Below, piece after piece: positions 1 to 64,000 of a stretch of 64,000 nt of DNA. The stretch's first letter is position 1; each line of letters begins with the position of its first letter. The translations under genes were made by a program, and so were the position numbers. This DNA is from Candidatus Poribacteria bacterium (GTDB taxonomy: Bacteria > Poribacteria > WGA-4E > WGA-3G): contig JAPPIG010000084.1 of the NCBI GenBank assembly GCA_028820635.1, positions 186,001 through 250,000 on the forward strand, in the 5' to 3' direction. The notes under the pieces are model-generated. The model made no database searches. It had not been told where the DNA came from and worked only from the letters and a program-made list of their open reading frames with translations.

Positions 1-1272
1 TCCGATACGTCTTGGGTCTGCCACAATAAGTTTAGCACCACGAGCAATTGCCTTTTTCAACCCAGTCGCTGCAACAGGATGGCATTCCGTCATATTTGTG
101 CCGATGCAAAAAATAACATCAGGCTTCTGCATGTCAACAAGCGGATTTGACATAGCACCACGCCCAATCGTCGCTGCCAGACCGGCAACAGTCGGCGCAT
201 GTCAGGCACGGCTGCAATTGTCAATATAGTTTGTGCCAAATCCCACGCGGATGAACTTCTGCATCAGATACGCCGCTTCGCTCGGTGCACGACCAGAGGC
301 AATTCCGTAGATGCTATGCCTACCGTGTTCTGCATGTACTTTCCTAAAACCTTCAGCAGCTTTATCAAGCGCATCTTCCCATGTGGCTTCATGAAGCTCA
401 CCATCTTCCCCACGTATAAGCGGTGTTTTCAATCGGTCAGGATGTTGCACGAAGTCGTAAGCGAACTGTCCTTTGACACAAAGCGCACCTTGATTGGCAG
501 GTCCATCCATTGCGGGATGAATACCAACAATTTTCTCGTTATTCGTTAGCACGTCAACGGAACAACCGACCCCACAATACGGACAGATGGTACGAGTCTT
601 GTTAAGTGTAGCATCAGTAACTTCATCAACAGAGCGCAGTGCTTTTTTATCTGCAAGTGCGCCTGTTGGACAAGTTTGAATACACTGTCCACAAAAAGTA
701 CAGGCAGAATCTTTGAGAAGTCCATCAAATTCTGTCGTAATCTGTGTCTGAAAACCACGGTTCATCACATTAATGGCGTGATCCCCTTCTTCTTCAGCAC
801 AGACCCTTACACAACGATAACATGAAATACAAAGATCATAATCCCTGAGTATAAAAGGATTGTCGTCGGTTTTGCTCGTGCCGGATTTTGCACCTGTAAT
901 CCCTGTGTCTTCGATTTCGTACTTGTCACGAAGACTCATCAACTCACCCGAAGCATAACCGCGTAACGGATGGACATCTACTTCACGATTTTCACCAATC
1001 ACCATCTCAAGTAGCGTCTTCCGATACGCTTCTATTGTATCGGTTGAGGTGCGGACAACCATACCAGGCGCAGCTTTTGTCGTACAAGATGCAACCGGAT
1101 TACGTGCGCCTTCCAATTCAACGATGCATAAACGGCATCCACCAAACGGTTCCAGACGTGGGTCATAACAGAGTGTGGGAATATCTTTTTCGTGTCGCTG
1201 GGCCACTTCAAGCACAGTTTCACCTTCAGAAAAGGTGACTTCGACTCCATCAATTTCCATTTTCTCTGGCAT
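1..1272 (-). CDS. fdhA: Formate dehydrogenase alpha subunit, selenocysteine-containing (3' end outside window)
   Basis: Molybdenum/tungsten-bis-MGD formate dehydrogenase catalytic subunit; oxidises formate to CO2 and passes electrons through Fe-S clusters. Visible in order: N-terminal 2Fe-2S ferredoxin domain (about residues 1-80, [10 protein letters not shown]), the NuoG-like His/Cys segment (DVHPLRGY), two 4Fe-4S motifs ([11 protein letters not shown] and [11 protein letters not shown]), then the molybdopterin-domain cluster (CPYCGVGC ... GALCVKG). After NCSRA there is an in-frame TGA at 202-204, and the frame stays open to the window edge with HAPTVAGL and GRGAMSN, the residues that follow selenocysteine in FdhF-type enzymes (CARVU-HGPSVAGL in E. 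coli). I therefore read TGA as selenocysteine and not as a stop. The ATG at 1272 has AAGGA four bases upstream. The modular N terminus resembles NAD-linked soluble FdhA. The remainder of the molybdopterin domain lies beyond base 1. Confidence 0.93.
173..204 (-). promoter_or_regulatory. Bacterial SECIS hairpin with selenocysteine UGA
   Basis: On the minus strand the UGA (204-202) is followed 12 nt later by GTTGCC (189-184), loop GGTCT (183-179) and GGCAGC (178-173). The six-pair stem closes perfectly (one G-U). A GGU-containing apical loop about 18 nt after UGA matches the SelB-binding hairpin of E. coli fdhF, whose loop is also GGUCU. The pairing is seen directly; SelB recognition is inferred from the family. 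Confidence 0.88.
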
Positions 1273-1327
1273 AGTCCTTGCTCCATCTTACCAAGGATCC
1301 AAATTTAGCAACTCTGGACAGTTGGCA

Positions 1328-2371
1328 TCACTTTTCTTTTTTCTCAGTGAAATCAATCTGTGGAACTTCAAGTTCGCCTGAAAGAATTTTGGCTTTTGCT
1401 GCTTCAACAGCATCAAGCACCTTCTGAGGTATCTTACTTTTTATTTTAGGATTGTAAACAAGAGTGATTGCCTCGTCCGTTAACATGTTGAAAGTGTAGA
1501 TCTGCTTTTTAAATTTACCTTCTTTAATCGTTTTAGCGATCTTAACAAAGGCTTTTGGTGTAATCACAGCATTTGCGAGTACAGTCGTTTCCGAAATTTC
1601 ACTTTTGTCTCGATTTGCACCAAAAGTGTATACAGTTTTCCCTTCTTCCATGGCATTTTCTGCAGCTTGAAAAGCGCCAAGCCCGGCGGCATCTGCATTC
1701 GGAAACAGAAAGTCAACACCTTCATTGATAAGTGCGGTAGCGAGCTCCTTACCTTTACCGATGTCCTCCCAATTTCCAACATATACCTGACGAACCTCTA
1801 TTTTAGGATTAACGCTTTGCGCTCCAGCTTCAAAAGCGATAAAAGTACTCTTGACAGACGGAATTTCCTGACCTCCGATACAACCAAGTTTATTTCCTTG
1901 CGTCATCATACCTGCCATTATCCCTAAAAGATAAGCAGGTTGCTCAACCCGGAAGTTGGCGGGGGCGATATTGTTCGTAATAGTACCGCCCGAAGACGTA
2001 ATAAAAATCGTATTGGGAAAATCAGGTGCCACCGCTTTTGCGGGGTCCTGAAATTCATAGCCGTGTCCAAAGACGAGGTCATATCCCTTTTCCGCATAAT
2101 AGCGGAAGTGTTGCTCTTGTTCAGTGGGTGTTCGGCTTTCAACATGCTTGATTTCTGCCCCAAGTTCCTTTTTTATGGCAAGAAGTCCATCGTACGCTAA
2201 AGCGTTCCACCCCGCATCGGTAATAGATGCTGGTAAAAGCATAGCAACCTTGAATTTACTTTTCCCATGAGAATCTGCGTATATAGCAAGCGTAAGGCTA
2301 AGTGTCAAAAGGCATATCAGACACACAGCAGCAACTATACTCATCTTTTTTGACCAACAAACTTTTTTCAT
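1328..2371 (-). CDS. BMP family ABC transporter substrate-binding protein
   Basis: Predicted periplasmic binding protein of the BMP/PnrA type (nucleoside or related small-molecule uptake). 347 aa, about the usual family length. N-terminal hydrophobic signal (residues about 9-32), then the BMP fold: FKVAMLLPASITDAGWN, VFGHGYEFQDPA, FRVEQPAYLLGIMAG, and GVDFLFPNADAAGLGAF. I chose ATG 2371 over an in-frame ATG 24 bases upstream because AGGAG lies 12 nt before it. The signal peptide has no clear lipobox cysteine. No permease or ATPase lies beside it in the window, so the cognate transporter is not visible. The fdhA gene follows 55 bases downstream on the same strand, but a functional link is not evident. 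Confidence 0.88.
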   Translation of the reverse strand: MKKVCWSKKMSIVAAVCLICLLTLSLTLAIYADSHGKSKFKVAMLLPASITDAGWNALAYDGLLAIKKELGAEIKHVESRTPTEQEQHFRYYAEKGYDLVFGHGYEFQDPAKAVAPDFPNTIFITSSGGTITNNIAPANFRVEQPAYLLGIMAGMMTQGNKLGCIGGQEIPSVKSTFIAFEAGAQSVNPKIEVRQVYVGNWEDIGKGKELATALINEGVDFLFPNADAAGLGAFQAAENAMEEGKTVYTFGANRDKSEISETTVLANAVITPKAFVKIAKTIKEGKFKKQIYTFNMLTDEAITLVYNPKIKSKIPQKVLDAVEAAKAKILSGELEVPQIDFTEKKEK

Positions 2372-2407
2372 AATAAAATTTCTCCTCTGTAGCATTATGA
2401 TGTGATT

Positions 2408-2436
2408 ATTATAGCATATTTTTTAAGTGTTGTAAA
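2408..2436 (-). promoter_or_regulatory. Sigma70-type promoter of the BMP gene
   Basis: Minus strand TTTACA (2436-2431), 17-nt spacer, TATAAT (2413-2408), 37 bases before the chosen start codon. Confidence 0.75.
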
Positions 2437-2466
2437 GTTATCTGAAATTCAAAGCAGGGCAATTTA

Positions 2467-2530
2467 GTGCAGAACCATTCAGTTCTCCAATTATTTCCAC
2501 CTTTTCCCTAAAACCTCTTCCTGTAGGCGA
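2467..2530 (+). repeat. Dispersed CATTCAATTCTCC / CCTCTTCCTGTAGG repeat, copy 1
   Basis: Contains CCATTCAGTTCTCCAA, then CCCTAAAACCTCTTCCTGTAGG. The same two blocks in the same order recur at 19262 and, inverted, at 60003-60080; the first block alone recurs at 10533. At 60003 the second block runs directly into the palindromic GTAGGAGCGA unit, so this seems to be a longer version of that repeat. Confidence 0.6.
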
Positions 2531-2546
2531 CAAATCATGCAGAACA

Positions 2547-2620
2547 CCAAACGCTATGAATGCCAAAAAGCGCATTCATAGCGTTGATTTGGTATTCTGC
2601 CAAGCGCATTTGACGTTGAT
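2547..2620 (+). repeat. GAATGCC..GCATTC / GTTGATTT palindromic repeat
   Basis: GAATGCCAAAAAGCGCATTC followed by GCGTTGATTTGG, then a degenerate second unit (GCCAAGCGCATTTGACGTTGAT). Related units occur at 3209, 3249-3384, 8956, 11338, 55443 and 59786. Confidence 0.6.
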
Positions 2621-2875
2621 GCCGAACTCCAGCTCGCGACCGTATGCCCCTAACATTTCCAGCAAACTTATTGGAAATATATTGGATATCTATTGTCCAG
2701 TAAACCGCGAAAACTTCTGATCACCACACAGAAACAGGTATAATACCAGTATGAACAAACAAATGCAAAGACGACAACGCGAAACTTATCAAAATAAAAT
2801 ATGGACAGCAAGGAAAAAATCGTGTTCTTCAATGTAGAGGAGAAGAGAAAAATAAAAAATTAATTAAAAACAAGA

Positions 2876-2920
2876 AAAATGCCTATAAACCTATATTTAG
2901 ACTGGTGTTATAGGCATTTT
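2876..2920 (+). ncRNA. 45-nt hairpin with covarying partner (copy A)
   Basis: Perfect 13-bp stem AAAATGCCTATAA / TTATAGGCATTTT enclosing a 19-nt loop containing TAGACTGG. The hairpin at 11068-11112 has the same length and the same inner ATAAACC and AGACTGG, but stem bases 4, 6 and 7 are changed together with their partners. This is evidence that the structure is maintained. It could be a small RNA, a protein-binding site or the end of a mobile element; a simple terminator is less likely because there is no clean T-run. Confidence 0.5.
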
Positions 2921-2921
2921 C

Positions 2922-2947
2922 AAAATCATACCGTACGGTATGATTTT
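2922..2947. repeat. 26-bp perfect palindrome
   Basis: AAAATCATACCGT and its exact reverse complement, back to back. It is identical to 11134-11159 and lies two bases after the hairpin here. Could be an operator, a recombination site or a hairpin. Confidence 0.8.
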
Positions 2948-2952
2948 AAGTA

Positions 2953-3009
2953 GCAGCGATCTCCGAATCGCGACATATTTCTTTGTAGGAACGATCTCCG
3001 AATCGCGAC
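2953..3009 (+). repeat. REP-like CGATCTCCGAATCGCGAC repeat, two direct copies
   Basis: Two units, AGCGATCTCCGAATCGCGAC and ACGATCTCCGAATCGCGAC, spaced by CATATTTCTTTGTAGGA. The unit (GTAGGAGCGA..TCC..TCGCGAC) is a short imperfect palindrome resembling REP sequences of Pseudomonas and Xanthomonas. Confidence 0.7.
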
Positions 3010-3154
3010 AAAACGACTTGAACTGATAAAAAACCGAAATTGAACACCTCTGCCTAAGCCCCAGCGAGGCGACAGGTGTATAGAATAATACCAATTCTAA
3101 ATAATGATATAATATTATTTACAAAATCGGTTGGAAGAATGCAATATTTCCTTC

Positions 3155-3182
3155 TGTAGGAGCGACCTCCTGGTCGCGACCC
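3155..3182 (+). repeat. REP-like GTAGGAGCGACCTCC..GGTCGCGAC unit
   Basis: TGTAGGAGCGACCTCC then TGGTCGCGACC: GCGACC pairs with GGTCGC. Same family as 2953, 20704, 46635, 59853 and 60005. Confidence 0.7.
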
Positions 3183-3248
3183 ACCGAATACCATACGGGG
3201 AATCATGCAGAATGCCACACGCGCATTCTGCCAACGGCATTCATACCC

Positions 3249-3384
3249 GACAGATGCCAAAAAGGCGTGTGGCGTTGATTTGGACAGATGCCAAAAAGGC
3301 GTGTGGCGTTGATTTGGACAGATGCCAAAAAGGCGTGTGGCGTTGATTTGGACAGACACCAAAAAGGCGTGTGGCGTTGATTCA
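3249..3384 (+). repeat. 34-bp tandem repeat, four copies
   Basis: Units start at 3249, 3283, 3317 and 3351. Copies 1-3 are identical (GACAGATGCC, AAAAAGGCGT, GTGGCGTTGA, TTTG); copy 4 has GACAGACACC and diverges at its end. Units abut without spacers, so this is not a CRISPR array. Reading frames through it are artefacts of the repeat. The rest of 3385-3535 holds nothing I recognise. Confidence 0.9.
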
Positions 3385-3535
3385 CGGGACTAAAGCAGTT
3401 ACTTATATTCAGATAGGACTTATATTTTACCTATGGTTTTCGTGTAAACCTTACCTACCCACACTATAACTCCAAGTAATACACATCAACTAAAAATGCC
3501 TAAAACTAAATAATCCTGTCTATCTATAAAATTTA

Positions 3536-3565
3536 TTGACAAAAAACATTAAAATTTGGTATTAT
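3536..3565 (+). promoter_or_regulatory. Sigma70 promoter of the Nudix operon; leaderless transcript likely
   Basis: TTGACA (3536-3541), 18-nt spacer, TATTAT (3560-3565). The GTG start lies only nine bases after the -10 box, at or next to the expected transcription start, and no ribosome-binding site is present. A leaderless mRNA is inferred. Confidence 0.7.
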
Positions 3566-3574
3566 ATCTTTTAA

Positions 3575-4003
3575 GTGTATTGTTACGATTATCCGCGCCC
3601 CTCAGTGACTGTTGATATTGTGTTATTGACGGATGTCTTTCCGCATCCCAAAGTCTTGTTAATTCGACGTAAGACCCCTCCTTTTAAACACTTGTGGGCA
3701 CTACCGGGCGGTTTTCTGGAAATGGACGAAACACTTGAGGAAAGCGCACTACGCGAGTTAAACGAAGAAACGAATATATCAGACGTTGAACTGACACAAG
3801 TTGGAACTTTTGGACATCCCGACCGTGATCCACGCGGGCGTGTTATCACTATTGCTTACGTTGGAATCATAAATTCGGAACAACAGAAAGCTGTAGCAGG
3901 TTCTGATGCTGTGGAAGTTGCTTGGTTTTCAACATTAGAATTACCGCAGCTTGCATTTGACCATAGTGAAATAATCGAAAAGGCGTTGGAAGGATTAAAA
4001 TGA
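3575..4003 (+). CDS. Nudix hydrolase
   Basis: Hydrolyses a nucleoside diphosphate linked to another group; the substrate cannot be read from sequence. 142 aa, typical single-domain size. The Nudix box is complete: GGFLEMDETLEESALRELNEE with G, the RE pair and EE in register (about residues 47-70). A C-terminal VAWFSTLELPQLAFDH segment is typical of the ADP-ribose/NAD-type subgroup. Starts with GTG directly behind the promoter. Its stop overlaps the ATG of the rhamnose mutarotase gene by four bases (ATGA), so the two are translationally coupled. Confidence 0.9.
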   Translation: MYCYDYPRPSVTVDIVLLTDVFPHPKVLLIRRKTPPFKHLWALPGGFLEMDETLEESALRELNEETNISDVELTQVGTFGHPDRDPRGRVITIAYVGIINSEQQKAVAGSDAVEVAWFSTLELPQLAFDHSEIIEKALEGLK

Positions 4004-4332
4004 AACACTTCGGCTTAACCTTGAACCTAAAAAACGATCCAGCAATTATTGAACAATATAAGGCGTATCATAGAGATGCTTGGCCAGAGACATTGGCAGG
4101 TCTAAAAGCGGTTGGCATAACGAAAATGAATATCTACTTGTTAGGTCGGCGTTTATTTATGGTAATGGAGACTGTGGACACCTTTGATATAGAACGGGAT
4201 TTCCCGCGCTATCTTGAAGAACATCCGAAGTGTAGAGAATGGGATGAATTAATGCGAACTTTTCAGGAACCGATCGAAGAGGCACAACCAGGTGAATGGT
4301 GGGCACAGATGGAACTTGTATTTGAATTATAA
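4000..4332 (+). CDS. rhaM: L-rhamnose mutarotase-family protein
   Basis: 110 aa, the family's normal length. RhaM interconverts the alpha and beta anomers of L-rhamnose. Family hallmarks: KHFGLTLNLKNDP at the N terminus, the YHRDAWPE motif with its catalytic-region histidine, NIYLLGRRLFMVMET, and the tryptophan pair in EWWAQMELVFEL. No rhamnose isomerase, kinase or aldolase lies nearby, so it could act on another sugar (some members act on fucose or rhamnose-like oligosaccharide products). Overlaps the Nudix gene by four bases. Confidence 0.88.
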   Translation: MKHFGLTLNLKNDPAIIEQYKAYHRDAWPETLAGLKAVGITKMNIYLLGRRLFMVMETVDTFDIERDFPRYLEEHPKCREWDELMRTFQEPIEEAQPGEWWAQMELVFEL

Positions 4333-4398
4333 ATTGGCATAGAGCGTGAACATATAAGGTGTTGACAATCTTGTTTGTATGATTTCAAAGGTTGAAAA

Positions 4399-5328
4399 AT
4401 GACAATCAGTTACGACTTCATAGTATTCAGTGGTAGACTTTCAGAGAACAGTTGGATCCTTGGGATGAAAGCGATTCAAGGCGAAGTGCCTCTGGATATC
4501 GTCATACCGAGTTTGCATACATCATCAGATGCCGAGGATAAGGATATAATCGGAGTTTTGACAAAAGAGGGTATCTCGCGAGAAAGTTCCGATGTGATGG
4601 AACTTTACCGATATCTTCGGCAGTTAAACCCGAAATCGAATCAAGCATTTGGATACAATGAAGTTGCAATCCGCAATATCCATACCCGCCTAAATTTGCT
4701 AAAGGTTGACGAAGAGCTTCGCGTCCAAATTACTTATACCGAACGTAGAGAAAACTATACTCCCGTCGCATACAATATTAAATTGTTAGGCATCTTCCAG
4801 ATTACTGCTGCCGATACATTCGATTCTGAATCGGAAACACCTGAAATCACTGAAACAGATACGTCTGAAGAAAATATACAAGATGTTCCTGAACAAGATG
4901 AGAAAAATGTAATTCCAACAGAATTCCCTCAAACGGATCCAGAAATACCGGTTTATAAAACGACGAATACTCTGGAAAAATTAATCACTTTTACTCGAAC
5001 ACTACAAGCCGAATTAAAAGAAACAGTGGAAAATCTCGCTTTAATGACTGAAAGAGTGCAATTATTGGAAGAAGAGCGTCAACGCTACCGAGACCAAGAA
5101 AACTTACTCCAAGACATTCTTGATCGTCTCAACCAATTAGAAAATTTAAACAACCGAATCAACTCCCTTGAAGAAGACCGTCATCAGCTTGACAAGTTAC
5201 AACAAACTTTAAAAACGTACTTTAAAACTTCTAATCGGCAAACCCAAGCATTGCTTAAAGAGGTCAATGATGAAACGGACGATATCAACTCAGAAACTAA
5301 CCCTCGATCAAAAAGAAACGAATTCTGA
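4399..5328 (+). CDS. Coiled-coil protein of unknown function
   Basis: I do not recognise a family. Residues 1-130 look like a compact mixed alpha/beta domain without signal peptide. Residues 135-185 are acidic and low-complexity (SESETPEITETDTSEEN), and about 190-285 form a heptad-like coiled coil rich in Leu, Glu and Gln. A basic tail ends SKRNEF. No membrane segment, so cytoplasmic and probably oligomeric. Starts at ATG 4399 after a weak AAAGG. The following gene begins 15 bases later behind GAAAGGAGG, so it belongs to the same transcript. A scaffold role would be a guess. Confidence 0.7.
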   Translation: MTISYDFIVFSGRLSENSWILGMKAIQGEVPLDIVIPSLHTSSDAEDKDIIGVLTKEGISRESSDVMELYRYLRQLNPKSNQAFGYNEVAIRNIHTRLNLLKVDEELRVQITYTERRENYTPVAYNIKLLGIFQITAADTFDSESETPEITETDTSEENIQDVPEQDEKNVIPTEFPQTDPEIPVYKTTNTLEKLITFTRTLQAELKETVENLALMTERVQLLEEERQRYRDQENLLQDILDRLNQLENLNNRINSLEEDRHQLDKLQQTLKTYFKTSNRQTQALLKEVNDETDDINSETNPRSKRNEF

Positions 5329-5343
5329 AAGGAGGACCGTTTC

Positions 5344-6144
5344 ATGATGAAAATTGGCACGATGTCTTTGAATGTCAAAGGCACCACAGCAACCGATTTT
5401 GCCCAGATCGTATATGATCTCGGCTTTGATGTAATTGAACTCCATTCCAGTGCTTTTGAATCTACTGATGCAACTTATCTACGGGACCTGAAGATGAACC
5501 TCATGCGAAAAGGATTGCCATTAGGTTATATCGGAGTCAGCAATAATTTCGGTAAACCTGTTGCTGAACATCCCGAACAGATTGCGCTTATTAAGCAATG
5601 GATTGACGTTGCAGCCTTTATGAGTTGTCCGATTGTTCGGGTTTTCGCTGCCTACGTACCTGCAGATTGCGATGATGAAGAGACATTGTGGCCTCCTATG
5701 ATTGAAGGCTTTAAGGAGGTAGCAGAATACGGATACGAATCGGGGATTCTCGTTGGTCTTCAAAATCATAATCACAACAACGTTACACGCACTGGGGATG
5801 CCGTTTTACGTGCTTTAAATGAAACTGACCACCCATATTTCACACACATTTTGGATACGGGACAGTATGCAGGTTCTCCTGGTGCAAGTGGACATCGCGG
5901 TTCCCCTCATCCAGATTACGACTGCTATGCCAGTATTGAACAAACTGCACCTTATGCTGTTTACGTCCGCACAAAGTTTTATGAGATTGATAGCGGTGTA
6001 GAGGAATGGCTGGACTACCCGCGAGTTTTGGATATTTTGCGAGGTGTTGGGTATAACGGTTGTCTTTCTGTTGTCTATGAAGGCCAATCTGATCCGATTG
6101 AATCGATGCGTAAGGCAAGAAGTTATTTGGAATCTATATTGTAG
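5344..6144 (+). CDS. Sugar phosphate isomerase/epimerase (xylose isomerase-like TIM barrel)
   Basis: 266 aa AP endonuclease 2/xylose isomerase-like barrel. Members isomerise or epimerise sugars, inositols or keto-acids using a divalent metal. Visible: N-terminal MKIGTMSLNVKG, FDVIELHSSAF (first-strand glutamate), LVGLQNHNHNN (strand 5 metal-site His/Asn), THILDTGQY (Asp), and the C-terminal YNGCLSVVYEGQSDP glutamate. No signal peptide. Strong GAAAGGAGG nine bases before the ATG. The dehydrogenase gene starts eight bases after its stop, pointing to one pathway of sugar or polyol catabolism; the exact substrate is unknown. Confidence 0.85.
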   Translation: MMKIGTMSLNVKGTTATDFAQIVYDLGFDVIELHSSAFESTDATYLRDLKMNLMRKGLPLGYIGVSNNFGKPVAEHPEQIALIKQWIDVAAFMSCPIVRVFAAYVPADCDDEETLWPPMIEGFKEVAEYGYESGILVGLQNHNHNNVTRTGDAVLRALNETDHPYFTHILDTGQYAGSPGASGHRGSPHPDYDCYASIEQTAPYAVYVRTKFYEIDSGVEEWLDYPRVLDILRGVGYNGCLSVVYEGQSDPIESMRKARSYLESIL

Positions 6145-6152
6145 AGGGTAAG

Positions 6153-7256
6153 ATGAAAACACGTGCCGCTGTCATGTATGAACACAATCAACCTGTGGTT
6201 GTTGAGGAGCTGGAGTTAGAAGAACCGAAAGCGAACGAAGTTCTTGTCCGTACTGCTGCAAGTGGTGTGTGTCACTCCGACCTATCTGTCGTCACGGGTG
6301 CTATCTATTACGATGCGGCTGTTGTGCTTGGACATGAGGGTGCGGGTGTAATTGAACATGTTGGAAGCAATGTAACAGATTTTCAGGTGGGAGACCATGT
6401 AATCCTCTCATTTGTCACCTATTGCGGTGATTGTTACATGTGTCAGATGGAAAAAGTGTGTCTGTGTGAAAGTTACAATGTGGCGCGTGGTTTTCAATTA
6501 GATGGGACTTACCGCCTCTATAACAAATCAGGTGATGGAATCCTACAAATGGCACGGATCGCAACGATGTCGGAATACATGGTTGTGCCGCAACAGAACC
6601 TCGTCAAAATTGACCATGATTACGCGTTAGAGAAAGCAGCACTTGTAGGGTGCGGTGTGACAACAGGCGTTGGTGCTGTCTTGAATACTGCAAAAGTTGA
6701 ACCCGGTAGTTCCGTAGCGGTTATCGGCACAGGGGGAGTCGGTTTAAATGCTATTCAAGGTGCTGCGCTCGCACAAGCAGAGAAGATTATCGCTGTTGAT
6801 ATTGCAGAGAAAAAACTTGACTTTGCCAAAAGTTTTGGCGCAACGGATGTTGTCAATGCTGCTGAGATTGATCCGGTTGAAGGAGTTCGTGAGTTGACAG
6901 ATGGTCGCGGTGTAGATTATGCGTTTGAAGTAATTGGGAATCCAGAGACTATCGCTCAAGCATATCGTATGGTGCGTGCCGCTGGTACTGCTGTTATTGT
7001 CGGAATAGTACACCATCAAAAGGAATTCAGTATACCTGCACAACACTTTGTCACTTCTGAAAAACAGATCATTGGATCTTTCTACGGTTCGTGTCAACCG
7101 CGAGTGGATATGCCGAAACTTCTCAGTCTTTATACGGAAGGGAAGTTGAAGTTAGATGAACTGATTACTCGCCATTATTCTCTTGATCAGATTAACGAGG
7201 CATTTGCCGATATGGAAGCAGGTGAAAACGCCCGTGGTGTAATCCTCTTTAATTGA
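6153..7256 (+). CDS. Zinc-dependent alcohol dehydrogenase
   Basis: 367 aa medium-chain dehydrogenase. Catalytic zinc ligands are in GVCHSD and GHEG; the structural-zinc lobe has CGDCYMCQMEKVC. The Rossmann motif GTGGVGLNAIQGAALA and following acidic residue (IAVDIAEKK) indicate NAD preference. Overall pattern (LVGCGVTTGVGAVLNTAKVEPGSSVAVIG) is that of class III-type enzymes (formaldehyde/glutathione- or mycothiol-adduct dehydrogenases), though alcohol or polyol substrates fit the neighbouring sugar isomerase. ATG 6153 is preceded by AGAGGGTAAG. Confidence 0.92.
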   Translation: MKTRAAVMYEHNQPVVVEELELEEPKANEVLVRTAASGVCHSDLSVVTGAIYYDAAVVLGHEGAGVIEHVGSNVTDFQVGDHVILSFVTYCGDCYMCQMEKVCLCESYNVARGFQLDGTYRLYNKSGDGILQMARIATMSEYMVVPQQNLVKIDHDYALEKAALVGCGVTTGVGAVLNTAKVEPGSSVAVIGTGGVGLNAIQGAALAQAEKIIAVDIAEKKLDFAKSFGATDVVNAAEIDPVEGVRELTDGRGVDYAFEVIGNPETIAQAYRMVRAAGTAVIVGIVHHQKEFSIPAQHFVTSEKQIIGSFYGSCQPRVDMPKLLSLYTEGKLKLDELITRHYSLDQINEAFADMEAGENARGVILFN

Positions 7257-7288
7257 CATCCTTCCTTTTATCACAATGAATACGCAAA

Positions 7289-8065
7289 ATGAAATCCATA
7301 CACACCTCTGTCCGTGAACAGTTTAGCCAACATGCTGACTATTATGCACAAAGCAGCGCGCATGCTAAAGGCGATACCCTTGAGGTTATCCTTGACTTTG
7401 CCGATCCGAAAGGAACAGAAAAGACGTTGGATATTGCGACAGGTACAGGATTTACAGCGTTTGCACTTGCACCTAAGGTAGCACATGTAATCGCCACGGA
7501 TCTCACGCCTGAGATGGCTGTAAAAGCGTCCGAGTTAGCACAGGAACAAGCAATAGAGAACGTCACGTTTTCCGTTGCTGCTGCAGAGTCTTTACCGTTT
7601 GCTACTGCCTCGTTAGATTTAGTAACCTGCCGACTTGCTCCTCACCACTTCCAAGATGTTCCCAAATTCTTGAGCGAGGTTCACCGGGTTTTACGAACAG
7701 ACGGGCTTTTTTGTCTCGTAGATTCCGTTTCTCCCGAATTAGAAAAATTAAGAGCATGGCAAAATCGCGTTGAAAAGTTACGCGATGATTCTCATGTATA
7801 TGGATATCCGCCATCTCAGTGGGATGCGATGATTTCGGATGCCGGTTTTGATATTGAGAAAACAGCACACACGCGAAATGCGCTTATGTCGTTTTTGTGG
7901 TGGGTGCGTCCACAGAAAAATCCGCCGGAAGTAGTACGCGAAATCCGTGAAGCTTTTGCCCAACTTTCACCTGATGATGCAAAAGAGCATTATACAGTTG
8001 AACCCGCAGGCGATGATTTCTATTTTTCGTGGCCGATGTATGCAGTTAAAGCGCGGCGAGGGTAA
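7289..8065 (+). CDS. Class I SAM-dependent methyltransferase
   Basis: 258 aa Methyltransf_11/UbiE-like protein. SAM-binding motif I LDIATGTGFTAFALA (about residues 50-64), motif II acidic residue in VIATDLTPEM, post-motif LVTCRLAPHHFQD and VLRTDGLFCLVDS. The SAM fold is complete, but the methyl acceptor is not predictable; C-terminal FYFSWPMYAVKARRG is typical of small-molecule methyltransferases. Follows the dehydrogenase by 32 bases, last gene of the operon. A convergent gene lies 67 bases downstream; I see no clear terminator between them. Confidence 0.88.
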   Translation: MKSIHTSVREQFSQHADYYAQSSAHAKGDTLEVILDFADPKGTEKTLDIATGTGFTAFALAPKVAHVIATDLTPEMAVKASELAQEQAIENVTFSVAAAESLPFATASLDLVTCRLAPHHFQDVPKFLSEVHRVLRTDGLFCLVDSVSPELEKLRAWQNRVEKLRDDSHVYGYPPSQWDAMISDAGFDIEKTAHTRNALMSFLWWVRPQKNPPEVVREIREAFAQLSPDDAKEHYTVEPAGDDFYFSWPMYAVKARRG

Positions 8066-8132
8066 AATCTCTTAGATGCGGTAGACAATATGTTTAGACA
8101 CATTTTAAGAAGTAGTGACAAAGTTCTCTAAT

Positions 8133-8561
8133 CTAATTCCTTATTAATAAAAGTTGATCTTCAATCCATTCGTCATCGTGGTCAGGGTTATAGATTAGCC
8201 CTTTTTTGATGTCAAGACAGAGATCAAGCATCTCCAAAATCATGTGTCCTACAAGCACAGGTACATTTTCTGGTATATCTGTCACCTCAATTATTCCGCT
8301 TCTTTCAAGGACTGTAAATTGTACTGGTGAATAAATAAATCTGTCCACAATACCGTTTGTGGTTTGCCCTTTCCTACTACCAACAGGTGTCAAACCGAGT
8401 TGTTCAACGAGTGATTTCGGTAAAGACAATTGAGAAGCACCAGTATCAACGACTGCGTTTTCAACAGTTATACGCCGAACCTCCTCAGGATCAATAACGC
8501 CTGCCTCTGTCAGATTCAAGTCTTTTAAATTTACAAGTTCAATTCTCGTTGTATGTTTCAT
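8133..8561 (-). CDS. Retropepsin-like (clan AA) aspartic protease
   Basis: 142 aa. The catalytic motif VVDTGASQLSLPKSLVEQLGL is intact and is followed by the flap and a second hydrophobic-hydrophobic-Gly segment (PVLVGHMILEMLDLCLD), as in single-domain retropepsins that work as dimers. No signal peptide or membrane segment. I start at ATG 8561 (MKHTTRIELV) with AGGGA upstream; the frame is open 29 codons further but that part reads as leader DNA. Such proteases are common orphan genes in cyanobacteria and related uncultured lineages, often near toxin-antitoxin genes. The natural substrate is unknown. A transposase remnant lies just upstream. Confidence 0.82.
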   Translation of the reverse strand: MKHTTRIELVNLKDLNLTEAGVIDPEEVRRITVENAVVDTGASQLSLPKSLVEQLGLTPVGSRKGQTTNGIVDRFIYSPVQFTVLERSGIIEVTDIPENVPVLVGHMILEMLDLCLDIKKGLIYNPDHDDEWIEDQLLLIRN

Positions 8562-8686
8562 TGGTCCCTGATTGTCCTCAGCATAAATTGATGGTGTGTA
8601 ATGTTCAGGATATGTTTTGAGGATAACATATAGATTCTTGAATAGCAAGTGATACTTGATAGTATTAACGTGAGCTTGATAATCAG

Positions 8687-8830
8687 ATTGAATATAGATG
8701 TAGGTTGGGTTAAGACACTTCCGGAGAGTTTGCGTATCCTTTGGACGAACCCGCAGCTCAAGGCTGCTTCGTTAGCAGTCGTTTGAAGTATATCTTGCAT
8801 TTTATCGGAAACCTGTGTTAGTATAGACAT
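8687..8830 (-). pseudogene. IS4-type transposase N-terminal remnant
   Basis: About 48 codons starting MSILTQVSDKMQDI contain TANEAALSCGFVQR and RKLSGSVLTQ, which resemble the N terminus of IS4-family transposases (TANEAAKETGFVQR.. type). After IFN the similarity stops and the frame runs into unrelated DNA at the protease gene's leader. The DDE domain is absent. An inverted repeat (8835-8887) sits just upstream and may be the old element end. Confidence 0.6.
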
Positions 8831-8834
8831 TGGA

Positions 8835-8887
8835 ACACCTCTTTGTAGAAATAAGTAAAGTTGTTTTCTACATTATGCAAGAGGTGT
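8835..8887. repeat. Inverted repeat beside the transposase remnant
   Basis: ACACCTCTT (8835-8843) and AAGAGGTGT (8879-8887), with an inner TGTAGAA / TTCTACA pair. Probable end or leader hairpin of the dead insertion sequence. Confidence 0.55.
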
Positions 8888-8951
8888 CTCCACTTTGCAA
8901 CACTTTTTTAAACACTTAATACATACAGAATATTTTCTTAAGTTGACACCC

Positions 8952-9022
8952 GGGGAATGCCTAATGGCATTCATACCGTTGATTTATGGGTTTCACCTTC
9001 GGTTCAACCCGACCTACGGGAT
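8952..9022 (+). repeat. Composite of two dispersed repeat units
   Basis: GGGAATGCCTAATGGCATTC and ATACCGTTGATTT belong to the GCATTC/GTTGATTT family; GGGTTTCACC..GGTTCAACCCGACCTACGGG is the GTCGGGTT..AACCCGAC family seen at 15547-15702. The remainder of 8888-9236 shows no convincing gene: a 65-codon ORF at 8895 is made largely from these repeats. Confidence 0.55.
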
Positions 9023-9236
9023 TTATCAAACTCAAGTTAACCTAAGTTGCTACTTACGGGATTATGAGTGGGCAGCCGTTACTTTTTACTAAAAAAATAA
9101 TGGATTTTCCACTGTTTCTGACGGTTTCCGTTATAAATCGTGGTTAGAAGACCTCCTACAAGAAGTTTCACAAAATAGATAGCAACTTGAGTTAAAATAA
9201 TTGGCTTTAGAAGTTCTGAATCGTAGAGGTCCTGCT

Positions 9237-9440
9237 ATGGACACGAAACGCCGCAGAAGTTTCCAGTTAGAAGATGCTAAAGGGAATAAACTTGCCACAG
9301 GTGTTATCTATGATGAGGGCAATGTTCAGGTGTTATGGCGAATAGATTGTGGGTACACCGCTGAACAATATGCTTCTCTTAACCCTGTTTTAGATTTAAT
9401 GCCGGAAGTCGCTGTGCTGCGCCTCCAAGATGTTGAGTGA
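9237..9440 (+). CDS. Small hypothetical protein
   Basis: 67 aa, MDTKRRRSFQLEDAKGN.. with a predicted beta-rich body (VIYDEGNVQVLWRIDCGYTAEQYAS) and no signal or membrane segment. I chose ATG 9237 (AGAGGT just upstream). Amino-acid composition is protein-like, but I know no family. It lies alone between repeats and a convergent gene 13 bases downstream. Confidence 0.5.
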   Translation: MDTKRRRSFQLEDAKGNKLATGVIYDEGNVQVLWRIDCGYTAEQYASLNPVLDLMPEVAVLRLQDVE

Positions 9441-9453
9441 AACATCTCACTTT

Positions 9454-10326
9454 TTAACGGAGTCTGCGATCAGCTAACTTTATGATTTGCCCACTTTCCT
9501 GCGCAATATACATATAGCCGAGTCCATCTAATGTTATCCCTTCTTGATCATCTCCTGGTAATAGGTATCGCTGAAGGTGTGTCCCATCACGTTTGAGTTC
9601 AACAAAAAGGTTTGTTGTATCGCTGATTAACACAAGAGAATCTGCTTTGGCATTGTAGGCGAGTCCAGAAATATCCAAGAATTCCATCTCAAAGAAACGG
9701 ATAATATTGGCTTCCGCTTTTGCTGCTTCGGAGGTGAGAAGCGGTGCAACAACTTCACATATAACTGAAGGTTCTCCGCCAGGTTTGCGACTAAATGATT
9801 GATTGCCAATCCAAAATGTTCCACCCTCTGGGTGTGAAGAATCCGGAACAAAGGCAATTGCCTCTATTCCCATACCCCCTTTTTTCAGAAGCGATTCTCC
9901 CTCAAAAGTGCGATTGACTTTAAACTCCCGATGGACCGTGAGCGTCTGCGGATCAATTTCCAAAATAACTTCTTCATCCTCAACAGCAACATAAAGCCAT
10001 CCAGTTGTTGGGTTAGTCGTAATTCCTTCAAGGTCACGCGCTTGCAGTGCCTTCGTTTGGATAACCTTACCATCTGGACGAATTTCCTGAATATGTCCCC
10101 CATCATCCACCACGAATAGGGTCCGCCGTATTGGATGAAAGGTTACGCCAGAAGGTTCAGCGATTGTAGTCTTGCTGATGTTGCCTACCCAAGTGTATGG
10201 CAGTTCAACTGGCATAGAAGCAGCTTTCTTTTTTCGCTCGGCGTCTTCTATCCTTATAAGAAAGTAGACCATAAACGCACTGATAAACATAAAGCCGAAT
10301 AAAGCAAAAATTTTGTTATTGCGCAT
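9454..10326 (-). CDS. SdiA-regulated family beta-propeller protein
   Basis: 290 aa with an N-terminal membrane anchor or uncleaved signal (FALFGFMFISAFMVYFLIRI). The rest reads as a propeller of the SdiA-regulated/YjiK type: EPSGVTFHPIRRTLFVVDDGGHIQEI, RDLEGITTNPTTGWLYVAVE, GIEAIAFVPDS, DISGLAYNAKADSLVLIS, DQEGITLDGLGYMYIAQESG. The repeated SG/EG-I/V motif at each blade is diagnostic. Probably periplasmic, exact function unknown. It shares fold, but not sequence class, with the propeller at 26089. Confidence 0.82.
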   Translation of the reverse strand: MRNNKIFALFGFMFISAFMVYFLIRIEDAERKKKAASMPVELPYTWVGNISKTTIAEPSGVTFHPIRRTLFVVDDGGHIQEIRPDGKVIQTKALQARDLEGITTNPTTGWLYVAVEDEEVILEIDPQTLTVHREFKVNRTFEGESLLKKGGMGIEAIAFVPDSSHPEGGTFWIGNQSFSRKPGGEPSVICEVVAPLLTSEAAKAEANIIRFFEMEFLDISGLAYNAKADSLVLISDTTNLFVELKRDGTHLQRYLLPGDDQEGITLDGLGYMYIAQESGQIIKLADRRLR

Positions 10327-10532
10327 CGGTGTTACCCTCTGTCTTTTTGTAGAAGATATATCAAATATGGAGTCGCGAAGGAACAGTCCGAGTGTTATTA
10401 ACTATTACACTTGATTTTTAAAAAACCGATAAAGAAACCTTCCTGATAAATAATGGCATTTTTATAAACAACTATGTTGTAAAAATCTATCATATTTTTT
10501 CTGGAATGTCAAGTGCAAAAAATACATTGGGC

Positions 10533-10562
10533 AGAACCATTCAATTCTCCAATGATTTCTTT
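10533..10562 (+). repeat. CATTCAATTCTCC repeat, copy 2
   Basis: GCAGAACCATTCAATTCTCC then AATGATTTCT, near-identical to copy 1 at 2471. Lies directly upstream of the MITE-like element. Bases 10327-10532 hold AT-rich leader DNA of the propeller gene and nothing else I recognise. Confidence 0.6.
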
Positions 10563-10623
10563 ACCAAGACTCCAAAAAATCGCGTCAACCACCAGGCTGA
10601 CAATAAAATGCACGCTCATCCAA

Positions 10624-10806
10624 GATGCAAAAAACGTATCACCCATAGGTGTAAAGTTAAGAAAAAATGTTGGATTTTTTCTTGTTGGAGGGGTTTAAAA
10701 CCCCGATTTAACTGCTTGAATCTTGAAATATCGGGCTTACAAAGCCCTCCAACAAGATGATATATCCTTAAGTTTACACTTATGGATGCAAAAAACGTAT
10801 CACCCA
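10624..10806. mobile_element. MITE-like element 1 with 22-bp direct repeats
   Basis: Identical 22-bp direct repeats at 10624-10645 and 10785-10806 enclose a 139-bp element with imperfect terminal inverted repeats (ATAGGTGTAAAGTTAAG at 10645 and CTTAAGTTTACACTTAT at 10767, 15 of 17 pairing). A perfect inner inverted repeat CTTGTTGGAGGG / CCCTCCAACAAG lies at 10681 and 10745. No coding capacity. The ORFs crossing it are repeat artefacts. Confidence 0.7.
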
Positions 10807-11067
10807 ACTTTTCCAGCAAACTTATTGTCCATATATTGGATATCTATTGTTCCGAATACCACATAAACTTATGACTATCACCTATAATCAAGTATAATAT
10901 CAATATGAAAAACACAACCACGCCCCAAACACAAAAACAGCCAGTACACAAATCTAAAGCAAAACATAAACGAGAAAATGTTGCTCAAAATTATACCAAT
11001 TTAGCCATAATATTCAAAAATCGTGAAAGTTATCCAGGTCATAATTGCAAAAAAGTGCAACAACGGA

Positions 11068-11112
11068 AAATTCGCCATAAACCCAATAACAGACTGGACT
11101 TAGAGCGAATTT
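11068..11112 (+). ncRNA. 45-nt hairpin with covarying partner (copy B)
   Basis: Stem AAATTCGC / GCGAATTT with inner ATAAACC and CAGACTGG. Same length as 2876-2920. Stem positions 4/42, 6/40 and 7/39 are A-T, G-C, C-G in copy A but T-A, C-G, G-C here. Confidence 0.5.
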
Positions 11113-11133
11113 AAAAAACATACCGTGGTATGA

Positions 11134-11159
11134 AAAATCATACCGTACGGTATGATTTT
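11134..11159. repeat. 26-bp perfect palindrome, second copy
   Basis: Identical to 2922-2947. A shorter relative, CATACCGTGGTATG, precedes it at about 11118-11132. Bases 11160-11278 contain a decayed REP-like stretch (GTAACGAATTCCAATCGCGG) only. Confidence 0.8.
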
Positions 11160-11278
11160 AGTTGTAACGAATTCCAATCGCGGTAGTAGAAATCACAGGA
11201 TCGCGACTTACGACTCAAACGGATAATAATTGGATACATATTCGGATTAAATCGCATATACTGCTCTGCATTTCTTAT

Positions 11279-11520
11279 AGAGTGTGTAAAGTTTTCAACA
11301 TAAAAATTCTTTTCTATTGTTGGAGGGTTTCAACCCTCCGAATGCCAAAGGCGCATTTAGCGTTGATTTGGACAGATGCCATAAGGTATTTGGCGTTGAT
11401 TCTGTTCATACCGTTGATTTCTTGATTTGGCGTATGAGACGTTGATATGGATAAATCGGGCTTATAAAGCCCTTTAACAAGAAAGATGACATGGTTAATG
11501 CCAAAATATTTACACACCCT
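11279..11520. mobile_element. MITE-like element 2 with internal repeat insertion
   Basis: Ends AGAGTGTGTAAA (11279) and TTTACACACCCT (11509) pair at 11 of 12 positions. Inner arms TTGTTGGAGGG and CCCTTTAACAA match element 1. Between them sit GAATGCC..GCGTTGATTT units (11340-11440) like those of the tandem array at 3249. No coding capacity. Confidence 0.6.
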
Positions 11521-11534
11521 GTTTTTCTTTTTCC

Positions 11535-11563
11535 TTGACAAACCCAAAATTCAATGATATAAT
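11535..11563 (+). promoter_or_regulatory. Consensus sigma70 promoter of the crystallin-ThuA gene
   Basis: TTGACA (11535-11540), 17-nt spacer, TATAAT (11558-11563): a full consensus, 50 bases before the start codon. Predicts strong constitutive transcription. Confidence 0.85.
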
Positions 11564-11613
11564 AAATTATTAATATAAAATAGACATAATAACCTTCAGC
11601 GAAGGGGAGATAA

Positions 11614-13029
11614 ATGGCGAGCACACCGAGGTTAGTCGTAGAAGTCTTTGAACACGTCAATTATCACGGACGCAAGATAACCCTCGTAGAATCCATCCCG
11701 AATACAACCGAAATTGGTGCTCAGGACGTAATCTCTTCTATTAAGATATACCAGGGGCCTGGTTTTAGTGCGTCTCCGAACTATAAAGCGATTTTTCATG
11801 AACATGAAAAATATAAAGGCAGACGATTGGTTTTAGCACCAGGATTCTACCCGAACATCCATGAGATACCGTACAATTTCGGTGATGCGATCACATCTAT
11901 AAGTTTTAGTCCGGCTGCACATCCTACTCCGCCGGTGTATGGGGCAGTTCCTGTCGTCATAGAGGTGTTTAGCGATGTGGATTTCAGTGGACGGCGGAGT
12001 CTTCTCATGCGCGATGTCAGTTCAATGTTCGAAATCGGCATGAATGATACGATCTCTTCTGTCCGTATTCAGCGTGGCCCGAATTTTCCCTTCAGCGGAT
12101 GCCATATCATTTTTTATGAGCATGTGAATTTTGAGGGACGTAAGATCAATATAGACCTAAACTCTCGCGAATTCAAGAAATCAGTCAGGAATCTACGTTC
12201 CTTACCCCATTCACAATCGTTTTCCGACATCATCTCTTCCATAAAAATTGTGCCATTAGGTGTCTTTCGCGTGTTGATTGTCGTGGGCGATAATTTAACG
12301 GGCGAACCTGCTGTTTTGCAATCTCTCACTGCGCTTGAAGGTTTAGAATTTCAATATACAACAGTCCATGTTAACGACAACCCTGATAACCGAGGCGACT
12401 CAAACAATGCTATAAAACTTTCTAACGTTTCTCTCTCCAATTATGATATTATTTGGTTCACATGGTTTGCTACCGGGCATGATGGAGAGTATTTCGTCGA
12501 AGACGCTGATGATGCGATCAAAGACTTCGTTAGAAAAGGTGGTGTTGTGTGGACATCCGCTATGGATAATCATATCATAAGACCTGATGGTGTCAATATC
12601 ACCGAACCTACATGGAGAGGCGATTGGATGCCAGTAGATCGTCATCCTATTGACGTCGTCAATGCTGAGGATGCCAACGTAACTATTACCGAAGACGGTC
12701 AAAAAACTGGTATGTTTACATGGCCCCATAAGATCAATGTTGATAATCTGGTTACAGATGATCATTGGGTTACCAATGATCCAAGTTATCGAAAGTTGGT
12801 CGTTAGAGAAGATAATGGCGGACCTATAGGCATTCAGTTACAGTGGGGTGACGGATATTACGTTGGTTTTGCCGTAGATACACGGGATGCTCATAGAACC
12901 GCTGTCGCTAAACCTCTAATTGAAAATACACTCTGTTATCTTGCTAGTCTTGCGTGGCAAACCTCTCCACGCCAACCGCTCAAGGGACGTTATAGGACAA
13001 ATCAAAACAGTGACATAATCTTCGAATAA
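11614..13029 (+). CDS. Beta/gamma-crystallin - ThuA-like fusion protein
   Basis: 471 aa. Residues about 6-100 and 113-208 are two beta/gamma-crystallin domains, each with two Greek keys (VVEVFEHVNYHGRKITL, AIFHEHEKYKGRRLVL, VIEVFSDVDFSGRRSLL, IIFYEHVNFEGRKINI). Each key ends in D-x-I-S/T-S; only the third (NDTISS) fits the canonical calcium motif N/D-N/D-x-x-S/T-S. Residues about 213-455 form a ThuA/class I glutamine-amidotransferase-like domain (FRVLIVVGDN, YDIIWFTWF, DDAIKDFVRKGGVVW) without an obvious catalytic Cys. No signal peptide. GGGGAG lies seven bases before ATG. The SPFH gene follows by 40 bases. A structural or stress role is inferred only. Confidence 0.82.
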   Translation: MASTPRLVVEVFEHVNYHGRKITLVESIPNTTEIGAQDVISSIKIYQGPGFSASPNYKAIFHEHEKYKGRRLVLAPGFYPNIHEIPYNFGDAITSISFSPAAHPTPPVYGAVPVVIEVFSDVDFSGRRSLLMRDVSSMFEIGMNDTISSVRIQRGPNFPFSGCHIIFYEHVNFEGRKINIDLNSREFKKSVRNLRSLPHSQSFSDIISSIKIVPLGVFRVLIVVGDNLTGEPAVLQSLTALEGLEFQYTTVHVNDNPDNRGDSNNAIKLSNVSLSNYDIIWFTWFATGHDGEYFVEDADDAIKDFVRKGGVVWTSAMDNHIIRPDGVNITEPTWRGDWMPVDRHPIDVVNAEDANVTITEDGQKTGMFTWPHKINVDNLVTDDHWVTNDPSYRKLVVREDNGGPIGIQLQWGDGYYVGFAVDTRDAHRTAVAKPLIENTLCYLASLAWQTSPRQPLKGRYRTNQNSDIIFE

Positions 13030-13069
13030 ATACAATTTCTGAAAGTAGTGTTTACAATAGGAGAAATTA

Positions 13070-15424
13070 ATGCGTCTCATTCTTGCTGTTATATTTCTAA
13101 TTGTCGTTGTGAGTGTCATCGGGTATTTCGCTTACGATCGACTAATTGATGCTGAGAACCAAACTAACGTTCTACGGTGGATGGGTGTTATAGCGGTTGT
13201 CTTATTTGGAGGTTTGGCTGCTTTTATAGGTTCTGTTATCCGCTATAGGATACCAAAAGCTGATATCGCTTTGGTTAGAACAGGTGGTGCGAAGGAAAAG
13301 ATTCGTATTACTGGTGGTCTCTGGGTTAATACGATTATTCATGAAATCAAAGAGATCTCTCTCAACACCATGCGAATTGAAGTAGTTCGAGAAACCTCTG
13401 ACTCCTTAATTACTAACGACTTCAACCGCGCTGATGTTGAAGTCGTTTTTTATCTTAAGGTTGACCCAGAAGAGGATCCTATTTTAAAAGCCGCTCAAGC
13501 CCTCGGTGATAAATCCATGACGCCAGAGACAGTACGTGAATTAATTGAACCGATGTTAGATGGTGCCATAAGAAGTGTTGCTGCCGAAAGTGAAATTCAG
13601 GATCTTCTACAGAAACGTCTTGAATTCGCGGACAAAGTTCAAAATGCTTGTGGAGAAAACCTGAAACTTGATAACGGCTTGACACTTGATACCGTTTCTA
13701 TTATTCGAGTCGATCAAACCCCCATTGAGATGCTCAATTCGGACAATCGTTTTGATGCTGTTGGTATCCGGGAAATTACTGAAATTACCGCTGAGCAAGA
13801 ACGGGATAAAGAGGCTGCCATTAAAGCGAAAGACGTTGCCATCGAACAAATAAATGTTGAGGCCCGTATTCAGATACTTGAAGCAGAACAAGAACAAGCG
13901 TGGGCAGAATCTGATCAACAGAAAAATATCGCTGTCTATGCTGTAGAACGTGAAGCTGAAACCATTATAGTTCAGTTTGAAAAGGAACAGGTCGTTCAAG
14001 AACGTGAATATGAAATGAAGTTAGAGGTTGAACGTGCCCGTATTGCTCAGGAAGAGGGTGTCCAGTTGCGGGATATTGAGTTAGAGTTAGAGGTTCAAAC
14101 CGCGAAATTTGCGCAAGAGCAACAGGTACAACAACGAGAAATCGAGAAAAACCTCGTCGTTGAAACCGCACAAATCGACCAGACCAAAGTTGTTCAACTT
14201 GCTGAAATTGCACAACATCTTACTGTTCAAATGGAGAAAATTGAACAGGAACAGACAATTGAAGTTCGAGAGATAGAAAAGCAGCTCATGGTAGAAAAAG
14301 CACGCATCGCTCAAGAAGAGGGTGTTCAGTTGCGAGATGTTGAGCGAGACTTGACTGTGTTGACCGCGAAATTCGCACAAGAACAACAGGTGCAACAACG
14401 AGAGATTGAGAAAAACCTCGTCGTTGAAACCGCACAGATTGACCAAAACAAACACGTTGAACTCACAGAGATTGCCAAGACGTTAGCCGTCGAAGTCAAT
14501 AAAATCGGTATGGAACAACAGGTACAAGAGCGTGAGTTTGAAAAACAACTCTTCGTAGAAAAAGCCCGTATTGTTCAGGAAGAGGGTGTTGAATTGCGAG
14601 ATGTTGAACGAGATTTGACAGTGCAAACTGCGAAGTTCGCACAAGAACAACAGGTGCAACAACGAGAAATCGAGAAAAACCTTGTTGTTGAAACCGCACA
14701 GATTGACCAAAACAAACACGTTGAACTTACTGAAATTAATAAGATGTTGACCGTAGAGCAGGCACGCATCGGTCAGGAATTACGTGTCGCTCTCACTGAC
14801 GAAGATAGAAAAATTGACGTTGCCAATAAACAGCAGCTTACCGCACTTGCCGAGAAAGAGAAACTGGTTGCTGAGGCAGAACGTATGGGTGCTGAAATTA
14901 ATGTCACTGCCACCGAGCAGGTGTTGGGTGCGGAATGGCAACGTGATGTAGCAATCATCGGTGCCGAAGCACAAGCACAACCGATTGAACGTCTTGCAGA
15001 TGCTGTGTTGTCGGAGGCACGTGCCAAAGCACAAGGTGAAATGGCAGAATATGAAGCTCGTAATGTTGCTGAACAACGCGTGCTTGTTCAAGAGGCTATC
15101 CTGGAACTGATTGAAGAAGCCCCCGATATTGTTGAACAAATGATGCGTCCCGTTGAGAAAATTGATAACATCAAAATTCTTGATATGGGGAACAACGATG
15201 GCAGAGGCGGTGTCAACCGAAGCAGCATGGGGCGTCTTGCGAATGCGTTGCTTGATACAGGTGTGATTTCACCGATGCTTAAAGAACTCTTTAACTTTGC
15301 AGATGTAGATGCTGGACAAATCACAGACAAAATCGCAGAATACCTCGCTGATCTGGTTAACCGCCCAAGTGACGTTCCCGATATGCCTGATGTGCACGTG
15401 GATGTAGATGTGGATGCCGAATAA
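13070..15424 (+). CDS. SPFH/band-7 (flotillin-like) membrane protein with hendecad rod
   Basis: 784 aa. Two membrane segments (residues about 4-22 and 37-58), an SPFH domain (about 60-260: RYRIPKADIALVRTG, RADVEVVFYLKV, IRSVAAESEIQDLLQKR, GLTLDTVSIIRVDQTP), then a very long helical stalk. Residues 320-594 are 25 consecutive 11-residue units, mostly V-x-x-x-x-I/F/V-x-x-x-x-x (VQQREIEKNLV, VETAQIDQNKH), which predicts a right-handed, nearly straight coiled coil. Eight units make an 88-residue block repeated three times. The C terminus returns to a flotillin-like Ala/Glu-rich region and ends in an acidic VDVDVDAE tail. Flotillins oligomerise at membrane microdomains. AGGAGA precedes ATG. Co-transcribed with the crystallin-ThuA gene by position. 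Confidence 0.88.
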   Translation: MRLILAVIFLIVVVSVIGYFAYDRLIDAENQTNVLRWMGVIAVVLFGGLAAFIGSVIRYRIPKADIALVRTGGAKEKIRITGGLWVNTIIHEIKEISLNTMRIEVVRETSDSLITNDFNRADVEVVFYLKVDPEEDPILKAAQALGDKSMTPETVRELIEPMLDGAIRSVAAESEIQDLLQKRLEFADKVQNACGENLKLDNGLTLDTVSIIRVDQTPIEMLNSDNRFDAVGIREITEITAEQERDKEAAIKAKDVAIEQINVEARIQILEAEQEQAWAESDQQKNIAVYAVEREAETIIVQFEKEQVVQEREYEMKLEVERARIAQEEGVQLRDIELELEVQTAKFAQEQQVQQREIEKNLVVETAQIDQTKVVQLAEIAQHLTVQMEKIEQEQTIEVREIEKQLMVEKARIAQEEGVQLRDVERDLTVLTAKFAQEQQVQQREIEKNLVVETAQIDQNKHVELTEIAKTLAVEVNKIGMEQQVQEREFEKQLFVEKARIVQEEGVELRDVERDLTVQTAKFAQEQQVQQREIEKNLVVETAQIDQNKHVELTEINKMLTVEQARIGQELRVALTDEDRKIDVANKQQLTALAEKEKLVAEAERMGAEINVTATEQVLGAEWQRDVAIIGAEAQAQPIERLADAVLSEARAKAQGEMAEYEARNVAEQRVLVQEAILELIEEAPDIVEQMMRPVEKIDNIKILDMGNNDGRGGVNRSSMGRLANALLDTGVISPMLKELFNFADVDAGQITDKIAEYLADLVNRPSDVPDMPDVHVDVDVDAE
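14027..14818 (+). repeat. 264-bp in-frame coding repeat, three copies
   Basis: Copies start at 14027, 14291 and 14555, an exact 264-bp period (88 codons). Copies 2 and 3 are closest; the last part of copy 3 diverges. Indicates segmental duplication within the SPFH stalk. Confidence 0.85.
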
Positions 15425-15546
15425 GTCTCAGGCAAAATCGCAGAATATCTCGTTAATCTGGCTTGCCATTATAGTAGACATTATAATGATTTACTCAGAA
15501 GTATCTGATAACTCTAAGACCGAGATACAGGCAAAAGCAATGACTT

Positions 15547-15702
15547 GTAGGTCGGGTAGAGTTTGCGAAACCCGACATGTTGGAACTGAAACACTATTTT
15601 TAAAACTTGCTTCGGCTGTTCTTTAGATTTCCCTGTGAAACCCGCCAATTTTGCTTTGAAACCTTGATATTGTCGGGTTTCGCTTCGCTCTACCCGACCT
15701 AC
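15547..15702. repeat. Inverted pair of GTAGGTCGGGTAGA repeats
   Basis: GTAGGTCGGGTAGA (15547-15560) with GCGAAACCCGACATG, and CGGGTTTCGC.. TCTACCCGACCTAC (15689-15702). Each arm is itself a palindromic GTCGGGTTTCGC-type unit and the two arms face each other. Fills most of the gap between the SPFH gene and the next CDS; no gene seen here. Confidence 0.65.
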
Positions 15703-15745
15703 GAACTTCGCACCGTATACAACTTGATGAAACGAGAACCAACCC

Positions 15746-17062
15746 ATGCGCCATCAAAGACTTCCTACCAGACAAAAACGTACTAAAACGCAAAGATGCC
15801 GCACATGCCGTTCCGGTAGTGGTAAGCGTGCATGTCCTGCGCTCAGCGGCATGATAATTTGCCCAGAATGTTGTAGTGCTAAACGGGCAAAAATCCCTGG
15901 ATGCGACCACCGTTGTAAATACTACAGTCCGCTCATTGTAAGAAGCCGAAAAGTTGCCCCGCCTGAATATCCGATCCATCTTTGCCTTGTAAGTCGTTCA
16001 CGAGATACCGGCATGCTTATTGTCGTCGGCACCCGCAAACGGCCTGATGGAAATTTAAAAGCCATGTTTCTTCTCTTAGACCTCTGGAAGAAAGGGGTCC
16101 GAGACTGCTTTTACGATGCAAACCTTTCTGAAAAACAGTTTGAACGCGCATGTCAACGGTTCGGAAATAGTTATGCCGAACCAGAACAAGCACTCCCAGA
16201 AAAAGAAAAAGAAGAAGAAACTGAGCAAGAAGAGAAAAATACAAGGCAGGAATTGGTTCGTGTCCCAAGAAACACACTCATCATTGAAGCCGAAACTGCG
16301 ATACATTTTGATAATGGTGTGACGATTGTAGATGAGCCAGAAGCCTCTAACGGCAAAGCCATTGATAGTGCAGAAAGGGCACGCAGTATTTATGAAGTCT
16401 ATATCCCGAAAACTGGCAAATGGTACGTATGGATTCGTGCCTATTATAAGTACAGCGAAGATTCCTATTGGATCGGTATTGAAGATGTAGAACCGAATCC
16501 TTGGGATGAACAGGGCGGTCCGAATGCAATCAAAATTTGGGCAGTTCCCGGTGACGACTCCAAATGGAATCGTTGGTTATGGGATACTTCAACACACCCA
16601 CTCGGCAAGTCAATCCCCGGTTACTTTGATATTAAACGTAGAGGCTATTACCGCGTCTGGACAAAAGGTAGAGAATCAGGCACAAAGTTAGACCAAATTT
16701 TACTGACACGTTCACGTCGATTCAACCCAGAAACCGCTTCCGAAGGTAAACCGATCCCCCTTCACACAGAACCTCACCCATATCTACCAGCAACCTTTGA
16801 AGAATGTCAAAAATTAATTCGCCAGGCAGTAGAAATATCAAAAGCTGTTGAGACTGAATTTCCATGGGAATTCAAATACTGGCTTCATGACATCTGGGGG
16901 GATATCAGAAAATTTCCTGAACCCGAAGGTTCACTCTATAAGTGCCAAAAATGTGATGCAGATTTGCCGGACCAAGCAGTTGATCTCATAAAACAACACG
17001 CCCATTCTGACGACATCCAATTCTATATCTTGTGCAGGAAATGTGGTGGTGAATTTGATTAA
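15746..17062 (+). CDS. Zinc-ribbon protein with carbohydrate-binding-like domain
   Basis: 438 aa; whole-protein family not recognised. N terminus is basic with a Cys cluster (CRTCRSGSGKRACP, CPECC, CDHRCKYY; residues about 18-60). A middle domain (LCLVSRSRDTGMLIVVGTRK ... LLDLWKKGVRDCFYD) is cytoplasmic-looking. After a Glu/Lys linker (EKEKEEETEQEEKN) comes a beta-rich region (about 175-335: LIIEAETAIHFDNGVTIVDE, GKWYVWIRAYYK) like carbohydrate-binding modules of sugar hydrolases. The C terminus is a second zinc ribbon, CQKCD ... CRKCG. No signal peptide, which is odd for a carbohydrate-binding module. Its 3' end overlaps the next start by 20 bases. Confidence 0.75.
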   Translation: MRHQRLPTRQKRTKTQRCRTCRSGSGKRACPALSGMIICPECCSAKRAKIPGCDHRCKYYSPLIVRSRKVAPPEYPIHLCLVSRSRDTGMLIVVGTRKRPDGNLKAMFLLLDLWKKGVRDCFYDANLSEKQFERACQRFGNSYAEPEQALPEKEKEEETEQEEKNTRQELVRVPRNTLIIEAETAIHFDNGVTIVDEPEASNGKAIDSAERARSIYEVYIPKTGKWYVWIRAYYKYSEDSYWIGIEDVEPNPWDEQGGPNAIKIWAVPGDDSKWNRWLWDTSTHPLGKSIPGYFDIKRRGYYRVWTKGRESGTKLDQILLTRSRRFNPETASEGKPIPLHTEPHPYLPATFEECQKLIRQAVEISKAVETEFPWEFKYWLHDIWGDIRKFPEPEGSLYKCQKCDADLPDQAVDLIKQHAHSDDIQFYILCRKCGGEFD

Positions 17063-19223
17063 AAAAACGCCTGCATTTCTGATTTTCTGCTTGGCATATC
17101 TTCTCGCGTTCACCATTTCCAGCCTCGCTGCTCCACCGAATCCCTATCTCTATTTTCACACCGATCCGGTTACCGGAAAATTAACGCCGAAATCCACCTC
17201 TGGGCAAAATTCTGAACTCAGTATTTCAAAATATTTACAAGCGTTAGATGGGTGCTGCTTTGCCAAAGAACAAGGAGTTTTACAACCAGACGGTATTGAA
17301 TATGTCCTTGCTCTCAAAATTGATTTCAGCGACCAACCGGGTAAAAGAACGAGTGCTGAATTCAATGAATATCTGTTTGCTGAAACAGGGGTATCCTTAA
17401 AGACCTACTTCCGTGAAAATTCTTACGGACAGATGGATGTGCAGCCGGGTCCTGTTGAGGGTGTTCTGCCCGCAGGCAACGAATGGATTCGCGCGCAGAA
17501 AACAATGCGTTATTACGGAGAAGGAACAAGGCATGTGCCGCGTTATCGGGAACTAATTGGCGAGGCGTGCCGTGCCGTGGATGCAACCGTCGATTTTTCA
17601 AAGTACGATCGCGACAAAGATGGAGTCGTTGATCATCTTTTTATAATTCATGCGGGAAATGACGAGGCATCTACTGGTATAGTTGACGATATTTGGTCAA
17701 TCTTAACACCAAATGTCAACATCATCGTTGATGGTGTCCGAGTTGATACTGCAATCGTTATCGCTGAAGAACCAGATTTTGATAAACCTCACTTAGGTAT
17801 TTACTTTCATGAATTCTTCCACAACTTTGGTGCGCCAGATGTGTACGGCTTAAACTTCACAGATGCCCGTGACCACAAGTGGGGATTAATGGGAGCGTTT
17901 GGTCCGTATCAAGGTCCAGAAGTCTTCGGTATAGGAAACGGATTAGCACCCAGTCATATTATCGGTTATCTGAAATGGGACTTTGACGCGCGTCCCGAAA
18001 ACGGCCGCCTCGGTTGGATTAAACCCATTAACATCACACAAAGCGGTCAGGTATCTGTTCCTGCATTTGAACTATCACCTAAAGCAGATAAACTTTTCAA
18101 AATTGATATTCCATACACACGTGATTCGCATCTCTCTATTGATAGTGAATCTTTATTGCCTACCGCTGCGACTAACAGAGAATTTTTTCTGATCGAAAAT
18201 CGTCATAAAGCCTCTGGTGCTACTTTTGACACCTATCTACCCGAATCTGGTATTCTCATTTGGCACATTGATGAGACGCGGGTACGTCCCCTTGGTAGTT
18301 ACGATGCTGGGCAACAGATTTGGCTTGAAGACCCAAACGATCCTGAACACCTCGGTATCCGACCTGATGATCCCGGTTTTATAGATATTCAAACTATCAC
18401 TGAAGGTGCAGCCTATTCTGCAGATGATAACCAAACTGCCTTTACCCCTGGAACTTTGCCTAACAGTAGCGCGAACAATGGGACACCTTCTGGCATATCT
18501 ATTACTAATATCAGTCATGAAGGTTTGGTCATGAAGATGCTCGTTTCATTTGGTGATACCTATGAACCAAACGATACCATAGAAACAGCATTCCCAATTT
18601 TCTACGGTCAACCTTATTATTCCTTTTTATACGATGCTTCTGATACCCAAGATTACTATAAAATTGAGACTGCTGGCGGCATAACAATTCGCGCTACGTT
18701 ATCAGAAATCCCTCTGAACCAAAATTACCGTTTATCCCTTTTGACAGCGACAAGAGAGACGTTAGCAATAGGTGAAAAGGCAACTGATCTACTCGGTTAC
18801 CAAATTCTTTACCAACCTACTACTCAACAGACGCTATACCTGACGGTAACATCCGATGGTGGATTTAGCAGCGTTGCATCATACAAATTGTTGGTGGAAC
18901 AGGTAGATCCTGAATCTTTTGCCCTCACCCAAACCCGAGTTTATCCAAATCCTTTTCGGGCATCTGCCTCGGGAATGACGTTTGCATACCAACTCTCTGC
19001 CTCCCAGTCCGCAGACACCGTGTCCCTTGAAATCTATACGATTAAAGGAGAAAAGGTCTATAGCAAAAGACATGAAGATGTGTCTGCCCCTGGAAAATTC
19101 CATTGGAATGGCTCAAACCTTCACGGAAACTCGCTTGCTCCCGGCACCTATATTTACCATATTGCTGCAACTCAAGCAGATTCAGTTGTCCGAGAATTTG
19201 GCAAATTTAGTATCATTAAATAA
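17043..19223 (+). CDS. Secreted M6-type (immune inhibitor A-like) metalloprotease
   Basis: 726 aa. Signal peptide (PAFLIFCLAYLLAFTISSLA). The zinc motif HEFFHNFGAPD (His256, His260) with third ligand in the HExxHxxGxxD arrangement, and a preceding DKDGVVDHLFIIHAG calcium/active-site region, are typical of M6 proteases. A PPC-like domain follows (DTYEPNDTIETAFPI ... about residues 505-620), then a C-terminal FlgD-like/Por-sorting-type domain (RVYPNPFRAS ... LAPGTYIYHIAATQ). Three consecutive GTG codons (17043, 17046, 17049) could start it, inside the previous gene and behind AGGAA, so translation is coupled to that gene. Acts outside the cell or at its surface; substrate proteins unknown. Confidence 0.9.
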   Translation: MVVNLIKKTPAFLIFCLAYLLAFTISSLAAPPNPYLYFHTDPVTGKLTPKSTSGQNSELSISKYLQALDGCCFAKEQGVLQPDGIEYVLALKIDFSDQPGKRTSAEFNEYLFAETGVSLKTYFRENSYGQMDVQPGPVEGVLPAGNEWIRAQKTMRYYGEGTRHVPRYRELIGEACRAVDATVDFSKYDRDKDGVVDHLFIIHAGNDEASTGIVDDIWSILTPNVNIIVDGVRVDTAIVIAEEPDFDKPHLGIYFHEFFHNFGAPDVYGLNFTDARDHKWGLMGAFGPYQGPEVFGIGNGLAPSHIIGYLKWDFDARPENGRLGWIKPINITQSGQVSVPAFELSPKADKLFKIDIPYTRDSHLSIDSESLLPTAATNREFFLIENRHKASGATFDTYLPESGILIWHIDETRVRPLGSYDAGQQIWLEDPNDPEHLGIRPDDPGFIDIQTITEGAAYSADDNQTAFTPGTLPNSSANNGTPSGISITNISHEGLVMKMLVSFGDTYEPNDTIETAFPIFYGQPYYSFLYDASDTQDYYKIETAGGITIRATLSEIPLNQNYRLSLLTATRETLAIGEKATDLLGYQILYQPTTQQTLYLTVTSDGGFSSVASYKLLVEQVDPESFALTQTRVYPNPFRASASGMTFAYQLSASQSADTVSLEIYTIKGEKVYSKRHEDVSAPGKFHWNGSNLHGNSLAPGTYIYHIAATQADSVVREFGKFSIIK

Positions 19224-19261
19224 TTTATAATCTTTGATCGTGTCCTCCCTAATTAATCGTC

Positions 19262-19356
19262 AAGCCATTCAATTCTCCTATGATTTCTTTCTTTCTTTGA
19301 AACATCTTTCTGTAGAAACGACCCGCTGATTCGCCGGACACGACCATGTCCAAATA
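19262..19356 (+). repeat. CATTCAATTCTCC / GTAGAAACGAC repeat, copy 3
   Basis: GCCATTCAATTCTCCTATGA, TTTCTTTGAAACATCTTTCTG, then GTAGAAACGACCCGCTGATTC, a decayed version of the blocks at 2467 and 60003. Confidence 0.5.
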
Positions 19357-19406
19357 TTAAGAAATATACAAAAACTGAATGGCTTTGATAAAATCGTATT
19401 ATGTTG

Positions 19407-19435
19407 TTGACGAAAAAATGTAGGTATGGTATCTT
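19407..19435 (+). promoter_or_regulatory. Sigma70 promoter of the lipoprotein gene
   Basis: TTGACG (19407-19412), 17-nt spacer, TATCTT (19430-19435). It lies inside the 5' open frame, supporting the downstream start at 19509. Confidence 0.6.
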
Positions 19436-19508
19436 AGAGTTACGTTTTATGACAACAACTATATTAAGTTGCCATTCTCAAATGGTAGACAAGGAGGCAA
19501 TTTTATTT

Positions 19509-20651
19509 ATGAAATGGTTCAATAAGCAAACAAGATCTTGCGAGAATGCGCTGAGATATGTAGGGAGGAGTTCATGCCGAAGCAAACGGATTAAGGTGCA
19601 GCAAGTAAGATTGACACTGCTGAATCTGGGGATGCTCTTTTTGTTAGGATTTGTCGTGTCAGGTTGTGGTCAATCCTTAGCAAGTTTAGCTCCAATTCAA
19701 CCAGTGGATAACATCGCAAGTGCGTTAATGGAAAAAGACCAGAATCCTTCCGCAGATGTGGTTGTTCCAGCAATTCCTTCCGAAAACCTTGCCAAACCTG
19801 TTTTAGATAAGCATGGGCTGCAAACAGTCGGTTTTCGCTTTGTCAAGGTGCCCGATACAAACCTTAAGGCGTTAACGTATATTTTTGCTTTCCCAGAGTA
19901 TGCACATTCTATTGATGATTGGAATAATTTTTTGACAGATTGGGCAGGAGTCCAACCGCAGATTGAATTGCCCACGGCAAATGAAAACAGGAAGATCGTA
20001 GATGCGTTGCTTGCCTCAGATCATCCGCAGGCTTTTGATATACAAGCGAGGCAGCCAATCCTCACCAAAACACGAGATGGAATTACAGTCTCTATCTGTT
20101 ATTGGCGCAGAGCTGATTTGGATCGAAAGTATAATCGTGGTAACGCTTCATCTCCCTTCTACGAAAACGCCGCAGCTGGACACCAAGGCGACAATACGGA
20201 CGTGTACTATGTGAAGATTACCAACAATCGCAGTGAACACATCATTTTTGATGTAAAAAAATGCAGTGTAGCTGACCAAGGTGAAAACGTCTATCCAGGA
20301 CTCGACTTTGAGGATTTAAAGGTACGGTTCACCTATGATATACGTTCTTCTGGACTTTATATTACAAATGGGCTTGAAAATGCGCGCAAGATTTTACTTG
20401 AAAAGCGAATGCCTGTTGTTGAAAAACAGGTTGGGGCACATCGTGTCGGTGTGAAACCTGGTGAGAGTGCGGAGGGGTTTGTTCCATTCACACAAGTGAA
20501 ACGAAATGCCGTTGACCTCAGTGTGATTGTGCCAATTGAAAAAGCACCACCCCCTGAAGGCGCACAGCGTTATCAGACAATAGAATTTAAGTTTCCATTT
20601 ACACATGACAGAGGCATTCGGAATGCCCAACCTGCCCCGCAACGTTATTAA
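19509..20651 (+). CDS. Putative lipoprotein of unknown function
   Basis: 380 aa from ATG 19509 (AAGGAGG 11 bases upstream; promoter just before). An unusually long basic N terminus (about 35 residues) precedes the hydrophobic segment LGMLFLLGFVVSGC with a lipobox VSGC at about residues 53-56, so export depends on an internal-looking signal. The mature part has no family I know; DVYYVKITNNRSEHIIFDVKKC and VGVKPGESAEGFVPF look like an immunoglobulin-like beta-sandwich that stabilises surface proteins. Possibly a later start gives a shorter signal peptide, but I see no better ribosome-binding site. Confidence 0.68.
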   Translation: MKWFNKQTRSCENALRYVGRSSCRSKRIKVQQVRLTLLNLGMLFLLGFVVSGCGQSLASLAPIQPVDNIASALMEKDQNPSADVVVPAIPSENLAKPVLDKHGLQTVGFRFVKVPDTNLKALTYIFAFPEYAHSIDDWNNFLTDWAGVQPQIELPTANENRKIVDALLASDHPQAFDIQARQPILTKTRDGITVSICYWRRADLDRKYNRGNASSPFYENAAAGHQGDNTDVYYVKITNNRSEHIIFDVKKCSVADQGENVYPGLDFEDLKVRFTYDIRSSGLYITNGLENARKILLEKRMPVVEKQVGAHRVGVKPGESAEGFVPFTQVKRNAVDLSVIVPIEKAPPPEGAQRYQTIEFKFPFTHDRGIRNAQPAPQRY

Positions 20652-20687
20652 GAATGCGAAAGGAGCGTTTTTAGTAAATTATGTAAA

Positions 20688-20787
20688 TAAGTTTACATAT
20701 CTTCTGTAGGAGCGATCTCCGAATCGCGACGAAACCCCTAATAGTCGGGAATCGGAGTTCCCTCCTACAGATCAGGTGTAAAGTTAA
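20688..20787. mobile_element. MITE-like element 3 enclosing a REP pair
   Basis: Outer arms ATAAGTTTACATAT (20688) and AGGTGTAAAGTTAAT (20773) resemble the ends of element 1 (TTAACTTTACACCTAT). Inside, TGTAGGAGCGATCTCCGAATCGCGAC faces its reverse complement (GTCGGGAATCGGAG..CTCCTACA), forming one large hairpin. Confidence 0.55.
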
Positions 20788-20880
20788 TTGTAGAATCCAC
20801 TATAGTATTTGGTGGGTAATCCATCTACCAAGAATGTTCACATATTTTAGATTTACTATAAATGCTTTTTTCTTAACCGC

Positions 20881-20920
20881 AAAGGCGTTCGGTGTGGTTA
20901 CCTGCACCGAATGCCTTTTT
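20881..20920. terminator. Rho-independent terminator between convergent genes
   Basis: AAAGGCGTTCGGTG / CACCGAATGCCTTT stem with a TGGTTACCTG loop and a T-run. Works for the lipoprotein gene (+); A-run on the other side may let it serve dinG (-) too. Confidence 0.85.
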
Positions 20921-20932
20921 AATTGTAGAAAA

Positions 20933-22915
20933 TCAGGCTACAATATCACAACGCGGAAGAGAATCCAAAAATAGTTTACCGTAGCTGCGGGTTCTGATAC
21001 GTGAATCCAGAATTACTACGATGCCCTGATCAGTCTGCGTACGGATAAGCCGTCCGAATCCTTGTTTAAGCCGGAGTATCGCTTCGGGTAAACTAAATTC
21101 CAAGAAGTCATTTCCACCTTGTTCCTTAATCTGTTTGACGCGTGCTTCCATGACCGGATGTGTTGGCACTTCAAACGGAAGTTTTGTGATCACCACGTTA
21201 CTCAGTGCTTCACCCCGCACATCAACGCCTTCCCAGAAACTGGAAGTCCCAAACAACACAGAATTTGTATCCTCACGGAACGCCTGTAACATATCTGTCC
21301 GCGAAAGTTCGCCTCCCTGTTTAAAAGCATCAATACCGATTTCGGCAAGATAAGGAGCGACCTCCTCATAAACTTCATCCATCATTTTATAACTGGTAAA
21401 CAATACAAATGCTTTACCGTGCGTCAATTTAAGATAGTGTTTAATTTCACGAATAGCAGCAGGGATAAATTCAGAACTATTTGGATCCGGCATCGGACTT
21501 GGAATATGTATTTTTACCTGTTCCTTAAAGTTGAATGGGGAATGTACAAGCAATTCCCTACACTCATTTAAACCGATTCGCTTTTTAAAGTAATCGAAAT
21601 TGCGATTAGTTGCAAGTGTCGCGCTTGTCATCACAACACTCTCTTTAACATCAAAGAGATTTTCTCGTAACATCTGACTGACGTTTATAGGTGTAGCGTT
21701 GAGGAGAATGCGGGATGTTCGTCCCCACCTTGAAGTTTCTATCCAGTAAATATAATCAGGTTCAGGCTGCCGAATCATTAAGTCCAATTCCTCTCGCATC
21801 CTTTTACACTGGTTGTAGTATGATGCCAACTCCTGTTCATCGTCATCTGTTGTGGCATTATCGTGTAATTGTTTAAGTGTCTTTTCAATGTGCGACAAAG
21901 GAATATCTAATACATTTCCCTTTGCAAAAACTTCAGCAACACTGTTTTCATCAATACGTTTTGTCGTAGTATACCCATCTATATCTGCAAGATACGATGC
22001 GATGGTCTCAAAAAATAAGTTTGCTTGTTCACGTGCTTCATCAACTGCATCAATGAGATCTGTTGAGTTAAATCGGGTTGCTGTTCCACTTTCATTTTTC
22101 TGGTTATGAAGCGAATCTAAGAACCATCTGATTCTGGTGTTGCTGATTTCAAGACTGGCATGGTGTGTTGCTGTGGCTTCAAGATGATGTGCTTCATCAA
22201 TAATTAGGTAGTCATAATCAGGAAGAATCCCAACTGAAGGGTCAGTCTGTCGAATTGCTAAATCACTAAAGAGAAGATGATGGTTAACGATGAGCAGGTC
22301 CGCTTCATGCATTTCGTTCCGCGCCTTGAAGTAGAAACATACATCATAGGTAGGACATTTACGACCAAGACAGTTATCACGATCAGATGCAACTTTATCC
22401 CAGATATTGGACATAGGTTGTATTGGTAAGTCGGCACGACTTCCATCGTCAGTCGTTTCCACCCACTCAATAATCTTCTGGACTTGCTCAACCTCTTCCA
22501 TTGTATCAAATAACGCTTGTTCGTAATTGAGTAGGCTCTCCAAACGCCGCCGTGATAGGTAGTTCCGCCGTCCTTTCGCAAGCACCGCCTTGAAATCACG
22601 AGGGAGAACGCTATGCAAAAATGGAATATCTTTGGTAACGAGCTGTTCTTGCAAACTGATAGTATTGGTTGATATGACGACTGTCTGATCTGTTTTAAGT
22701 GCAAGCGAAACAGCTGGGATAAGATACGCAAAACTTTTTCCGACACCAGTTCCGGCTTCAACAATCAGATGTTCGGATGCAGCGAAAGAGCGAGCAACCG
22801 CATTTGCCATGTGAAGCTGCTCCTCACGAAATTCATATCCGCGTAGATGTTCCGAGATAATACCACCAGGGCTAAAAATGTCTCTGAGAGTCAGCGTTTT
22901 TGGTGTTTGCGTCAT
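20933..22915 (-). CDS. dinG: DinG/XPD-type ATP-dependent DNA helicase
   Basis: 660 aa superfamily 2 helicase, predicted 5'-3' unwinding in repair or R-loop removal. Walker A GTGVGKS (residues 55-61), DEAH box in LIIDEAHHLEAT, motif III SATLATN, C-terminal GTSSFWEGVDVRGEAL and QGFGRLIRTQTDQG. The Fe-S region keeps three cysteines (NCLGRKCPTYDVC), but the position expected to hold the first one is Ser (NYLSRRRLE, codon TCA). A three-Cys cluster may be unstable or absent. ATG 22915 has only weak GGGAA upstream. Signals no partner; HtrA gene lies 76 bases upstream on the same strand. Confidence 0.9.
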   Translation of the reverse strand: MTQTPKTLTLRDIFSPGGIISEHLRGYEFREEQLHMANAVARSFAASEHLIVEAGTGVGKSFAYLIPAVSLALKTDQTVVISTNTISLQEQLVTKDIPFLHSVLPRDFKAVLAKGRRNYLSRRRLESLLNYEQALFDTMEEVEQVQKIIEWVETTDDGSRADLPIQPMSNIWDKVASDRDNCLGRKCPTYDVCFYFKARNEMHEADLLIVNHHLLFSDLAIRQTDPSVGILPDYDYLIIDEAHHLEATATHHASLEISNTRIRWFLDSLHNQKNESGTATRFNSTDLIDAVDEAREQANLFFETIASYLADIDGYTTTKRIDENSVAEVFAKGNVLDIPLSHIEKTLKQLHDNATTDDDEQELASYYNQCKRMREELDLMIRQPEPDYIYWIETSRWGRTSRILLNATPINVSQMLRENLFDVKESVVMTSATLATNRNFDYFKKRIGLNECRELLVHSPFNFKEQVKIHIPSPMPDPNSSEFIPAAIREIKHYLKLTHGKAFVLFTSYKMMDEVYEEVAPYLAEIGIDAFKQGGELSRTDMLQAFREDTNSVLFGTSSFWEGVDVRGEALSNVVITKLPFEVPTHPVMEARVKQIKEQGGNDFLEFSLPEAILRLKQGFGRLIRTQTDQGIVVILDSRIRTRSYGKLFLDSLPRCDIVA

Positions 22916-22991
22916 GAGTTCCCATTACATTGTTATGCATGTTGATTTCAATTGAAGGGAAGGAATGGATAGAAGACTGTTTTCTCAATAA

Positions 22992-24323
22992 CTATTTTTG
23001 TAAATGCACTGTTAATTCTTCTTTGCCATGGCTACTTTTAATATCTATAATAAGTTCCAGAGCATCTTTTTGAGTCTGAAGTAATGCCTCAAGAGCCTGC
23101 ACATCGTTAATTTCTTTTCCATTAATTGCAAGAATAAGCGCGCCGCGTGGAATTTTTGCATTGAACCCCGGCGCGTTTTCCTTAACCCTTTCAACGATTA
23201 CACCCTGATCATTATCTGTTAGGTAGGTGTATCTCTGAGAATCGCCCTTGTCTAATTTCCGCACTGCTAACCCAAGCATTCTCCATGAAACAGATTCACT
23301 CTCAAAAGGTAATCCCGACCTTTCCGGTGGCATCTCAACAATAGTTACACTGAATGTTCTTTGCTGCCCACGCCGTAACACCTTGATCACAGATTCTTTG
23401 CCAATCTGTGATTCCGCAATGAGCATCTGAAATTCAAGGGACTTTTTCACTTTTTTTCCATTGTATTCAGTTATAATGTCATGTCGTCTTAGACCTGCTT
23501 TGTCAGCAGGTGTGTTCAACCCTACTCTTCGGATGAGAATACCTTTTGGGGCCTCGCGCATTTCAATGCCGAGAAAACCGCGAATTATTTTACCGTTTGC
23601 AATCAGTTGATCGCCAATTGTGTTAACAAGGTTACTGGGAATAGCAAATCCTGCTCCTGCTCTCGCCGGAGCAGGAGTGTTTTCAACCTTTCGTATTAAG
23701 GCATTGATGCCGATAACTTCTCCATAGATATTGAGCAAAGGCCCACCACTGCTACCGGTATTGATCCATGCATCCGTCTGAATGAAGTTTTGGTATAGAA
23801 CAACGCGTAATCCACCAAGAACAGAACGACCTTTGCCGCTCACAACACCAGTCGTTACGGTATAATCAAGTTGGAAAGGGTTACCAATTGCAATGGCAAA
23901 TTGACCTACCCGAACCTTCTCTGAATCTGCCAATGGCAGAGTTGGGAACTCTTGATTTCCATCAACCTTTAGGACAGCAATATCTGTGTTAATATCCGTT
24001 CCGACTAATTTTGCATCAAGTGTGCTACCGTCTAATAACCTTACATTGAGATTTTCTGCGCCGTGGACGATGTGGTCATTTGTTAAAATATGACCGTCTT
24101 GTCGAAAAAAGAACCCAGAACCCCATCGAGGATTATTCCATTTAGAGTTTCTTGCCAAAATACCTACAATAGCCGGCTTGCTTGTAGCAGCAATATCAAC
24201 AAATGCGTTTTCAATGGAACTCAGCAACTCCAAATTGCTCGGTTGTTTGGGGCCATAGGCACACGAAGAGAAAATTAGGACGAAAATGAGAAGAACACAC
24301 CACGAATAACTCTTTTTTTCCAT
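22992..24323 (-). CDS. HtrA/DegP-like serine protease, lipoprotein form
   Basis: 443 aa. Signal peptide with lipobox FSSC (residues 18-21), so probably anchored in a membrane facing the periplasm. Trypsin-like core with complete triad: His in LTNDHIVHGA, Asp in NTDIAVLKV, Ser in TGSSGGPLLN. Two PDZ domains: about 240-325 (GFLGIEMREAPKGILIRRV) and 340-440 (LGLAVRKLDKGD ... GALILAINGKEI). Degrades or chaperones misfolded envelope proteins in the family. Preceded by AAAGGG. It is a tandem paralogue of the next gene, with which it shares layout but not the lipobox. Confidence 0.93.
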   Translation of the reverse strand: MEKKSYSWCVLLIFVLIFSSCAYGPKQPSNLELLSSIENAFVDIAATSKPAIVGILARNSKWNNPRWGSGFFFRQDGHILTNDHIVHGAENLNVRLLDGSTLDAKLVGTDINTDIAVLKVDGNQEFPTLPLADSEKVRVGQFAIAIGNPFQLDYTVTTGVVSGKGRSVLGGLRVVLYQNFIQTDAWINTGSSGGPLLNIYGEVIGINALIRKVENTPAPARAGAGFAIPSNLVNTIGDQLIANGKIIRGFLGIEMREAPKGILIRRVGLNTPADKAGLRRHDIITEYNGKKVKKSLEFQMLIAESQIGKESVIKVLRRGQQRTFSVTIVEMPPERSGLPFESESVSWRMLGLAVRKLDKGDSQRYTYLTDNDQGVIVERVKENAPGFNAKIPRGALILAINGKEINDVQALEALLQTQKDALELIIDIKSSHGKEELTVHLQK

Positions 24324-24426
24324 AAAAAATCCCTTTAGATAACTCTATCAAGATTATACCAAATTTTGCATTTTAAAGTGAGATTTAAGAATGGACAACT
24401 ACAAAGAAGCATGCAGTATAATGTGT

Positions 24427-24462
24427 ACGGGAGTCAGATATATGAGACTTACTGACACCCGT
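24427..24462 (-). terminator. Possible terminator hairpin after the second HtrA gene
   Basis: ACGGGAGTCAG (24427-24437) pairs with CTGACACCCGT (24452-24462) at 10 of 11 positions. No T-run follows, so it may instead be an attenuating or mRNA-stabilising hairpin between the two htrA paralogues. Confidence 0.4.
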
Positions 24463-24468
24463 TATAGG

Positions 24469-25818
24469 CTAATTATTTTTTAACTCCACCGTTACTTTTT
24501 CTGTGCCATTCATACTTTTAATATCAAGCGTAATATCTGATATGTCTTGTTTATCTTGAAGAAACGTTTCAAAAGTTTGAACGTCAACAATTTCTTGTCC
24601 ATTAATAGCAACAATAAGAGCGTTACGGGGAATATTGGCATTGAATCCTGGAGAACCATTCTTAACTTTTTCAACGATTATGCCGCGATCCTCCTCACTT
24701 AGGTAGGCATATCTTTGAAAAATCCTATTCTCTAATTTTCGCACGGCCAACCCAAGCGTTTTCCAAGAAGCAGACTCAGTTTTAGCGGGACGTCCAATCA
24801 ATTCAAGTGGCATCTCATCAATGGTCACATTGAGTGTCATTTCCTGTCTTTGTCGTAGCACCTTAATGGGATATTGCTCGCCGATCTGACACTCCGCAAC
24901 CATCAATCTGAATTCATAAAGTCCCGGCACCTTCTCCTCATCGAATTCAACGATGATGTCGTTCCGTTTTAAACCACACCCGAATGCGGACGTGTTAGGT
25001 TTTACTCTTGTAATTCTAAGACCTTCTGAAACATTTCGCATATCCGCATCAATGTAGCCACGGATAACTCCCCCATGCGCAATCAATTTATTCCCAATTG
25101 TTTTCGCGAGATCACTATTAATTGCTAAACTTGAACCCTCTCCCGGGTTTAAGGTAGTGACACCAATAACCTCACCTTGAATATTCAACAACGGACCACC
25201 GCTACTCCCTTTGTTAATCCAAGCATCTGTTTGGAGATAATTATAATGATACTGAAAGAGTTTTGTATTTGGTGGATGGGAACAACGACCTTTGCCGCCG
25301 ACGATACCAGCCGTCACAGTATGTCTATACCCCATCGGATCACCGATAGCAATAGCAAATTGTCCAACCCGAACCTTTGCGGATTCCGCAATTGAGAGAA
25401 ACGGAAACTCTTCATCTCGCTCAATCTTAATAACCGCTATGTCAGTGTTCGGATCGCCCCCAACGACTCTCGCATCAAACGTTCTGCCATCAAACAATTT
25501 TACCCTAACGCTTTTTGCCCCACTTACTACGTGTTCGTTTGTTAAGATATGACCATCTTTTCGAAAAATAAAACCGGAACCTCCGGATATCGGGGGTTTA
25601 TTATCGTTATTTTTTTGTTCATCTCTTTCAACGGTAAGACTGACAACAGCAGGTTTACTCTGATCTACGATCTTAGTAATGGCGTTTTCAAAAGCACTTA
25701 ATATTCCCAAATTGTCAGGTTGGCTGGTTGGTGATGCTTCCGCAGTAATAGTGGCAGCGAACAGGATCAAAACAGCGTAGGCGATTATATTTCTTTTCCG
25801 GTTCGTTTTTCTTTTCAT
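24469..25818 (-). CDS. HtrA/DegP-like serine protease, soluble form
   Basis: 449 aa. Ordinary signal peptide (IIAYAVLILFAATITAEA, likely cleaved after AEA). Triad intact: His in LTNEHVVSGA, Asp in NTDIAVIKI, Ser in KGSSGGPLLN. Two PDZ domains follow (GYIDADMRNVSEGLRITRV; GLAVRKLENRIFQRYAYLSEEDRG). Aligns along its whole length with the neighbouring lipoprotein HtrA, so the pair arose by tandem duplication and then diverged in localisation. AAAGAGG precedes ATG 25818. Likely periplasmic quality control. Confidence 0.93.
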   Translation of the reverse strand: MKRKTNRKRNIIAYAVLILFAATITAEASPTSQPDNLGILSAFENAITKIVDQSKPAVVSLTVERDEQKNNDNKPPISGGSGFIFRKDGHILTNEHVVSGAKSVRVKLFDGRTFDARVVGGDPNTDIAVIKIERDEEFPFLSIAESAKVRVGQFAIAIGDPMGYRHTVTAGIVGGKGRCSHPPNTKLFQYHYNYLQTDAWINKGSSGGPLLNIQGEVIGVTTLNPGEGSSLAINSDLAKTIGNKLIAHGGVIRGYIDADMRNVSEGLRITRVKPNTSAFGCGLKRNDIIVEFDEEKVPGLYEFRLMVAECQIGEQYPIKVLRQRQEMTLNVTIDEMPLELIGRPAKTESASWKTLGLAVRKLENRIFQRYAYLSEEDRGIIVEKVKNGSPGFNANIPRNALIVAINGQEIVDVQTFETFLQDKQDISDITLDIKSMNGTEKVTVELKNN

Positions 25819-26018
25819 CGGGATACCTCTTTAAATTTCTAATTATTGTAGAATTTAAAACTATTTATACACTTTTACACATGCAAGGTTTCAACATTCT
25901 ACAAATTGGAAAGGAGTCAACTATTTCAAAGTTTCTTATATCTATTTTTGTATAGTCTATTTTAACAGATTCTTAAAGAAATTGTCAATCTGTTTTTAAT
26001 GAAATTGTTTGCAATGTT

Positions 26019-26047
26019 TTGACTAATGGGATTGGGTATGTTATACT
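26019..26047 (+). promoter_or_regulatory. Sigma70 promoter of the secreted propeller gene
   Basis: TTGACT (26019-26024), 17-nt spacer, TATACT (26042-26047), 41 bases before the ATG, in the gap between divergent genes. Confidence 0.75.
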
Positions 26048-26088
26048 TTTGACATTAAAATTACGACCATTTAAGGAATCGCCGCTAA

Positions 26089-27846
26089 ATGAAATTGCTC
26101 CTTTATCCGCTTGTTTTTATCCTCTTCACCATAATTGCTATTGCTGAAAAACCCGTCCCATTCGGCACCCCACCGTGGCAACCTACAGGCAGATATACAC
26201 ATCCCGAAATCCGTGAGAGTTCCGGTATTGTTGCAAGCAAACAGTTCGAAGGAGTCTATTGGACGTTGAACGACTCTGGTAACCCAGCAGTGCTTTACGC
26301 AACAAAACGGAATGGTGAATTAATCCGAGAAATTAAAGTACGCGGTTCACGTAATTTCGACTGGGAAGCACTCGGCATTGACAATAAAGGGCAACTTTGG
26401 ATCGGCGACATTGGCAATAACAGTAGAATGCGATTTGATTTAAATGTGGTTGTCGTGAAAGAGCCGAATCCGTTTACAGAGACAGAAGCAGAAGTGATCG
26501 CAAAATACCCGTATCGTTATCCTGACAATAATGTGGATGCGGAAGGGTTATTTATTGCTAACGGCATACCCTATATTGTCTCTAAAGAACAATCGGGAGC
26601 GGTGCTTTACCGTTTTCCAGCATTGAAAGCGGATAAGAAACAGGTTTTGGAACGTGTCGGTGAGTTCACAGAAGCAAAATTAGTTACAGGCGCGGGTATT
26701 TCAAAAGACGGAAAGCGACTTGCGGTCTGCACCTACAATTCTCTCTGGGTATACCACAGCACTGATGGCAACTTGGCACAAATGATTCGGAGTAAGCCGT
26801 GGGTCTTGCGGCACAATTTTCTTGGTGAGGCGATCTGCTTTGAAGATTACAATCTCTATCTGACAAATGAAGCGCGTGATATCTATGCCCTGCCTCAATT
26901 TTGGTATGAAAAGCAATGGAAATTGCCGCCAAAGGATACACAATCGGCAGTCCCCTTGTTAGTCAAACAAGAATCGAACAGGTATAGTTTAGAAAAGTAT
27001 CGTGATGCGGGAATTGATATTGATGGCGGGCATGTTACGTTAAACACTGAGGCATCAGGTGTAGCGATTCATCAAAAGATTGAAGTGCCGTATAAAAACC
27101 TCTATGAAATCAGTGCTGTCTTGACGCGCGGACCGGAATATGGGCAAGTGGTATTAATCGTTAACGGAACAAAGGTCAGTCAACCTTACAATTGCTACCA
27201 CCCAGAACTGATTGCTGGAACGTTGGTAACGTTTGGTGTAATACCACTGAATCAAGGAGATAATCAGATTATTTTGAAGAGTGTCGGAAAATCAAATCAG
27301 GCTACAGGCTACAAAGTTGGCGTTGATTCCTATCAAGTATTACATGCGTCACCATTTGTCCAGCGTTATATGGTTTTAGGTCCATTTCCAAAGACTGATT
27401 CTAACACGAATGTTCCATCGGTTTCTCCTGAAAATCCAATCAATCTGAACGAAACCTACAAAGGCATTGAAGGTAAAACGCTCCGTTGGCGTGAAGCAGA
27501 GACCAGAACGAACGGTATGCTGGACTTACGTGCAAACTTCGGTATGAACACAGGCGTGGTTGGATACGCGGTTGCCTACGTCTATGCGCCAAAAGCGATG
27601 GATACCGTCCTGCTGTTAGGCAGTGATGAGACAGTTAAAGTGTGGCTAAATGGAACAGAAATTCACAAAAAACGATTCTACCGTCGTATAACGCCAGATG
27701 CAGATACGATTCCGTGTAAGTTGAAAGCAGGATGGAACGAGGTTGTCTGTAGCGTTGAGCAGAACAGCTGGACGTGGGCGTTATACTTGCGTTTTACTGA
27801 TGCAGATGGTGCGTTCAAATATAATCACCGTCCAGCAGGAGAATAG
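26089..27846 (+). CDS. Secreted beta-propeller with C-terminal carbohydrate-binding-like domains
   Basis: 585 aa. Signal peptide (LLLYPLVFILFTIIAIAEK). Residues about 35-285 look like a propeller: RESSGIVASKQFEGVYWTLND, FDWEALGIDNKGQLWIGDIGNN, VDAEGLFIANGIPYIVSKEQ, GAGISKDGKRLAVCTYNS. This NDSG/GDIGNN pattern is common in secreted proteins of uncultured bacteria. About 300-425 and 430-580 are two beta-sandwich regions (WREAETRTNGMLDL, LLGSDETVKVWLNGTEIHKK), the latter resembling a PA14/carbohydrate-binding-like module of glycoside hydrolases. No catalytic residues identified. Confidence 0.75.
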   Translation: MKLLLYPLVFILFTIIAIAEKPVPFGTPPWQPTGRYTHPEIRESSGIVASKQFEGVYWTLNDSGNPAVLYATKRNGELIREIKVRGSRNFDWEALGIDNKGQLWIGDIGNNSRMRFDLNVVVVKEPNPFTETEAEVIAKYPYRYPDNNVDAEGLFIANGIPYIVSKEQSGAVLYRFPALKADKKQVLERVGEFTEAKLVTGAGISKDGKRLAVCTYNSLWVYHSTDGNLAQMIRSKPWVLRHNFLGEAICFEDYNLYLTNEARDIYALPQFWYEKQWKLPPKDTQSAVPLLVKQESNRYSLEKYRDAGIDIDGGHVTLNTEASGVAIHQKIEVPYKNLYEISAVLTRGPEYGQVVLIVNGTKVSQPYNCYHPELIAGTLVTFGVIPLNQGDNQIILKSVGKSNQATGYKVGVDSYQVLHASPFVQRYMVLGPFPKTDSNTNVPSVSPENPINLNETYKGIEGKTLRWREAETRTNGMLDLRANFGMNTGVVGYAVAYVYAPKAMDTVLLLGSDETVKVWLNGTEIHKKRFYRRITPDADTIPCKLKAGWNEVVCSVEQNSWTWALYLRFTDADGAFKYNHRPAGE

Positions 27847-27935
27847 TATCTAAGAGGCGCAATGAATTGCGCGACTACAAACGCTGCGAAGCCAAAGATG
27901 ATGTATAGTTATTTTAGACTTACTATGATGTGTTT

Positions 27936-30900
27936 CTATACCTGCTCAACACTCAATATCGCCGGTTCTCCGTTGAGTTTCTGGTCAAGCCTAAAGGCAT
28001 TCTGCCCCGGAGATTCAACGACCTCTGTCGTCAATGTTTCTGTGAGGATATAATCCCGATGCGCTGCAAACGCTTCCTCTACGAGTGCAGATGATGTGTC
28101 CAAACTGAGTTTAATCCGATCAGACACATTAAAATCGGCATCCTTCCGCATATTCTGGATTTTATTGACAAGTTCGCGTGCCATGCCTTCAAGCACCAAT
28201 TCGTGCGTCAGTTCCGTTGACAACGCAACGAATTTCTTCGCGTCAACTTCTACAAAGAAGCCTTCTCGATTTTGTGTCTGCACATCAATTTCTGACTGTT
28301 CAAGCGTATAGGTCTCACCTGCCGCTTCAATCTGCAAACTACCGTTCGCTTCCAATTCCGCTTTTATTTTCATTGTGTCAGCAGTAGCAAGTGCCTTTGC
28401 GATTGCCTGCACACCTTTGCCGTATTTCGGTCCCAACACTTTAAAATTCGGTTTGAGCGTGACTTGTGCGAACGCGTCCAATTCTTCTGTGAAGACAATT
28501 TCCTTAACATTCAACTCATCGTGAACAAACCCTGCCAAACGATTAACGGTCTCTTTTTCAGCGTTAGATAATCCGCCAAGCGTAATTTCAGCAAGCGGTT
28601 GGCGCGTCTTAATGCCGGAACGATTCCGCGCCGCATGTCCCATGCTGATTACCTCGCGTGTGAAAGCCATATCGTTCTCTAACTCGGCATCTATCAACGC
28701 AGCATCTGCGACTGGATATTCCGCAAGATGAACGCTGAGTGGGGCATCGAAGTCAAGTGAACCGACTAAATTGCGGTAGAGTTCATCTGCTAAAAACGGA
28801 ATGAATGGCGCGGCAAGTTTTGCTAGAGTAACAAGCACCTCATAAAGCGTTGCGTAAGCTGCCTGCTTGTCGGTTCCTGCCTCCGCACCCCAAAAACGGT
28901 CGCGGGAACGACGGACATACCAGTTGCTAAGGTCATCTACAAACGCCTCAATCGCGCGCGGCGCATTCGTGAGATGGTAGTTCTCCATATCGCCGCGCAC
29001 CTTGTTAATCAAGGTATGCAGGCGGGACAGAATCCACCTGTCTACGATAGCGCGTTCTGCGACCGGAGGAGCATCCTCTAAGACATCAACCTGTTCCAAG
29101 TTAGCATACATCACAAAGAAGCTATAAACGTTGTGAAGCGTTCCCATAAACTTTTTCAACGCTTCGTCAATACCTTCAAGTTTGAAAGTTCGCTGTGCCC
29201 ACGGTGTGGTGGCCGTGAACATATACCACCGCAGTGCGTCTGCACCTTGTTCGTTTAAAATTGTCCACGGGTCTACTGTGTTGCCACGACTCTTACTCAT
29301 TTTCTGTCCATCTGAGGCAAGAACAAGTTCGAGGCAGAGACAGTTTTTGTAGGCGGGTTTGTCGTAGAGAAGTGTGCCGGTTGCCAAAAGACTATAAAAC
29401 CACCCACGTGTCTGGTCAATACCTTCGGAGATGAAATCTACGGGATAAGTTTGGTCAAACAGTTCTTTATTTTCAAACGGGTAGTGCCATTGCGCGGTGT
29501 GTGCACATCCTGAATCGAACCAGCAATCAATCACATCTTGCACGCGGTGCATCGTGCCGCTGCATTTCTCACAGGCAAGCACAACGTCATCAACATAAGG
29601 ACGGTGCAGTTCAATATCCTCTGGCACATCGGTGCCGAGTTCCTTCAATTCAGCAATACTACCGACACAGTGCTGGTGTCCACAATCGTCGCATATCCAG
29701 ACAGGCAGTGGTGTTCCCCAATAACGTTCACGACTTAAACCCCAGTCAATGTTATTTTCCAACCAATTCCCGAACCGTCCATCTTTAATGTGTTCAGGAT
29801 ACCAGTTAATTTCTTTATTATGTTCAAGCATCTGGTCTCGGATGGCGGTTGTGCGGATAAACCACGATTCGCGTGCATAGTAGAGTAGTGGATTGTCACA
29901 TCGCCAACAGAACGGATATTGGTGCGTATACTCAGCAGCTTTGAATAACAACCCACGCCCGTCCAAGTTTTCAACAATTTGGGGGTCGGCATCTTTGACA
30001 TATTCCCCTGCCCACACGTCTTTAACCTCTGGAACAAATTTGCCATCGGGCCCCACCAATTGCACAAATGGCAGATTATGTTTTTCTCCGATATCGTAGT
30101 CGTCTTGTCCGAAAGCAGGGGCAATATGCACCAAGCCACTGCCCTCTGTGGTTGTTACAAAATCACCGGTGACGACGTAATGTAACTTTTCTACATGCTG
30201 TCCACTATCAAAAAGTGGTTCATATTCCCAATCTTGGAGATCGCTGCCTTTATAGTTTTCAACGATTTGTGGAGGTTCATCACCGAATAAACTCGCCATA
30301 CATTCTTTCGCGAGAATGAGGTTTTGTCCATTATGTTCAACGGCAACGTAATCGTAATCTTCACCAACAGCAACAGCAACGTTAGATGGCAATGTCCAAG
30401 GTGTCGTTGTCCATACAAGCAGATAGGTATTTTCCCTGTTTTTGAGTGGAAATTGCACAAAGATGGACGGGTCAGCGACCTCTTGATAACCGAGTGCGAC
30501 CTCATGGCTTGCTAAGGTTGTGCCACACCGATAGCAATACGGTTGCACCTTATGTCCCTGATACAATAGTTTTTTATCCCACGCTTGCCGCAACACCCAC
30601 CAAACGCTCTCAATATAATCGTTTGACAACGTGATATATGCCTCATCTAAGTTAACCCAGAACCCGATGCGTTCTGTCATCTGCCGCCAATCCTGTTCAT
30701 ATTGGAAGACATTTTCCTTGCACTTTTCAATGAAGTTCTGAACGCCGTAAGCCTCTAATTCCGCTTTATTTGTGATATTAAGTTGCTTTTCGACTTGGTA
30801 TTCGACGGGAAGTCCGTGTGTGTCCCAACCTGCTTTTCTGTGGACATAATGCCCTGTCATTGTCTTATATCGGCAAACAGCATCTTTCATAATACGTGCA

Positions 30901-31079
30901 AGGACGTGATGCACACCAGGTGGTGCGTTGGCAAACGGTGGCCCCTCAAGAAAAACAAAAGACGGTGCTTCTTTGTACATCTCCATACTTTTCTCAAAGA
31001 TGTCGTTTTCACGCCAGAACGCAAGGGTTTGTTTCTCTTTTTCAGCAAAGGTGAATTGCGGTGATACCTCTTCAAACAT
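27936..31079 (-). CDS. ileS: Isoleucyl-tRNA synthetase, type 2 (eukaryote-like)
   Basis: 1047 aa class Ia synthetase charging tRNA-Ile. HIGH-type motif is PGVHHVL (residues 57-60 HHVL), KMSKS at 593-597, editing domain in between (WTTTPWTLPSNVAVAVG), anticodon-binding domain from about 700 (ERAIVDRWILSRLHTL). Lacks the C-terminal zinc finger of bacterial type 1 IleRS and is longer. The HHVL signature and length point to the type 2 clade that is naturally mupirocin-tolerant. AGGAGG is 13 bases before ATG, with a hairpin immediately upstream of it. Confidence 0.96.
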   Translation of the reverse strand: MFEEVSPQFTFAEKEKQTLAFWRENDIFEKSMEMYKEAPSFVFLEGPPFANAPPGVHHVLARIMKDAVCRYKTMTGHYVHRKAGWDTHGLPVEYQVEKQLNITNKAELEAYGVQNFIEKCKENVFQYEQDWRQMTERIGFWVNLDEAYITLSNDYIESVWWVLRQAWDKKLLYQGHKVQPYCYRCGTTLASHEVALGYQEVADPSIFVQFPLKNRENTYLLVWTTTPWTLPSNVAVAVGEDYDYVAVEHNGQNLILAKECMASLFGDEPPQIVENYKGSDLQDWEYEPLFDSGQHVEKLHYVVTGDFVTTTEGSGLVHIAPAFGQDDYDIGEKHNLPFVQLVGPDGKFVPEVKDVWAGEYVKDADPQIVENLDGRGLLFKAAEYTHQYPFCWRCDNPLLYYARESWFIRTTAIRDQMLEHNKEINWYPEHIKDGRFGNWLENNIDWGLSRERYWGTPLPVWICDDCGHQHCVGSIAELKELGTDVPEDIELHRPYVDDVVLACEKCSGTMHRVQDVIDCWFDSGCAHTAQWHYPFENKELFDQTYPVDFISEGIDQTRGWFYSLLATGTLLYDKPAYKNCLCLELVLASDGQKMSKSRGNTVDPWTILNEQGADALRWYMFTATTPWAQRTFKLEGIDEALKKFMGTLHNVYSFFVMYANLEQVDVLEDAPPVAERAIVDRWILSRLHTLINKVRGDMENYHLTNAPRAIEAFVDDLSNWYVRRSRDRFWGAEAGTDKQAAYATLYEVLVTLAKLAAPFIPFLADELYRNLVGSLDFDAPLSVHLAEYPVADAALIDAELENDMAFTREVISMGHAARNRSGIKTRQPLAEITLGGLSNAEKETVNRLAGFVHDELNVKEIVFTEELDAFAQVTLKPNFKVLGPKYGKGVQAIAKALATADTMKIKAELEANGSLQIEAAGETYTLEQSEIDVQTQNREGFFVEVDAKKFVALSTELTHELVLEGMARELVNKIQNMRKDADFNVSDRIKLSLDTSSALVEEAFAAHRDYILTETLTTEVVESPGQNAFRLDQKLNGEPAILSVEQV

Positions 31080-31092
31080 TTTTAACTTTTAG

Positions 31093-31127
31093 CCTCCTGG
31101 CCTGTTTCGTCCGTTGTCCGAAACAGG
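31093..31127 (-). promoter_or_regulatory. Hairpin next to the ileS ribosome-binding site
   Basis: On the minus strand CCTGTTTCG (31127-31119) and CGAAACAGG (31109-31101) form a perfect 9-bp stem with a 9-nt loop, two bases before AGGAGG (31098-31093). Could modulate translation initiation. No T-box signature (AGGGTGGNACCGCG) is visible in the leader. Confidence 0.45.
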
Positions 31128-31596
31128 TTATCTGATAAACCGGTACTGGGTTGGCATCATAAGGTTGTTTCTGTTCAATACCAGTTTGTCTCAAATATAC
31201 GTAGTTCCTCATGTTGCCTAAATATGCATGTCAAAGGTTTAGTTTCCTACAGAAGTTAAAAAAGAAAACACCCTCACCGAAGTTGTCTGTTTCAGTGATG
31301 GGCGTTCTAATGAAACTTTTTATCTGCTTGCGATTAGCCCACCACAGCACGACGAATAGCAATAATGTGTATGGCGCGACGGGAATCTTGGTGTAAGGCA
31401 GTATTACGCGCAGATTTTTCGTATTGCGGTGTCAGTGTAGTAAGCGATTGATAGAACATCAGATAATCTCGTTTGGAAACTTGGTTGGAGTCGTGTGTTT
31501 ATAAAAATGATACTACATGCTATGGCATGATGTCAAATCTTTTTAGATAAATCCTGAGATTTGGTGTATAATGGATAGTTGAAATGGAGCATCGCT
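31128..31596. other. Intergenic gap, leader of ileS and of the protease-TPR pair
   Basis: Contains the divergent leaders. For the plus-strand gene, TATAAT (31567-31572) lies 24 bases before the start, with no good -35. ORFs of about 60 codons here are not convincing. I see no repeat or RNA gene. Confidence 0.4.
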
Positions 31597-33099
31597 ATGG
31601 AACAAGAAATGGATACCGCTTTACAACAAATTGCTGAAGATGCCTTAAAGAATTCCGTTGTGTGTTTGAATGTAGAAAGAGAAACTCCTTGTCTTGCATC
31701 ACGTCCTCAGTTTGCTCTTGTCAAAATTGAAACGAATAATGGAAGCGGATTTTTCATTGATAAACATCTAATAGTGACAAACTTTCACGTCATCGTTGGG
31801 GCGACATCTGTGACTATAAAACTTTCTGGTCACGAAGAAGCATACCAAATTGAGAGTGTGGAGGCTTATGATGAAAAAAATGACCTCATACTTCTAAATG
31901 TTGATAATGAGGGTGTCCCACTTACGCTTGGTGATAGTGACACCGTTCAAGATGAGGATGAAATCTGTGCTGTTGGCTATCCAAATGATCAAACTGAGAT
32001 TGAACACGGAACCATTGAAAGTATATGGAAAAGACCAGGTGGTGATCTGATCCGTTTGTCAACCAAATCCACTGGTGGGAGCAGTGGTAGTCCTATCCTA
32101 AATAGTAAGGGAGAGGTAATAGGTGTAAAATCATCAAGTAGGATTGATGCATCTGGGAATATCGTATGCGGTTATGCCATACCCTCAAACAGATTGAAAA
32201 AGTTTCTACAGGACAGAACAGAATCAGTGCCATTTGATGAATGGCAAGAACTTCCAGAGGTGCGTTATTTGGCACAAATTGATGCGGCAGAGAGGTTCCT
32301 AAAGGACGGAGATTACAAAGAGGCGATTGCTTATTACGATATTGCAATTGAACTCAAACCTGATATGGTTAAAGCGTATCGTGGGCGCGCGGATGCCAGG
32401 ATGGAACTTTGGGCATTCAGCGGAGCAGCGGAAGACTTGATTACTGTGCGTCGCCTTGATCCAGTTTCATTTAGTTTTTCCAATTTCCGGAAGTATTTTT
32501 CATGGAAGCGGCAAGGGCTTTGGGTTTACGGAGGGTATTTTCTCATCAAATCGCTGAGAACCATATTCGGCAAAAGTGGCTGGTTTAGATTTAAAGGAAT
32601 TGTAAAGTTTGGCGTAGCAAAATCCGAAGCGAATAAAGGAGATAAAACCGAAGCTAAAATGATGTATCAAGAGTCTGTATATGACTTTACTGAAGCTATT
32701 AATCTAAAACCCAAAGTAGCTGGAATCTATAATCACCGTGGATGGACAAAGTGCCTGTTAGGGCAACTTGAAACTGAACAAGGAAACGAACCGAATGCAC
32801 ATAGATTGTATCAAGAAGCAATATCTGACGGAGACTCAGCACTTGAATTGGAGACTAAGGATTCCAAATCTAAGGCTGCTTACTATCACACTCGTGGTGC
32901 TGCAAAGGCTGGACTCGGTGATCATGATGGAGCAATTGATGATTTCACAGAATCCATCCGACTAAGACCCAAGAAGGCACGATACTATCATGATCGCGGG
33001 CTTTCAAACGAAGCAATTGGACAGCACGAAGCAGCAGAAGCAGATTTCGCGAAGGCAAAGGAATTAGACCCAAATTTTGAAAATAAGTCTGCACGCTAA
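31597..33099 (+). CDS. Trypsin-like protease with TPR tail (first of a pair)
   Basis: 500 aa from ATG 31597 (GGAG seven bases upstream). Residues about 20-200: trypsin-like fold with His in VTNFHVIVGA, Asp in KNDLILLNV, Ser in GGSSGSPILN. No signal peptide, so the protease acts in the cytoplasm unless exported otherwise. About 210-285 is a TPR unit (AAERFLKDGDYKEAIAYYDIAIELKP), followed by a spacer with Trp/Phe-rich WKRQGLWVYGGYFLIK, then further TPRs to the end (FTEAINLKPK, DDFTESIRLRPKKARYYHDRGL). The TPRs may select substrates. Tandem paralogue of the following gene, 24 bases away. Confidence 0.85.
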   Translation: MEQEMDTALQQIAEDALKNSVVCLNVERETPCLASRPQFALVKIETNNGSGFFIDKHLIVTNFHVIVGATSVTIKLSGHEEAYQIESVEAYDEKNDLILLNVDNEGVPLTLGDSDTVQDEDEICAVGYPNDQTEIEHGTIESIWKRPGGDLIRLSTKSTGGSSGSPILNSKGEVIGVKSSSRIDASGNIVCGYAIPSNRLKKFLQDRTESVPFDEWQELPEVRYLAQIDAAERFLKDGDYKEAIAYYDIAIELKPDMVKAYRGRADARMELWAFSGAAEDLITVRRLDPVSFSFSNFRKYFSWKRQGLWVYGGYFLIKSLRTIFGKSGWFRFKGIVKFGVAKSEANKGDKTEAKMMYQESVYDFTEAINLKPKVAGIYNHRGWTKCLLGQLETEQGNEPNAHRLYQEAISDGDSALELETKDSKSKAAYYHTRGAAKAGLGDHDGAIDDFTESIRLRPKKARYYHDRGLSNEAIGQHEAAEADFAKAKELDPNFENKSAR

Positions 33100-33123
33100 T
33101 AGTCAAGAAATAGGAGAACACTA

Positions 33124-34812
33124 ATGGAACAAGAAAGAGATAATCCATCCCCACAAAACGCAGAAGAAATCATCGGAACTACAGTTCTTTTGGAAATGGA
33201 ATATGCTGATGACGATGATTGGTCAAGAGGCTGTGGGTTTTTCATAACACCAGACAAGATTGTCACCAACGTTCATGTCCTTGCTGGGAAGGCAACAGTC
33301 ACTGCAAAGTGCGTTGAAACAGAAACAACCTATACTATTGAAGGCATTTTAGCCTTTGATGACATAAACGACCTTGCTGTTCTGAAGGTCGTTGAAACAG
33401 CTACGCCATTTCCTCTTGGCGATAGCAGGAAAGTTCGGAAAGGTAATCAAGTCTGTCTCATAGGTTGTCCTAAGGGCAAAGTAAACCACGTGGAAGGCAC
33501 TGTAGATAGTATACGAAATAGCGGCAAAAACTTCTGGGTAAAATTTGAAATTCCCGATGGGCGAGGGTATAGTGGCAGTCCTATCCTGAATGCTAAAGGT
33601 GAAGTCGTTGCCGTTGTCCGAGCAGGAGACGCACCTACTGGAAAAAACACATCAATAAAAAGCTATACTGTTCCCTCAAGTGTTCTCAAACTTCTGCTGA
33701 ACGAAACTAATGAAGTGGAGTCGCTTGATGCATGGCAAAAGCGTCCGCGGATATGTGCATACATAAAATCTTATGATGGTTACCTGAGTAGTAAACATGG
33801 AGACATTAAGGAAGCGATAGTACTCTATGATAATGCGCTCAAACTGAATCCTGATTTGGCTGATGTCTACAGTAGCAGAGCTTCAGCGAAGAGAGCCTTA
33901 GCGAAGTTTGACGAAGAACTCGTTGATTCACTCGCTGCCCTCAAACTCAATAGAGAACGATTCAGTTTTTCACGATTTGGGTTATTTCTTGCATGGAAGT
34001 GGAAAGTTGTGAAACTTTCTTTCGCTTGCCGTTGGCAAAGACTCATAAAAAATATATTGGGGGAAAGTGCTTGGTTCGAGACGCAAGCTCAGGTGAAGAT
34101 CCGCCTCGCCAAAATGAGAATTGAGAAAGGAAAAATATCAGAAGTTTTGGATATATATCAAGCGATAATTGATGATTTTACAGAGGCTATCAATCAGAAT
34201 CCGAGTGAAACGAAGCAGAAAAACCTGAGCACGGCAAGAAGACTATATCAAGAGGCAATAGACAATCTTACTGAAGTTATCAATCAAAAACAGAAGCCGG
34301 TACGATCCTACTATAACAGGGGAAGATCGAAGTACATTTTCGGAGAATTTGAAAATCAACTGCAAAACTTGGATACGGCACAAAAACTTTACCAAAGTGC
34401 AATAAGTGACTATACTGAGGCTATTAATTCAAAAATAAAGGGGTTGTACACCTACAATCACCGTGGACAGACAAAATATCAGTTAGCAAAACTTGAGACG
34501 AAACAAGGGAATACCACAGCAGCGCAAAACCTATATCAAGAGATCGTATCCGATAGTGATAAGGCACTTGAGTTAAAAGAGAAGTGTGTCGCATGCCGGA
34601 CTGCTATCCACCATATTCGTGGTGTGGCAAAGGCTGCCCTTGATGATCATGAAGGTGCGATTAAAGATTTTGATGAGTCCATTCACCTAAATCCAAATAA
34701 AGTGCTCTATTACCACGACCGTGGGAAGGCAAAAGAGGCACTCGGACAACACGAAGCAGCAGAAGCAGACTTTACGAAGGCAAAGGAATTAGACCCGAAG
34801 ATCGAAAAATAA
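33124..34812 (+). CDS. Trypsin-like protease with TPR tail (second of a pair)
   Basis: 562 aa. Same architecture as its upstream neighbour: His in VTNVHVLAGKA, Asp in INDLAVLKV, Ser in GYSGSPILNAKG; Trp/Phe-rich spacer (FLAWKWKVVKLSFACRWQ); then at least four TPR-like units (DNALKLNPD, FTEAINQNPSE, YTEAINSKIKG, FDESIHLNPNK). Longer by about two TPR units, probably by internal repeat expansion. C-terminal residues (EALGQHEAAEADFTKAKELDP) are almost identical in both, showing a recent duplication or gene conversion. AGGAGA precedes ATG. Cytoplasmic, function unknown. Confidence 0.85.
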   Translation: MEQERDNPSPQNAEEIIGTTVLLEMEYADDDDWSRGCGFFITPDKIVTNVHVLAGKATVTAKCVETETTYTIEGILAFDDINDLAVLKVVETATPFPLGDSRKVRKGNQVCLIGCPKGKVNHVEGTVDSIRNSGKNFWVKFEIPDGRGYSGSPILNAKGEVVAVVRAGDAPTGKNTSIKSYTVPSSVLKLLLNETNEVESLDAWQKRPRICAYIKSYDGYLSSKHGDIKEAIVLYDNALKLNPDLADVYSSRASAKRALAKFDEELVDSLAALKLNRERFSFSRFGLFLAWKWKVVKLSFACRWQRLIKNILGESAWFETQAQVKIRLAKMRIEKGKISEVLDIYQAIIDDFTEAINQNPSETKQKNLSTARRLYQEAIDNLTEVINQKQKPVRSYYNRGRSKYIFGEFENQLQNLDTAQKLYQSAISDYTEAINSKIKGLYTYNHRGQTKYQLAKLETKQGNTTAAQNLYQEIVSDSDKALELKEKCVACRTAIHHIRGVAKAALDDHEGAIKDFDESIHLNPNKVLYYHDRGKAKEALGQHEAAEADFTKAKELDPKIEK

Positions 34813-34828
34813 AACATTTACAGTTTTT

Positions 34829-37063
34829 TCAAAAACGCCGCACCAATTCCAAACTCCAAAAACGGGGTTCGTTGACATAACCGGTTAGATTGTTAAAATC
34901 AATACCACCAGTGGGAGATGTATCGTCCAGAATGTTACGCCCTATAAGTGCCACTTCTGTGTTGCCATCGGGCAGTTGACAAGCAAATCGCAAACCACCT
35001 TCCAAAAGCCAATCATCGCTGTATTCCACAGAGTCGTAAAGAAAAAACTGCACACGGCTGCGATATGCCCAATCCGTAGCTGCGACAAGGCGAAAACCTG
35101 CTGGAAGTTCAAGCATGTAGCGCAACGTCACATCTGCAATCCAAGCAGGTGCTTGCGGTAGACTGTTGCCGTCAATGGAAAAAGTTCCTTCAGCAGAAGC
35201 GGGGGGATCCAGCACCTCACACGGTGCGCCGCACCCTTGCACTGCCAAATTTGGATCGTCAATGCGCGTTTGATTGTAACTGAGTCCTGCTGACACCTCA
35301 AGTGAGGTTATCGGGAGGAAAACCAACTCTGCCTCAACACCGCGTCCGACGGTGCTATCAGCGTTCACTAACCGATTGAAATTTGCCTCTCCCCCTACCG
35401 CTGTGAGTTGTTGATCCTGCATCAAGTAGTTGAACGCTGCCAAATTCATGTGTAACCGTTGTTCCCATAAACGTAGTTTCGTGCCACCTTCAAAGGAGAG
35501 AATGGTCTCCGTATCTGCTACCGTGACCTCGTTACCAAACAGCAAACGTCCCTGAATACTCGGCGCGCGAAATCCTCGTGCTGCACGCAAGTATGTCTGC
35601 ACGTTGGGTGTAACTTCATAGCGTAGACTCAAATCGCCGCTCCATACGGTGTCCTGTGGGTTCTGGTGAATGGGACCGAGTGTGCCTGCCTCCGTAACAG
35701 CAGGTGCTTCGTCTCGCCATGCTGTATAGTCCTTTGCATCATCAGATAATCGGATGCCAGCACCCAATTCCAGATCGTCAAGCACTTGCAAAGTCATTGA
35801 AGCAAACGCTGCGCGTGCAGTAGCCGTTTGTTCTTGGCGCACTAACCCATCCTGAACGCCTTCAGTTAAAGTATCGTAGTTGAAATCCTCCATTTCCACG
35901 AATTCACGGAAATAGTACAGTCCAAACTGATAAGCGAGTCGTTTTTCTCCCGTACTCATCAAGCGTACTTCTTGGCTAAACTGACTTAGCAAAGGAATAC
36001 CAGACGCTGTTTCGGAAGGGAAAGGAATCACACCGGGACCGCTTGACGGAAGGAACGCAGCACCGTAACCTCCATCAATATCTCCACGCGAAAAAGTGGT
36101 AAGTCGCTCTAATCCAGTCAATGAAACCAGTTGGAAGTTTCCAATATCGTAACGCACTTCAGCGGCTAACCCGCCCGACCTCATCGTTTGCTCATTGCGA
36201 CCATCGTGTGAGACGCTATCACGAGCAAAATCTTCTACTAAACCTCCCTCACCCGGTGCCAAGATATTGGCACGAAATAGCCGTGATGTTCCATCAAGAT
36301 CACGTGCATGAAGTTTGAGCCACGCTTTTAGCTTTGGGGTGGGTGTCCATAACAACTGTAGTCGTCCAGCTAAATCATCGTGCCCACCGAGAACATATTC
36401 CTCGTTTGCATATTCGTTGTCTATCCAATCTTCCCGTTGTTGTGAAAGGACTGAAAGCCTTGCAGAAAGTACAGATGGAATGATAGCACGAGACACTACC
36501 CCTTCAAGATTGACACTATTGAAGCGCCCAATACCTATCCGTAAATATCCTTCTAAATTTTGCGTTGGTCGTGCTGATTCAAACTTTACAACACCTGCTG
36601 GCGTATTGCGTCCAAAGAGTGTGCCTTGTGGACCTCGCAGCACCTCAATCCGATTCAAGTCAAAAGCGGGAAATCCTTTCAGCATCGTATTTTCCAGCAC
36701 AACGCCATCATAGAGAACTGAAACAGGCTGTGAAGCGTTGAGGTCAAAGTCGGTATTGCCAAGTCCACGGATATAAAAGCGTGGAAACACGCGTCCATAC
36801 GACGACTCCATCTGTAAACTTGGAGTCCGATTCGACAAAAATCGTAAATCCAAACCTGATGATCGCAACGCATCGGATTTGTCGCCACGGATAGTTGAAA
36901 CGGAGAGCGGCACCTCAAAAGACAGCTGCTCACGTTTGCGGGCAGTGACTACAACCTCTTCTAATGCATAAACCTCTTCGGTTTCTTCTTCGGCAACGAT
37001 TGTTAAAGATACAGATAGTAACACAAAGAAAACTAAAACACAGATATGTTTGCTAAAGTTCAT
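34829..37063 (-). CDS. TonB-dependent outer-membrane receptor
   Basis: 744 aa. Signal peptide (VLVFFVLLSVSLTIVAEE), TonB-box-like EEVVVTARKREQ, plug domain about 45-165 (RNTPAGVVKFESARPTQN with NVEGV), then a 22-strand barrel ending in the outer-membrane signature WSLELVRRF with terminal Phe. Energised uptake of a siderophore, vitamin or oligosaccharide; sequence does not decide which. Its similarity to pesticin/iron-complex receptors of sphingomonad type is clear (FGRNTPAGVV). GGGGAG precedes ATG. The zeta-kinase partner gene ends 29 bases upstream, but a link is not evident. Confidence 0.92.
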   Translation of the reverse strand: MNFSKHICVLVFFVLLSVSLTIVAEEETEEVYALEEVVVTARKREQLSFEVPLSVSTIRGDKSDALRSSGLDLRFLSNRTPSLQMESSYGRVFPRFYIRGLGNTDFDLNASQPVSVLYDGVVLENTMLKGFPAFDLNRIEVLRGPQGTLFGRNTPAGVVKFESARPTQNLEGYLRIGIGRFNSVNLEGVVSRAIIPSVLSARLSVLSQQREDWIDNEYANEEYVLGGHDDLAGRLQLLWTPTPKLKAWLKLHARDLDGTSRLFRANILAPGEGGLVEDFARDSVSHDGRNEQTMRSGGLAAEVRYDIGNFQLVSLTGLERLTTFSRGDIDGGYGAAFLPSSGPGVIPFPSETASGIPLLSQFSQEVRLMSTGEKRLAYQFGLYYFREFVEMEDFNYDTLTEGVQDGLVRQEQTATARAAFASMTLQVLDDLELGAGIRLSDDAKDYTAWRDEAPAVTEAGTLGPIHQNPQDTVWSGDLSLRYEVTPNVQTYLRAARGFRAPSIQGRLLFGNEVTVADTETILSFEGGTKLRLWEQRLHMNLAAFNYLMQDQQLTAVGGEANFNRLVNADSTVGRGVEAELVFLPITSLEVSAGLSYNQTRIDDPNLAVQGCGAPCEVLDPPASAEGTFSIDGNSLPQAPAWIADVTLRYMLELPAGFRLVAATDWAYRSRVQFFLYDSVEYSDDWLLEGGLRFACQLPDGNTEVALIGRNILDDTSPTGGIDFNNLTGYVNEPRFWSLELVRRF

Positions 37064-37092
37064 ATTCTCCCCTATTGAAAACTGTAAGTGTT

Positions 37093-37293
37093 TTATTTTA
37101 TATTTTGCATCGGATCCTCTTTCGTGAGTTCCCCATTCGGTAGTTCATAGTAAAGGTGTCCGTTAATATCGTACACATTGGGAATTCCTTTTTTGCGGTT
37201 TTCTTCCTGTGCCTTTTTGGCAGCACGATTTGCAATCTGCAGCATTTCATGTGCCCACTTGTAGGTTTCAAGCTTTAGTTTGTCTTGACGCAT
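37093..37293 (-). CDS. Small partner protein of the zeta-like kinase
   Basis: 66 aa, Lys/Glu-rich helical N terminus (YKWAHEMLQIANRAAKKAQEEN) then IPNVYDINGHLYYELPNGEL, which looks like a short beta hairpin. It starts in the TAATG overlap with the end of the kinase gene, so the two are translationally coupled. I think I know similar small proteins beside zeta-type kinases in other bacteria, but cannot check. Antitoxin role would fit the gene pair and is an inference. Confidence 0.7.
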   Translation of the reverse strand: MRQDKLKLETYKWAHEMLQIANRAAKKAQEENRKKGIPNVYDINGHLYYELPNGELTKEDPMQNIK

Positions 37294-37881
37294 TACACAC
37301 CTCCGTTGCTGATGTCTTGCATAAACATCTGAAAAAAATCTCTATTTGTAACCGTGACTTGATTGCCTTCGCCAAAAGCGATTTCTTGAGGTTGTTCTCC
37401 TGAATTATAGATGAGTTTCCATCGGTCTGCAAGATTCTTATAGATGTGCCAAAAATTATGCTTACTCCGATAGAAGCGTCGGACGATGTCTTCCGTTGGC
37501 ACATGATGACCACCTGCCCTTACCCGATTTCTGACACGAGCGATGCACGTTTCAGGCGATTTGAGAAAAAGAAAGACGATTGTCACTGTCCATCCTGCAT
37601 CTTTCAATTCAGAGATTATTCTTTGAAATCCTCTGCCTGAAAGGGTTACCTCAACAATAAAACCCTTTTCGGTTTCAATGAGACGGTGGATTTCGTCAAA
37701 AAATAGACGTCCTGCTTGGATTCGGACTTTGTCAAATTCTTCTGGTGTAGGAAACGAGTTGTGCCGCGATTGCGTCAGCACTGATGTATTCAGAAACTTC
37801 AGAGGAGTGTAGATATTCAGAAGCAAACGTTGTTTTGCCAGATCCGTTTGGACCAGCAATAATCATCACATTTTTTGACAA
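37293..37881 (-). pseudogene. Zeta-toxin-like AAA kinase, split by a +1 frameshift
   Basis: Full product read across two frames, about 195 aa. Frame 1 starts at TTG 37881 (GAGG upstream): SKNVMIIAGPNGSGKTTFAS, a perfect Walker A, and continues to AAQL. Near base 37755 (CTC-G-TTT) the sequence must skip one base to reach frame 2: PTPEEFDKVRIQAGRLFFDEI, FIVEVTLSGRGFQR, ARVRNRVRAGGHHVP and YRSKHNFWHIYKNL, all typical of zeta-toxin-like kinases. Unshifted frame 1 stops 8 codons later, and frame 2 alone lacks the P-loop. Either inactive, a sequencing error, or programmed +1 frameshifting. Zeta toxins phosphorylate UDP-GlcNAc in the classic system. Confidence 0.82.
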
Positions 37882-38000
37882 AGGTTCCTCTTTTCAGATT
37901 TTCTATCTCTTAATATGATGCTTATGGCTTTCTTTGAGCAAAGTATATCACAAAATTGTTGAAGAATCAAAGGTTTCCGTTGTTCTAACTAACAAAACGC

Positions 38001-38029
38001 TTTACATTCTCATTCATTTAATATACAAT
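38001..38029 (+). promoter_or_regulatory. Sigma70 promoter of purB
   Basis: TTTACA (38001-38006), 17-nt spacer, TACAAT (38024-38029), 28 bases before the ATG. Confidence 0.65.
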
Positions 38030-38057
38030 TAAGCCAAAAACTGGAGAAAAGTGTTCT

Positions 38058-39476
38058 ATGCAGCTTTACGAAGCCGTCAGTCCGTTAGATTTCAGATATT
38101 ATGGCGGCGATGATACTTTTATGAAACGCCTCCTGCCCTATGTGTCTGAGGCAGGATATGTCACCTATCAGGCGAAAGTGGAGGCAGCGTTGACACGCAC
38201 GCTCGCAAACTATGGTGTCTGTTCATCAAAATTTGCCGATGAAGTTGAACAGGCGGTGGATCAGGTAACCGCAGAGGAGGTATACGAGGAACAGCGGCGT
38301 ATCCGACATAACATCCGATCACTTGTCAATGTGATTCGGAGTAAAATTAGCCCAGAAGCACGTCCGTATGTTCATTTGTTCGCGACCTCAGCAGATATTT
38401 TGGATACTGCAACAGCATTGCGATTCAAAGCGCTGATTGAAAACGTGATTGTTCCAGATATGATTGAACTGGAAAAGCAGCTGATTACCTTAGCACGTGA
38501 GCAGGCGGAAACGCCGCAAATCGGTCGGACGCACGGTCAACACGCAGAACCCATAACGTTTGGGTATGCATTAGCACTCTACATCAGTCGACTCGGCACC
38601 CGAATTGAGAAGATTCATGAGGCAGGGCAAAATCTGCGTGGGCAATTTTCTGGTGCAGTCGGAGCATTTAACGGACTGTCTCTAATACATGAACATCCTG
38701 AACAGATTGAGGCAGATTTTCTGGCACTGCTCGGTTTGAAACCGTCCGATACACATACGTCAACGCAGTGCGTGGAACCGGAGTTTATTTCAGATGTGGC
38801 GTACCATGTCACGGCAGCATATACAGTGCTTGCGAATTTCGCTGACGATATGCGGCATCTCTACCGCACAGAAATCGCTGAGGTTGGCAGGAAGTATAAC
38901 CCACAACTTGTTGGTTCGTCTACGATGCCTCACAAAGTCAATCCAGAGGCTTATGAGAACATCAAAAGTCTGTGGAAAGCTTTTGTCCCGCGTATGCAAA
39001 CCGTTTTTCTGGATAGCATTTTAGAACACCAACGTGATCTTACCAATTCTGCGTCCAGTCGATTTTTGACGGAGTTGGTTACAGCATTTGATTACGCAAT
39101 CTATCGGCTTCGGCGTGCGTTAGATGAAATGGATGTTAAGGCAGAGAACATGCAACGCAACCTTGATATGAGTGCAGAAGACACAATCGCAGAACCGATC
39201 TATCTATTGATGGCATATTACGGGTTTCCAGATGCCTACGATCATACCCGTAAGTTAATAGCACAAGTACATCAGACGGGAAAAAGTTTAACAACTCTAT
39301 TATGGGAGGATGAGACCTTTCGACCGTTCCTTGATAAGTTGACGGAACCGCAACGCGAAGCACTTCGTTCCCCAACGAATTATATCGGTGCTTCGGTGCG
39401 GCGAACCCATGCGACGTGCGATGAATGGGAAAATCGGATAGAGAATCTAATGGCGAGTGTTGACAATCCCACATAA
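38058..39476 (+). CDS. purB: Adenylosuccinate lyase
   Basis: 472 aa fumarase/aspartase superfamily enzyme of purine synthesis; cleaves SAICAR and adenylosuccinate to release fumarate. Signature loop SSTMPHKVNPEAYEN (about residues 288-302) and the conserved TSADILDTATALRFK and QIGRTHGQHAEPITFG histidine segments are intact. Length is typical. Faces a promoter of its own; no purine-pathway neighbour. A weak AGAAAAG precedes ATG. Confidence 0.94.
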   Translation: MQLYEAVSPLDFRYYGGDDTFMKRLLPYVSEAGYVTYQAKVEAALTRTLANYGVCSSKFADEVEQAVDQVTAEEVYEEQRRIRHNIRSLVNVIRSKISPEARPYVHLFATSADILDTATALRFKALIENVIVPDMIELEKQLITLAREQAETPQIGRTHGQHAEPITFGYALALYISRLGTRIEKIHEAGQNLRGQFSGAVGAFNGLSLIHEHPEQIEADFLALLGLKPSDTHTSTQCVEPEFISDVAYHVTAAYTVLANFADDMRHLYRTEIAEVGRKYNPQLVGSSTMPHKVNPEAYENIKSLWKAFVPRMQTVFLDSILEHQRDLTNSASSRFLTELVTAFDYAIYRLRRALDEMDVKAENMQRNLDMSAEDTIAEPIYLLMAYYGFPDAYDHTRKLIAQVHQTGKSLTTLLWEDETFRPFLDKLTEPQREALRSPTNYIGASVRRTHATCDEWENRIENLMASVDNPT

Positions 39477-39540
39477 ATAATAGACGTTGCGGGTTTTAGG
39501 AACTTAAACAGGAACAAAGTAAAGTTCTCGTTTGACAGAA

Positions 39541-41031
39541 ATGTTTGATATTACCTACTTAGGGGGACGGTGTTTCCGTTTTATCAAACGCTACCCGCGT
39601 ACGTTCACAATAGTTGGCTTTTTGCTGATTTTCGGCATTGGCATTTGGGTGGGTAGAGAGGTGCCTTTTGAAAAAATACCTGATTACTTCAAATCTTATA
39701 CCGATCCTGAACGCAGCGATGAAACGAAGCAGGTATTACCCGGAATCGTCCATCGGCAAATATTGGACGATGGTGTGTTGACGAACATCCTTTCTGTGGC
39801 ACCCGATGCAGTTGACATCCGTCCTTATCGTGCGTTAAGCGCAGGCATAGGCACGGAATCTTTGCCCTCAATTGCACGCCGACACAAAGCCCCTATCGCA
39901 ATCAATGGCGGATTCTTTGAGATGGGAGGCACATTTCGTGGGGAATCAGTCGGGGCTTTGAAAATTAATGGCGAATGGATGAGTGAACCTGAGCAGGGAC
40001 GCGGGGTTGTCGGGTTCAAAACCGTTGATGGAAAAATTGAGACTTACATGGACAGGATTGTCCTTCAACATGAAGTTGTCTTGCCAAATGAAACCACGCT
40101 GAAGATTGACGGTATCAATCGCGGACGTTTGAGAAACGAATTGGTGCTTTATCGCCCTCATTTTCACTCAATAACTTTAACAATGGCTGACGGTGTTGAA
40201 GTTGTCGTTAGAAACGGTGAGGTCGTTGATATTCACGATGGGAAGGGTAGCACACACATTCCTGCTGATGGTTATATTCTTTCGGCAAATGGGTGGAAGC
40301 GGGTATTGCTGTTAAAACATATTGCACTTGGCGATTCGGTAGAAATCCGTGAGAAAATAATTCCTGAACGTGTCGGTGACAACAACTTGTGGGTAGGTTT
40401 TACACATATTATTAGTGGTGGCCCCTTGTTACTACGGAACGGTGTTATATCTACAACAGAAGCGTACAAGCGAGAAGGTTTTGATGCTTCGTTTCACAGT
40501 TTTTGGCATCCGCGCACAGCAGTCGGTAAAAAAGCAGATGGCACCCTCCTTTTTGTGACGATCACAGCTGCAAAGTTGGGTGTTCGCCGTGGTGTCACGT
40601 TACAGCAGCTTGCAAAACTTTTTGTGGAATGGGGTGCTACAGACGCTGTCAATTTAGATGGCGGTTATTCTTCAATGATGATAATTCGGAATCAGGTGGT
40701 GAGTTTTAAGCGAACACAACGTGATCGGTCTCAATCTGGTGATAAATCTAAACCTACTGCGTCAGAGAAGCAACCAGAAAAGAACATGAAACCGTCTCTG
40801 TCGGAGAAAAAAACTGAGAAGGACGCGAAACCTGCTGTGTCAGTAAAAAAACCTGATAAGAACGCAAAACAGGCTTCGCCAGAGAAACAGCAGCCACAGA
40901 AGGCAACACCTGAGAAAAACACAAGGACTGCACGCGGCAATCGTAGAGTTCGACCGATGCCAACGTTCCAAGGACGTTCAATTTCGGATGCTATCTTAAT
41001 ATTTCCACGGAGTCCTGCTAAGTCAAAGTAG
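39541..41031 (+). CDS. Membrane-anchored phosphodiester glycosidase-like (NAGPA) protein
   Basis: 496 aa. Single N-terminal transmembrane anchor (FTIVGFLLIFGIGIWVG, about residues 22-40), then a NAGPA-type domain (about 90-400): APIAINGGFFEM, GALKINGEW, GGPLLLRNGVIS, RTAVGKKADGTLLFVTI, AVNLDGGYSSMMII. Family members remove N-acetylglucosamine from phosphodiesters in polysaccharides or teichoic-like polymers. A Lys/Pro/Glu-rich tail of degenerate repeats (SEKQPEKNMKPSLSEKK..) follows, possibly binding the wall or an anionic polymer, and the end is again folded (RSISDAILIFPRSP). The frame allows a TTG nine bases upstream; I use ATG 39541. Sits just before the SBP-OmpA operon. Confidence 0.83.
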   Translation: MFDITYLGGRCFRFIKRYPRTFTIVGFLLIFGIGIWVGREVPFEKIPDYFKSYTDPERSDETKQVLPGIVHRQILDDGVLTNILSVAPDAVDIRPYRALSAGIGTESLPSIARRHKAPIAINGGFFEMGGTFRGESVGALKINGEWMSEPEQGRGVVGFKTVDGKIETYMDRIVLQHEVVLPNETTLKIDGINRGRLRNELVLYRPHFHSITLTMADGVEVVVRNGEVVDIHDGKGSTHIPADGYILSANGWKRVLLLKHIALGDSVEIREKIIPERVGDNNLWVGFTHIISGGPLLLRNGVISTTEAYKREGFDASFHSFWHPRTAVGKKADGTLLFVTITAAKLGVRRGVTLQQLAKLFVEWGATDAVNLDGGYSSMMIIRNQVVSFKRTQRDRSQSGDKSKPTASEKQPEKNMKPSLSEKKTEKDAKPAVSVKKPDKNAKQASPEKQQPQKATPEKNTRTARGNRRVRPMPTFQGRSISDAILIFPRSPAKSK

Positions 41032-41160
41032 GATATTGCTTAATAATCTTACCTACAATTACAGATTAACTAAATTTAGTGGATATTTTTTAACAGATGT
41101 GGTTAAATATAAAAGGCGAATTAATTTGAAAACGGGTATCTCAACAAAAGGAAAAAGATA

Positions 41161-43050
41161 ATGAAAAGAAATTCCATTTTACGGGGTAGCAAAGTATTCC
41201 ACCAATTTTTGAAATATAATCTATTTTGCTTATCGCTTTTTTGCTTTGTGTTTTCAGCAAATGCGCAAGAACGTTTTGCAGACGCAGTCGGGCCAGTTAC
41301 CGTCCGCGAGGTAACTGCTATGTCCCCTTTGGTCGTGCCTTATATTACGTGGGGTGGTGAATCTGCGTTGTTCCACGCCAATGGTGGGTTGACAACACAA
41401 ACAGGCACTATCATGGAGAAACAGGGATTGAATCTCAAATTGGTGCCAGGTGATAATTTTCAGCAGCAAGTTCGCGACTATCTATCGGGGAAGTCACCTA
41501 TTCTGCGTGGCACTTTCAGAATGATAGCCCAAGCAAGTGAAGTTGTGGGACGCGATCCGCGCACAAAGCCTGTTGTGTTCGGACAACTAACGTGGTCCGC
41601 AGGTGACCATTTTGTGGGACGTAAGAACATCCGCAAGATTTCTGATCTGAGCGGTAAAAAGATTGCCATTCAAAAGGGTGGACCACACGTAGGAATGCTC
41701 TACGATATATTGAAAACTGCCCGTCTCTCAAAAACAAACGTCCAAATTGTGTGGGTTGACGAATTGACAGGAACAAATGGCCCTGCTGAACGGTTCCGTA
41801 ACGATGATTCTATTGCGGGGTGTTTTGTAATCACACCCGATATGATTGGATTGACAGGTGGTCCTGAGAATACTGGCACGGGGGCAGAAGGCACCGTGAT
41901 CGGTGCACACGTTGTCGTTAGCACTGCTACACTTTCACGTTCTATTGCTGATGTTTATGCATGTCGAAAGGACTTCTACGACACTCACAAATCTCTTATT
42001 GAGCGATTCTTTGCGGGTTATCTGAAGGGTGCTGAAGAGGTTGTTGCACTCAAAAAAGTTTATGAAAGAAGTGGGTCAACACAATACAATAAGCTGCTAA
42101 CGATGATGCAGAATATCTACGGGAAAGACGTGCTGCCAACACTTGAAGAAGATGCCCACGGTTTAATTGCGGATTGCACTTTTGTTGGACAACCCGGTAA
42201 TATCGCATTTTTCAACGATCCAACCAATACTATTACCGGTTTTGAAGGATTTAATAAAGCAGGATTGGATATGGCAGTCAATTGGGGATTTGCAAAGCAG
42301 CGTTACGCGCTTCTTCCCTCAGACCTGAATTTTAATTCCAACACGTTTAAGAATCTACTTGCTACTACCGTAGCAGCTCCCACGCAGCTGAAACAGACGC
42401 GTTTCAAAAAGGAAACTGTCCGTGCAGAAATTGAATCTTTTAATGAGGACGCAGTGCTTGACGAAAAGACGTTGATCTCTTTTACAATTCAATTTGGCGC
42501 GAACGAGGACACTTTTAGCGGCACTCAATATAGTTCTGAATTTGACAGAGTCGTTGAACTCGCCTCTAAATATGGGAATGCTGCAATCGCAATAAAGGGG
42601 CATAGCGATCCGTCGCGAACGCTAAGTGTTTTGGTAAGAACGGGGCTCTCAAAAGGGATTTTGAAGCGAACTGGCACACGCGGAAACTATAGATATTTCA
42701 TGAGTGGTAAACCCTTTAGCCTTGAAAATACTGGTGAATTGATTCGCCTCATTGAACGTAAAACATTTGACGAGGGCACTGATGTTGACAGTCCTTACCA
42801 AGTGATGCGGGCAGCACTTAAGCTCTCAGAACAACGCGGTGAAGCGGTTAAACAGTCAATTATTGCTTATGCGCGGCAAAAAAATGCTCGCATTGATGCG
42901 GACCAGATTGTTCCAGTCGGTGTCGGAATTAAGGAACCTATTATCCCAAAACCGACAAGTCCTGCAGAAGCTGCAGAAAATCGGCGTGTTGAATTTGCAC
43001 TCATCAAGGTTTCGGCGGAAGCTGTCGCTGCCTCCGATTTCGATTTTTAG
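41161..43050 (+). CDS. Substrate-binding protein - OmpA fusion (first)
   Basis: 629 aa. Signal peptide (FCLSLFCFVFSANAQE). Residues about 40-370 resemble NMT1/SsuA-type periplasmic binding proteins (VPYITWGGESALF, KISDLSGKKIAIQKGGPHVG, IADVYACRKDFYDTHKSLIERFFAGYLKGAEE). About 440-610 is an OmpA-like domain with the C-terminal ENRRVEFALIKV motif that binds peptidoglycan; an insertion of about 75 residues separates its first strand (FGANEDTFS) from the rest. So ligand binding and wall anchoring are in one chain. Starts a four-gene operon: gaps to the next genes are 21, 4 and 78 bases. AAAAGGAAAAAG precedes ATG. Confidence 0.82.
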   Translation: MKRNSILRGSKVFHQFLKYNLFCLSLFCFVFSANAQERFADAVGPVTVREVTAMSPLVVPYITWGGESALFHANGGLTTQTGTIMEKQGLNLKLVPGDNFQQQVRDYLSGKSPILRGTFRMIAQASEVVGRDPRTKPVVFGQLTWSAGDHFVGRKNIRKISDLSGKKIAIQKGGPHVGMLYDILKTARLSKTNVQIVWVDELTGTNGPAERFRNDDSIAGCFVITPDMIGLTGGPENTGTGAEGTVIGAHVVVSTATLSRSIADVYACRKDFYDTHKSLIERFFAGYLKGAEEVVALKKVYERSGSTQYNKLLTMMQNIYGKDVLPTLEEDAHGLIADCTFVGQPGNIAFFNDPTNTITGFEGFNKAGLDMAVNWGFAKQRYALLPSDLNFNSNTFKNLLATTVAAPTQLKQTRFKKETVRAEIESFNEDAVLDEKTLISFTIQFGANEDTFSGTQYSSEFDRVVELASKYGNAAIAIKGHSDPSRTLSVLVRTGLSKGILKRTGTRGNYRYFMSGKPFSLENTGELIRLIERKTFDEGTDVDSPYQVMRAALKLSEQRGEAVKQSIIAYARQKNARIDADQIVPVGVGIKEPIIPKPTSPAEAAENRRVEFALIKVSAEAVAASDFDF

Positions 43051-43071
43051 CCAGTTAGATAGGAGACTCTT

Positions 43072-43986
43072 GTGAAACAAGTAAAAGTATCGTTTCTTCT
43101 CCTATGTGTGTTCATTTTTGTTCAGACAAGTATTGCGGATAATGGCGTTCATACAGATAATATTGTCATTATCCTTGATGCTTCTGGTTCAATGCAGGAC
43201 AAGTTTCGGGCAGACGAGACGAGATCGAAGATGGATGCAGCGAAAGAGGCACTCAAAGAGGTGTTAGCGAAAGTACCCGATGGCACAAATATCGGGTTAC
43301 TTGTATTTAGTGGCAGGAATATTCGGGACGAATGGGTATATCCGTTGGGACCAAAAGATACAGCCAGAATCATAGCGGCGATTGATTTGCCGCAGCCTGA
43401 GGGCGGCACCCCACTCGGAAGATATATGCGTATCGGGGCGAACCGCCTCCTTGAACAGCGGGAAAAACAGTATAACTACGGCAACTATCGGTTGTTGATC
43501 GTAACAGACGGTGAGGCACAAGATCAAGCGAAAATAGAACAGTATACACCTGAGATCCTGAATCGGCAGATCCGCGTTGATGTTATCGGTGTTGATATGA
43601 AAACCGACCATAAGTTGGCGACAGATGCGGATAGTTATCGCAGAGCGGATAACCCAGGGGAACTTGTGGCAGCAGTCTCGCAAATCCTTGCCGAAACTGG
43701 TGGGACCGGGACTGATATTGATGGCGAAGACGCATTTGAATACATTGCCCCGCTCTCATCAGAGGTTGCTTTAGACCTTATTCAACGGATAACAACGCCA
43801 CCGAGTAATACGGCAATAGAGACGACAACAGTAAAGCATATGCCATCGCAACCGAAAACACCTACACCACAACAACCGATACAACAGCCAGTCCAAAAAC
43901 GCAGTGGTGGCAATAGCGGATGGCTTATTATCGGCCTTGTTATCGTAATTGTAGGTTTTATTGTTTTTAGACGAATGGGAAGATAG
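43072..43986 (+). CDS. VWA-domain membrane protein
   Basis: 304 aa, GTG start with AGGAG upstream. Signal peptide (VSFLLLCVFIFVQTSIA), von Willebrand A domain about 30-225 with MIDAS DASGS (36-40), the Thr in GGTPLGRY and VTDGEAQDQ. Then a Pro/Gln linker and one C-terminal membrane segment (WLIIGLVIVIVGFIVF) followed by RRMGR. Topology: VWA in the periplasm, tail in the cytoplasm. VWA domains bind partner proteins through a metal ion; the fused SBP-OmpA neighbours are candidate partners. Confidence 0.88.
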   Translation: MKQVKVSFLLLCVFIFVQTSIADNGVHTDNIVIILDASGSMQDKFRADETRSKMDAAKEALKEVLAKVPDGTNIGLLVFSGRNIRDEWVYPLGPKDTARIIAAIDLPQPEGGTPLGRYMRIGANRLLEQREKQYNYGNYRLLIVTDGEAQDQAKIEQYTPEILNRQIRVDVIGVDMKTDHKLATDADSYRRADNPGELVAAVSQILAETGGTGTDIDGEDAFEYIAPLSSEVALDLIQRITTPPSNTAIETTTVKHMPSQPKTPTPQQPIQQPVQKRSGGNSGWLIIGLVIVIVGFIVFRRMGR

Positions 43987-43990
43987 CAGT

Positions 43991-45598
43991 ATGGAAGCCA
44001 AAACAAGAAGCAGAATGGTCATGGTGGCAAGTTGGCTGATTATCATTGGTATAATCGGGTTAGCCTATAAGTTCCTTGTTGAACCCCGCCTTAGCGGTAG
44101 ACGTAGTAAACTCGTTGAAAAAACCAGCGCGCAGCGGTATGACCACGAAATTAAAGTGGCGCATGACTCTTTTCCTGGATACGCGATACTTCGGTCAGAC
44201 GCAGTAAAAAATCTACTTGATCGGCAATCAATTAAGCTTACCTTTATTGATGATAAAGCTGATTACAGGAGGCGAGCGCGCGATCTGAAAAGTGGCAAGG
44301 TGCAGATGGCAGTCTTTACCGTTGATGCTTATCTTAAAGCGGGTAGTGTCATTGGTGATTTTCCCGGCTCAATTGTTCTTGTCATAGATGAATCCAAAGG
44401 GGCAGATGCGATTGTGGCACATAAGCGCGGTGTTGCAACCATCCCAAATTTGAGCAATCCGAAGGCGCGTATCGTGCTTACACCGGATTCACCGAGCGAA
44501 ACGCTCGCCCGCATTATGATTAACACAATGAGTCTGCCGAGTCTTCCTACTGATTGGGCATCTGATGCAAATGGTGCTGAAGATGTCTATAAAAAACTAA
44601 AATCTGCTGATCCTGACGAACCCTCTGCTTACGTTTTGTGGGAACCCTACGTAACGAAAGCACTTGCGATTGAGGGTGTGCATCTGCTGTTAGACAGTTC
44701 AAAACTGAAAGGTTATATCGTTGATGTGTTAGTAGTCCAACGTGAATTTTTAGATACACAACGTGAACTTGTTACACATGTTGTGCAGGCGTATCTCCGT
44801 GCGAACTACGACTACACTAACCAACCTGATGGATTGCTGTCTTTGATCGAAGCAGATGCTAAACAGTACGGTGATGCGCTCAGTCGCAATGAAGCAAGTC
44901 AGTTGGTTAAAGGTATTGAATGGCGGAACACCGTTGAAAATTACGCCCATTTCGGTGTGATTTCTGGTGAGCAAGCAAAAGATACTGAAAAACTTGAGGC
45001 GATGATTGGTAAAATTATGCAGGTACTCGTTAAAACGAATTCACTCCCTTCAGACCCGTTGTCGGGGAAATATGGAAACCTATTTTTTGAAGGCATTTTG
45101 CGTTCACTTCACCATGATAAATTTCATCCCGGTGTGTTGGACGCAGGTGGCACAACTGGATTAGACGATATTTTCGTAGATACAGCCGCTGTGGTAGAGG
45201 AAAAAGTTCGGGAAGATGCCGCGTTGAATCCGCTATCTGATACAAATTGGAATACGCTTGCGCCTGTTGCAGCAATGAAGATTGAACCGATCCAATTCGG
45301 TAGGGGAAACGCGCGAATTCTTCCCGGTAGCCAACGCGCACTTGCTGACATTGCATCAAAACTGAAATCGTTTCCACAGTATTATCTCAGAGTTGTTGGA
45401 CACACGCGGAAGGAAGGGGATCCAGCGGCGAATAAGATTCTCGCTACACAACGTGCTGAGGCAGCCGCTAAAGCACTCAGACAACTCGGCATCAAGAGCC
45501 ACCGAATCCGTGCTATCGCGAGCACTCGAACCTCTACGAAGATGCAAGGTGGTGCAGCACAAAGCGTTACGTTTGAACTTTTAGGAAAACCTTATTAG
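43991..45598 (+). CDS. Membrane-anchored substrate-binding protein - OmpA fusion (second)
   Basis: 535 aa from ATG 43991 (GGAAG upstream, four bases after the VWA gene). N-terminal transmembrane segment (MVASWLIIIGIIGLAYKFLV), then an NMT1/SsuA-like binding domain (about 50-330: KVAHDSFPGYAILRSD, GKVQMAVFTVDAYL, VTHVVQAYLRANYDY), then an OmpA-like domain (about 420-535: IEPIQFGRGNARILPGSQ, YYLRVVGHTRKEGD, NKILATQRAEAAAKAL). The binding region scores as a degenerate relative of the first gene's. Anchored in the inner membrane and with OmpA near the wall, it could span the periplasm. Confidence 0.83.
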   Translation: MEAKTRSRMVMVASWLIIIGIIGLAYKFLVEPRLSGRRSKLVEKTSAQRYDHEIKVAHDSFPGYAILRSDAVKNLLDRQSIKLTFIDDKADYRRRARDLKSGKVQMAVFTVDAYLKAGSVIGDFPGSIVLVIDESKGADAIVAHKRGVATIPNLSNPKARIVLTPDSPSETLARIMINTMSLPSLPTDWASDANGAEDVYKKLKSADPDEPSAYVLWEPYVTKALAIEGVHLLLDSSKLKGYIVDVLVVQREFLDTQRELVTHVVQAYLRANYDYTNQPDGLLSLIEADAKQYGDALSRNEASQLVKGIEWRNTVENYAHFGVISGEQAKDTEKLEAMIGKIMQVLVKTNSLPSDPLSGKYGNLFFEGILRSLHHDKFHPGVLDAGGTTGLDDIFVDTAAVVEEKVREDAALNPLSDTNWNTLAPVAAMKIEPIQFGRGNARILPGSQRALADIASKLKSFPQYYLRVVGHTRKEGDPAANKILATQRAEAAAKALRQLGIKSHRIRAIASTRTSTKMQGGAAQSVTFELLGKPY

Positions 45599-45676
45599 GA
45601 TTAATTTTGGTTTGTAGTGAGAAAATTTTGATAACAAGTGAACTAAATACCGAAGCCGTTTTAGGAGGACAGAAAC

Positions 45677-46558
45677 ATGTCAATCAACAGAAAACAAGAA
45701 ACTAAAACAAATCAACGTTTTTCACGTCGTGCCTTTATCAAGAGTTCTGTAGGACTGGCGACTGCCACGGTCGCAAGTGGAGGATTGCTTCGGTCCGCGA
45801 ATGCACAGTCTCAATTTGGAGAATATATCCCCTACGATTCTACACGCGATTATCACTACAGTTCACGCTACGGCAGGTCGGAAATCATTGAACACCATCA
45901 TCCGGGAACCGAACCGACAGGTGAAAAATTCACATTTGTTCGCCTCAAATATCCCGGTGGCGATTGGTGGACTAATCTTGTTAACGTTTATCGCTGGCAA
46001 TCAGACCTAAAGTTTACACAAGTACTCGCCGCAAATACCGCAATTGATGTTGACCTGCGTAAGCATCCGCAGTACGTAGATATTGACGATTCTTGGCTTT
46101 TTGCTTATCCGTTTCTCTATATGACAGGACACGGCAGAACTTACGGTGGGATGAAGATTTCTGATGACCAAGTGCGGAAGTTGCGAGAATACTTTGAACG
46201 CGGTGGTTTCCTTCATGTTGAGGATTGTGACATTCGCTATAATCGGTTCCGCCCGCAAATTATAAATTTGATGAAACGGATTTACCCTGAAAAGAATTTT
46301 GAACGGCTGGATATGAGTCATCCGATTTATGATACGCTCTACCCTCATGACGACTACCTTGGCGGTGATAAACTTGTTCCGGGTTTTGATTTTGATGAGG
46401 CTATCATGGATGATGATGGCAAGGTGATGGTCTATTTCTGTCCCAGCGATCTCAATTGTGCATGGGAAGGAAGAGTGTGTAGTCCCGGGGGTGAGGAACA
46501 ACGGATTTGGGCATTTGAGCAGGGTATGAATGTTGTGGCGTATGCCCTTACGCGATAA
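45677..46558 (+). CDS. Tat-exported DUF4159 protein
   Basis: 293 aa. Twin-arginine signal SRRAFIKSSVG (Arg17, Arg18) and cleavage after ANAQ. The mature part is a DUF4159 domain: FTFVRLKYPGGDWW, LKFTQVLAANTAIDVDL, YPFLYMTGHGR, LREYFERGGFLHVEDCD, ending WEGRVCSPGGE. This family adopts a class I glutamine-amidotransferase/ThuA-like fold with no known reaction. DUF4159 usually travels with VWA and MoxR-type genes, which fits here. AGGAGGACAGAAAC precedes ATG; a strong terminator follows. Confidence 0.88.
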   Translation: MSINRKQETKTNQRFSRRAFIKSSVGLATATVASGGLLRSANAQSQFGEYIPYDSTRDYHYSSRYGRSEIIEHHHPGTEPTGEKFTFVRLKYPGGDWWTNLVNVYRWQSDLKFTQVLAANTAIDVDLRKHPQYVDIDDSWLFAYPFLYMTGHGRTYGGMKISDDQVRKLREYFERGGFLHVEDCDIRYNRFRPQIINLMKRIYPEKNFERLDMSHPIYDTLYPHDDYLGGDKLVPGFDFDEAIMDDDGKVMVYFCPSDLNCAWEGRVCSPGGEEQRIWAFEQGMNVVAYALTR

Positions 46559-46597
46559 TTAGGGCGGGATTTTACAATTCACAATACACTGCCATCC

Positions 46598-46629
46598 GGC
46601 GCGCTTGTAAAGCGCGCCTGCTTTTTTTA
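46598..46629 (+). terminator. Rho-independent terminator of the SBP-OmpA operon
   Basis: GGCGCGCTT / AAGCGCGCC, nine-bp stem with GTA loop (46598-46618) followed by TGCTTTTTTT. Confidence 0.92.
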
Positions 46630-46634
46630 TTAGA

Positions 46635-46663
46635 CAGTCGCGACCGGGAGGTCGCTCCTACAA
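46635..46663 (-). repeat. REP-like GTAGGAGCGACC unit
   Basis: Plus strand GTCGCGACCGGGAGGTCGCTCCTACA, inverted orientation of the unit at 3155, between convergent genes. Confidence 0.7.
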
Positions 46664-46667
46664 ATAT

Positions 46668-47897
46668 CTATGGCAGTTGTGCAAACAGCATTTCTCTGAA
46701 ACGTTCATAAGCAAGGTTTGCCCCTGCAATGTTGCCCGATGCAGGACCAATCTGAAGCTGCGCAACCGTGCCTGAACCGAATAGATTTTTGATCGGGTGG
46801 AATTGCAAATTGGGGTCAAGTTTTGGAAGACCACACACAAGCGGAATCGGGTACTGTCTAATTAACTCCCTTAAAAACCAGTAGCGGCGAAGATTAAATT
46901 TATACCCTGTTGCGAGAATAATACGAGATACATTTGTAATCGGACCACGTGTCGTTTCAACTTGTAAACCTTGTGCCGAGGTGATATTGCAGATATGCGT
47001 CTCAGGATAGATGTTGATGTTTGTACTATTCACCAATGTTTCCATCACGTCTGGTGTGATGCTGCCTTCGCCTCTGTTCTCTTGAATTATTTGGTATCGC
47101 TTCTGAAAATTGGTCTCGCTTGCAAATTCAGAGAGTGCTTTGGGACCTAACCATATCGGTGGGAAATCAAACTGTTCTGTTTTTAGCTGTTTCCGGGCAA
47201 TTAGTGCCACGTAATGTCCTTGTCCACTGAGGTTTTTTGCGAGCGTTCCTGCTGTTAATCCTCCTCCAACTACCACAATTTTACCACTATCTTCTTGTTC
47301 CTGTTTACAATTCACCGAAAATTGCGATGCGTGTACAATCCTGTCTGGATATTGGCGTTGCCACTCGACAAATTCTGGTGGTACATAAGCGCAATCCCTA
47401 GCTCCGATTGCAAGGATAACACAACTACTACGAAACCCTTCATTGTTTGTCGAAATTAGACGAAAAGGGTATTTTCCCGCTCTCTTGTCCCACCGTAATT
47501 TTGCCACATCAAACTGGTAATAGACTTCATGACCCGTAGGAGGGATTTGTAATCCCGAAACGGCAAGTGCCTCGTTGCAAAAATCCCAAAAAAGATCGGT
47601 AGAAGGTTGCGAATATGGTGGTGCGAACTCATTTGTTCGGTTGTGACGTTCTGCGTATTCAACGATACCTAATGGATCGGAGGTGATATGATGTACTGCT
47701 GGAGATCGGAGAAATGTCATACCTTGGCGTTCAGTTTTACATCGCCATTCGGTGAGTGGTTGTGGATGTCGATCTACGATTGCGATGTGTTGTGCTGCTG
47801 TTGGCATGTCGCGTAGGAGTCGGAGGGCTATAGAGATGCCGTGAATGCCGCCGCCGATGATGGTAATCGGGATGTTTCTATGCGCAAGGGTTTTCAT
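46668..47897 (-). CDS. FAD-dependent oxidoreductase
   Basis: 409 aa. FAD Rossmann GGGIHGISIALRLL near the N terminus, GMTFLRSPAVHH, a second dinucleotide motif IVVVGGGLTAGTLAKNL (NADPH) in the middle, and a closing FGSGTVAQLQIGPASGNIAGA. Pattern fits the FAD/NAD(P)-binding family related to lysine/ornithine N-monooxygenases (SidA/IucD-like). The substrate is not predictable; the HHxTSDPLG segment is typical of this subgroup. ATG 47897 lacks a ribosome-binding site and lies 17 bases after the previous stop; an in-frame ATG 48 bases upstream is the alternative. Confidence 0.8.
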   Translation of the reverse strand: MKTLAHRNIPITIIGGGIHGISIALRLLRDMPTAAQHIAIVDRHPQPLTEWRCKTERQGMTFLRSPAVHHITSDPLGIVEYAERHNRTNEFAPPYSQPSTDLFWDFCNEALAVSGLQIPPTGHEVYYQFDVAKLRWDKRAGKYPFRLISTNNEGFRSSCVILAIGARDCAYVPPEFVEWQRQYPDRIVHASQFSVNCKQEQEDSGKIVVVGGGLTAGTLAKNLSGQGHYVALIARKQLKTEQFDFPPIWLGPKALSEFASETNFQKRYQIIQENRGEGSITPDVMETLVNSTNINIYPETHICNITSAQGLQVETTRGPITNVSRIILATGYKFNLRRYWFLRELIRQYPIPLVCGLPKLDPNLQFHPIKNLFGSGTVAQLQIGPASGNIAGANLAYERFREMLFAQLP

Positions 47898-47913
47898 ATT
47901 TGCATTACAAAAC

Positions 47914-48894
47914 TTAATCTGTATGAGGTCCGGGAAGGTGAACACTTTTTAGCATATAGGTTTGTGTATTTAATGCGTCGGTAGCACGGTACTGACTGTA
48001 TCTATACTGAACAACGCCTACTGAAGGTGCTACCCAGTAAGCTGCGGGAGGGCTAATCACGCGAATTGACGGATCATCGGTGACACCGTAAACGACCTCC
48101 TCGTAGACAAGATATGTGCTATAAGTGCCGGCGGGAACGGTAATTTGTACATCCTTATCTGCGACAAAGCGGGTAGCAGTAACTGGTATGCCGATGTCTT
48201 TTTCAAAAACAACCCATTCCTTTCCAACTTCCAGCGGAAAATCCCACAGACGACGTGGTGGGAAATGTTTTTGGTGAGATACGGGATTTTGGAGTGGAAG
48301 AAATACATCAAATGCGGATTCTACTAATGCTTGTGGTGTTTTAGTGAAGTAAGTTGCCAAAATTGGGAACGGGAATCCATCAAAAAAGTCGGTGTCTAAT
48401 CGAAAGTAGTATGCGTTTGCTGTCAAATGATCAACTGCCATAAGATTAAATTCATCGGGTTCAACAGGACTGATTTCGCTAATGGTCATCTGGCGATGTG
48501 TTGTTCCACTGATGTCACGCGTCCCTCTAATACGAAGCGTGAATTCCTGATCAGTATCAACGTTGATGTATGTCCATGCTGAACCTGTGTCTGTTGGAAA
48601 ATCAATAGCGTTGAACACTCCTACTGTATCAGGAGGTGGTAGTTTGGTTTCACCATGCGGATCAATCAGTCCTTCTTCTCCACAACTACAGAAGAATAAA
48701 AAAAGTATAATAGGGAAAGCAGTTAGCCATCGGAAGCCATCGGCTTTCAGCAGTTGGCTATTAGAAAAAGAGACTTTCTGTTCATAGGGATCTGCTTTCT
48801 GGTTATTGACAACTGTAGATTGTCGGTTAATTTTGCAGATGGTCACTTCTACTAACTGCTGACCACTGATTGCTGATTGCTTATAATTCTTCAT
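47914..48894 (-). CDS. Putative lipoprotein with displaced signal segment
   Basis: 326 aa. The start ATG overlaps the stop of the upstream metalloprotease gene (TAATG), suggesting coupling. Residues about 1-47 are odd: they derive from a repeat-like stretch (48725-48885), after which a hydrophobic segment (WLTAFPIILFLFFCSC, Cys as possible lipobox) appears at about 55-70. The mature part (GEEGLIDPHGETKLPPPD ... TDTGSAWTYINVD ... VPAGTYSTYLVYEEV) resembles secreted beta-rich proteins found next to large metalloproteases; no family identified. The real start could be a rare codon closer to the signal, but no in-frame ATG/GTG/TTG with a ribosome-binding site is visible there. Confidence 0.65.
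   Translation of the reverse strand: MKNYKQSAISGQQLVEVTICKINRQSTVVNNQKADPYEQKVSFSNSQLLKADGFRWLTAFPIILFLFFCSCGEEGLIDPHGETKLPPPDTVGVFNAIDFPTDTGSAWTYINVDTDQEFTLRIRGTRDISGTTHRQMTISEISPVEPDEFNLMAVDHLTANAYYFRLDTDFFDGFPFPILATYFTKTPQALVESAFDVFLPLQNPVSHQKHFPPRRLWDFPLEVGKEWVVFEKDIGIPVTATRFVADKDVQITVPAGTYSTYLVYEEVVYGVTDDPSIRVISPPAAYWVAPSVGVVQYRYSQYRATDALNTQTYMLKSVHLPGPHTD
48725..48885. repeat. Iterated CAATCAGCAATCAGTGGTCAG / CAGTTGGCTATTAG sequence
   Basis: Low-complexity DNA with GCAATCAGCAATCAGTGGTC (minus strand, near the gene start) and AATAGCCAACTGCTGAAAGC / GATGGCTTCCGATGGCTAAC at the other side. This kind of iterated CAGTxxxCAG unit is seen as a spreading repeat in other genomes. Here it is translated as the N terminus of the lipoprotein. 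Confidence 0.4.
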
Positions 48895-51515
48895 TATTTC
48901 ACCACAGAGAATTTCCCAGTACTTTGAAATCCGTTCCCATCGGTAGCCCTGAAAAAGTATAGACCGGCGCAAACTTTTTCACCACGTTGGTTTGTGCAAT
49001 CCCAATTGGATGCGTTATCAATTACCTTAATTCGATTCCCCAATATATCGTAAATCTCAACTTTTAATCCTCTCGGATAAAAGGTTAGATGTTGGCTTCC
49101 TTGTGCTGCTCGAAGTGGATTGGGTGAAACTGATACGTTTCGGTTTGTGTTTTTCGCAACATAGTTGAAGATGCGCCCTTGCCAAATTTGATTTCCTGTT
49201 ATACCGGACGGTGTTTTTCCAGTAATCTTGTAAAGATAGATGCCTGTCGGTGGAAATCCGTTTGTGCGTAAAGTGCCACGCCAATTTGTCTCGGATTCTT
49301 GTGTCAAAATGATGGTATAATTGTCTCTGTTAGGACTTTCTACCGTTAGTTGTGGTGCATTTTGCAGCGGGCGTGTGCTTTGAACTTCTACATGCCATGT
49401 CCCTGTGCCGTGTGGTTGCGTACTGATAAAGAACGCAGGTGCTCCGTTTGCTGTATCTGCGTTCGGTGTGATACTATCTGGCGTAATACTTGGTGTACCC
49501 ATAATACCCATCGCGTCAACGGGGACAACTGCATAATAATAATGAACTTTTTTGTAATAATAAACGTGATCTGGATCAGTAAAATCTAAATCAACATCTT
49601 GGTAGATGGTAGTATCTTCAAATTGGGTTTGCGATAACCCCACGCGTCCAACGATTGCGATATCGTCTTCAGCGATACCATCTCCATTTCTATCTACAGC
49701 GGCTCGGACTTCATCTGCAGTTTGGAAGGGTTCAGGTATATCTGTTTCACTTTCCAGCACAAAGCGTTTTCTCACGATTGCGACTTCCTGAATTCCGGTC
49801 AGGTCGTCAAGCGTCCATTTGATTATGGGACCTCTATCTCCTTGTGAGACTTGAGCGTTTGATAACTGTCCCTTCGGTGGCACACCAGCCATGTAACTGA
49901 CAGAACCGCCAAAAGTACCACCGGGAATTATAACCTGTTCAACATCAGGATGCATATTGATAAGAATAAGCACAATTTCCTGTATGTCTCCACCGAAATC
50001 TGTAAATGTCATCTGTGCTTCTTGGGAACGTTGATAGGTGAACGCTTCTCTGACTTCGGTACTGCCATTCCGTTTTTTTATCACGAATTTGGCTGCCCAT
50101 CCGCGTAAACCGAGATTACTGTGCCGACTTAGTTCTCTCTCAATCCTAAGCCGATCAGTGTTTGTCAGGCGACTCATATCTATCGGTGCAAGGTCAGCAC
50201 CATCTATTTTGACAGCGAATTCTGGCATAATACCCGTTGGTCGGAAGACAATATACCGACACGAAAAGTGCTCTGGCATTGCTTCTGAATTAAAATCAGC
50301 ACGAATCGGATATTGGGTATGAACATCATTAGGATGAATGGCAACAGGTGGAAATCGGTGAGCGTTCCTATAACCCGGAAGTTCGGGATTTGTATAGGCG
50401 CGGGTATTTGTGAAATAGTTCCATACCGTAAAGGTTTTGAACGCCTCTGCAAGCGTTGTGCCGTTATCAACAAAGACATCGTAGAAGTTGCCCATTTCGC
50501 GGTAACTTCCATCGGTAGTGTTTGCGAAAAATTGCCTGATGACGTCATAACCGAACCTTTCTGCCATATACAGTGACCATATTACCGAACCGTATTCGTG
50601 ATCTCCGATTCGGCTTTCAAGTGAAATATCTGGAATAAGAAACCAACGTCGGAGTTGATGAATGTAGTAGTTGTAGGAATTGGTTTCGTTGGGTTCGTCA
50701 GGGTCGGGGAGCGTATCTCCATCATCAATTACACCACCGTCGTAAGTCATCACTTCTATCCACGTAGCGGATGCTTCCATGAACCACGTCGGCATATAGG
50801 CATTATAGCCGAATTGGATTCCGTGTAGAAATTCATGTGCGCAGGTTGTTTCAAGGTAGCGAATCCCTTCTGCTTTACCAACATAATCGTAAATACGGGA
50901 ATTGATCATGAAATAGGGAGCAACCGTCAACGCAGTGGATAACACACGCCCTTCAAACCAGTCTGCTGTTGTGATGCCAAGCGCGGGAAACGTAAAGAGA
51001 TATACATCCATTGTATGGTTGCCACCGTTTTGTGCCGCCCAAAAATCGATGTAAGGCTTTTTGAATCCCATCAGGTCAATTTGAACGCGGTATGAGCGTT
51101 CCATCGCATCAGCACAGAGATCGATATAATCGGGCACACCGTTACGTGGGTGAAAATCCTCAAGTGGAGGTGCATGCGGTCCAACACGCGTGTAGTGAAG
51201 CCTGAAGTGTGGCGTGTTGAAATGTTCTGATAATTCAATATCCCCGAAAAAACTACCGGGCAGTCCAGGACGCAGGAAAATTGACTTAAGCTCTTGTCGA
51301 AATTTTGATGGCAAATTTTGCCAATTCTTTGCGATGGTGACAAAACTATCGGTTGCACATTCTGTTATTTCACTTGAGGTATACCTCGCTTTGAGATTGG
51401 TAAATTTGCGAGCAGTTTGGATTGCACTTTGGAGTTCTGCATCTGGTGGAAGGGCATTTGCGACAGATAGAAATGACACAAGGAATAAGAAAATGGGAAT
51501 ATAGAATGATTTCAT
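48894..51515 (-). CDS. Large secreted metalloprotease (MXAN_6640-like) with sorting domain
   Basis: 873 aa. Signal peptide (FLFLVSFLSVANA). The first ~400 residues contain FRLHYTRVGPHAPPLEDFHP, GVPDYIDLCADAMER, and the zinc motif HEFLH (residues 227-231) followed by WFMEASATWIEV, whose Glu is the likely third ligand, a pattern of MXAN_6640-type putative metalloproteases. The middle is FnIII/Ig-like; the C-terminal ~90 residues are a FlgD-like/type IX-like sorting domain (VSPNPLRAAQGSQ, IYDILGNRIKVID, AGLYFFRATDGNGFQSTGKF). The second such protein in the window, after 17043. Acts at the cell surface; substrates unknown. Confidence 0.85.
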   Translation of the reverse strand: MKSFYIPIFLFLVSFLSVANALPPDAELQSAIQTARKFTNLKARYTSSEITECATDSFVTIAKNWQNLPSKFRQELKSIFLRPGLPGSFFGDIELSEHFNTPHFRLHYTRVGPHAPPLEDFHPRNGVPDYIDLCADAMERSYRVQIDLMGFKKPYIDFWAAQNGGNHTMDVYLFTFPALGITTADWFEGRVLSTALTVAPYFMINSRIYDYVGKAEGIRYLETTCAHEFLHGIQFGYNAYMPTWFMEASATWIEVMTYDGGVIDDGDTLPDPDEPNETNSYNYYIHQLRRWFLIPDISLESRIGDHEYGSVIWSLYMAERFGYDVIRQFFANTTDGSYREMGNFYDVFVDNGTTLAEAFKTFTVWNYFTNTRAYTNPELPGYRNAHRFPPVAIHPNDVHTQYPIRADFNSEAMPEHFSCRYIVFRPTGIMPEFAVKIDGADLAPIDMSRLTNTDRLRIERELSRHSNLGLRGWAAKFVIKKRNGSTEVREAFTYQRSQEAQMTFTDFGGDIQEIVLILINMHPDVEQVIIPGGTFGGSVSYMAGVPPKGQLSNAQVSQGDRGPIIKWTLDDLTGIQEVAIVRKRFVLESETDIPEPFQTADEVRAAVDRNGDGIAEDDIAIVGRVGLSQTQFEDTTIYQDVDLDFTDPDHVYYYKKVHYYYAVVPVDAMGIMGTPSITPDSITPNADTANGAPAFFISTQPHGTGTWHVEVQSTRPLQNAPQLTVESPNRDNYTIILTQESETNWRGTLRTNGFPPTGIYLYKITGKTPSGITGNQIWQGRIFNYVAKNTNRNVSVSPNPLRAAQGSQHLTFYPRGLKVEIYDILGNRIKVIDNASNWDCTNQRGEKVCAGLYFFRATDGNGFQSTGKFSVVK

Positions 51516-51640
51516 TTTGTGTTAGTATAATGTGTATTTATTAGTTAGTTGTTTGTCTGGCTTGCAGAATTCACAATTTATTATACACGCTGGGCGGTAG
51601 GAAATTCAAGGAGAAACAGAGACATTTCAAGGTGGGCATC

Positions 51641-52180
51641 CTAAGCGAAATGAGTAGGTTTTCCATCAAGACTGACGCTATTCTTTTCTTCCCAATAAGT
51701 CTTTAAACCTTCTTTACCTTTTTTCGCTGCCCATGTATTTAACTGTTCCCTTTCACCGACGTAGTCGTAAAGTGGCACAGCCATTCCGCAGGAAGCTTGA
51801 ACGAGATCAATTTTAAGGTCAAAGATTTGTCTTGCACCGGGAATTGGTGAGAATAGTGGAAAGAGAAGTTGCCATTCTGGGTCGTCGTTATGGATAGCCT
51901 TGGCAGCGCCGTAAAGTCGAAGGATCAACGGATTATCCTCAAATGCAGTAAACATAAGCGTCATCCGAGGGTTTTCCTGAACGTGCGCAGCAGCTTCATT
52001 TCCGCTGCCTGTCACGTTTAACCAGATAACGCGGTTCGCATTAACGACACGCAAGGAATCCATGCCTTTTGGGGAAAGATTGATTCTACTGTCGGCGGTT
52101 GCTGTTGCAACAAAAAATATTTTTTGATTTCCAATAAATTGCTGAAATTTAGGTGTAATTTGTTTATATAGTTTTGACAT
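51641..52180 (-). CDS. Pyridoxamine 5'-phosphate oxidase-family protein
   Basis: 179 aa from ATG 52180. FMN-binding split-barrel: FFVATATADSRINLSPKG, RVIWLNVTGSGNEAAAHV, RMTLMFTAFEDNPLILRLYGAA. The terminal GKPTHFA is common in the subgroup. Such proteins reduce or bind flavin-linked small molecules rather than necessarily making pyridoxal phosphate. An upstream in-frame ATG (52246) would overlap the preceding gene by 28 bases and is less likely. Confidence 0.85.
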   Translation of the reverse strand: MSKLYKQITPKFQQFIGNQKIFFVATATADSRINLSPKGMDSLRVVNANRVIWLNVTGSGNEAAAHVQENPRMTLMFTAFEDNPLILRLYGAAKAIHNDDPEWQLLFPLFSPIPGARQIFDLKIDLVQASCGMAVPLYDYVGEREQLNTWAAKKGKEGLKTYWEEKNSVSLDGKPTHFA

Positions 52181-52218
52181 TGCCCTGTTTATTTGATTGA
52201 AATGAGCGTGTATACGTC

Positions 52219-52857
52219 TTAGTCTCGGTCTTTTAGTGATGCCCATGTTGTTGTTAATTTGTCGGTAGGTTGAACGGCATGCGGTTCAGCACCTTCAATA
52301 TCGCTTACATACTTACCCTCATAGAGGCGGATGTGGTCAAGCCAGACGTCAACCTTCTCTATTCCCATGATAATACCCGCGCGTGAATTCACGTCATCCA
52401 CAGGCATTTTGAAGGTGATGAAAAACTCCTTCCATTCTTCAGTTAGATTAATAGATTTTGGAGCGTATACGGTCCATGGTGCCCCTTGATGCATAATGCG
52501 CATTGTGATGTTTCTCGGTTTTTCGCTTTTTGCCCACAGATTGTAAGTATAAGTAGTATCTTTCTCCAGCGTAAAGGGTTGCTGATAAAGTTGTATGTGT
52601 CCTAATGCATTACCACCCTTATTGATTTTGATATAGGCAGCATTTTTGCCAACGATCGGTTCTGCCTTATTGCCTTCCGTCTGAAAGACCGCAGCGGCAC
52701 TTTCATGTGTCCAATGGTGCCATCCGTCAAGCTTTAGGTCAAAATCACCGTTTTTGAGGATATTTTCAGGCGGTTCTGCTGCATGTCCAACCATTGTTAA
52801 TCCGAGCAGCCAGACCAACATAAGGAAATAACCGTAAATAGAATCACCTTTAATCAT
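52219..52857 (-). CDS. Secreted CBM4/9-like protein
   Basis: 212 aa from ATG 52857 (AGGTG upstream; the ORF is open further back only because it runs out of frame through the histidine-rich gene). Signal peptide (YFLMLVWLLGLTMVGHAAE). The mature body (ENILKNGDFDLKLDGWHHW ... ALGHIQLYQQPFTLEKDTTYTYNLWAKSE ... VWLDHIRLYEG) has the jelly-roll pattern of carbohydrate-binding module families 4/9. Overlaps the preceding lipoprotein gene by 8 bases. Confidence 0.78.
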   Translation of the reverse strand: MIKGDSIYGYFLMLVWLLGLTMVGHAAEPPENILKNGDFDLKLDGWHHWTHESAAAVFQTEGNKAEPIVGKNAAYIKINKGGNALGHIQLYQQPFTLEKDTTYTYNLWAKSEKPRNITMRIMHQGAPWTVYAPKSINLTEEWKEFFITFKMPVDDVNSRAGIIMGIEKVDVWLDHIRLYEGKYVSDIEGAEPHAVQPTDKLTTTWASLKDRD

Positions 52858-53344
52858 GTTCACCTTTTTTCTCATGTTCTCCCTTACCTTCTCGGTCATG
52901 TTCACTCTCATGTTCTGAGTCATGCTCACCATGTTCCTCCCCATGACCATGTTCACCCTCTCCAACCTCGGGATGTGCTGTCCATCCATCAAAATCTGTG
53001 CTTTCTGCAGGGAGTTCGACATTCTTTTTTTCACCGGGAGCTAAGTCAGCTGGGGTTGTTGGGCCGAGTTCTTTTCCGTTGGACAAATGGACTTCAACGC
53101 GAACCTGTTTTAAGGTTTCGTCAGTTGTGTTTTCTACGGTACCTTTAAAGGAATTAGATTGAGCGTCGTAATTCAAGATGAGTCGTGCGCCATTTCTGAC
53201 CTTATCGTAGGTTTCGTCTAATGCAAGTTCAGTCCCTGATTCTTCATCTCCATCATCCATGGATGGTTTTGTAGTCCTTGAACAACCGATAACAACAATC
53301 AACAAGACAACAATTGCTGCAAAAATGCTGTACATTTTATTCAT
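52850..53344 (-). CDS. Lipoprotein with FxLYD-like domain and histidine-rich tail (paralogue 1)
   Basis: 164 aa. Signal with lipobox (VVLLIVVIGC). Residues about 35-125 form a small beta domain (ARLILNYDAQSNSFKGTVEN, KQVRVEVHLSNGKELGPTTP, DLAPGEKKNVEL, WTAHPEVG). The tail is His/Glu-rich (GEHGHGEEHGEHDSEHESEH), suited to binding Ni, Zn or Cu. AAGGA precedes the start. Three paralogues (here, 54144, 54773) share domain and tail composition; the TA pair 53437-54008 lies between the first and second. Confidence 0.78.
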   Translation of the reverse strand: MNKMYSIFAAIVVLLIVVIGCSRTTKPSMDDGDEESGTELALDETYDKVRNGARLILNYDAQSNSFKGTVENTTDETLKQVRVEVHLSNGKELGPTTPADLAPGEKKNVELPAESTDFDGWTAHPEVGEGEHGHGEEHGEHDSEHESEHDREGKGEHEKKGEHD

Positions 53345-53436
53345 GAATATTTTCCTTTCTGAAAGTGATAACCTGGAACTTTGTGTAATTTGTATGAACA
53401 TGAGAAAACTTGTGTAGCACTCCGACTTGCTTGTTC

Positions 53437-53649
53437 TTAGAGGTTCATAGCATGCCGGATTCGGCGGAAGAATCTACCGATACACCTCCATAGATTATTC
53501 GGTAGCTCAGAGGTATCATCTGATTCAAGTGAATCTTTGTTGTGTGAAACTTCTAATTCCTTTTGCGCTATTGCTGTTACTTCCTCAAAAATGCCTTCTT
53601 CTTTAAGGAAATCATCAAAGCTGCTGCCGCTATATTTATTTTTTTTCAT
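53437..53649 (-). CDS. Putative antitoxin lacking its helix-turn-helix
   Basis: 70 aa. The N terminus NKYSGSSFDDFLKEEGIFEEVTA is the start of XRE-type HigA-like antitoxins, but after AIAQKELEV the usual DNA-binding helix-turn-helix is absent; an unrelated tail (NNLWRCIGRFFRRIRHAMNL) follows. The ATG overlaps the toxin's stop (ATGA). No downstream frame restores the missing part. It may be a decayed antitoxin or a shortened one that binds only the toxin. Confidence 0.68.
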   Translation of the reverse strand: MKKNKYSGSSFDDFLKEEGIFEEVTAIAQKELEVSHNKDSLESDDTSELPNNLWRCIGRFFRRIRHAMNL

Positions 53650-54008
53650 GCTACTGGGTTCTCCGTTTTCCATGTATCTTTTCGTTTTCGCGCCAAACGC
53701 AAGTCTCTCTGTGGTGTTCTTTGAGTTTTCTTGATAAAGCCGTGCAGAAGTACCATTTCATTATCTTCAAGAGTAAACAGAACCCGCGCTATACGTTTCT
53801 TGGGAAGGTTACTACGTATTTCCCATAAATCGGGTTCCAGTTTGCGAACGAGTGGCATGCTCACGGGCCAACGAAACCTAACCTTTTCTATATCAACACC
53901 GATCCTTTGTTTATCCGTTTTATCAAGTCCTCGGAGCCATTCTCGTGCTGGTTCATTTTCCGTATCGGTGCGAAAAAAGACAACACGAAGTTTAGGTTGT
54001 TCGCTCAT
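53646..54008 (-). CDS. Toxin of the RelE/HigB (Gp49-like) family
   Basis: 120 aa. RVVFFRTDTENEPAREWLRGL, LWEIRSNLPKKRIARVLFT and MVLLHGFIKKTQRTPQRDLRLARKR are typical of phage Gp49-like HigB toxins, which cleave mRNA on the ribosome. Basic C terminus as in active members. The putative antitoxin follows directly. Confidence 0.85.
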   Translation of the reverse strand: MSEQPKLRVVFFRTDTENEPAREWLRGLDKTDKQRIGVDIEKVRFRWPVSMPLVRKLEPDLWEIRSNLPKKRIARVLFTLEDNEMVLLHGFIKKTQRTPQRDLRLARKRKDTWKTENPVA

Positions 54009-54143
54009 AGCACAGCAGTTGATATGTCTCTAAACATAGGAATTGTAACATAACGTAAGATGCCAAGTCAAGAAAAAGGGAGCAATTGGCGTATTACTCC
54101 CTTGAGAGAGGTTGCAATGAGGCTTAATTGTCTATGCGGCGAA

Positions 54144-54638
54144 TCAATTATGCCCACCTTGGCTATGTTCGCCGCTGCCTTCACCACCGCCTTCGGTACC
54201 TTCAGTAGCACCTTCACCACCGCTCCTACTGCTGGGGCCGACTTCGGGATGTGCTGTCCATCTTGTATCAGCGGCTAGAATTCCTGCCATAAGCGTAATG
54301 GTAATTTTGTCACCAGGGGCAAGGTCTTCAGGTGTCGTCGGCCCCAGTTCTACCCCGCTTGGGAACAAGTGAACTTCAACACGAACTTGCGTTAAAGTTG
54401 CACTGGTAGTATTTTCGACAGTGCCTGTAAAAGAATTAGTGACCACATCATAGGATATAACCAGATGCGCCCCATTCCGTTTATAATCGTACGTCTCGTC
54501 AAGAGCGAGTTGGACTGCCGACTCTTCGTCACTTGTTGGCATCGTAGATATTATCTGCTGCGGCGCGCGTTCACAACCGATAGCCGCTGCCATCAATATA
54601 ACAACCAGTAGGGTGAGGGTTCCAACATTGCGTTTCAT
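54144..54638 (-). CDS. Lipoprotein with FxLYD-like domain (paralogue 2)
   Basis: 164 aa from ATG 54638 (AAAGGAGC). Lipobox in LLVVILMAAAIGC. Domain: AHLVISYDVVTNSFTGTVEN, TQVRVEVHLFPSGVELGPTT, DLAPGDKITITL, RWTAHPEVGPSS. Tail Gly/Glu-rich with a few His (GEGSGEHSQGGHN). Clearly related to the neighbours at 52850 and 54773. Confidence 0.75.
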   Translation of the reverse strand: MKRNVGTLTLLVVILMAAAIGCERAPQQIISTMPTSDEESAVQLALDETYDYKRNGAHLVISYDVVTNSFTGTVENTTSATLTQVRVEVHLFPSGVELGPTTPEDLAPGDKITITLMAGILAADTRWTAHPEVGPSSRSGGEGATEGTEGGGEGSGEHSQGGHN

Positions 54639-54772
54639 GAGTATGCTCCTTTCCAAAAGCATGAATTGTATGAATTAATGAAAGATAAAATGTAATAGAC
54701 CATCGTTGCCTCTACAGAAAAGCGGTGACTGGTATATTGCTCGATTAGAGAGGCGTTTCGACTGGACTACGA

Positions 54773-55267
54773 TCAATTATGAGCGCCACCTTGGCCATGC
54801 TCACCGCTGGCTTCGGTGCCTTCACTGCCACCCCCACTGCTGGGACCGACTTCGGGATGTGCTGTCCACGTGTCAAAGGGACTCCCTATTGCCATAAGCT
54901 CAATGGGGATTTCTTCACCGGGGGCAAGGTCTCTTGACGGGGTTGGACCGAGTTCCGCAACGGAGGCCCTATTGTTAAATAAATGAATTTCGACGCGAAC
55001 TTCAGGTAAAATCGCACCAGTCGTATTTTTAACAGTGCCTGTAAAGGAATTCGTCGCCGCATCATAGGACATAATCAGATGTGCACCGTTTCGGACATTG
55101 TCATAAGTATCGGTAAGGGCAAGTTGAACTGCCGACTCTTCGTCACTCGCGCCAGCAGCGATTGGATTTGGTGTGGATGTTTCATCGTCTCTTGTACATC
55201 CGGTAATACCGGTTATCAATATCAGCGTAAAAGCTATTGCTGTGAGAATTCCCAAATAGTGATTCAT
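54773..55267 (-). CDS. Lipoprotein with FxLYD-like domain (paralogue 3)
   Basis: 164 aa, start ATG 55267 with AAGGAGC upstream. Lipobox in AFTLILITGITGC. Domain as in the other two (AHLIMSYDAATNSFTGTVKN, PEVRVEIHLFNNRASVAELGP, DLAPGEEIPIELMA, WTAHPEVGPSS), with a four-residue insertion in the hairpin. Tail GSEGTEASGEHGQGGAHN. Three copies in about 2.4 kb indicate tandem duplication. Confidence 0.75.
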   Translation of the reverse strand: MNHYLGILTAIAFTLILITGITGCTRDDETSTPNPIAAGASDEESAVQLALTDTYDNVRNGAHLIMSYDAATNSFTGTVKNTTGAILPEVRVEIHLFNNRASVAELGPTPSRDLAPGEEIPIELMAIGSPFDTWTAHPEVGPSSGGGSEGTEASGEHGQGGAHN

Positions 55268-55439
55268 TACTATGCTCCTTAATAATATATTGGTATAAGT
55301 TTACTTTGCTTAGGATTGGATTCATACCTACTGCAGCATATTTCATAAGGCGTTGAACGATTATATACCGGATTCAGTTTACATTACCATTCAATCTTCA
55401 GTTTTTGAGATGTGGCAGGACGATAAATCGGAGTTGAAA

Positions 55440-55605
55440 ACCTGATGAATGTCATACGCGCATTCATCGTTGATTCCTTCCAACAATAGCGAGTTTCAAC
55501 AAACAATTGAATGTTTTTGGCTTGTGGGGATTTAGGGTTAAAAACATGGGAATAACGACTTTTTGAATAAACATCATGCAGAATACGATACGCGTATTCT
55601 CTGTT
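55440..55605. repeat. GCATTC-family repeats between lipoprotein gene and 5S rRNA
   Basis: GATGAATGTCATACGCGCATTCATCGTTGATTCC (two parts around 55443-55476) and AGAATACGATACGCGTATTC (about 55578-55597). Bases 55268-55440 and 55477-55577 hold nothing else that I recognise. Confidence 0.5.
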
Positions 55606-55625
55606 CAATTTGCGTCCATGCCTGT

Positions 55626-55658
55626 TAATAAAAATAAGGACAGGTTTAAACCTGTCCT
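55626..55658 (-). terminator. Terminator of the rRNA operon
   Basis: On the minus strand GGACAGGTTT / AAACCTGTCC is a perfect palindrome (55638-55657), followed by TTATTTTTATT; just past the 3' end of 5S rRNA. Confidence 0.8.
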
Positions 55659-55666
55659 GGAGTAGG

Positions 55667-55785
55667 ATTCCGGCAACGACCTACTTTCCCGCGGGGTTGC
55701 CCCCGGAGTATCATCGGCGCTGAAGGGCTTAACTACCGTGTTCGGAATGGTAACGGGTGGGGCCCCTTCGCTGTAGCCACCGGAA
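55667..55785 (-). rRNA. rrf: 5S ribosomal RNA
   Basis: Minus strand, about 119 nt, starting near TTCCGGTGGCTACAGCG and ending GTCGTTGCCGGAAT. Loop sequences CCACCCGTTACCATTCCGAA and CACGGTAGTTAAGCCC are characteristic. Edges are approximate to a few bases. 62-nt spacer to the 23S gene. Confidence 0.95.
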
Positions 55786-55847
55786 AGGTGTATAATAATA
55801 TTTGACAACTGTATAGATACTGAGGAACGGTAGAGAAAAATAAGTTA

Positions 55848-58820
<2,973 letters not shown>

Positions 58821-58908
58821 GATATTTTTATTCTACCGATTTACCCTCTCTATACAGTTGTCAAAGAACGCCGCCTATTTCAAAAGTGTTACCACTTCTA
58901 TTAGGCGA

Positions 58909-58981
58909 TGGAGATGAGCGGAGTTGAACCGCTGACCTTCTGGTTGCAAACCAGATGCTCTCCCAGCTGAGCTACACCCCC
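58909..58981 (-). tRNA. tRNA-Ala (TGC)
   Basis: 73 nt on the minus strand. Anticodon loop TTTGCAA with TGC anticodon; T-loop GGTTCAACTCC; acceptor stem GGGGGTG / CATCTCC containing the G3-U70 identity pair of alanine tRNA. No CCA encoded. Lies 88 bases before 23S. Confidence 0.96.
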
Positions 58982-59000
58982 TCGCGTATGGTATATAATA

Positions 59001-59028
59001 AATATACCCGAAATCTGACATAAGTCAA
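59001..59028 (-). promoter_or_regulatory. rRNA operon promoter P3 (proximal)
   Basis: Minus strand TTGACT (59028-59023), 16-nt spacer, TATATT (59006-59001). The -10 box is inside GGTATAT..ATATACC. 20 bases before tRNA-Ala. Confidence 0.65.
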
Positions 59029-59049
59029 ACTCTTTTTAAATGGTATAGT

Positions 59050-59079
59050 AGTATACCATAGAATTTTGATTTAAGTCAA
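59050..59079 (-). promoter_or_regulatory. rRNA operon promoter P2
   Basis: Minus strand TTGACT (59079-59074), 18-nt spacer, TATACT (59055-59050), with the -10 box inside the palindrome ATGGTATA-CTAC-TATACCAT. Confidence 0.7.
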
Positions 59080-59133
59080 ATTTATTTTCAAAGAACGGGA
59101 TTTAATAAACTTTCAATCCCTAAGCAGATTTTA

Positions 59134-59162
59134 AGTATACCACAAAACATGGTATATGTCAA
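59134..59162 (-). promoter_or_regulatory. rRNA operon promoter P1 (distal)
   Basis: Minus strand TTGACA (59162-59157), 17-nt spacer, TATACT (59139-59134). TATACCA-TGTTTTG-TGGTATA surrounds the spacer/-10. Confidence 0.72.
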
Positions 59163-59208
59163 ATAAATTTTACAAAATTACGATAAAAATTCAAATTTTA
59201 CGCAAAGT

Positions 59209-59245
59209 TTTATAAAAACGAATGAAACTGAGTTATTGTTTCATT
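59209..59245 (-). terminator. Terminator of the sigma-like gene
   Basis: Minus strand AATGAAAC / GTTTCATT stem (59245-59221), then CGTTTTTATAA. Separates this gene from the rRNA promoters. Confidence 0.75.
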
Positions 59246-59261
59246 AAAGTCGTGTCTTGAA

Positions 59262-59576
59262 CTACTTTCCATTCATACTCTGTAACATAGGTTGCCGTCC
59301 CATTATTCTTCTTTGATATCCGATAATCATGTTAACAGTAATGCGATGTATCCATGTTTGTAAAGATACTTGGAAGCGAAATTGATGTAATGCGTTAAGC
59401 ACTTTCTCCTCTATCTGATTCGCCAAGACTTTTACGTCTTCATCAGAATCCTGAATTCCTCTCTTTTTTATCGTGGGTAGTGCCACCGATTGTATTCTAT
59501 CTTTCAGCATTTCTTTTGCTTCGGTATCGCCCTCTATCGCTGCTTTTATCAATTTTTCATCTGAGATGTTTGACAT
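59262..59576 (-). CDS. Truncated ECF-like sigma factor (region 2 only)
   Basis: 104 aa from ATG 59576, with AAGGAGGA upstream. Body (SDEKLIKAAIEGDTEAKEML) and the end (FQVSLQTWIHRITVNMIIGYQRRI) match sigma region 2 of ECF factors, including the typical TWxxRITxN sequence, but the chain ends shortly afterwards with no region 4. It could be a truncated remnant or a regulator that binds core polymerase without promoter -35 recognition. The position directly upstream of the rRNA promoters is notable. Confidence 0.7.
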   Translation of the reverse strand: MSNISDEKLIKAAIEGDTEAKEMLKDRIQSVALPTIKKRGIQDSDEDVKVLANQIEEKVLNALHQFRFQVSLQTWIHRITVNMIIGYQRRIMGRQPMLQSMNGK

Positions 59577-59785
59577 TATTGTTAAAGTCCTCCTTATTTT
59601 TAAGTTTAGCGCAAATTTATCTTGGTTGTCAAGCAATTGTTCAGGGTTATTTAGTTTTTGATTTTTCTGGTATATTTTTCACATTTTCATATAAACTAAT
59701 ACGTATGCAAAGTAGTAGGCACACGCCGTGGGTTTCCGTTCACCCAAAATGTAAAGCGGACGGCACCAAATCAACGGTATGAATC

Positions 59786-59880
59786 ATGGCGAATGCCATA
59801 CGCGCATTCGTCTTTAGGCATTCCCCGCAGAGCGTGCCTGCTACCTTTCCTCTGTAGGAGCGAGTTCCGGCTCGCGACAC
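59786..59880 (+). repeat. GCATTC-family and REP-like repeats
   Basis: GCGAATGCCATACGCGCATTC (59786 region), GGCATTCCCCGC, then TGTAGGAGCGAGTTCCGGCTCGCGAC (59853-59878). Bases 59577-59785 and 59881-60002 hold no gene I can support. Confidence 0.6.
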
Positions 59881-60002
59881 CACCCAAATCCGAGAAATCT
59901 GTGTAATCTGCTCGAATCCGAGATTCAGAAAATGCCAGAAACTTTATACATCTATTCCTATAAAAACATTCATTAATTATATTGTTCTCAGCATTTTGGA
60001 TA

Positions 60003-60080
60003 TGATCGCGAGCTGGAGCTCGCTCCTACAGGAAGAGGTCTTAGGGAAAAGAAAATTACTGGAGAATTGAATAACTTTGA
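60003..60080 (-). repeat. Long repeat, inverted copy 4
   Basis: Minus strand reads TTATTCAATTCTCCAGTAAT, TTTTCCCTAAGACCTCTTCC, TGTAGGAGCGAGCTCCAGCTCGCGATC. It joins the CATTCAATTCTCC block of 2467 to a complete REP-like palindrome, showing the full structure of this repeat. Confidence 0.65.
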
Positions 60081-60097
60081 AATCCAATATCTTTCCG

Positions 60098-60126
60098 TTG
60101 ACATCTGATTGCAACCATGCAATAAT
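60098..60126 (+). promoter_or_regulatory. Sigma70 promoter of the ABC ATPase gene
   Basis: TTGACA (60098-60103), 17-nt spacer, AATAAT (60121-60126). Confidence 0.65.
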
Positions 60127-60152
60127 AAAGCAATATCTGAATTAAAGTTAAT

Positions 60153-61289
60153 ATGAATATGGCAACAGTAAAACTGGAAAACGTCACAAAACGATTCGGT
60201 GAACTTACCGCTCTGGACAATATCACGCTTGATGTAAAAGATGAAGAATTTTTTGTGCTACTCGGTCAGACTGGGGCGGGAAAAACAACAACGCTCCGCT
60301 GTATCGCTGGATTAGACAAACCCGAAGAAGGCGGCATCTACTTAGACGATGCCTGTGTAAACGATAAAACACCTGCTGAACGCGATGTCGCATTTGTCTT
60401 TCAATCCCATATTCTTTATCCGCACCTTACCGTTTACGAGAATATGGCGTTCCCCTTACATCCACGAAAACTTTCAGCTGAAGAAATTGACCGACGCGTT
60501 AAAGATATTGCGCAGATGCTACACATTGAGCATTTACTTATGCGGACTCCAAATCAGTTGAGCGGTGGTGAAACGCAGCGCGTTGGACTCGGTAGGGCAA
60601 TGGTGCGCCGTCCACAAGTATTCCTGATGGATGAACCGATTTCTAACCTTGATGCGAAACTGCGTGCTGAAATGCGGGTTGAAATTCGGTGGCGGCAACG
60701 CGAACTCGGAACCACTACATTTTATGTGACACATGATCAGGTAGAAGCGATGTCCATGGCAGACCGTATTGCAGTACTTGACTCTGGTAGAATTCAGCAG
60801 TTGGGAACACCCTCCGAAATTTACAACCATCCTGCGAATTTGTTTGTTGCAGGTTTCATCGGTAGTCCGAGTATGAACTGTGTCCCGTGTAAAATGTTCA
60901 GCAATAATGGCAATCTTCAGTTAACCTTGTCTGGCGGTGAAAACGAAGGTAATACGTTTGCAATTCAGGATAGCCGTATTGCTAAAGCGGTAAGTGAAGC
61001 CAATGCAGATCCGGATTTTGTATTCGGTGCTCATCCAGAAGATGTCCTTGTCAGTCACCAATCTGCTCCGAATGCTTTTCAGGCTGAAGTGTATAGCGTT
61101 GAACCGCTTGGTGCAGAAACGATAGTTGAGATAACGCTTGGAACAGATGCTGAGGGTTCACACACTATTATCAAATCGCGAACTGCTCCCAACTTTGAGG
61201 CTGAAATAGGAGAACATCTCTATATTTCTTTTGTACCTGATCGTATTCATCTGTTTGACAAGGGGACAGGTGAAGCATTACTGACTTAA
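60153..61289 (+). CDS. Sugar-type ABC transporter ATP-binding protein (MalK/UgpC-like)
   Basis: 378 aa. Walker A (GQTGAGKTTTLRC, about residues 39-47), Q-loop FVFQSHILYPHLTVYENM, signature LSGGETQR, Walker B VFLMDEPISNLDAKLR, switch His in YVTHDQVEAM; C-terminal TOBE-type regulatory domain (FVFGAHPEDVLV, FVPDRIHLFD). This architecture energises CUT1 transporters for sugars or glycerol-phosphate. No permease or binding protein is adjacent; a multi-task ATPase serving transporters elsewhere is plausible. Start ATG 60153 with ATG 60159 as alternative; no strong ribosome-binding site. Confidence 0.93.
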   Translation: MNMATVKLENVTKRFGELTALDNITLDVKDEEFFVLLGQTGAGKTTTLRCIAGLDKPEEGGIYLDDACVNDKTPAERDVAFVFQSHILYPHLTVYENMAFPLHPRKLSAEEIDRRVKDIAQMLHIEHLLMRTPNQLSGGETQRVGLGRAMVRRPQVFLMDEPISNLDAKLRAEMRVEIRWRQRELGTTTFYVTHDQVEAMSMADRIAVLDSGRIQQLGTPSEIYNHPANLFVAGFIGSPSMNCVPCKMFSNNGNLQLTLSGGENEGNTFAIQDSRIAKAVSEANADPDFVFGAHPEDVLVSHQSAPNAFQAEVYSVEPLGAETIVEITLGTDAEGSHTIIKSRTAPNFEAEIGEHLYISFVPDRIHLFDKGTGEALLT

Positions 61290-61308
61290 CTTGATTTCCC
61301 ACTATATT

Positions 61309-61443
61309 ATGAGTTGGCAGCTAAGACTATTTAATCTTCTTCCGAATTTTGTTAAGAAAATAGGATGTCAGTTTTTGCGAAAACTTGGACGTGATCCGGA
61401 TGCTTGGTTGGAAAATTTTCTCAAAAAACACAAAGGAGAGTAA
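61309..61443 (+). CDS. Tiny ORF between the ABC ATPase and ThDP genes
   Basis: 44 codons: MSWQLRLFNLLPNFVKKIG ... FLRKLGRDPDAWLENFLKKH, an amphipathic, basic, Trp-containing peptide. It fills the gap exactly, and its last codons (AAAGGAGAG-TAA) supply the ribosome-binding site of the next gene. May be a leader peptide, a remnant of a larger protein or non-coding. I give it only moderate weight. Confidence 0.4.
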   Translation: MSWQLRLFNLLPNFVKKIGCQFLRKLGRDPDAWLENFLKKHKGE

Positions 61444-61446
61444 AGT

Positions 61447-63081
61447 GTGAACGGCGGCGATATTCTGATTGAATGTTTGAAAGCGCAAGGTGTTTCGGCA
61501 GTTTTCGGAATGCCCGGCACGCAAAATATTCATATCTATGATTCACTGCTTCGCAGAGGAGCTGGGGCAATTGACCATTATCTCGTACGGCATGAGTATG
61601 CTGCAACGCAAATGGCAGATGGGTTCGCCCGCGCAACTGGAGAGGTCGGTGTTGCCATCACCGTGCCAGGCCCGGGTGCCAGCAATGCTTCTACAGGAAT
61701 TTTGGAGGCTTACACCGATTGTGTCCCTGTTTTATTGATTACTGGACAGAGTCATTCCGATTCCTATAGCAGACATCCGAGTAAGATGTTTCACGGTTTG
61801 GATCAGATGCGGTTTTTTGAGCCAATTACCAAGTATTGTGCTATTGCACACACTGTCTCCGAGATTCCTGCTGTAGTTGAAAACGCCTTTAGAGCAATGA
61901 GAAACGGTAGACCGGGACCCACGGTATTAGAATTTCCGATGGATGTAACCACTGGAGATGGTGAAGTCCAAATTCCATCCCGCGTTGAACGTGAAGATTT
62001 GTCTCCGCCCAATGATTCTGATCTAAGTGCCGCAGTTGAGAAGATACGCAACGCGAAATTGCCTCTGATTTTTGCTGGTTCTGCTGTTATTCATGCCAAT
62101 GCCAGAAATGAGTTAAAGCTACTTGCCGAAAAATTGAATGCGCCAGTCATTGTTTCGCGTTGTGCCAAAGGCACTTTGTCAGAAGACCATCCGTTAGCAC
62201 TACAAATTTGTTACGGCTTTTTGGGACAAGAGGCACTTAAACACGCAGACTGTCTAATCGGTATTGGACCTCGGTTTACCTCCATTGATACACGTAGTTG
62301 GAGCATGAAACTGCCGCAGCCTTTCATCCAAATTGACGAAGATGAAAATGAAATTGGCCGTGAATATCCTTGTGAAATAGGTGTAGTAGGGGACTTAAAA
62401 TTAACCTTACAGGCACTGATTGAGGATATATCCACAGATCAAAACGGTTGGGATGCCGTGCTGCCGCAACTTCTCGCAAAGTATAATTCCCAACCACCAC
62501 TGCCGATCATTCACGAACTCCAAGATGTTTTGCCACGAGATACTATCTATTCAATTGATGTTCATTCCCTCGGCTATGCTTCCTTTGCTGAATTCCCTAT
62601 TTACGATCCGCGGACTTTCCTCTATCCAAATATTGGTGTGGCATTAGGATACGCCTATCCTGCGGCGATTGGTGCTAAGGTCGCATACCCTGATCGTCCG
62701 GTTGTATGTTTTAGCGGCGATGGCGGATTTTTAATGGGGGCAATGGAAATGGCAACAGCAATGAAATATGGCATCAACGTCGTGGCAATTGTAATAAATG
62801 ATGATGCTTTGTCAGCAATTAAGGGTTCTCAACTCAAAGGATTTGACGGACGTACTATTGACACCGACCTACATAATCCTGATTTCGTCGAATTTGCACA
62901 GTCTTTTGGTGCTTATGCAAGGAAAGTTGAAAATGTGGAGGACTTTAAGCCGATATTACGGGACGCACTCGCTGCCGAAAAACCAGCACTCATTGAGGTG
63001 ATAATGCGGGAGCATCAAGATGATATTATCGATTCTATTGGTTGGTTGAAAGCTGATGCCCTCCGAAAAACGTCATTTTAA
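61447..63081 (+). CDS. Thiamine diphosphate-dependent enzyme, acetolactate synthase-like
   Basis: 544 aa, GTG start with GGAG nine bases upstream. Three-domain ThDP enzyme: PYR domain with conserved Glu in VRHEYAATQMADGFAR and PGPGASNASTG; central domain about 185-320; PP domain with GDGGFLMGAMEM and INDDALS (metal/ThDP motif). Decarboxylates a 2-keto acid and may transfer the acyl unit. The enzyme lacks FAD-binding hallmarks typical of true acetolactate synthase and there is no small subunit, so a sulfopyruvate/phosphonopyruvate-like or other 2-keto-acid role is equally possible. Confidence 0.88.
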   Translation: MNGGDILIECLKAQGVSAVFGMPGTQNIHIYDSLLRRGAGAIDHYLVRHEYAATQMADGFARATGEVGVAITVPGPGASNASTGILEAYTDCVPVLLITGQSHSDSYSRHPSKMFHGLDQMRFFEPITKYCAIAHTVSEIPAVVENAFRAMRNGRPGPTVLEFPMDVTTGDGEVQIPSRVEREDLSPPNDSDLSAAVEKIRNAKLPLIFAGSAVIHANARNELKLLAEKLNAPVIVSRCAKGTLSEDHPLALQICYGFLGQEALKHADCLIGIGPRFTSIDTRSWSMKLPQPFIQIDEDENEIGREYPCEIGVVGDLKLTLQALIEDISTDQNGWDAVLPQLLAKYNSQPPLPIIHELQDVLPRDTIYSIDVHSLGYASFAEFPIYDPRTFLYPNIGVALGYAYPAAIGAKVAYPDRPVVCFSGDGGFLMGAMEMATAMKYGINVVAIVINDDALSAIKGSQLKGFDGRTIDTDLHNPDFVEFAQSFGAYARKVENVEDFKPILRDALAAEKPALIEVIMREHQDDIIDSIGWLKADALRKTSF

Positions 63082-63150
63082 CATGCCGTCATGAGTTCAT
63101 GAGTTCTAAGGTTAGGCAAGGGAATCTTGCTGGAGACAACATATTCAATC

Positions 63151-64000
63151 CTACGACACCAAACCCTCACTTTTTTGGTATTCCGCCAGCTTTTCAAAAA
63201 GCATGAGTTGTTCAGTTCGTTCTACTGGTTCTTCTTCCAAGTGTTTAGGTGTGAAATTCATTACCAATGCTTCAAGCATCGGATTTCTATTTTTCTCTTT
63301 CGCGCCGACGTGATAAAAATGTTCTTTGGTTAACACAGGAAATTCCGACCACAGCGTTTCAAGAAAAACGTTTTTCCTGTACTGATTACTATGCCAAGTG
63401 GATAAAATGAATTTGCAAGGAGATTGGCTTAACATTTCAAATAGGTCCTTTTCATTTTCTTCGTCCCAGCTATCGAAATAATCAACGTGCCGTCCAACAT
63501 AAGGCGGATCACAGTAGATAAAATCATCTTCAGAAATGTCTTTAAGTGTTTCTTTAAAGTCTTGGCAAATAAACGACCAATTAAAATGTCTTGACATGAC
63601 ATGAACGTAGTCAACTTGGTTTACAATCTTTGTGATATATCCTTTAGAAAACCGCTGTGGTTTGTGCCCGAAAGGGACATTAAAGTCTCCTTTGCGATTG
63701 AACCGAATCATACCATTAAAGCAGCATCGATTTAAAAAAAGAAAATCTAAAGGCTCATGCGTTTTATTGAATCGCTCTCGAACTTCATAATAGTAGTCTT
63801 TCCCACGTCTTGATAACACTTCGCCGTGCTGTTCAAGGAAGTTTCTCACCTTCAAACCATCAATCTTTCCACCTGCTATCGCGTTATAGAAGTTAATCAA
63901 ATGTGGATTGCTATCTGCAAAGACTGCGTTGCGCGGTGTAATGTTGAAACCAACAACTCCTGACCCCATAAAGGGTTCAATCCATTTACCTTCAAAAGAC
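63151..64000 (-). CDS. DNA adenine methylase, D12 class (5' end outside window)
   Basis: N6-adenine DNA methyltransferase (Dam/DpnM type). Visible: WIEPFMGSGVVGFN (SAM motif FxGxG), FLFLNRCCFNGMIR, FNVPFGHKP, the catalytic DPPY in FIYCDPPYVG, and LSTWHSN. The reading frame is open past the window edge at base 64000, so the first part (target recognition region and WTGSK start) is cut off. No restriction endonuclease is visible on this side; orphan methylases of this type often act in regulation or on mobile elements. Confidence 0.9.
   Translation of the reverse strand, partial: SFEGKWIEPFMGSGVVGFNITPRNAVFADSNPHLINFYNAIAGGKIDGLKVRNFLEQHGEVLSRRGKDYYYEVRERFNKTHEPLDFLFLNRCCFNGMIRFNRKGDFNVPFGHKPQRFSKGYITKIVNQVDYVHVMSRHFNWSFICQDFKETLKDISEDDFIYCDPPYVGRHVDYFDSWDEENEKDLFEMLSQSPCKFILSTWHSNQYRKNVFLETLWSEFPVLTKEHFYHVGAKEKNRNPMLEALVMNFTPKHLEEEPVERTEQLMLFEKLAEYQKSEGLVS

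Follow-up and report, generated by a model that had tools for sequence, protein, structure and literature searches.

The two 45-nt hairpins in the window, by which we mean the whole 64,000-nt stretch of a Candidatus Poribacteria contig that was analysed, form part of two old copies of a scattered element, and the evidence does not make them a new structured RNA. We read the two copies (Table 1) as decayed, MITE-like, gene-less relics of an element dispersed among Poribacteria, which are sponge-associated bacteria, and this origin, taken together with the steps proposed below for the spread of the element, the role of its protein and the variation of its arms, is probably the correct account. 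The analysis reveals a genus-wide repeat family of sponge symbionts and an uncharacterised conserved gene, confined to Poribacteria in the collection searched. Both the family and the gene of its complete copies look undescribed; the family was not found in the literature on Poribacteria repeats, transposable elements or transposases among the matches listed, and a search for literature joining MITEs with Poribacteria returned none.

Table 1. Features of the two element copies in the window, and the end sequences of the element.
Feature	Position	Strand	Sequence or remark
Element copy 1, solo form, without DUF2280-like ORF	2470..3052	+	core by RNA model, 77.9 bits; an inverted repeat at either end, each with 2 mismatches
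5' terminal inverted repeat, copy 1	2470..2484	+	CAGAACCATTCAGTT
-10-like box and ATG, conserved, copy 1	2739..2755	+	TATAATACCAGTATGAA
Hairpin 1	2876..2920	+	45 nt, AAAATGCCTATAAACCTATATTTAGACTGGTGTTATAGGCATTTT
26-bp palindrome, copy 1	2922..2947	+	arms 1 and 4, the outer pair of the usual block of two palindromes
Two REP-like repeats in 3' part of copy 1	2950..3010	+	GTAGCAGCGATCTCCGAATCGCGACA plus a 92% copy
3' terminal inverted repeat, copy 1	3038..3052	-	AATTGAACACCTCTG on +
Element copy 2, solo form	10532..11240	+	by RNA model and comparison with relatives; 3' end approximate, no 3' inverted repeat found
5' terminal inverted repeat, copy 2	10532..10546	+	CAGAACCATTCAATT
Another repeat inserted within copy 2	10645..10784	.	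flanked by 21-bp direct repeats 10624-10644 and 10785-10805
-10-like box and ATG, conserved, copy 2	10893..10909	+	TATAATATCAATATGAA; -35-like ATGACT 16 nt upstream
Hairpin 2	11068..11112	+	45 nt, AAATTCGCCATAAACCCAATAACAGACTGGACTTAGAGCGAATTT
First, imperfect palindrome, copy 2 (arms 1 and 2)	11119..11132	+	CATACC GT GGTATG
26-bp palindrome, copy 2 (arms 3 and 4)	11134..11159	+	CATACC GTAC GGTATG
Element end sequences (inverted-repeat type)			CAGAGSCATTCAATT or GGGTGTGTAAAGTTTT

Within the window the resemblance of the hairpins is as the original prediction described it. They are equally long and carry ATAAACC and AGACTGG at identical offsets, letter for letter, and the combination ATAAACC-N6-12-AGACTGG occurs twice against 0.00 expected by chance. 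At pairs 4/42 (A-T, T-A), 6/40 (G-C, C-G) and 7/39 (C-G, G-C) both partners have changed with pairing intact in both hairpins, whose RNA folds have z-scores of -4.97 and -5.34; the perfect stem spans 13 bp in copy 1, as against 8 bp in copy 2. The 26-bp palindrome that was said to follow each hairpin is indeed identical at the two places, its sole sites in the window at up to 3 mismatches, but it does not follow directly in copy 2, where 21 nt with the imperfect palindrome intervene. The palindrome block of copy 1 is 20 nt shorter than in the other 15 aligned copies, and its 26-bp palindrome is thus the outer arms of two hairpins, fused.

Further copies of the hairpin element exist, 38 of them in the genome of the window alone (E≤0.01), and matches were obtained in 17 of the 39 genomes searched, including 16 of 18 within the genus. 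From 154 matches, 116 core rows remained after removal of partial, reverse-strand palindrome and duplicate ones, and pairing was assessed on the 68 gapless copies out of 118 distinct cores, an alignment without window copy 1 (83 nt, with a deletion) and without families that are gapped or more distant. At the three pairs cited, the covariation seen between two copies did not survive this comparison. Pairs 4/42, 6/40 and 7/39 form in only 9, 22 and 10 of the 68 copies, and the four-pair segment of the lower stem that contains them (columns 15-18/50-53) is paired at 25.7% versus 25.5% after shuffling, that is, at chance level, which makes the hairpins a worked case of misleading two-copy covariation and means that helix conservation does not exceed chance over the whole hairpin. 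The ten loop-adjacent pairs, in contrast, are paired at 80.0% versus 72.7% when shuffled, and this upper stem lies above the shuffles on three of five measures, with double changes at columns 21/47 in 27 copies, 23/45 in 10 and 25/43 in 11. On the two measures least inflated by relatedness, 317 of 500 shuffles were as high in doubly changed pairs and 441 of 500 in further pair types. The palindromes are 93-94% paired, with covariation of 0.247-0.258 against 0.080-0.088 in shuffles; on the same two counts the shuffles were as high in 80 and 17 of 500 cases in one test, and in 495 and 114 of 500 in the other, which leaves no clear excess there. Paired changes of the kind from which selection on structure had been concluded therefore exist in the upper stem and the palindromes, and mostly not at the pairs named, and they need not imply selection on RNA, since template switching can produce paired changes by mutation alone, a single event being able to create and repair perfect stems according to PMC8794818. 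No Rfam family reached threshold in the element (four sub-threshold matches, E 0.02-0.65), and a known RNA family was rejected.

We considered a purely mutational origin of the covariation, in which structure is not under selection and both arms change together because of template switching between inverted repeats lying close to each other and of conversion among copies, and regard it as a real possibility that falls somewhat short of probable. Perfect lower stems occur only in a few copies, whose relatives are imperfect, and homogenisation affects inverted and direct arms alike: among the 68 copies, arm 1 equals arm 3 in 57, arm 1 equals arm 4 in 59 and arm 3 equals arm 4 in 62, while shuffles reach at most 37, and arm 2 agrees with the other arms in 42, 47 and 45. 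Moreover, orthologous loci in the genome of the window (G000) and in the nearest genome (G017) differ in all four arms at once. Against mutation acting alone stands the TACC core, whose columns 65, 67 and 68 are constant in 67-68 of the 68 copies and column 66 in 61; this near-invariance suggests some constraint as well. In the decayed-element account that we prefer, hairpin and palindromes would co-vary because of template switching between neighbouring inverted repeats and copy-to-copy conversion, together with constraint on the TACC core and on some pairing. The inverted repeats near the named pairs do change in concert, in a manner that mutation alone could explain.

Most copies are without the DUF2280-like gene that characterises complete ones, and some retain the gene start or an internally deleted remnant, as at locus L034. 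In the complete chromosome OY282386 (G009), nine loci carry a leader 94-99% identical over at least 450 nt with the gene truncated at differing points, and dispersal there is thus recent. Among 49 copies of G000 and G017, the 15-bp inverted repeats stand in the correct orientation on the 5' side in 22, on the 3' side in 27 and on both sides in 17, and in the wrong orientation in 3 and 4. Eleven units possess both ends and measure 467-750 nt, short of the usual size of a transposase gene, and no transposase was recognised by eye in them. Viewed by eye for target-site duplications, two of 11 copies showed near-repeats of about 10 nt and most had none. The site of copy 2 is empty in three relatives (G001, G003 and G014); the flanks of copy 1 lie on different contigs or far apart in the genomes listed. 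An exact 10-mer test for ends, insensitive in itself (it detected no more than 1 of 34 in G000), was positive in 2 of 12 copies of G013, for another repeat, and gave nothing convincing in G006, G015, G008/G014, G002 and G005/G012; a terminal repeat of another kind is apparently present in some copies of G013.

These features resemble MITEs in that the element is short, present in many copies, free of a transposase and furnished, in many copies of G000 and G017, with inverted terminal repeats, with an empty site for copy 2. They differ in that no parental transposon and no clear target duplications were found for the element, that its core is shared with the leader of a gene, and that some copies of another species seem to have other ends. 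Gene-less copies may have spread in trans, moved in MITE-like fashion by a transposase with specificity for the inverted repeats. Scanned for these repeats within 3 kb, 12 of 14 gene-bearing loci are unenclosed by either type, so the form with the gene and that with inverted repeats may not represent a single transposon. The G011 locus is enclosed by one type, and at the G017 locus an exact 5' repeat precedes the ORF by 996 nt and a 3-mismatch candidate lies immediately after it, the G000 ortholog having only a 3-mismatch 5' candidate.

In a complete copy the leader, which contains the hairpin region and palindromes built from repeated NNTACC / GGTANN arms, is followed by a ribosome-binding site, and a gene of mostly 212-266 codons with weak similarity to DUF2280 starts about 16 nt downstream of the palindromes; in G000 and G017 the leader is itself preceded by a -10-like box and an adjacent ATG. 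All 41 loci of the gene in the collection searched belong to Candidatus Poribacteria. With dN/dS values of 0.105/0.299, 0.128/0.526, 0.033/0.065 and 0.124/0.317 in four pairs, the gene is, as judged from its substitutions, under purifying selection. Its product, with a two-helix domain at the start, might bind the repeated arms and control its own transcription. The notion that the protein sets the arm sequence is weakened by the orthologous complete copies of G000 and G017, whose arm types differ (GT versus TA/CA) while the first 40 residues of their proteins are nearly identical. It is very unlikely, in our judgement, that the protein, phage-type and DNA-binding, and its operator-bearing leader form a self-spreading pair whose gene-less leaders, lying before dozens of unrelated genes and almost always in one orientation, are movable binding sites that place those genes under its control.

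The loop shared by the hairpins could alternatively be coding, as the end part of a small protein with a PINPYRDW-like motif upstream of the DUF2280-like gene. In several subfamilies its frame reads PINPYRDW, PFRPYYDW, PMKLYENW or PINPVPDW, with codons partly different, and G008 and G014 share an 83-codon open frame with dS 0.06 and dN 0.005, figures that represent 3 synonymous changes versus 1 other and are too few to carry the argument. In G000 and G017, dN of the small frame (0.58) exceeds dS (0.42); furthermore, the G015 and G002 subfamilies have stop codons at the tryptophan or near it, and many copies have stops a short way upstream of the motif. We consider this coding reading improbable and keep to the loop as part of a decayed mobile element.

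The proteins of the element match two phage-related DUF2280 profiles weakly: PF10045 in 14 of 15 proteins at E≤0.1 (best 9.4e-5) and phrog_546 in 12 of 20 at E≤0.05 (best 1.1e-4). The PF10045 scores displayed, which do not include that of the best member, are 13.7-18.8 bits, under the cut-off of 24. Further differences from DUF2280 are a long helical segment between the two conserved parts of the element's protein and the presence of its gene at several loci per genome with a conserved leader. The protein from the genome of the window (G000:C119:2749-3510) matched none of 50,697 phage records, and an NCBIfam search gave nothing above a cut-off. The predicted structure of the element's protein (pLDDT 83.0, pTM 0.50) found no match at E≤0.001 in PDB or viral models, and the best hit in a search of solved structures had E 0.24. 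A DUF2280 protein stands directly before the terminase large subunit in a prophage table of PMC7760358; no terminase was recognised among the neighbouring ORFs, read by eye, at the loci studied here. By eye, the gene follows a cas3-like ORF in G004 and G016, with a cas4-like ORF downstream in the former and a Cas10-like ORF in the latter, and a Cas10-like ORF also lies downstream of it in G012. A role as a component of CRISPR loci was rejected, as no cas genes were recognised by eye at the other loci listed.

The solo copies raise the question of a functional cis-acting, attenuator-like RNA leader under selection that regulates the gene downstream, which is consistent with the pairing of the upper stem and palindromes given above and with the conservation of the -10-like box and ATG (up to 2 mismatches) in 39 of 49 copies of G000 and G017, compared with 0 of 49 on the reverse strand. 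A same-strand ORF follows 90 of 96 solo copies (108 distinct copies minus 5 gene-bearing ones and 7 with no ORF downstream in the sequence covered), against null proportions of 0.655 for the window, 0.62 for 20 loci with gene-bearing copies and 0.78 for the copies' own loci, and in co-directional contexts 25 copies are sense versus 1 antisense; the genes in this test are the longest ORFs of at least 120 aa, and a number of copies represent one insertion shared by two species. A REP-like control repeat shows bias too (14 to 6, and 10 to 0 in co-directional contexts), and the bias may therefore be general. Other observations speak against a leader: the lower stem is paired at chance, the double-change and pair-type counts of the upper stem fall within the shuffles, the palindromes were not scored as terminators, core and gene lie a median 286 nt apart, and each of the two window genes has a consensus-like promoter of its own past the element (TTGACA-18-TATTAT at 3536 and TTGACA-17-TATAAT at 11535). 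Nor was any Pfam family enriched downstream, with PhyH in 5 of 92 downstream versus 6 of 78 upstream proteins (92 of 96 downstream, four on the opposite strand being omitted, and 78 of 79 upstream, without one near-duplicate, each cut at 420 aa); solo copies as markers of one gene class were rejected on the same result. Like Rfam attenuators and leader RNAs, the gene-bearing copies have stem-loops before a ribosome-binding site, but the element has no threshold Rfam match, much of its pairing is unconserved and the downstream genes are unrelated. We thus hold a regulatory leader to be unlikely and prefer the relic of a dispersed element, whose same-orientation placement before genes is a bias still without explanation.

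REP sequences are short palindromic, intergenic, oriented repeats. Compared with this class, the element is likewise oriented, palindromic and intergenic, and REP-like units adjoin many copies; it differs in its length of about 0.5-0.6 kb, its inner structure and its gene-bearing form. With one copy counted per related downstream ORF, the same-strand count of the solo copies is 81 of 87, and it is 89 of 95 without locus L318, downstream of which lies a partial DUF2280-like ORF.

The two 45-nt hairpins of the window belong to a dispersed element of Candidatus Poribacteria that is apparently undescribed. Their letters, lengths, common blocks and three doubly changed stem pairs are as the original prediction had them, and they do not arise by chance, since the spaced loop-block pattern occurs twice in the window against 0.00 expected and both have fold z-scores of about -5. 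The 26-bp palindrome said to follow both hairpins is indeed present, but in copy 2 it stands 21 nt off, behind a first imperfect palindrome; copy 1 is without 20 nt that copy 2 has between hairpin and palindrome. The observation was right, and the search for further copies proposed with it was the right test. The window's own genome has 11 occurrences of the palindrome (up to 3 mismatches) and 10 of the loop pattern, whose spacer is exactly 7 nt every time (5 to 20 permitted). A model of the ~103-nt core (hairpin plus palindromes), built from 16 copies, found 38 copies there (E<=0.01) and matches in 17 of the 39 genomes searched: 16 of 18 genus genomes (up to 65 copies each; G001 and G011 had no match), one of five other family genomes, and none of 16 more distant genomes.

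Stem positions 4/42, 6/40 and 7/39 had been read as covariation under selection on structure, a claim removed once 68 distinct copies, out of 118 distinct cores, had been aligned without gaps: at these pairs (alignment columns 15/53, 17/51 and 18/50) standard pairing is found in 9, 22 and 10 of the 68 copies, and the four-pair segment holding them is paired in 25.7% of cells against 25.5% when shuffled. Although these specific pairs fall away, a weaker form of hairpin covariation is left in the ten loop-proximal pairs, which are paired in 80.0% of cells (72.7% shuffled) and show a double change in 50 cells where 27.2 would be expected. Pairing, double-change cells and covariation score were reached by 0/500 shuffles, all three measures being inflated by the relatedness of the copies, and the sturdier counts by 317/500 (pairs with a double change) and 441/500 (further pair types).

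Concerted change is clearer in the neighbouring palindromes, whose repeated NNTACC / GGTANN units form arms 1 to 4, than in the loop-proximal stem. The palindromes are paired in 93.4% of cells under a nested scheme (1:4 and 2:3) and in 94.4% under 1:2 and 3:4, with covariation scores of 0.247 and 0.258 against 0.080 and 0.088 when shuffled; double-change pairs and further pair types, the sturdier counts, were reached by 80/500 and 17/500 shuffles under the nested scheme and by 495/500 and 114/500 under the other. The first two arm letters vary together: arms 1 and 3 match in 57/68 copies, arms 1 and 4 in 59/68 and arms 3 and 4 in 62/68, whereas comparisons involving arm 2 match in 42, 47 and 45 of 68. 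Shuffles gave agreement in at most 37 copies, so concerted change does exist, mostly outside the pairs originally named. Arms and stem may change through template switching between close inverted repeats, described as a mutational route to compensatory change (PMC8794818), and selection on the TACC core may act alongside it.

In complete copies the leader (hairpin and palindromes) and a DUF2280-like gene form a unit, which decays to solo leaders; its arms change in concert and its gene is constrained. The ORF of some copies begins ~16 nt after the palindromes, preceded by an AAGGAG-type site, and complete ORFs mostly have 212-266 aa (extremes 155 and 310 aa), with two conserved parts, HKxFAVKxFAxFM and RRLNITHxQFPxKYRxLF. 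Similarity to DUF2280 is weak (14/15 members at E<=0.1, best 9.4e-5), and phrog_546 was matched by 12 of 20 proteins (best 1.1e-4). The structure prediction shows two helices at the N-terminus, a ~95-residue helix and three further helices, and a fold search with it gave no convincing match. One table of Acinetobacter prophages places a DUF2280 protein directly before the terminase large subunit (PMC7760358). Four complete-gene pairs have dN/dS of 0.105/0.299, 0.128/0.526, 0.033/0.065 and 0.124/0.317; dN is below dS in each, so purifying selection acts on the gene. Two peptide patterns found 41 loci in a public genome collection (perhaps not covering the window's own record), all 41 in Candidatus Poribacteria. 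When the own genome was searched with the G004 protein, one complete gene (C119) and a remnant with an internal deletion (C117) came up; in some copies from other genomes only the first codons are left. The protein might bind the NNTACC arms of its own leader, and a strict protein-arm match is disfavoured because orthologous complete loci of the own genome and its nearest relative, G017, differ in arm type with proteins 80% identical. Conceivably a small PINPYRDW-like coding frame runs through the loop, though support for this is weak. In G007 (L091) and G011 (L092) the gene comes first and the hairpin-plus-palindrome block stands behind it, downstream instead of upstream. By eye, the gene follows a cas3-like ORF in G004:C43 (L110; cas4-like ORF downstream) and G016:C88 (L111; Cas10-like ORF downstream), and a Cas10-like ORF lies downstream in G012:C116 (L112).

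Features of the element and neighbouring repeats in the window
Feature	Position	Ends and remarks
Copy 1	2470-3052	bounded by inverted repeats, 2 mismatches each
Hairpin of copy 1	2876-2920	
Tandem units	3249-3382	spaced 34 nt (GACAGATGCCAAAAAGGCGTGTGGCGTTGATTTG)
Copy 2	from 10532	begins at inverted repeat; 3' repeat looked for, not found
Inverted-repeat element within copy 2	10624-10805	~140 nt, between 21-bp direct repeats GATGCAAAAAACGTATCACCC
Hairpin of copy 2	11068-11112	
Second short repeat	11280-11519	ends GAGTGTGTAAAGTTTT / AAATATTTACACACCC; directly after copy 2

In the own genome and G017 the unit often terminates in inverted repeats, CAGAGCCATTCAATT / CAGAGGCATTCAATT, correctly oriented at the 5' end in 22/49 copies, at the 3' end in 27/49 and at both in 17/49 (wrong orientation, 3/49 and 4/49). 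Exact copies of the 15-mer number 63 in the own genome, some of them as pairs 155-244 bp apart resembling shorter repeats with the same ends. A stretch of ~995 bp with copy 2 and other repeats is lacking at the corresponding position of G001, G003 and G014; for copy 1 a syntenic site was looked for and none was found. The direct repeats around the insertion in copy 2 are apparently an unusually long target duplication. The G013 copies (L054, L070 and L186-L195) have the same core, and at least two of them have another apparent terminal repeat, GGGTGTGTAAAGTTTTTGTAC, noticed by eye and then found in one copy in one scan and in 2/12 copies in another. Gene-bearing loci were not enclosed by either kind of end in 12/14 cases and doubtfully in 2/14, and no transposase was identified for the element; for these reasons, and with target duplications unclear, we describe the solo copies as MITE-like and stop short of classifying them as MITEs. 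Their spread may be due to a foreign transposase that acts on the ends. The complete G009 chromosome (OY282386) has nine loci (L237, L238, L249, L251, L255, L257-L259, L266) with leaders 94-99% identical over at least 450 nt; these young copies, with the gene truncated at differing points, are a good system for dating the spread.

Among solo copies with an ORF downstream, that ORF lies on the same strand in 90/96 (p = 6e-13, 5e-11 and 3e-5 against nulls of 0.62, 0.655 and 0.78, taken from the lengths of intergenic types), or in 81/87 with one copy per related ORF. Co-directional contexts were 25 sense vs 1 antisense, with 45 divergent and 1 convergent. Part of this bias may be general, since a REP-like control repeat gave 14 vs 6 (co-directional 10 vs 0) and another terminal repeat 11 vs 8. 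The bias may stem from insertion preference, from loss of copies reading antisense into genes, or from a regulatory role. The downstream proteins have no function in common (PhyH in 5/92, vs 6/78 in the upstream set), and both window genes downstream of the element have their own promoter-like site beyond it.
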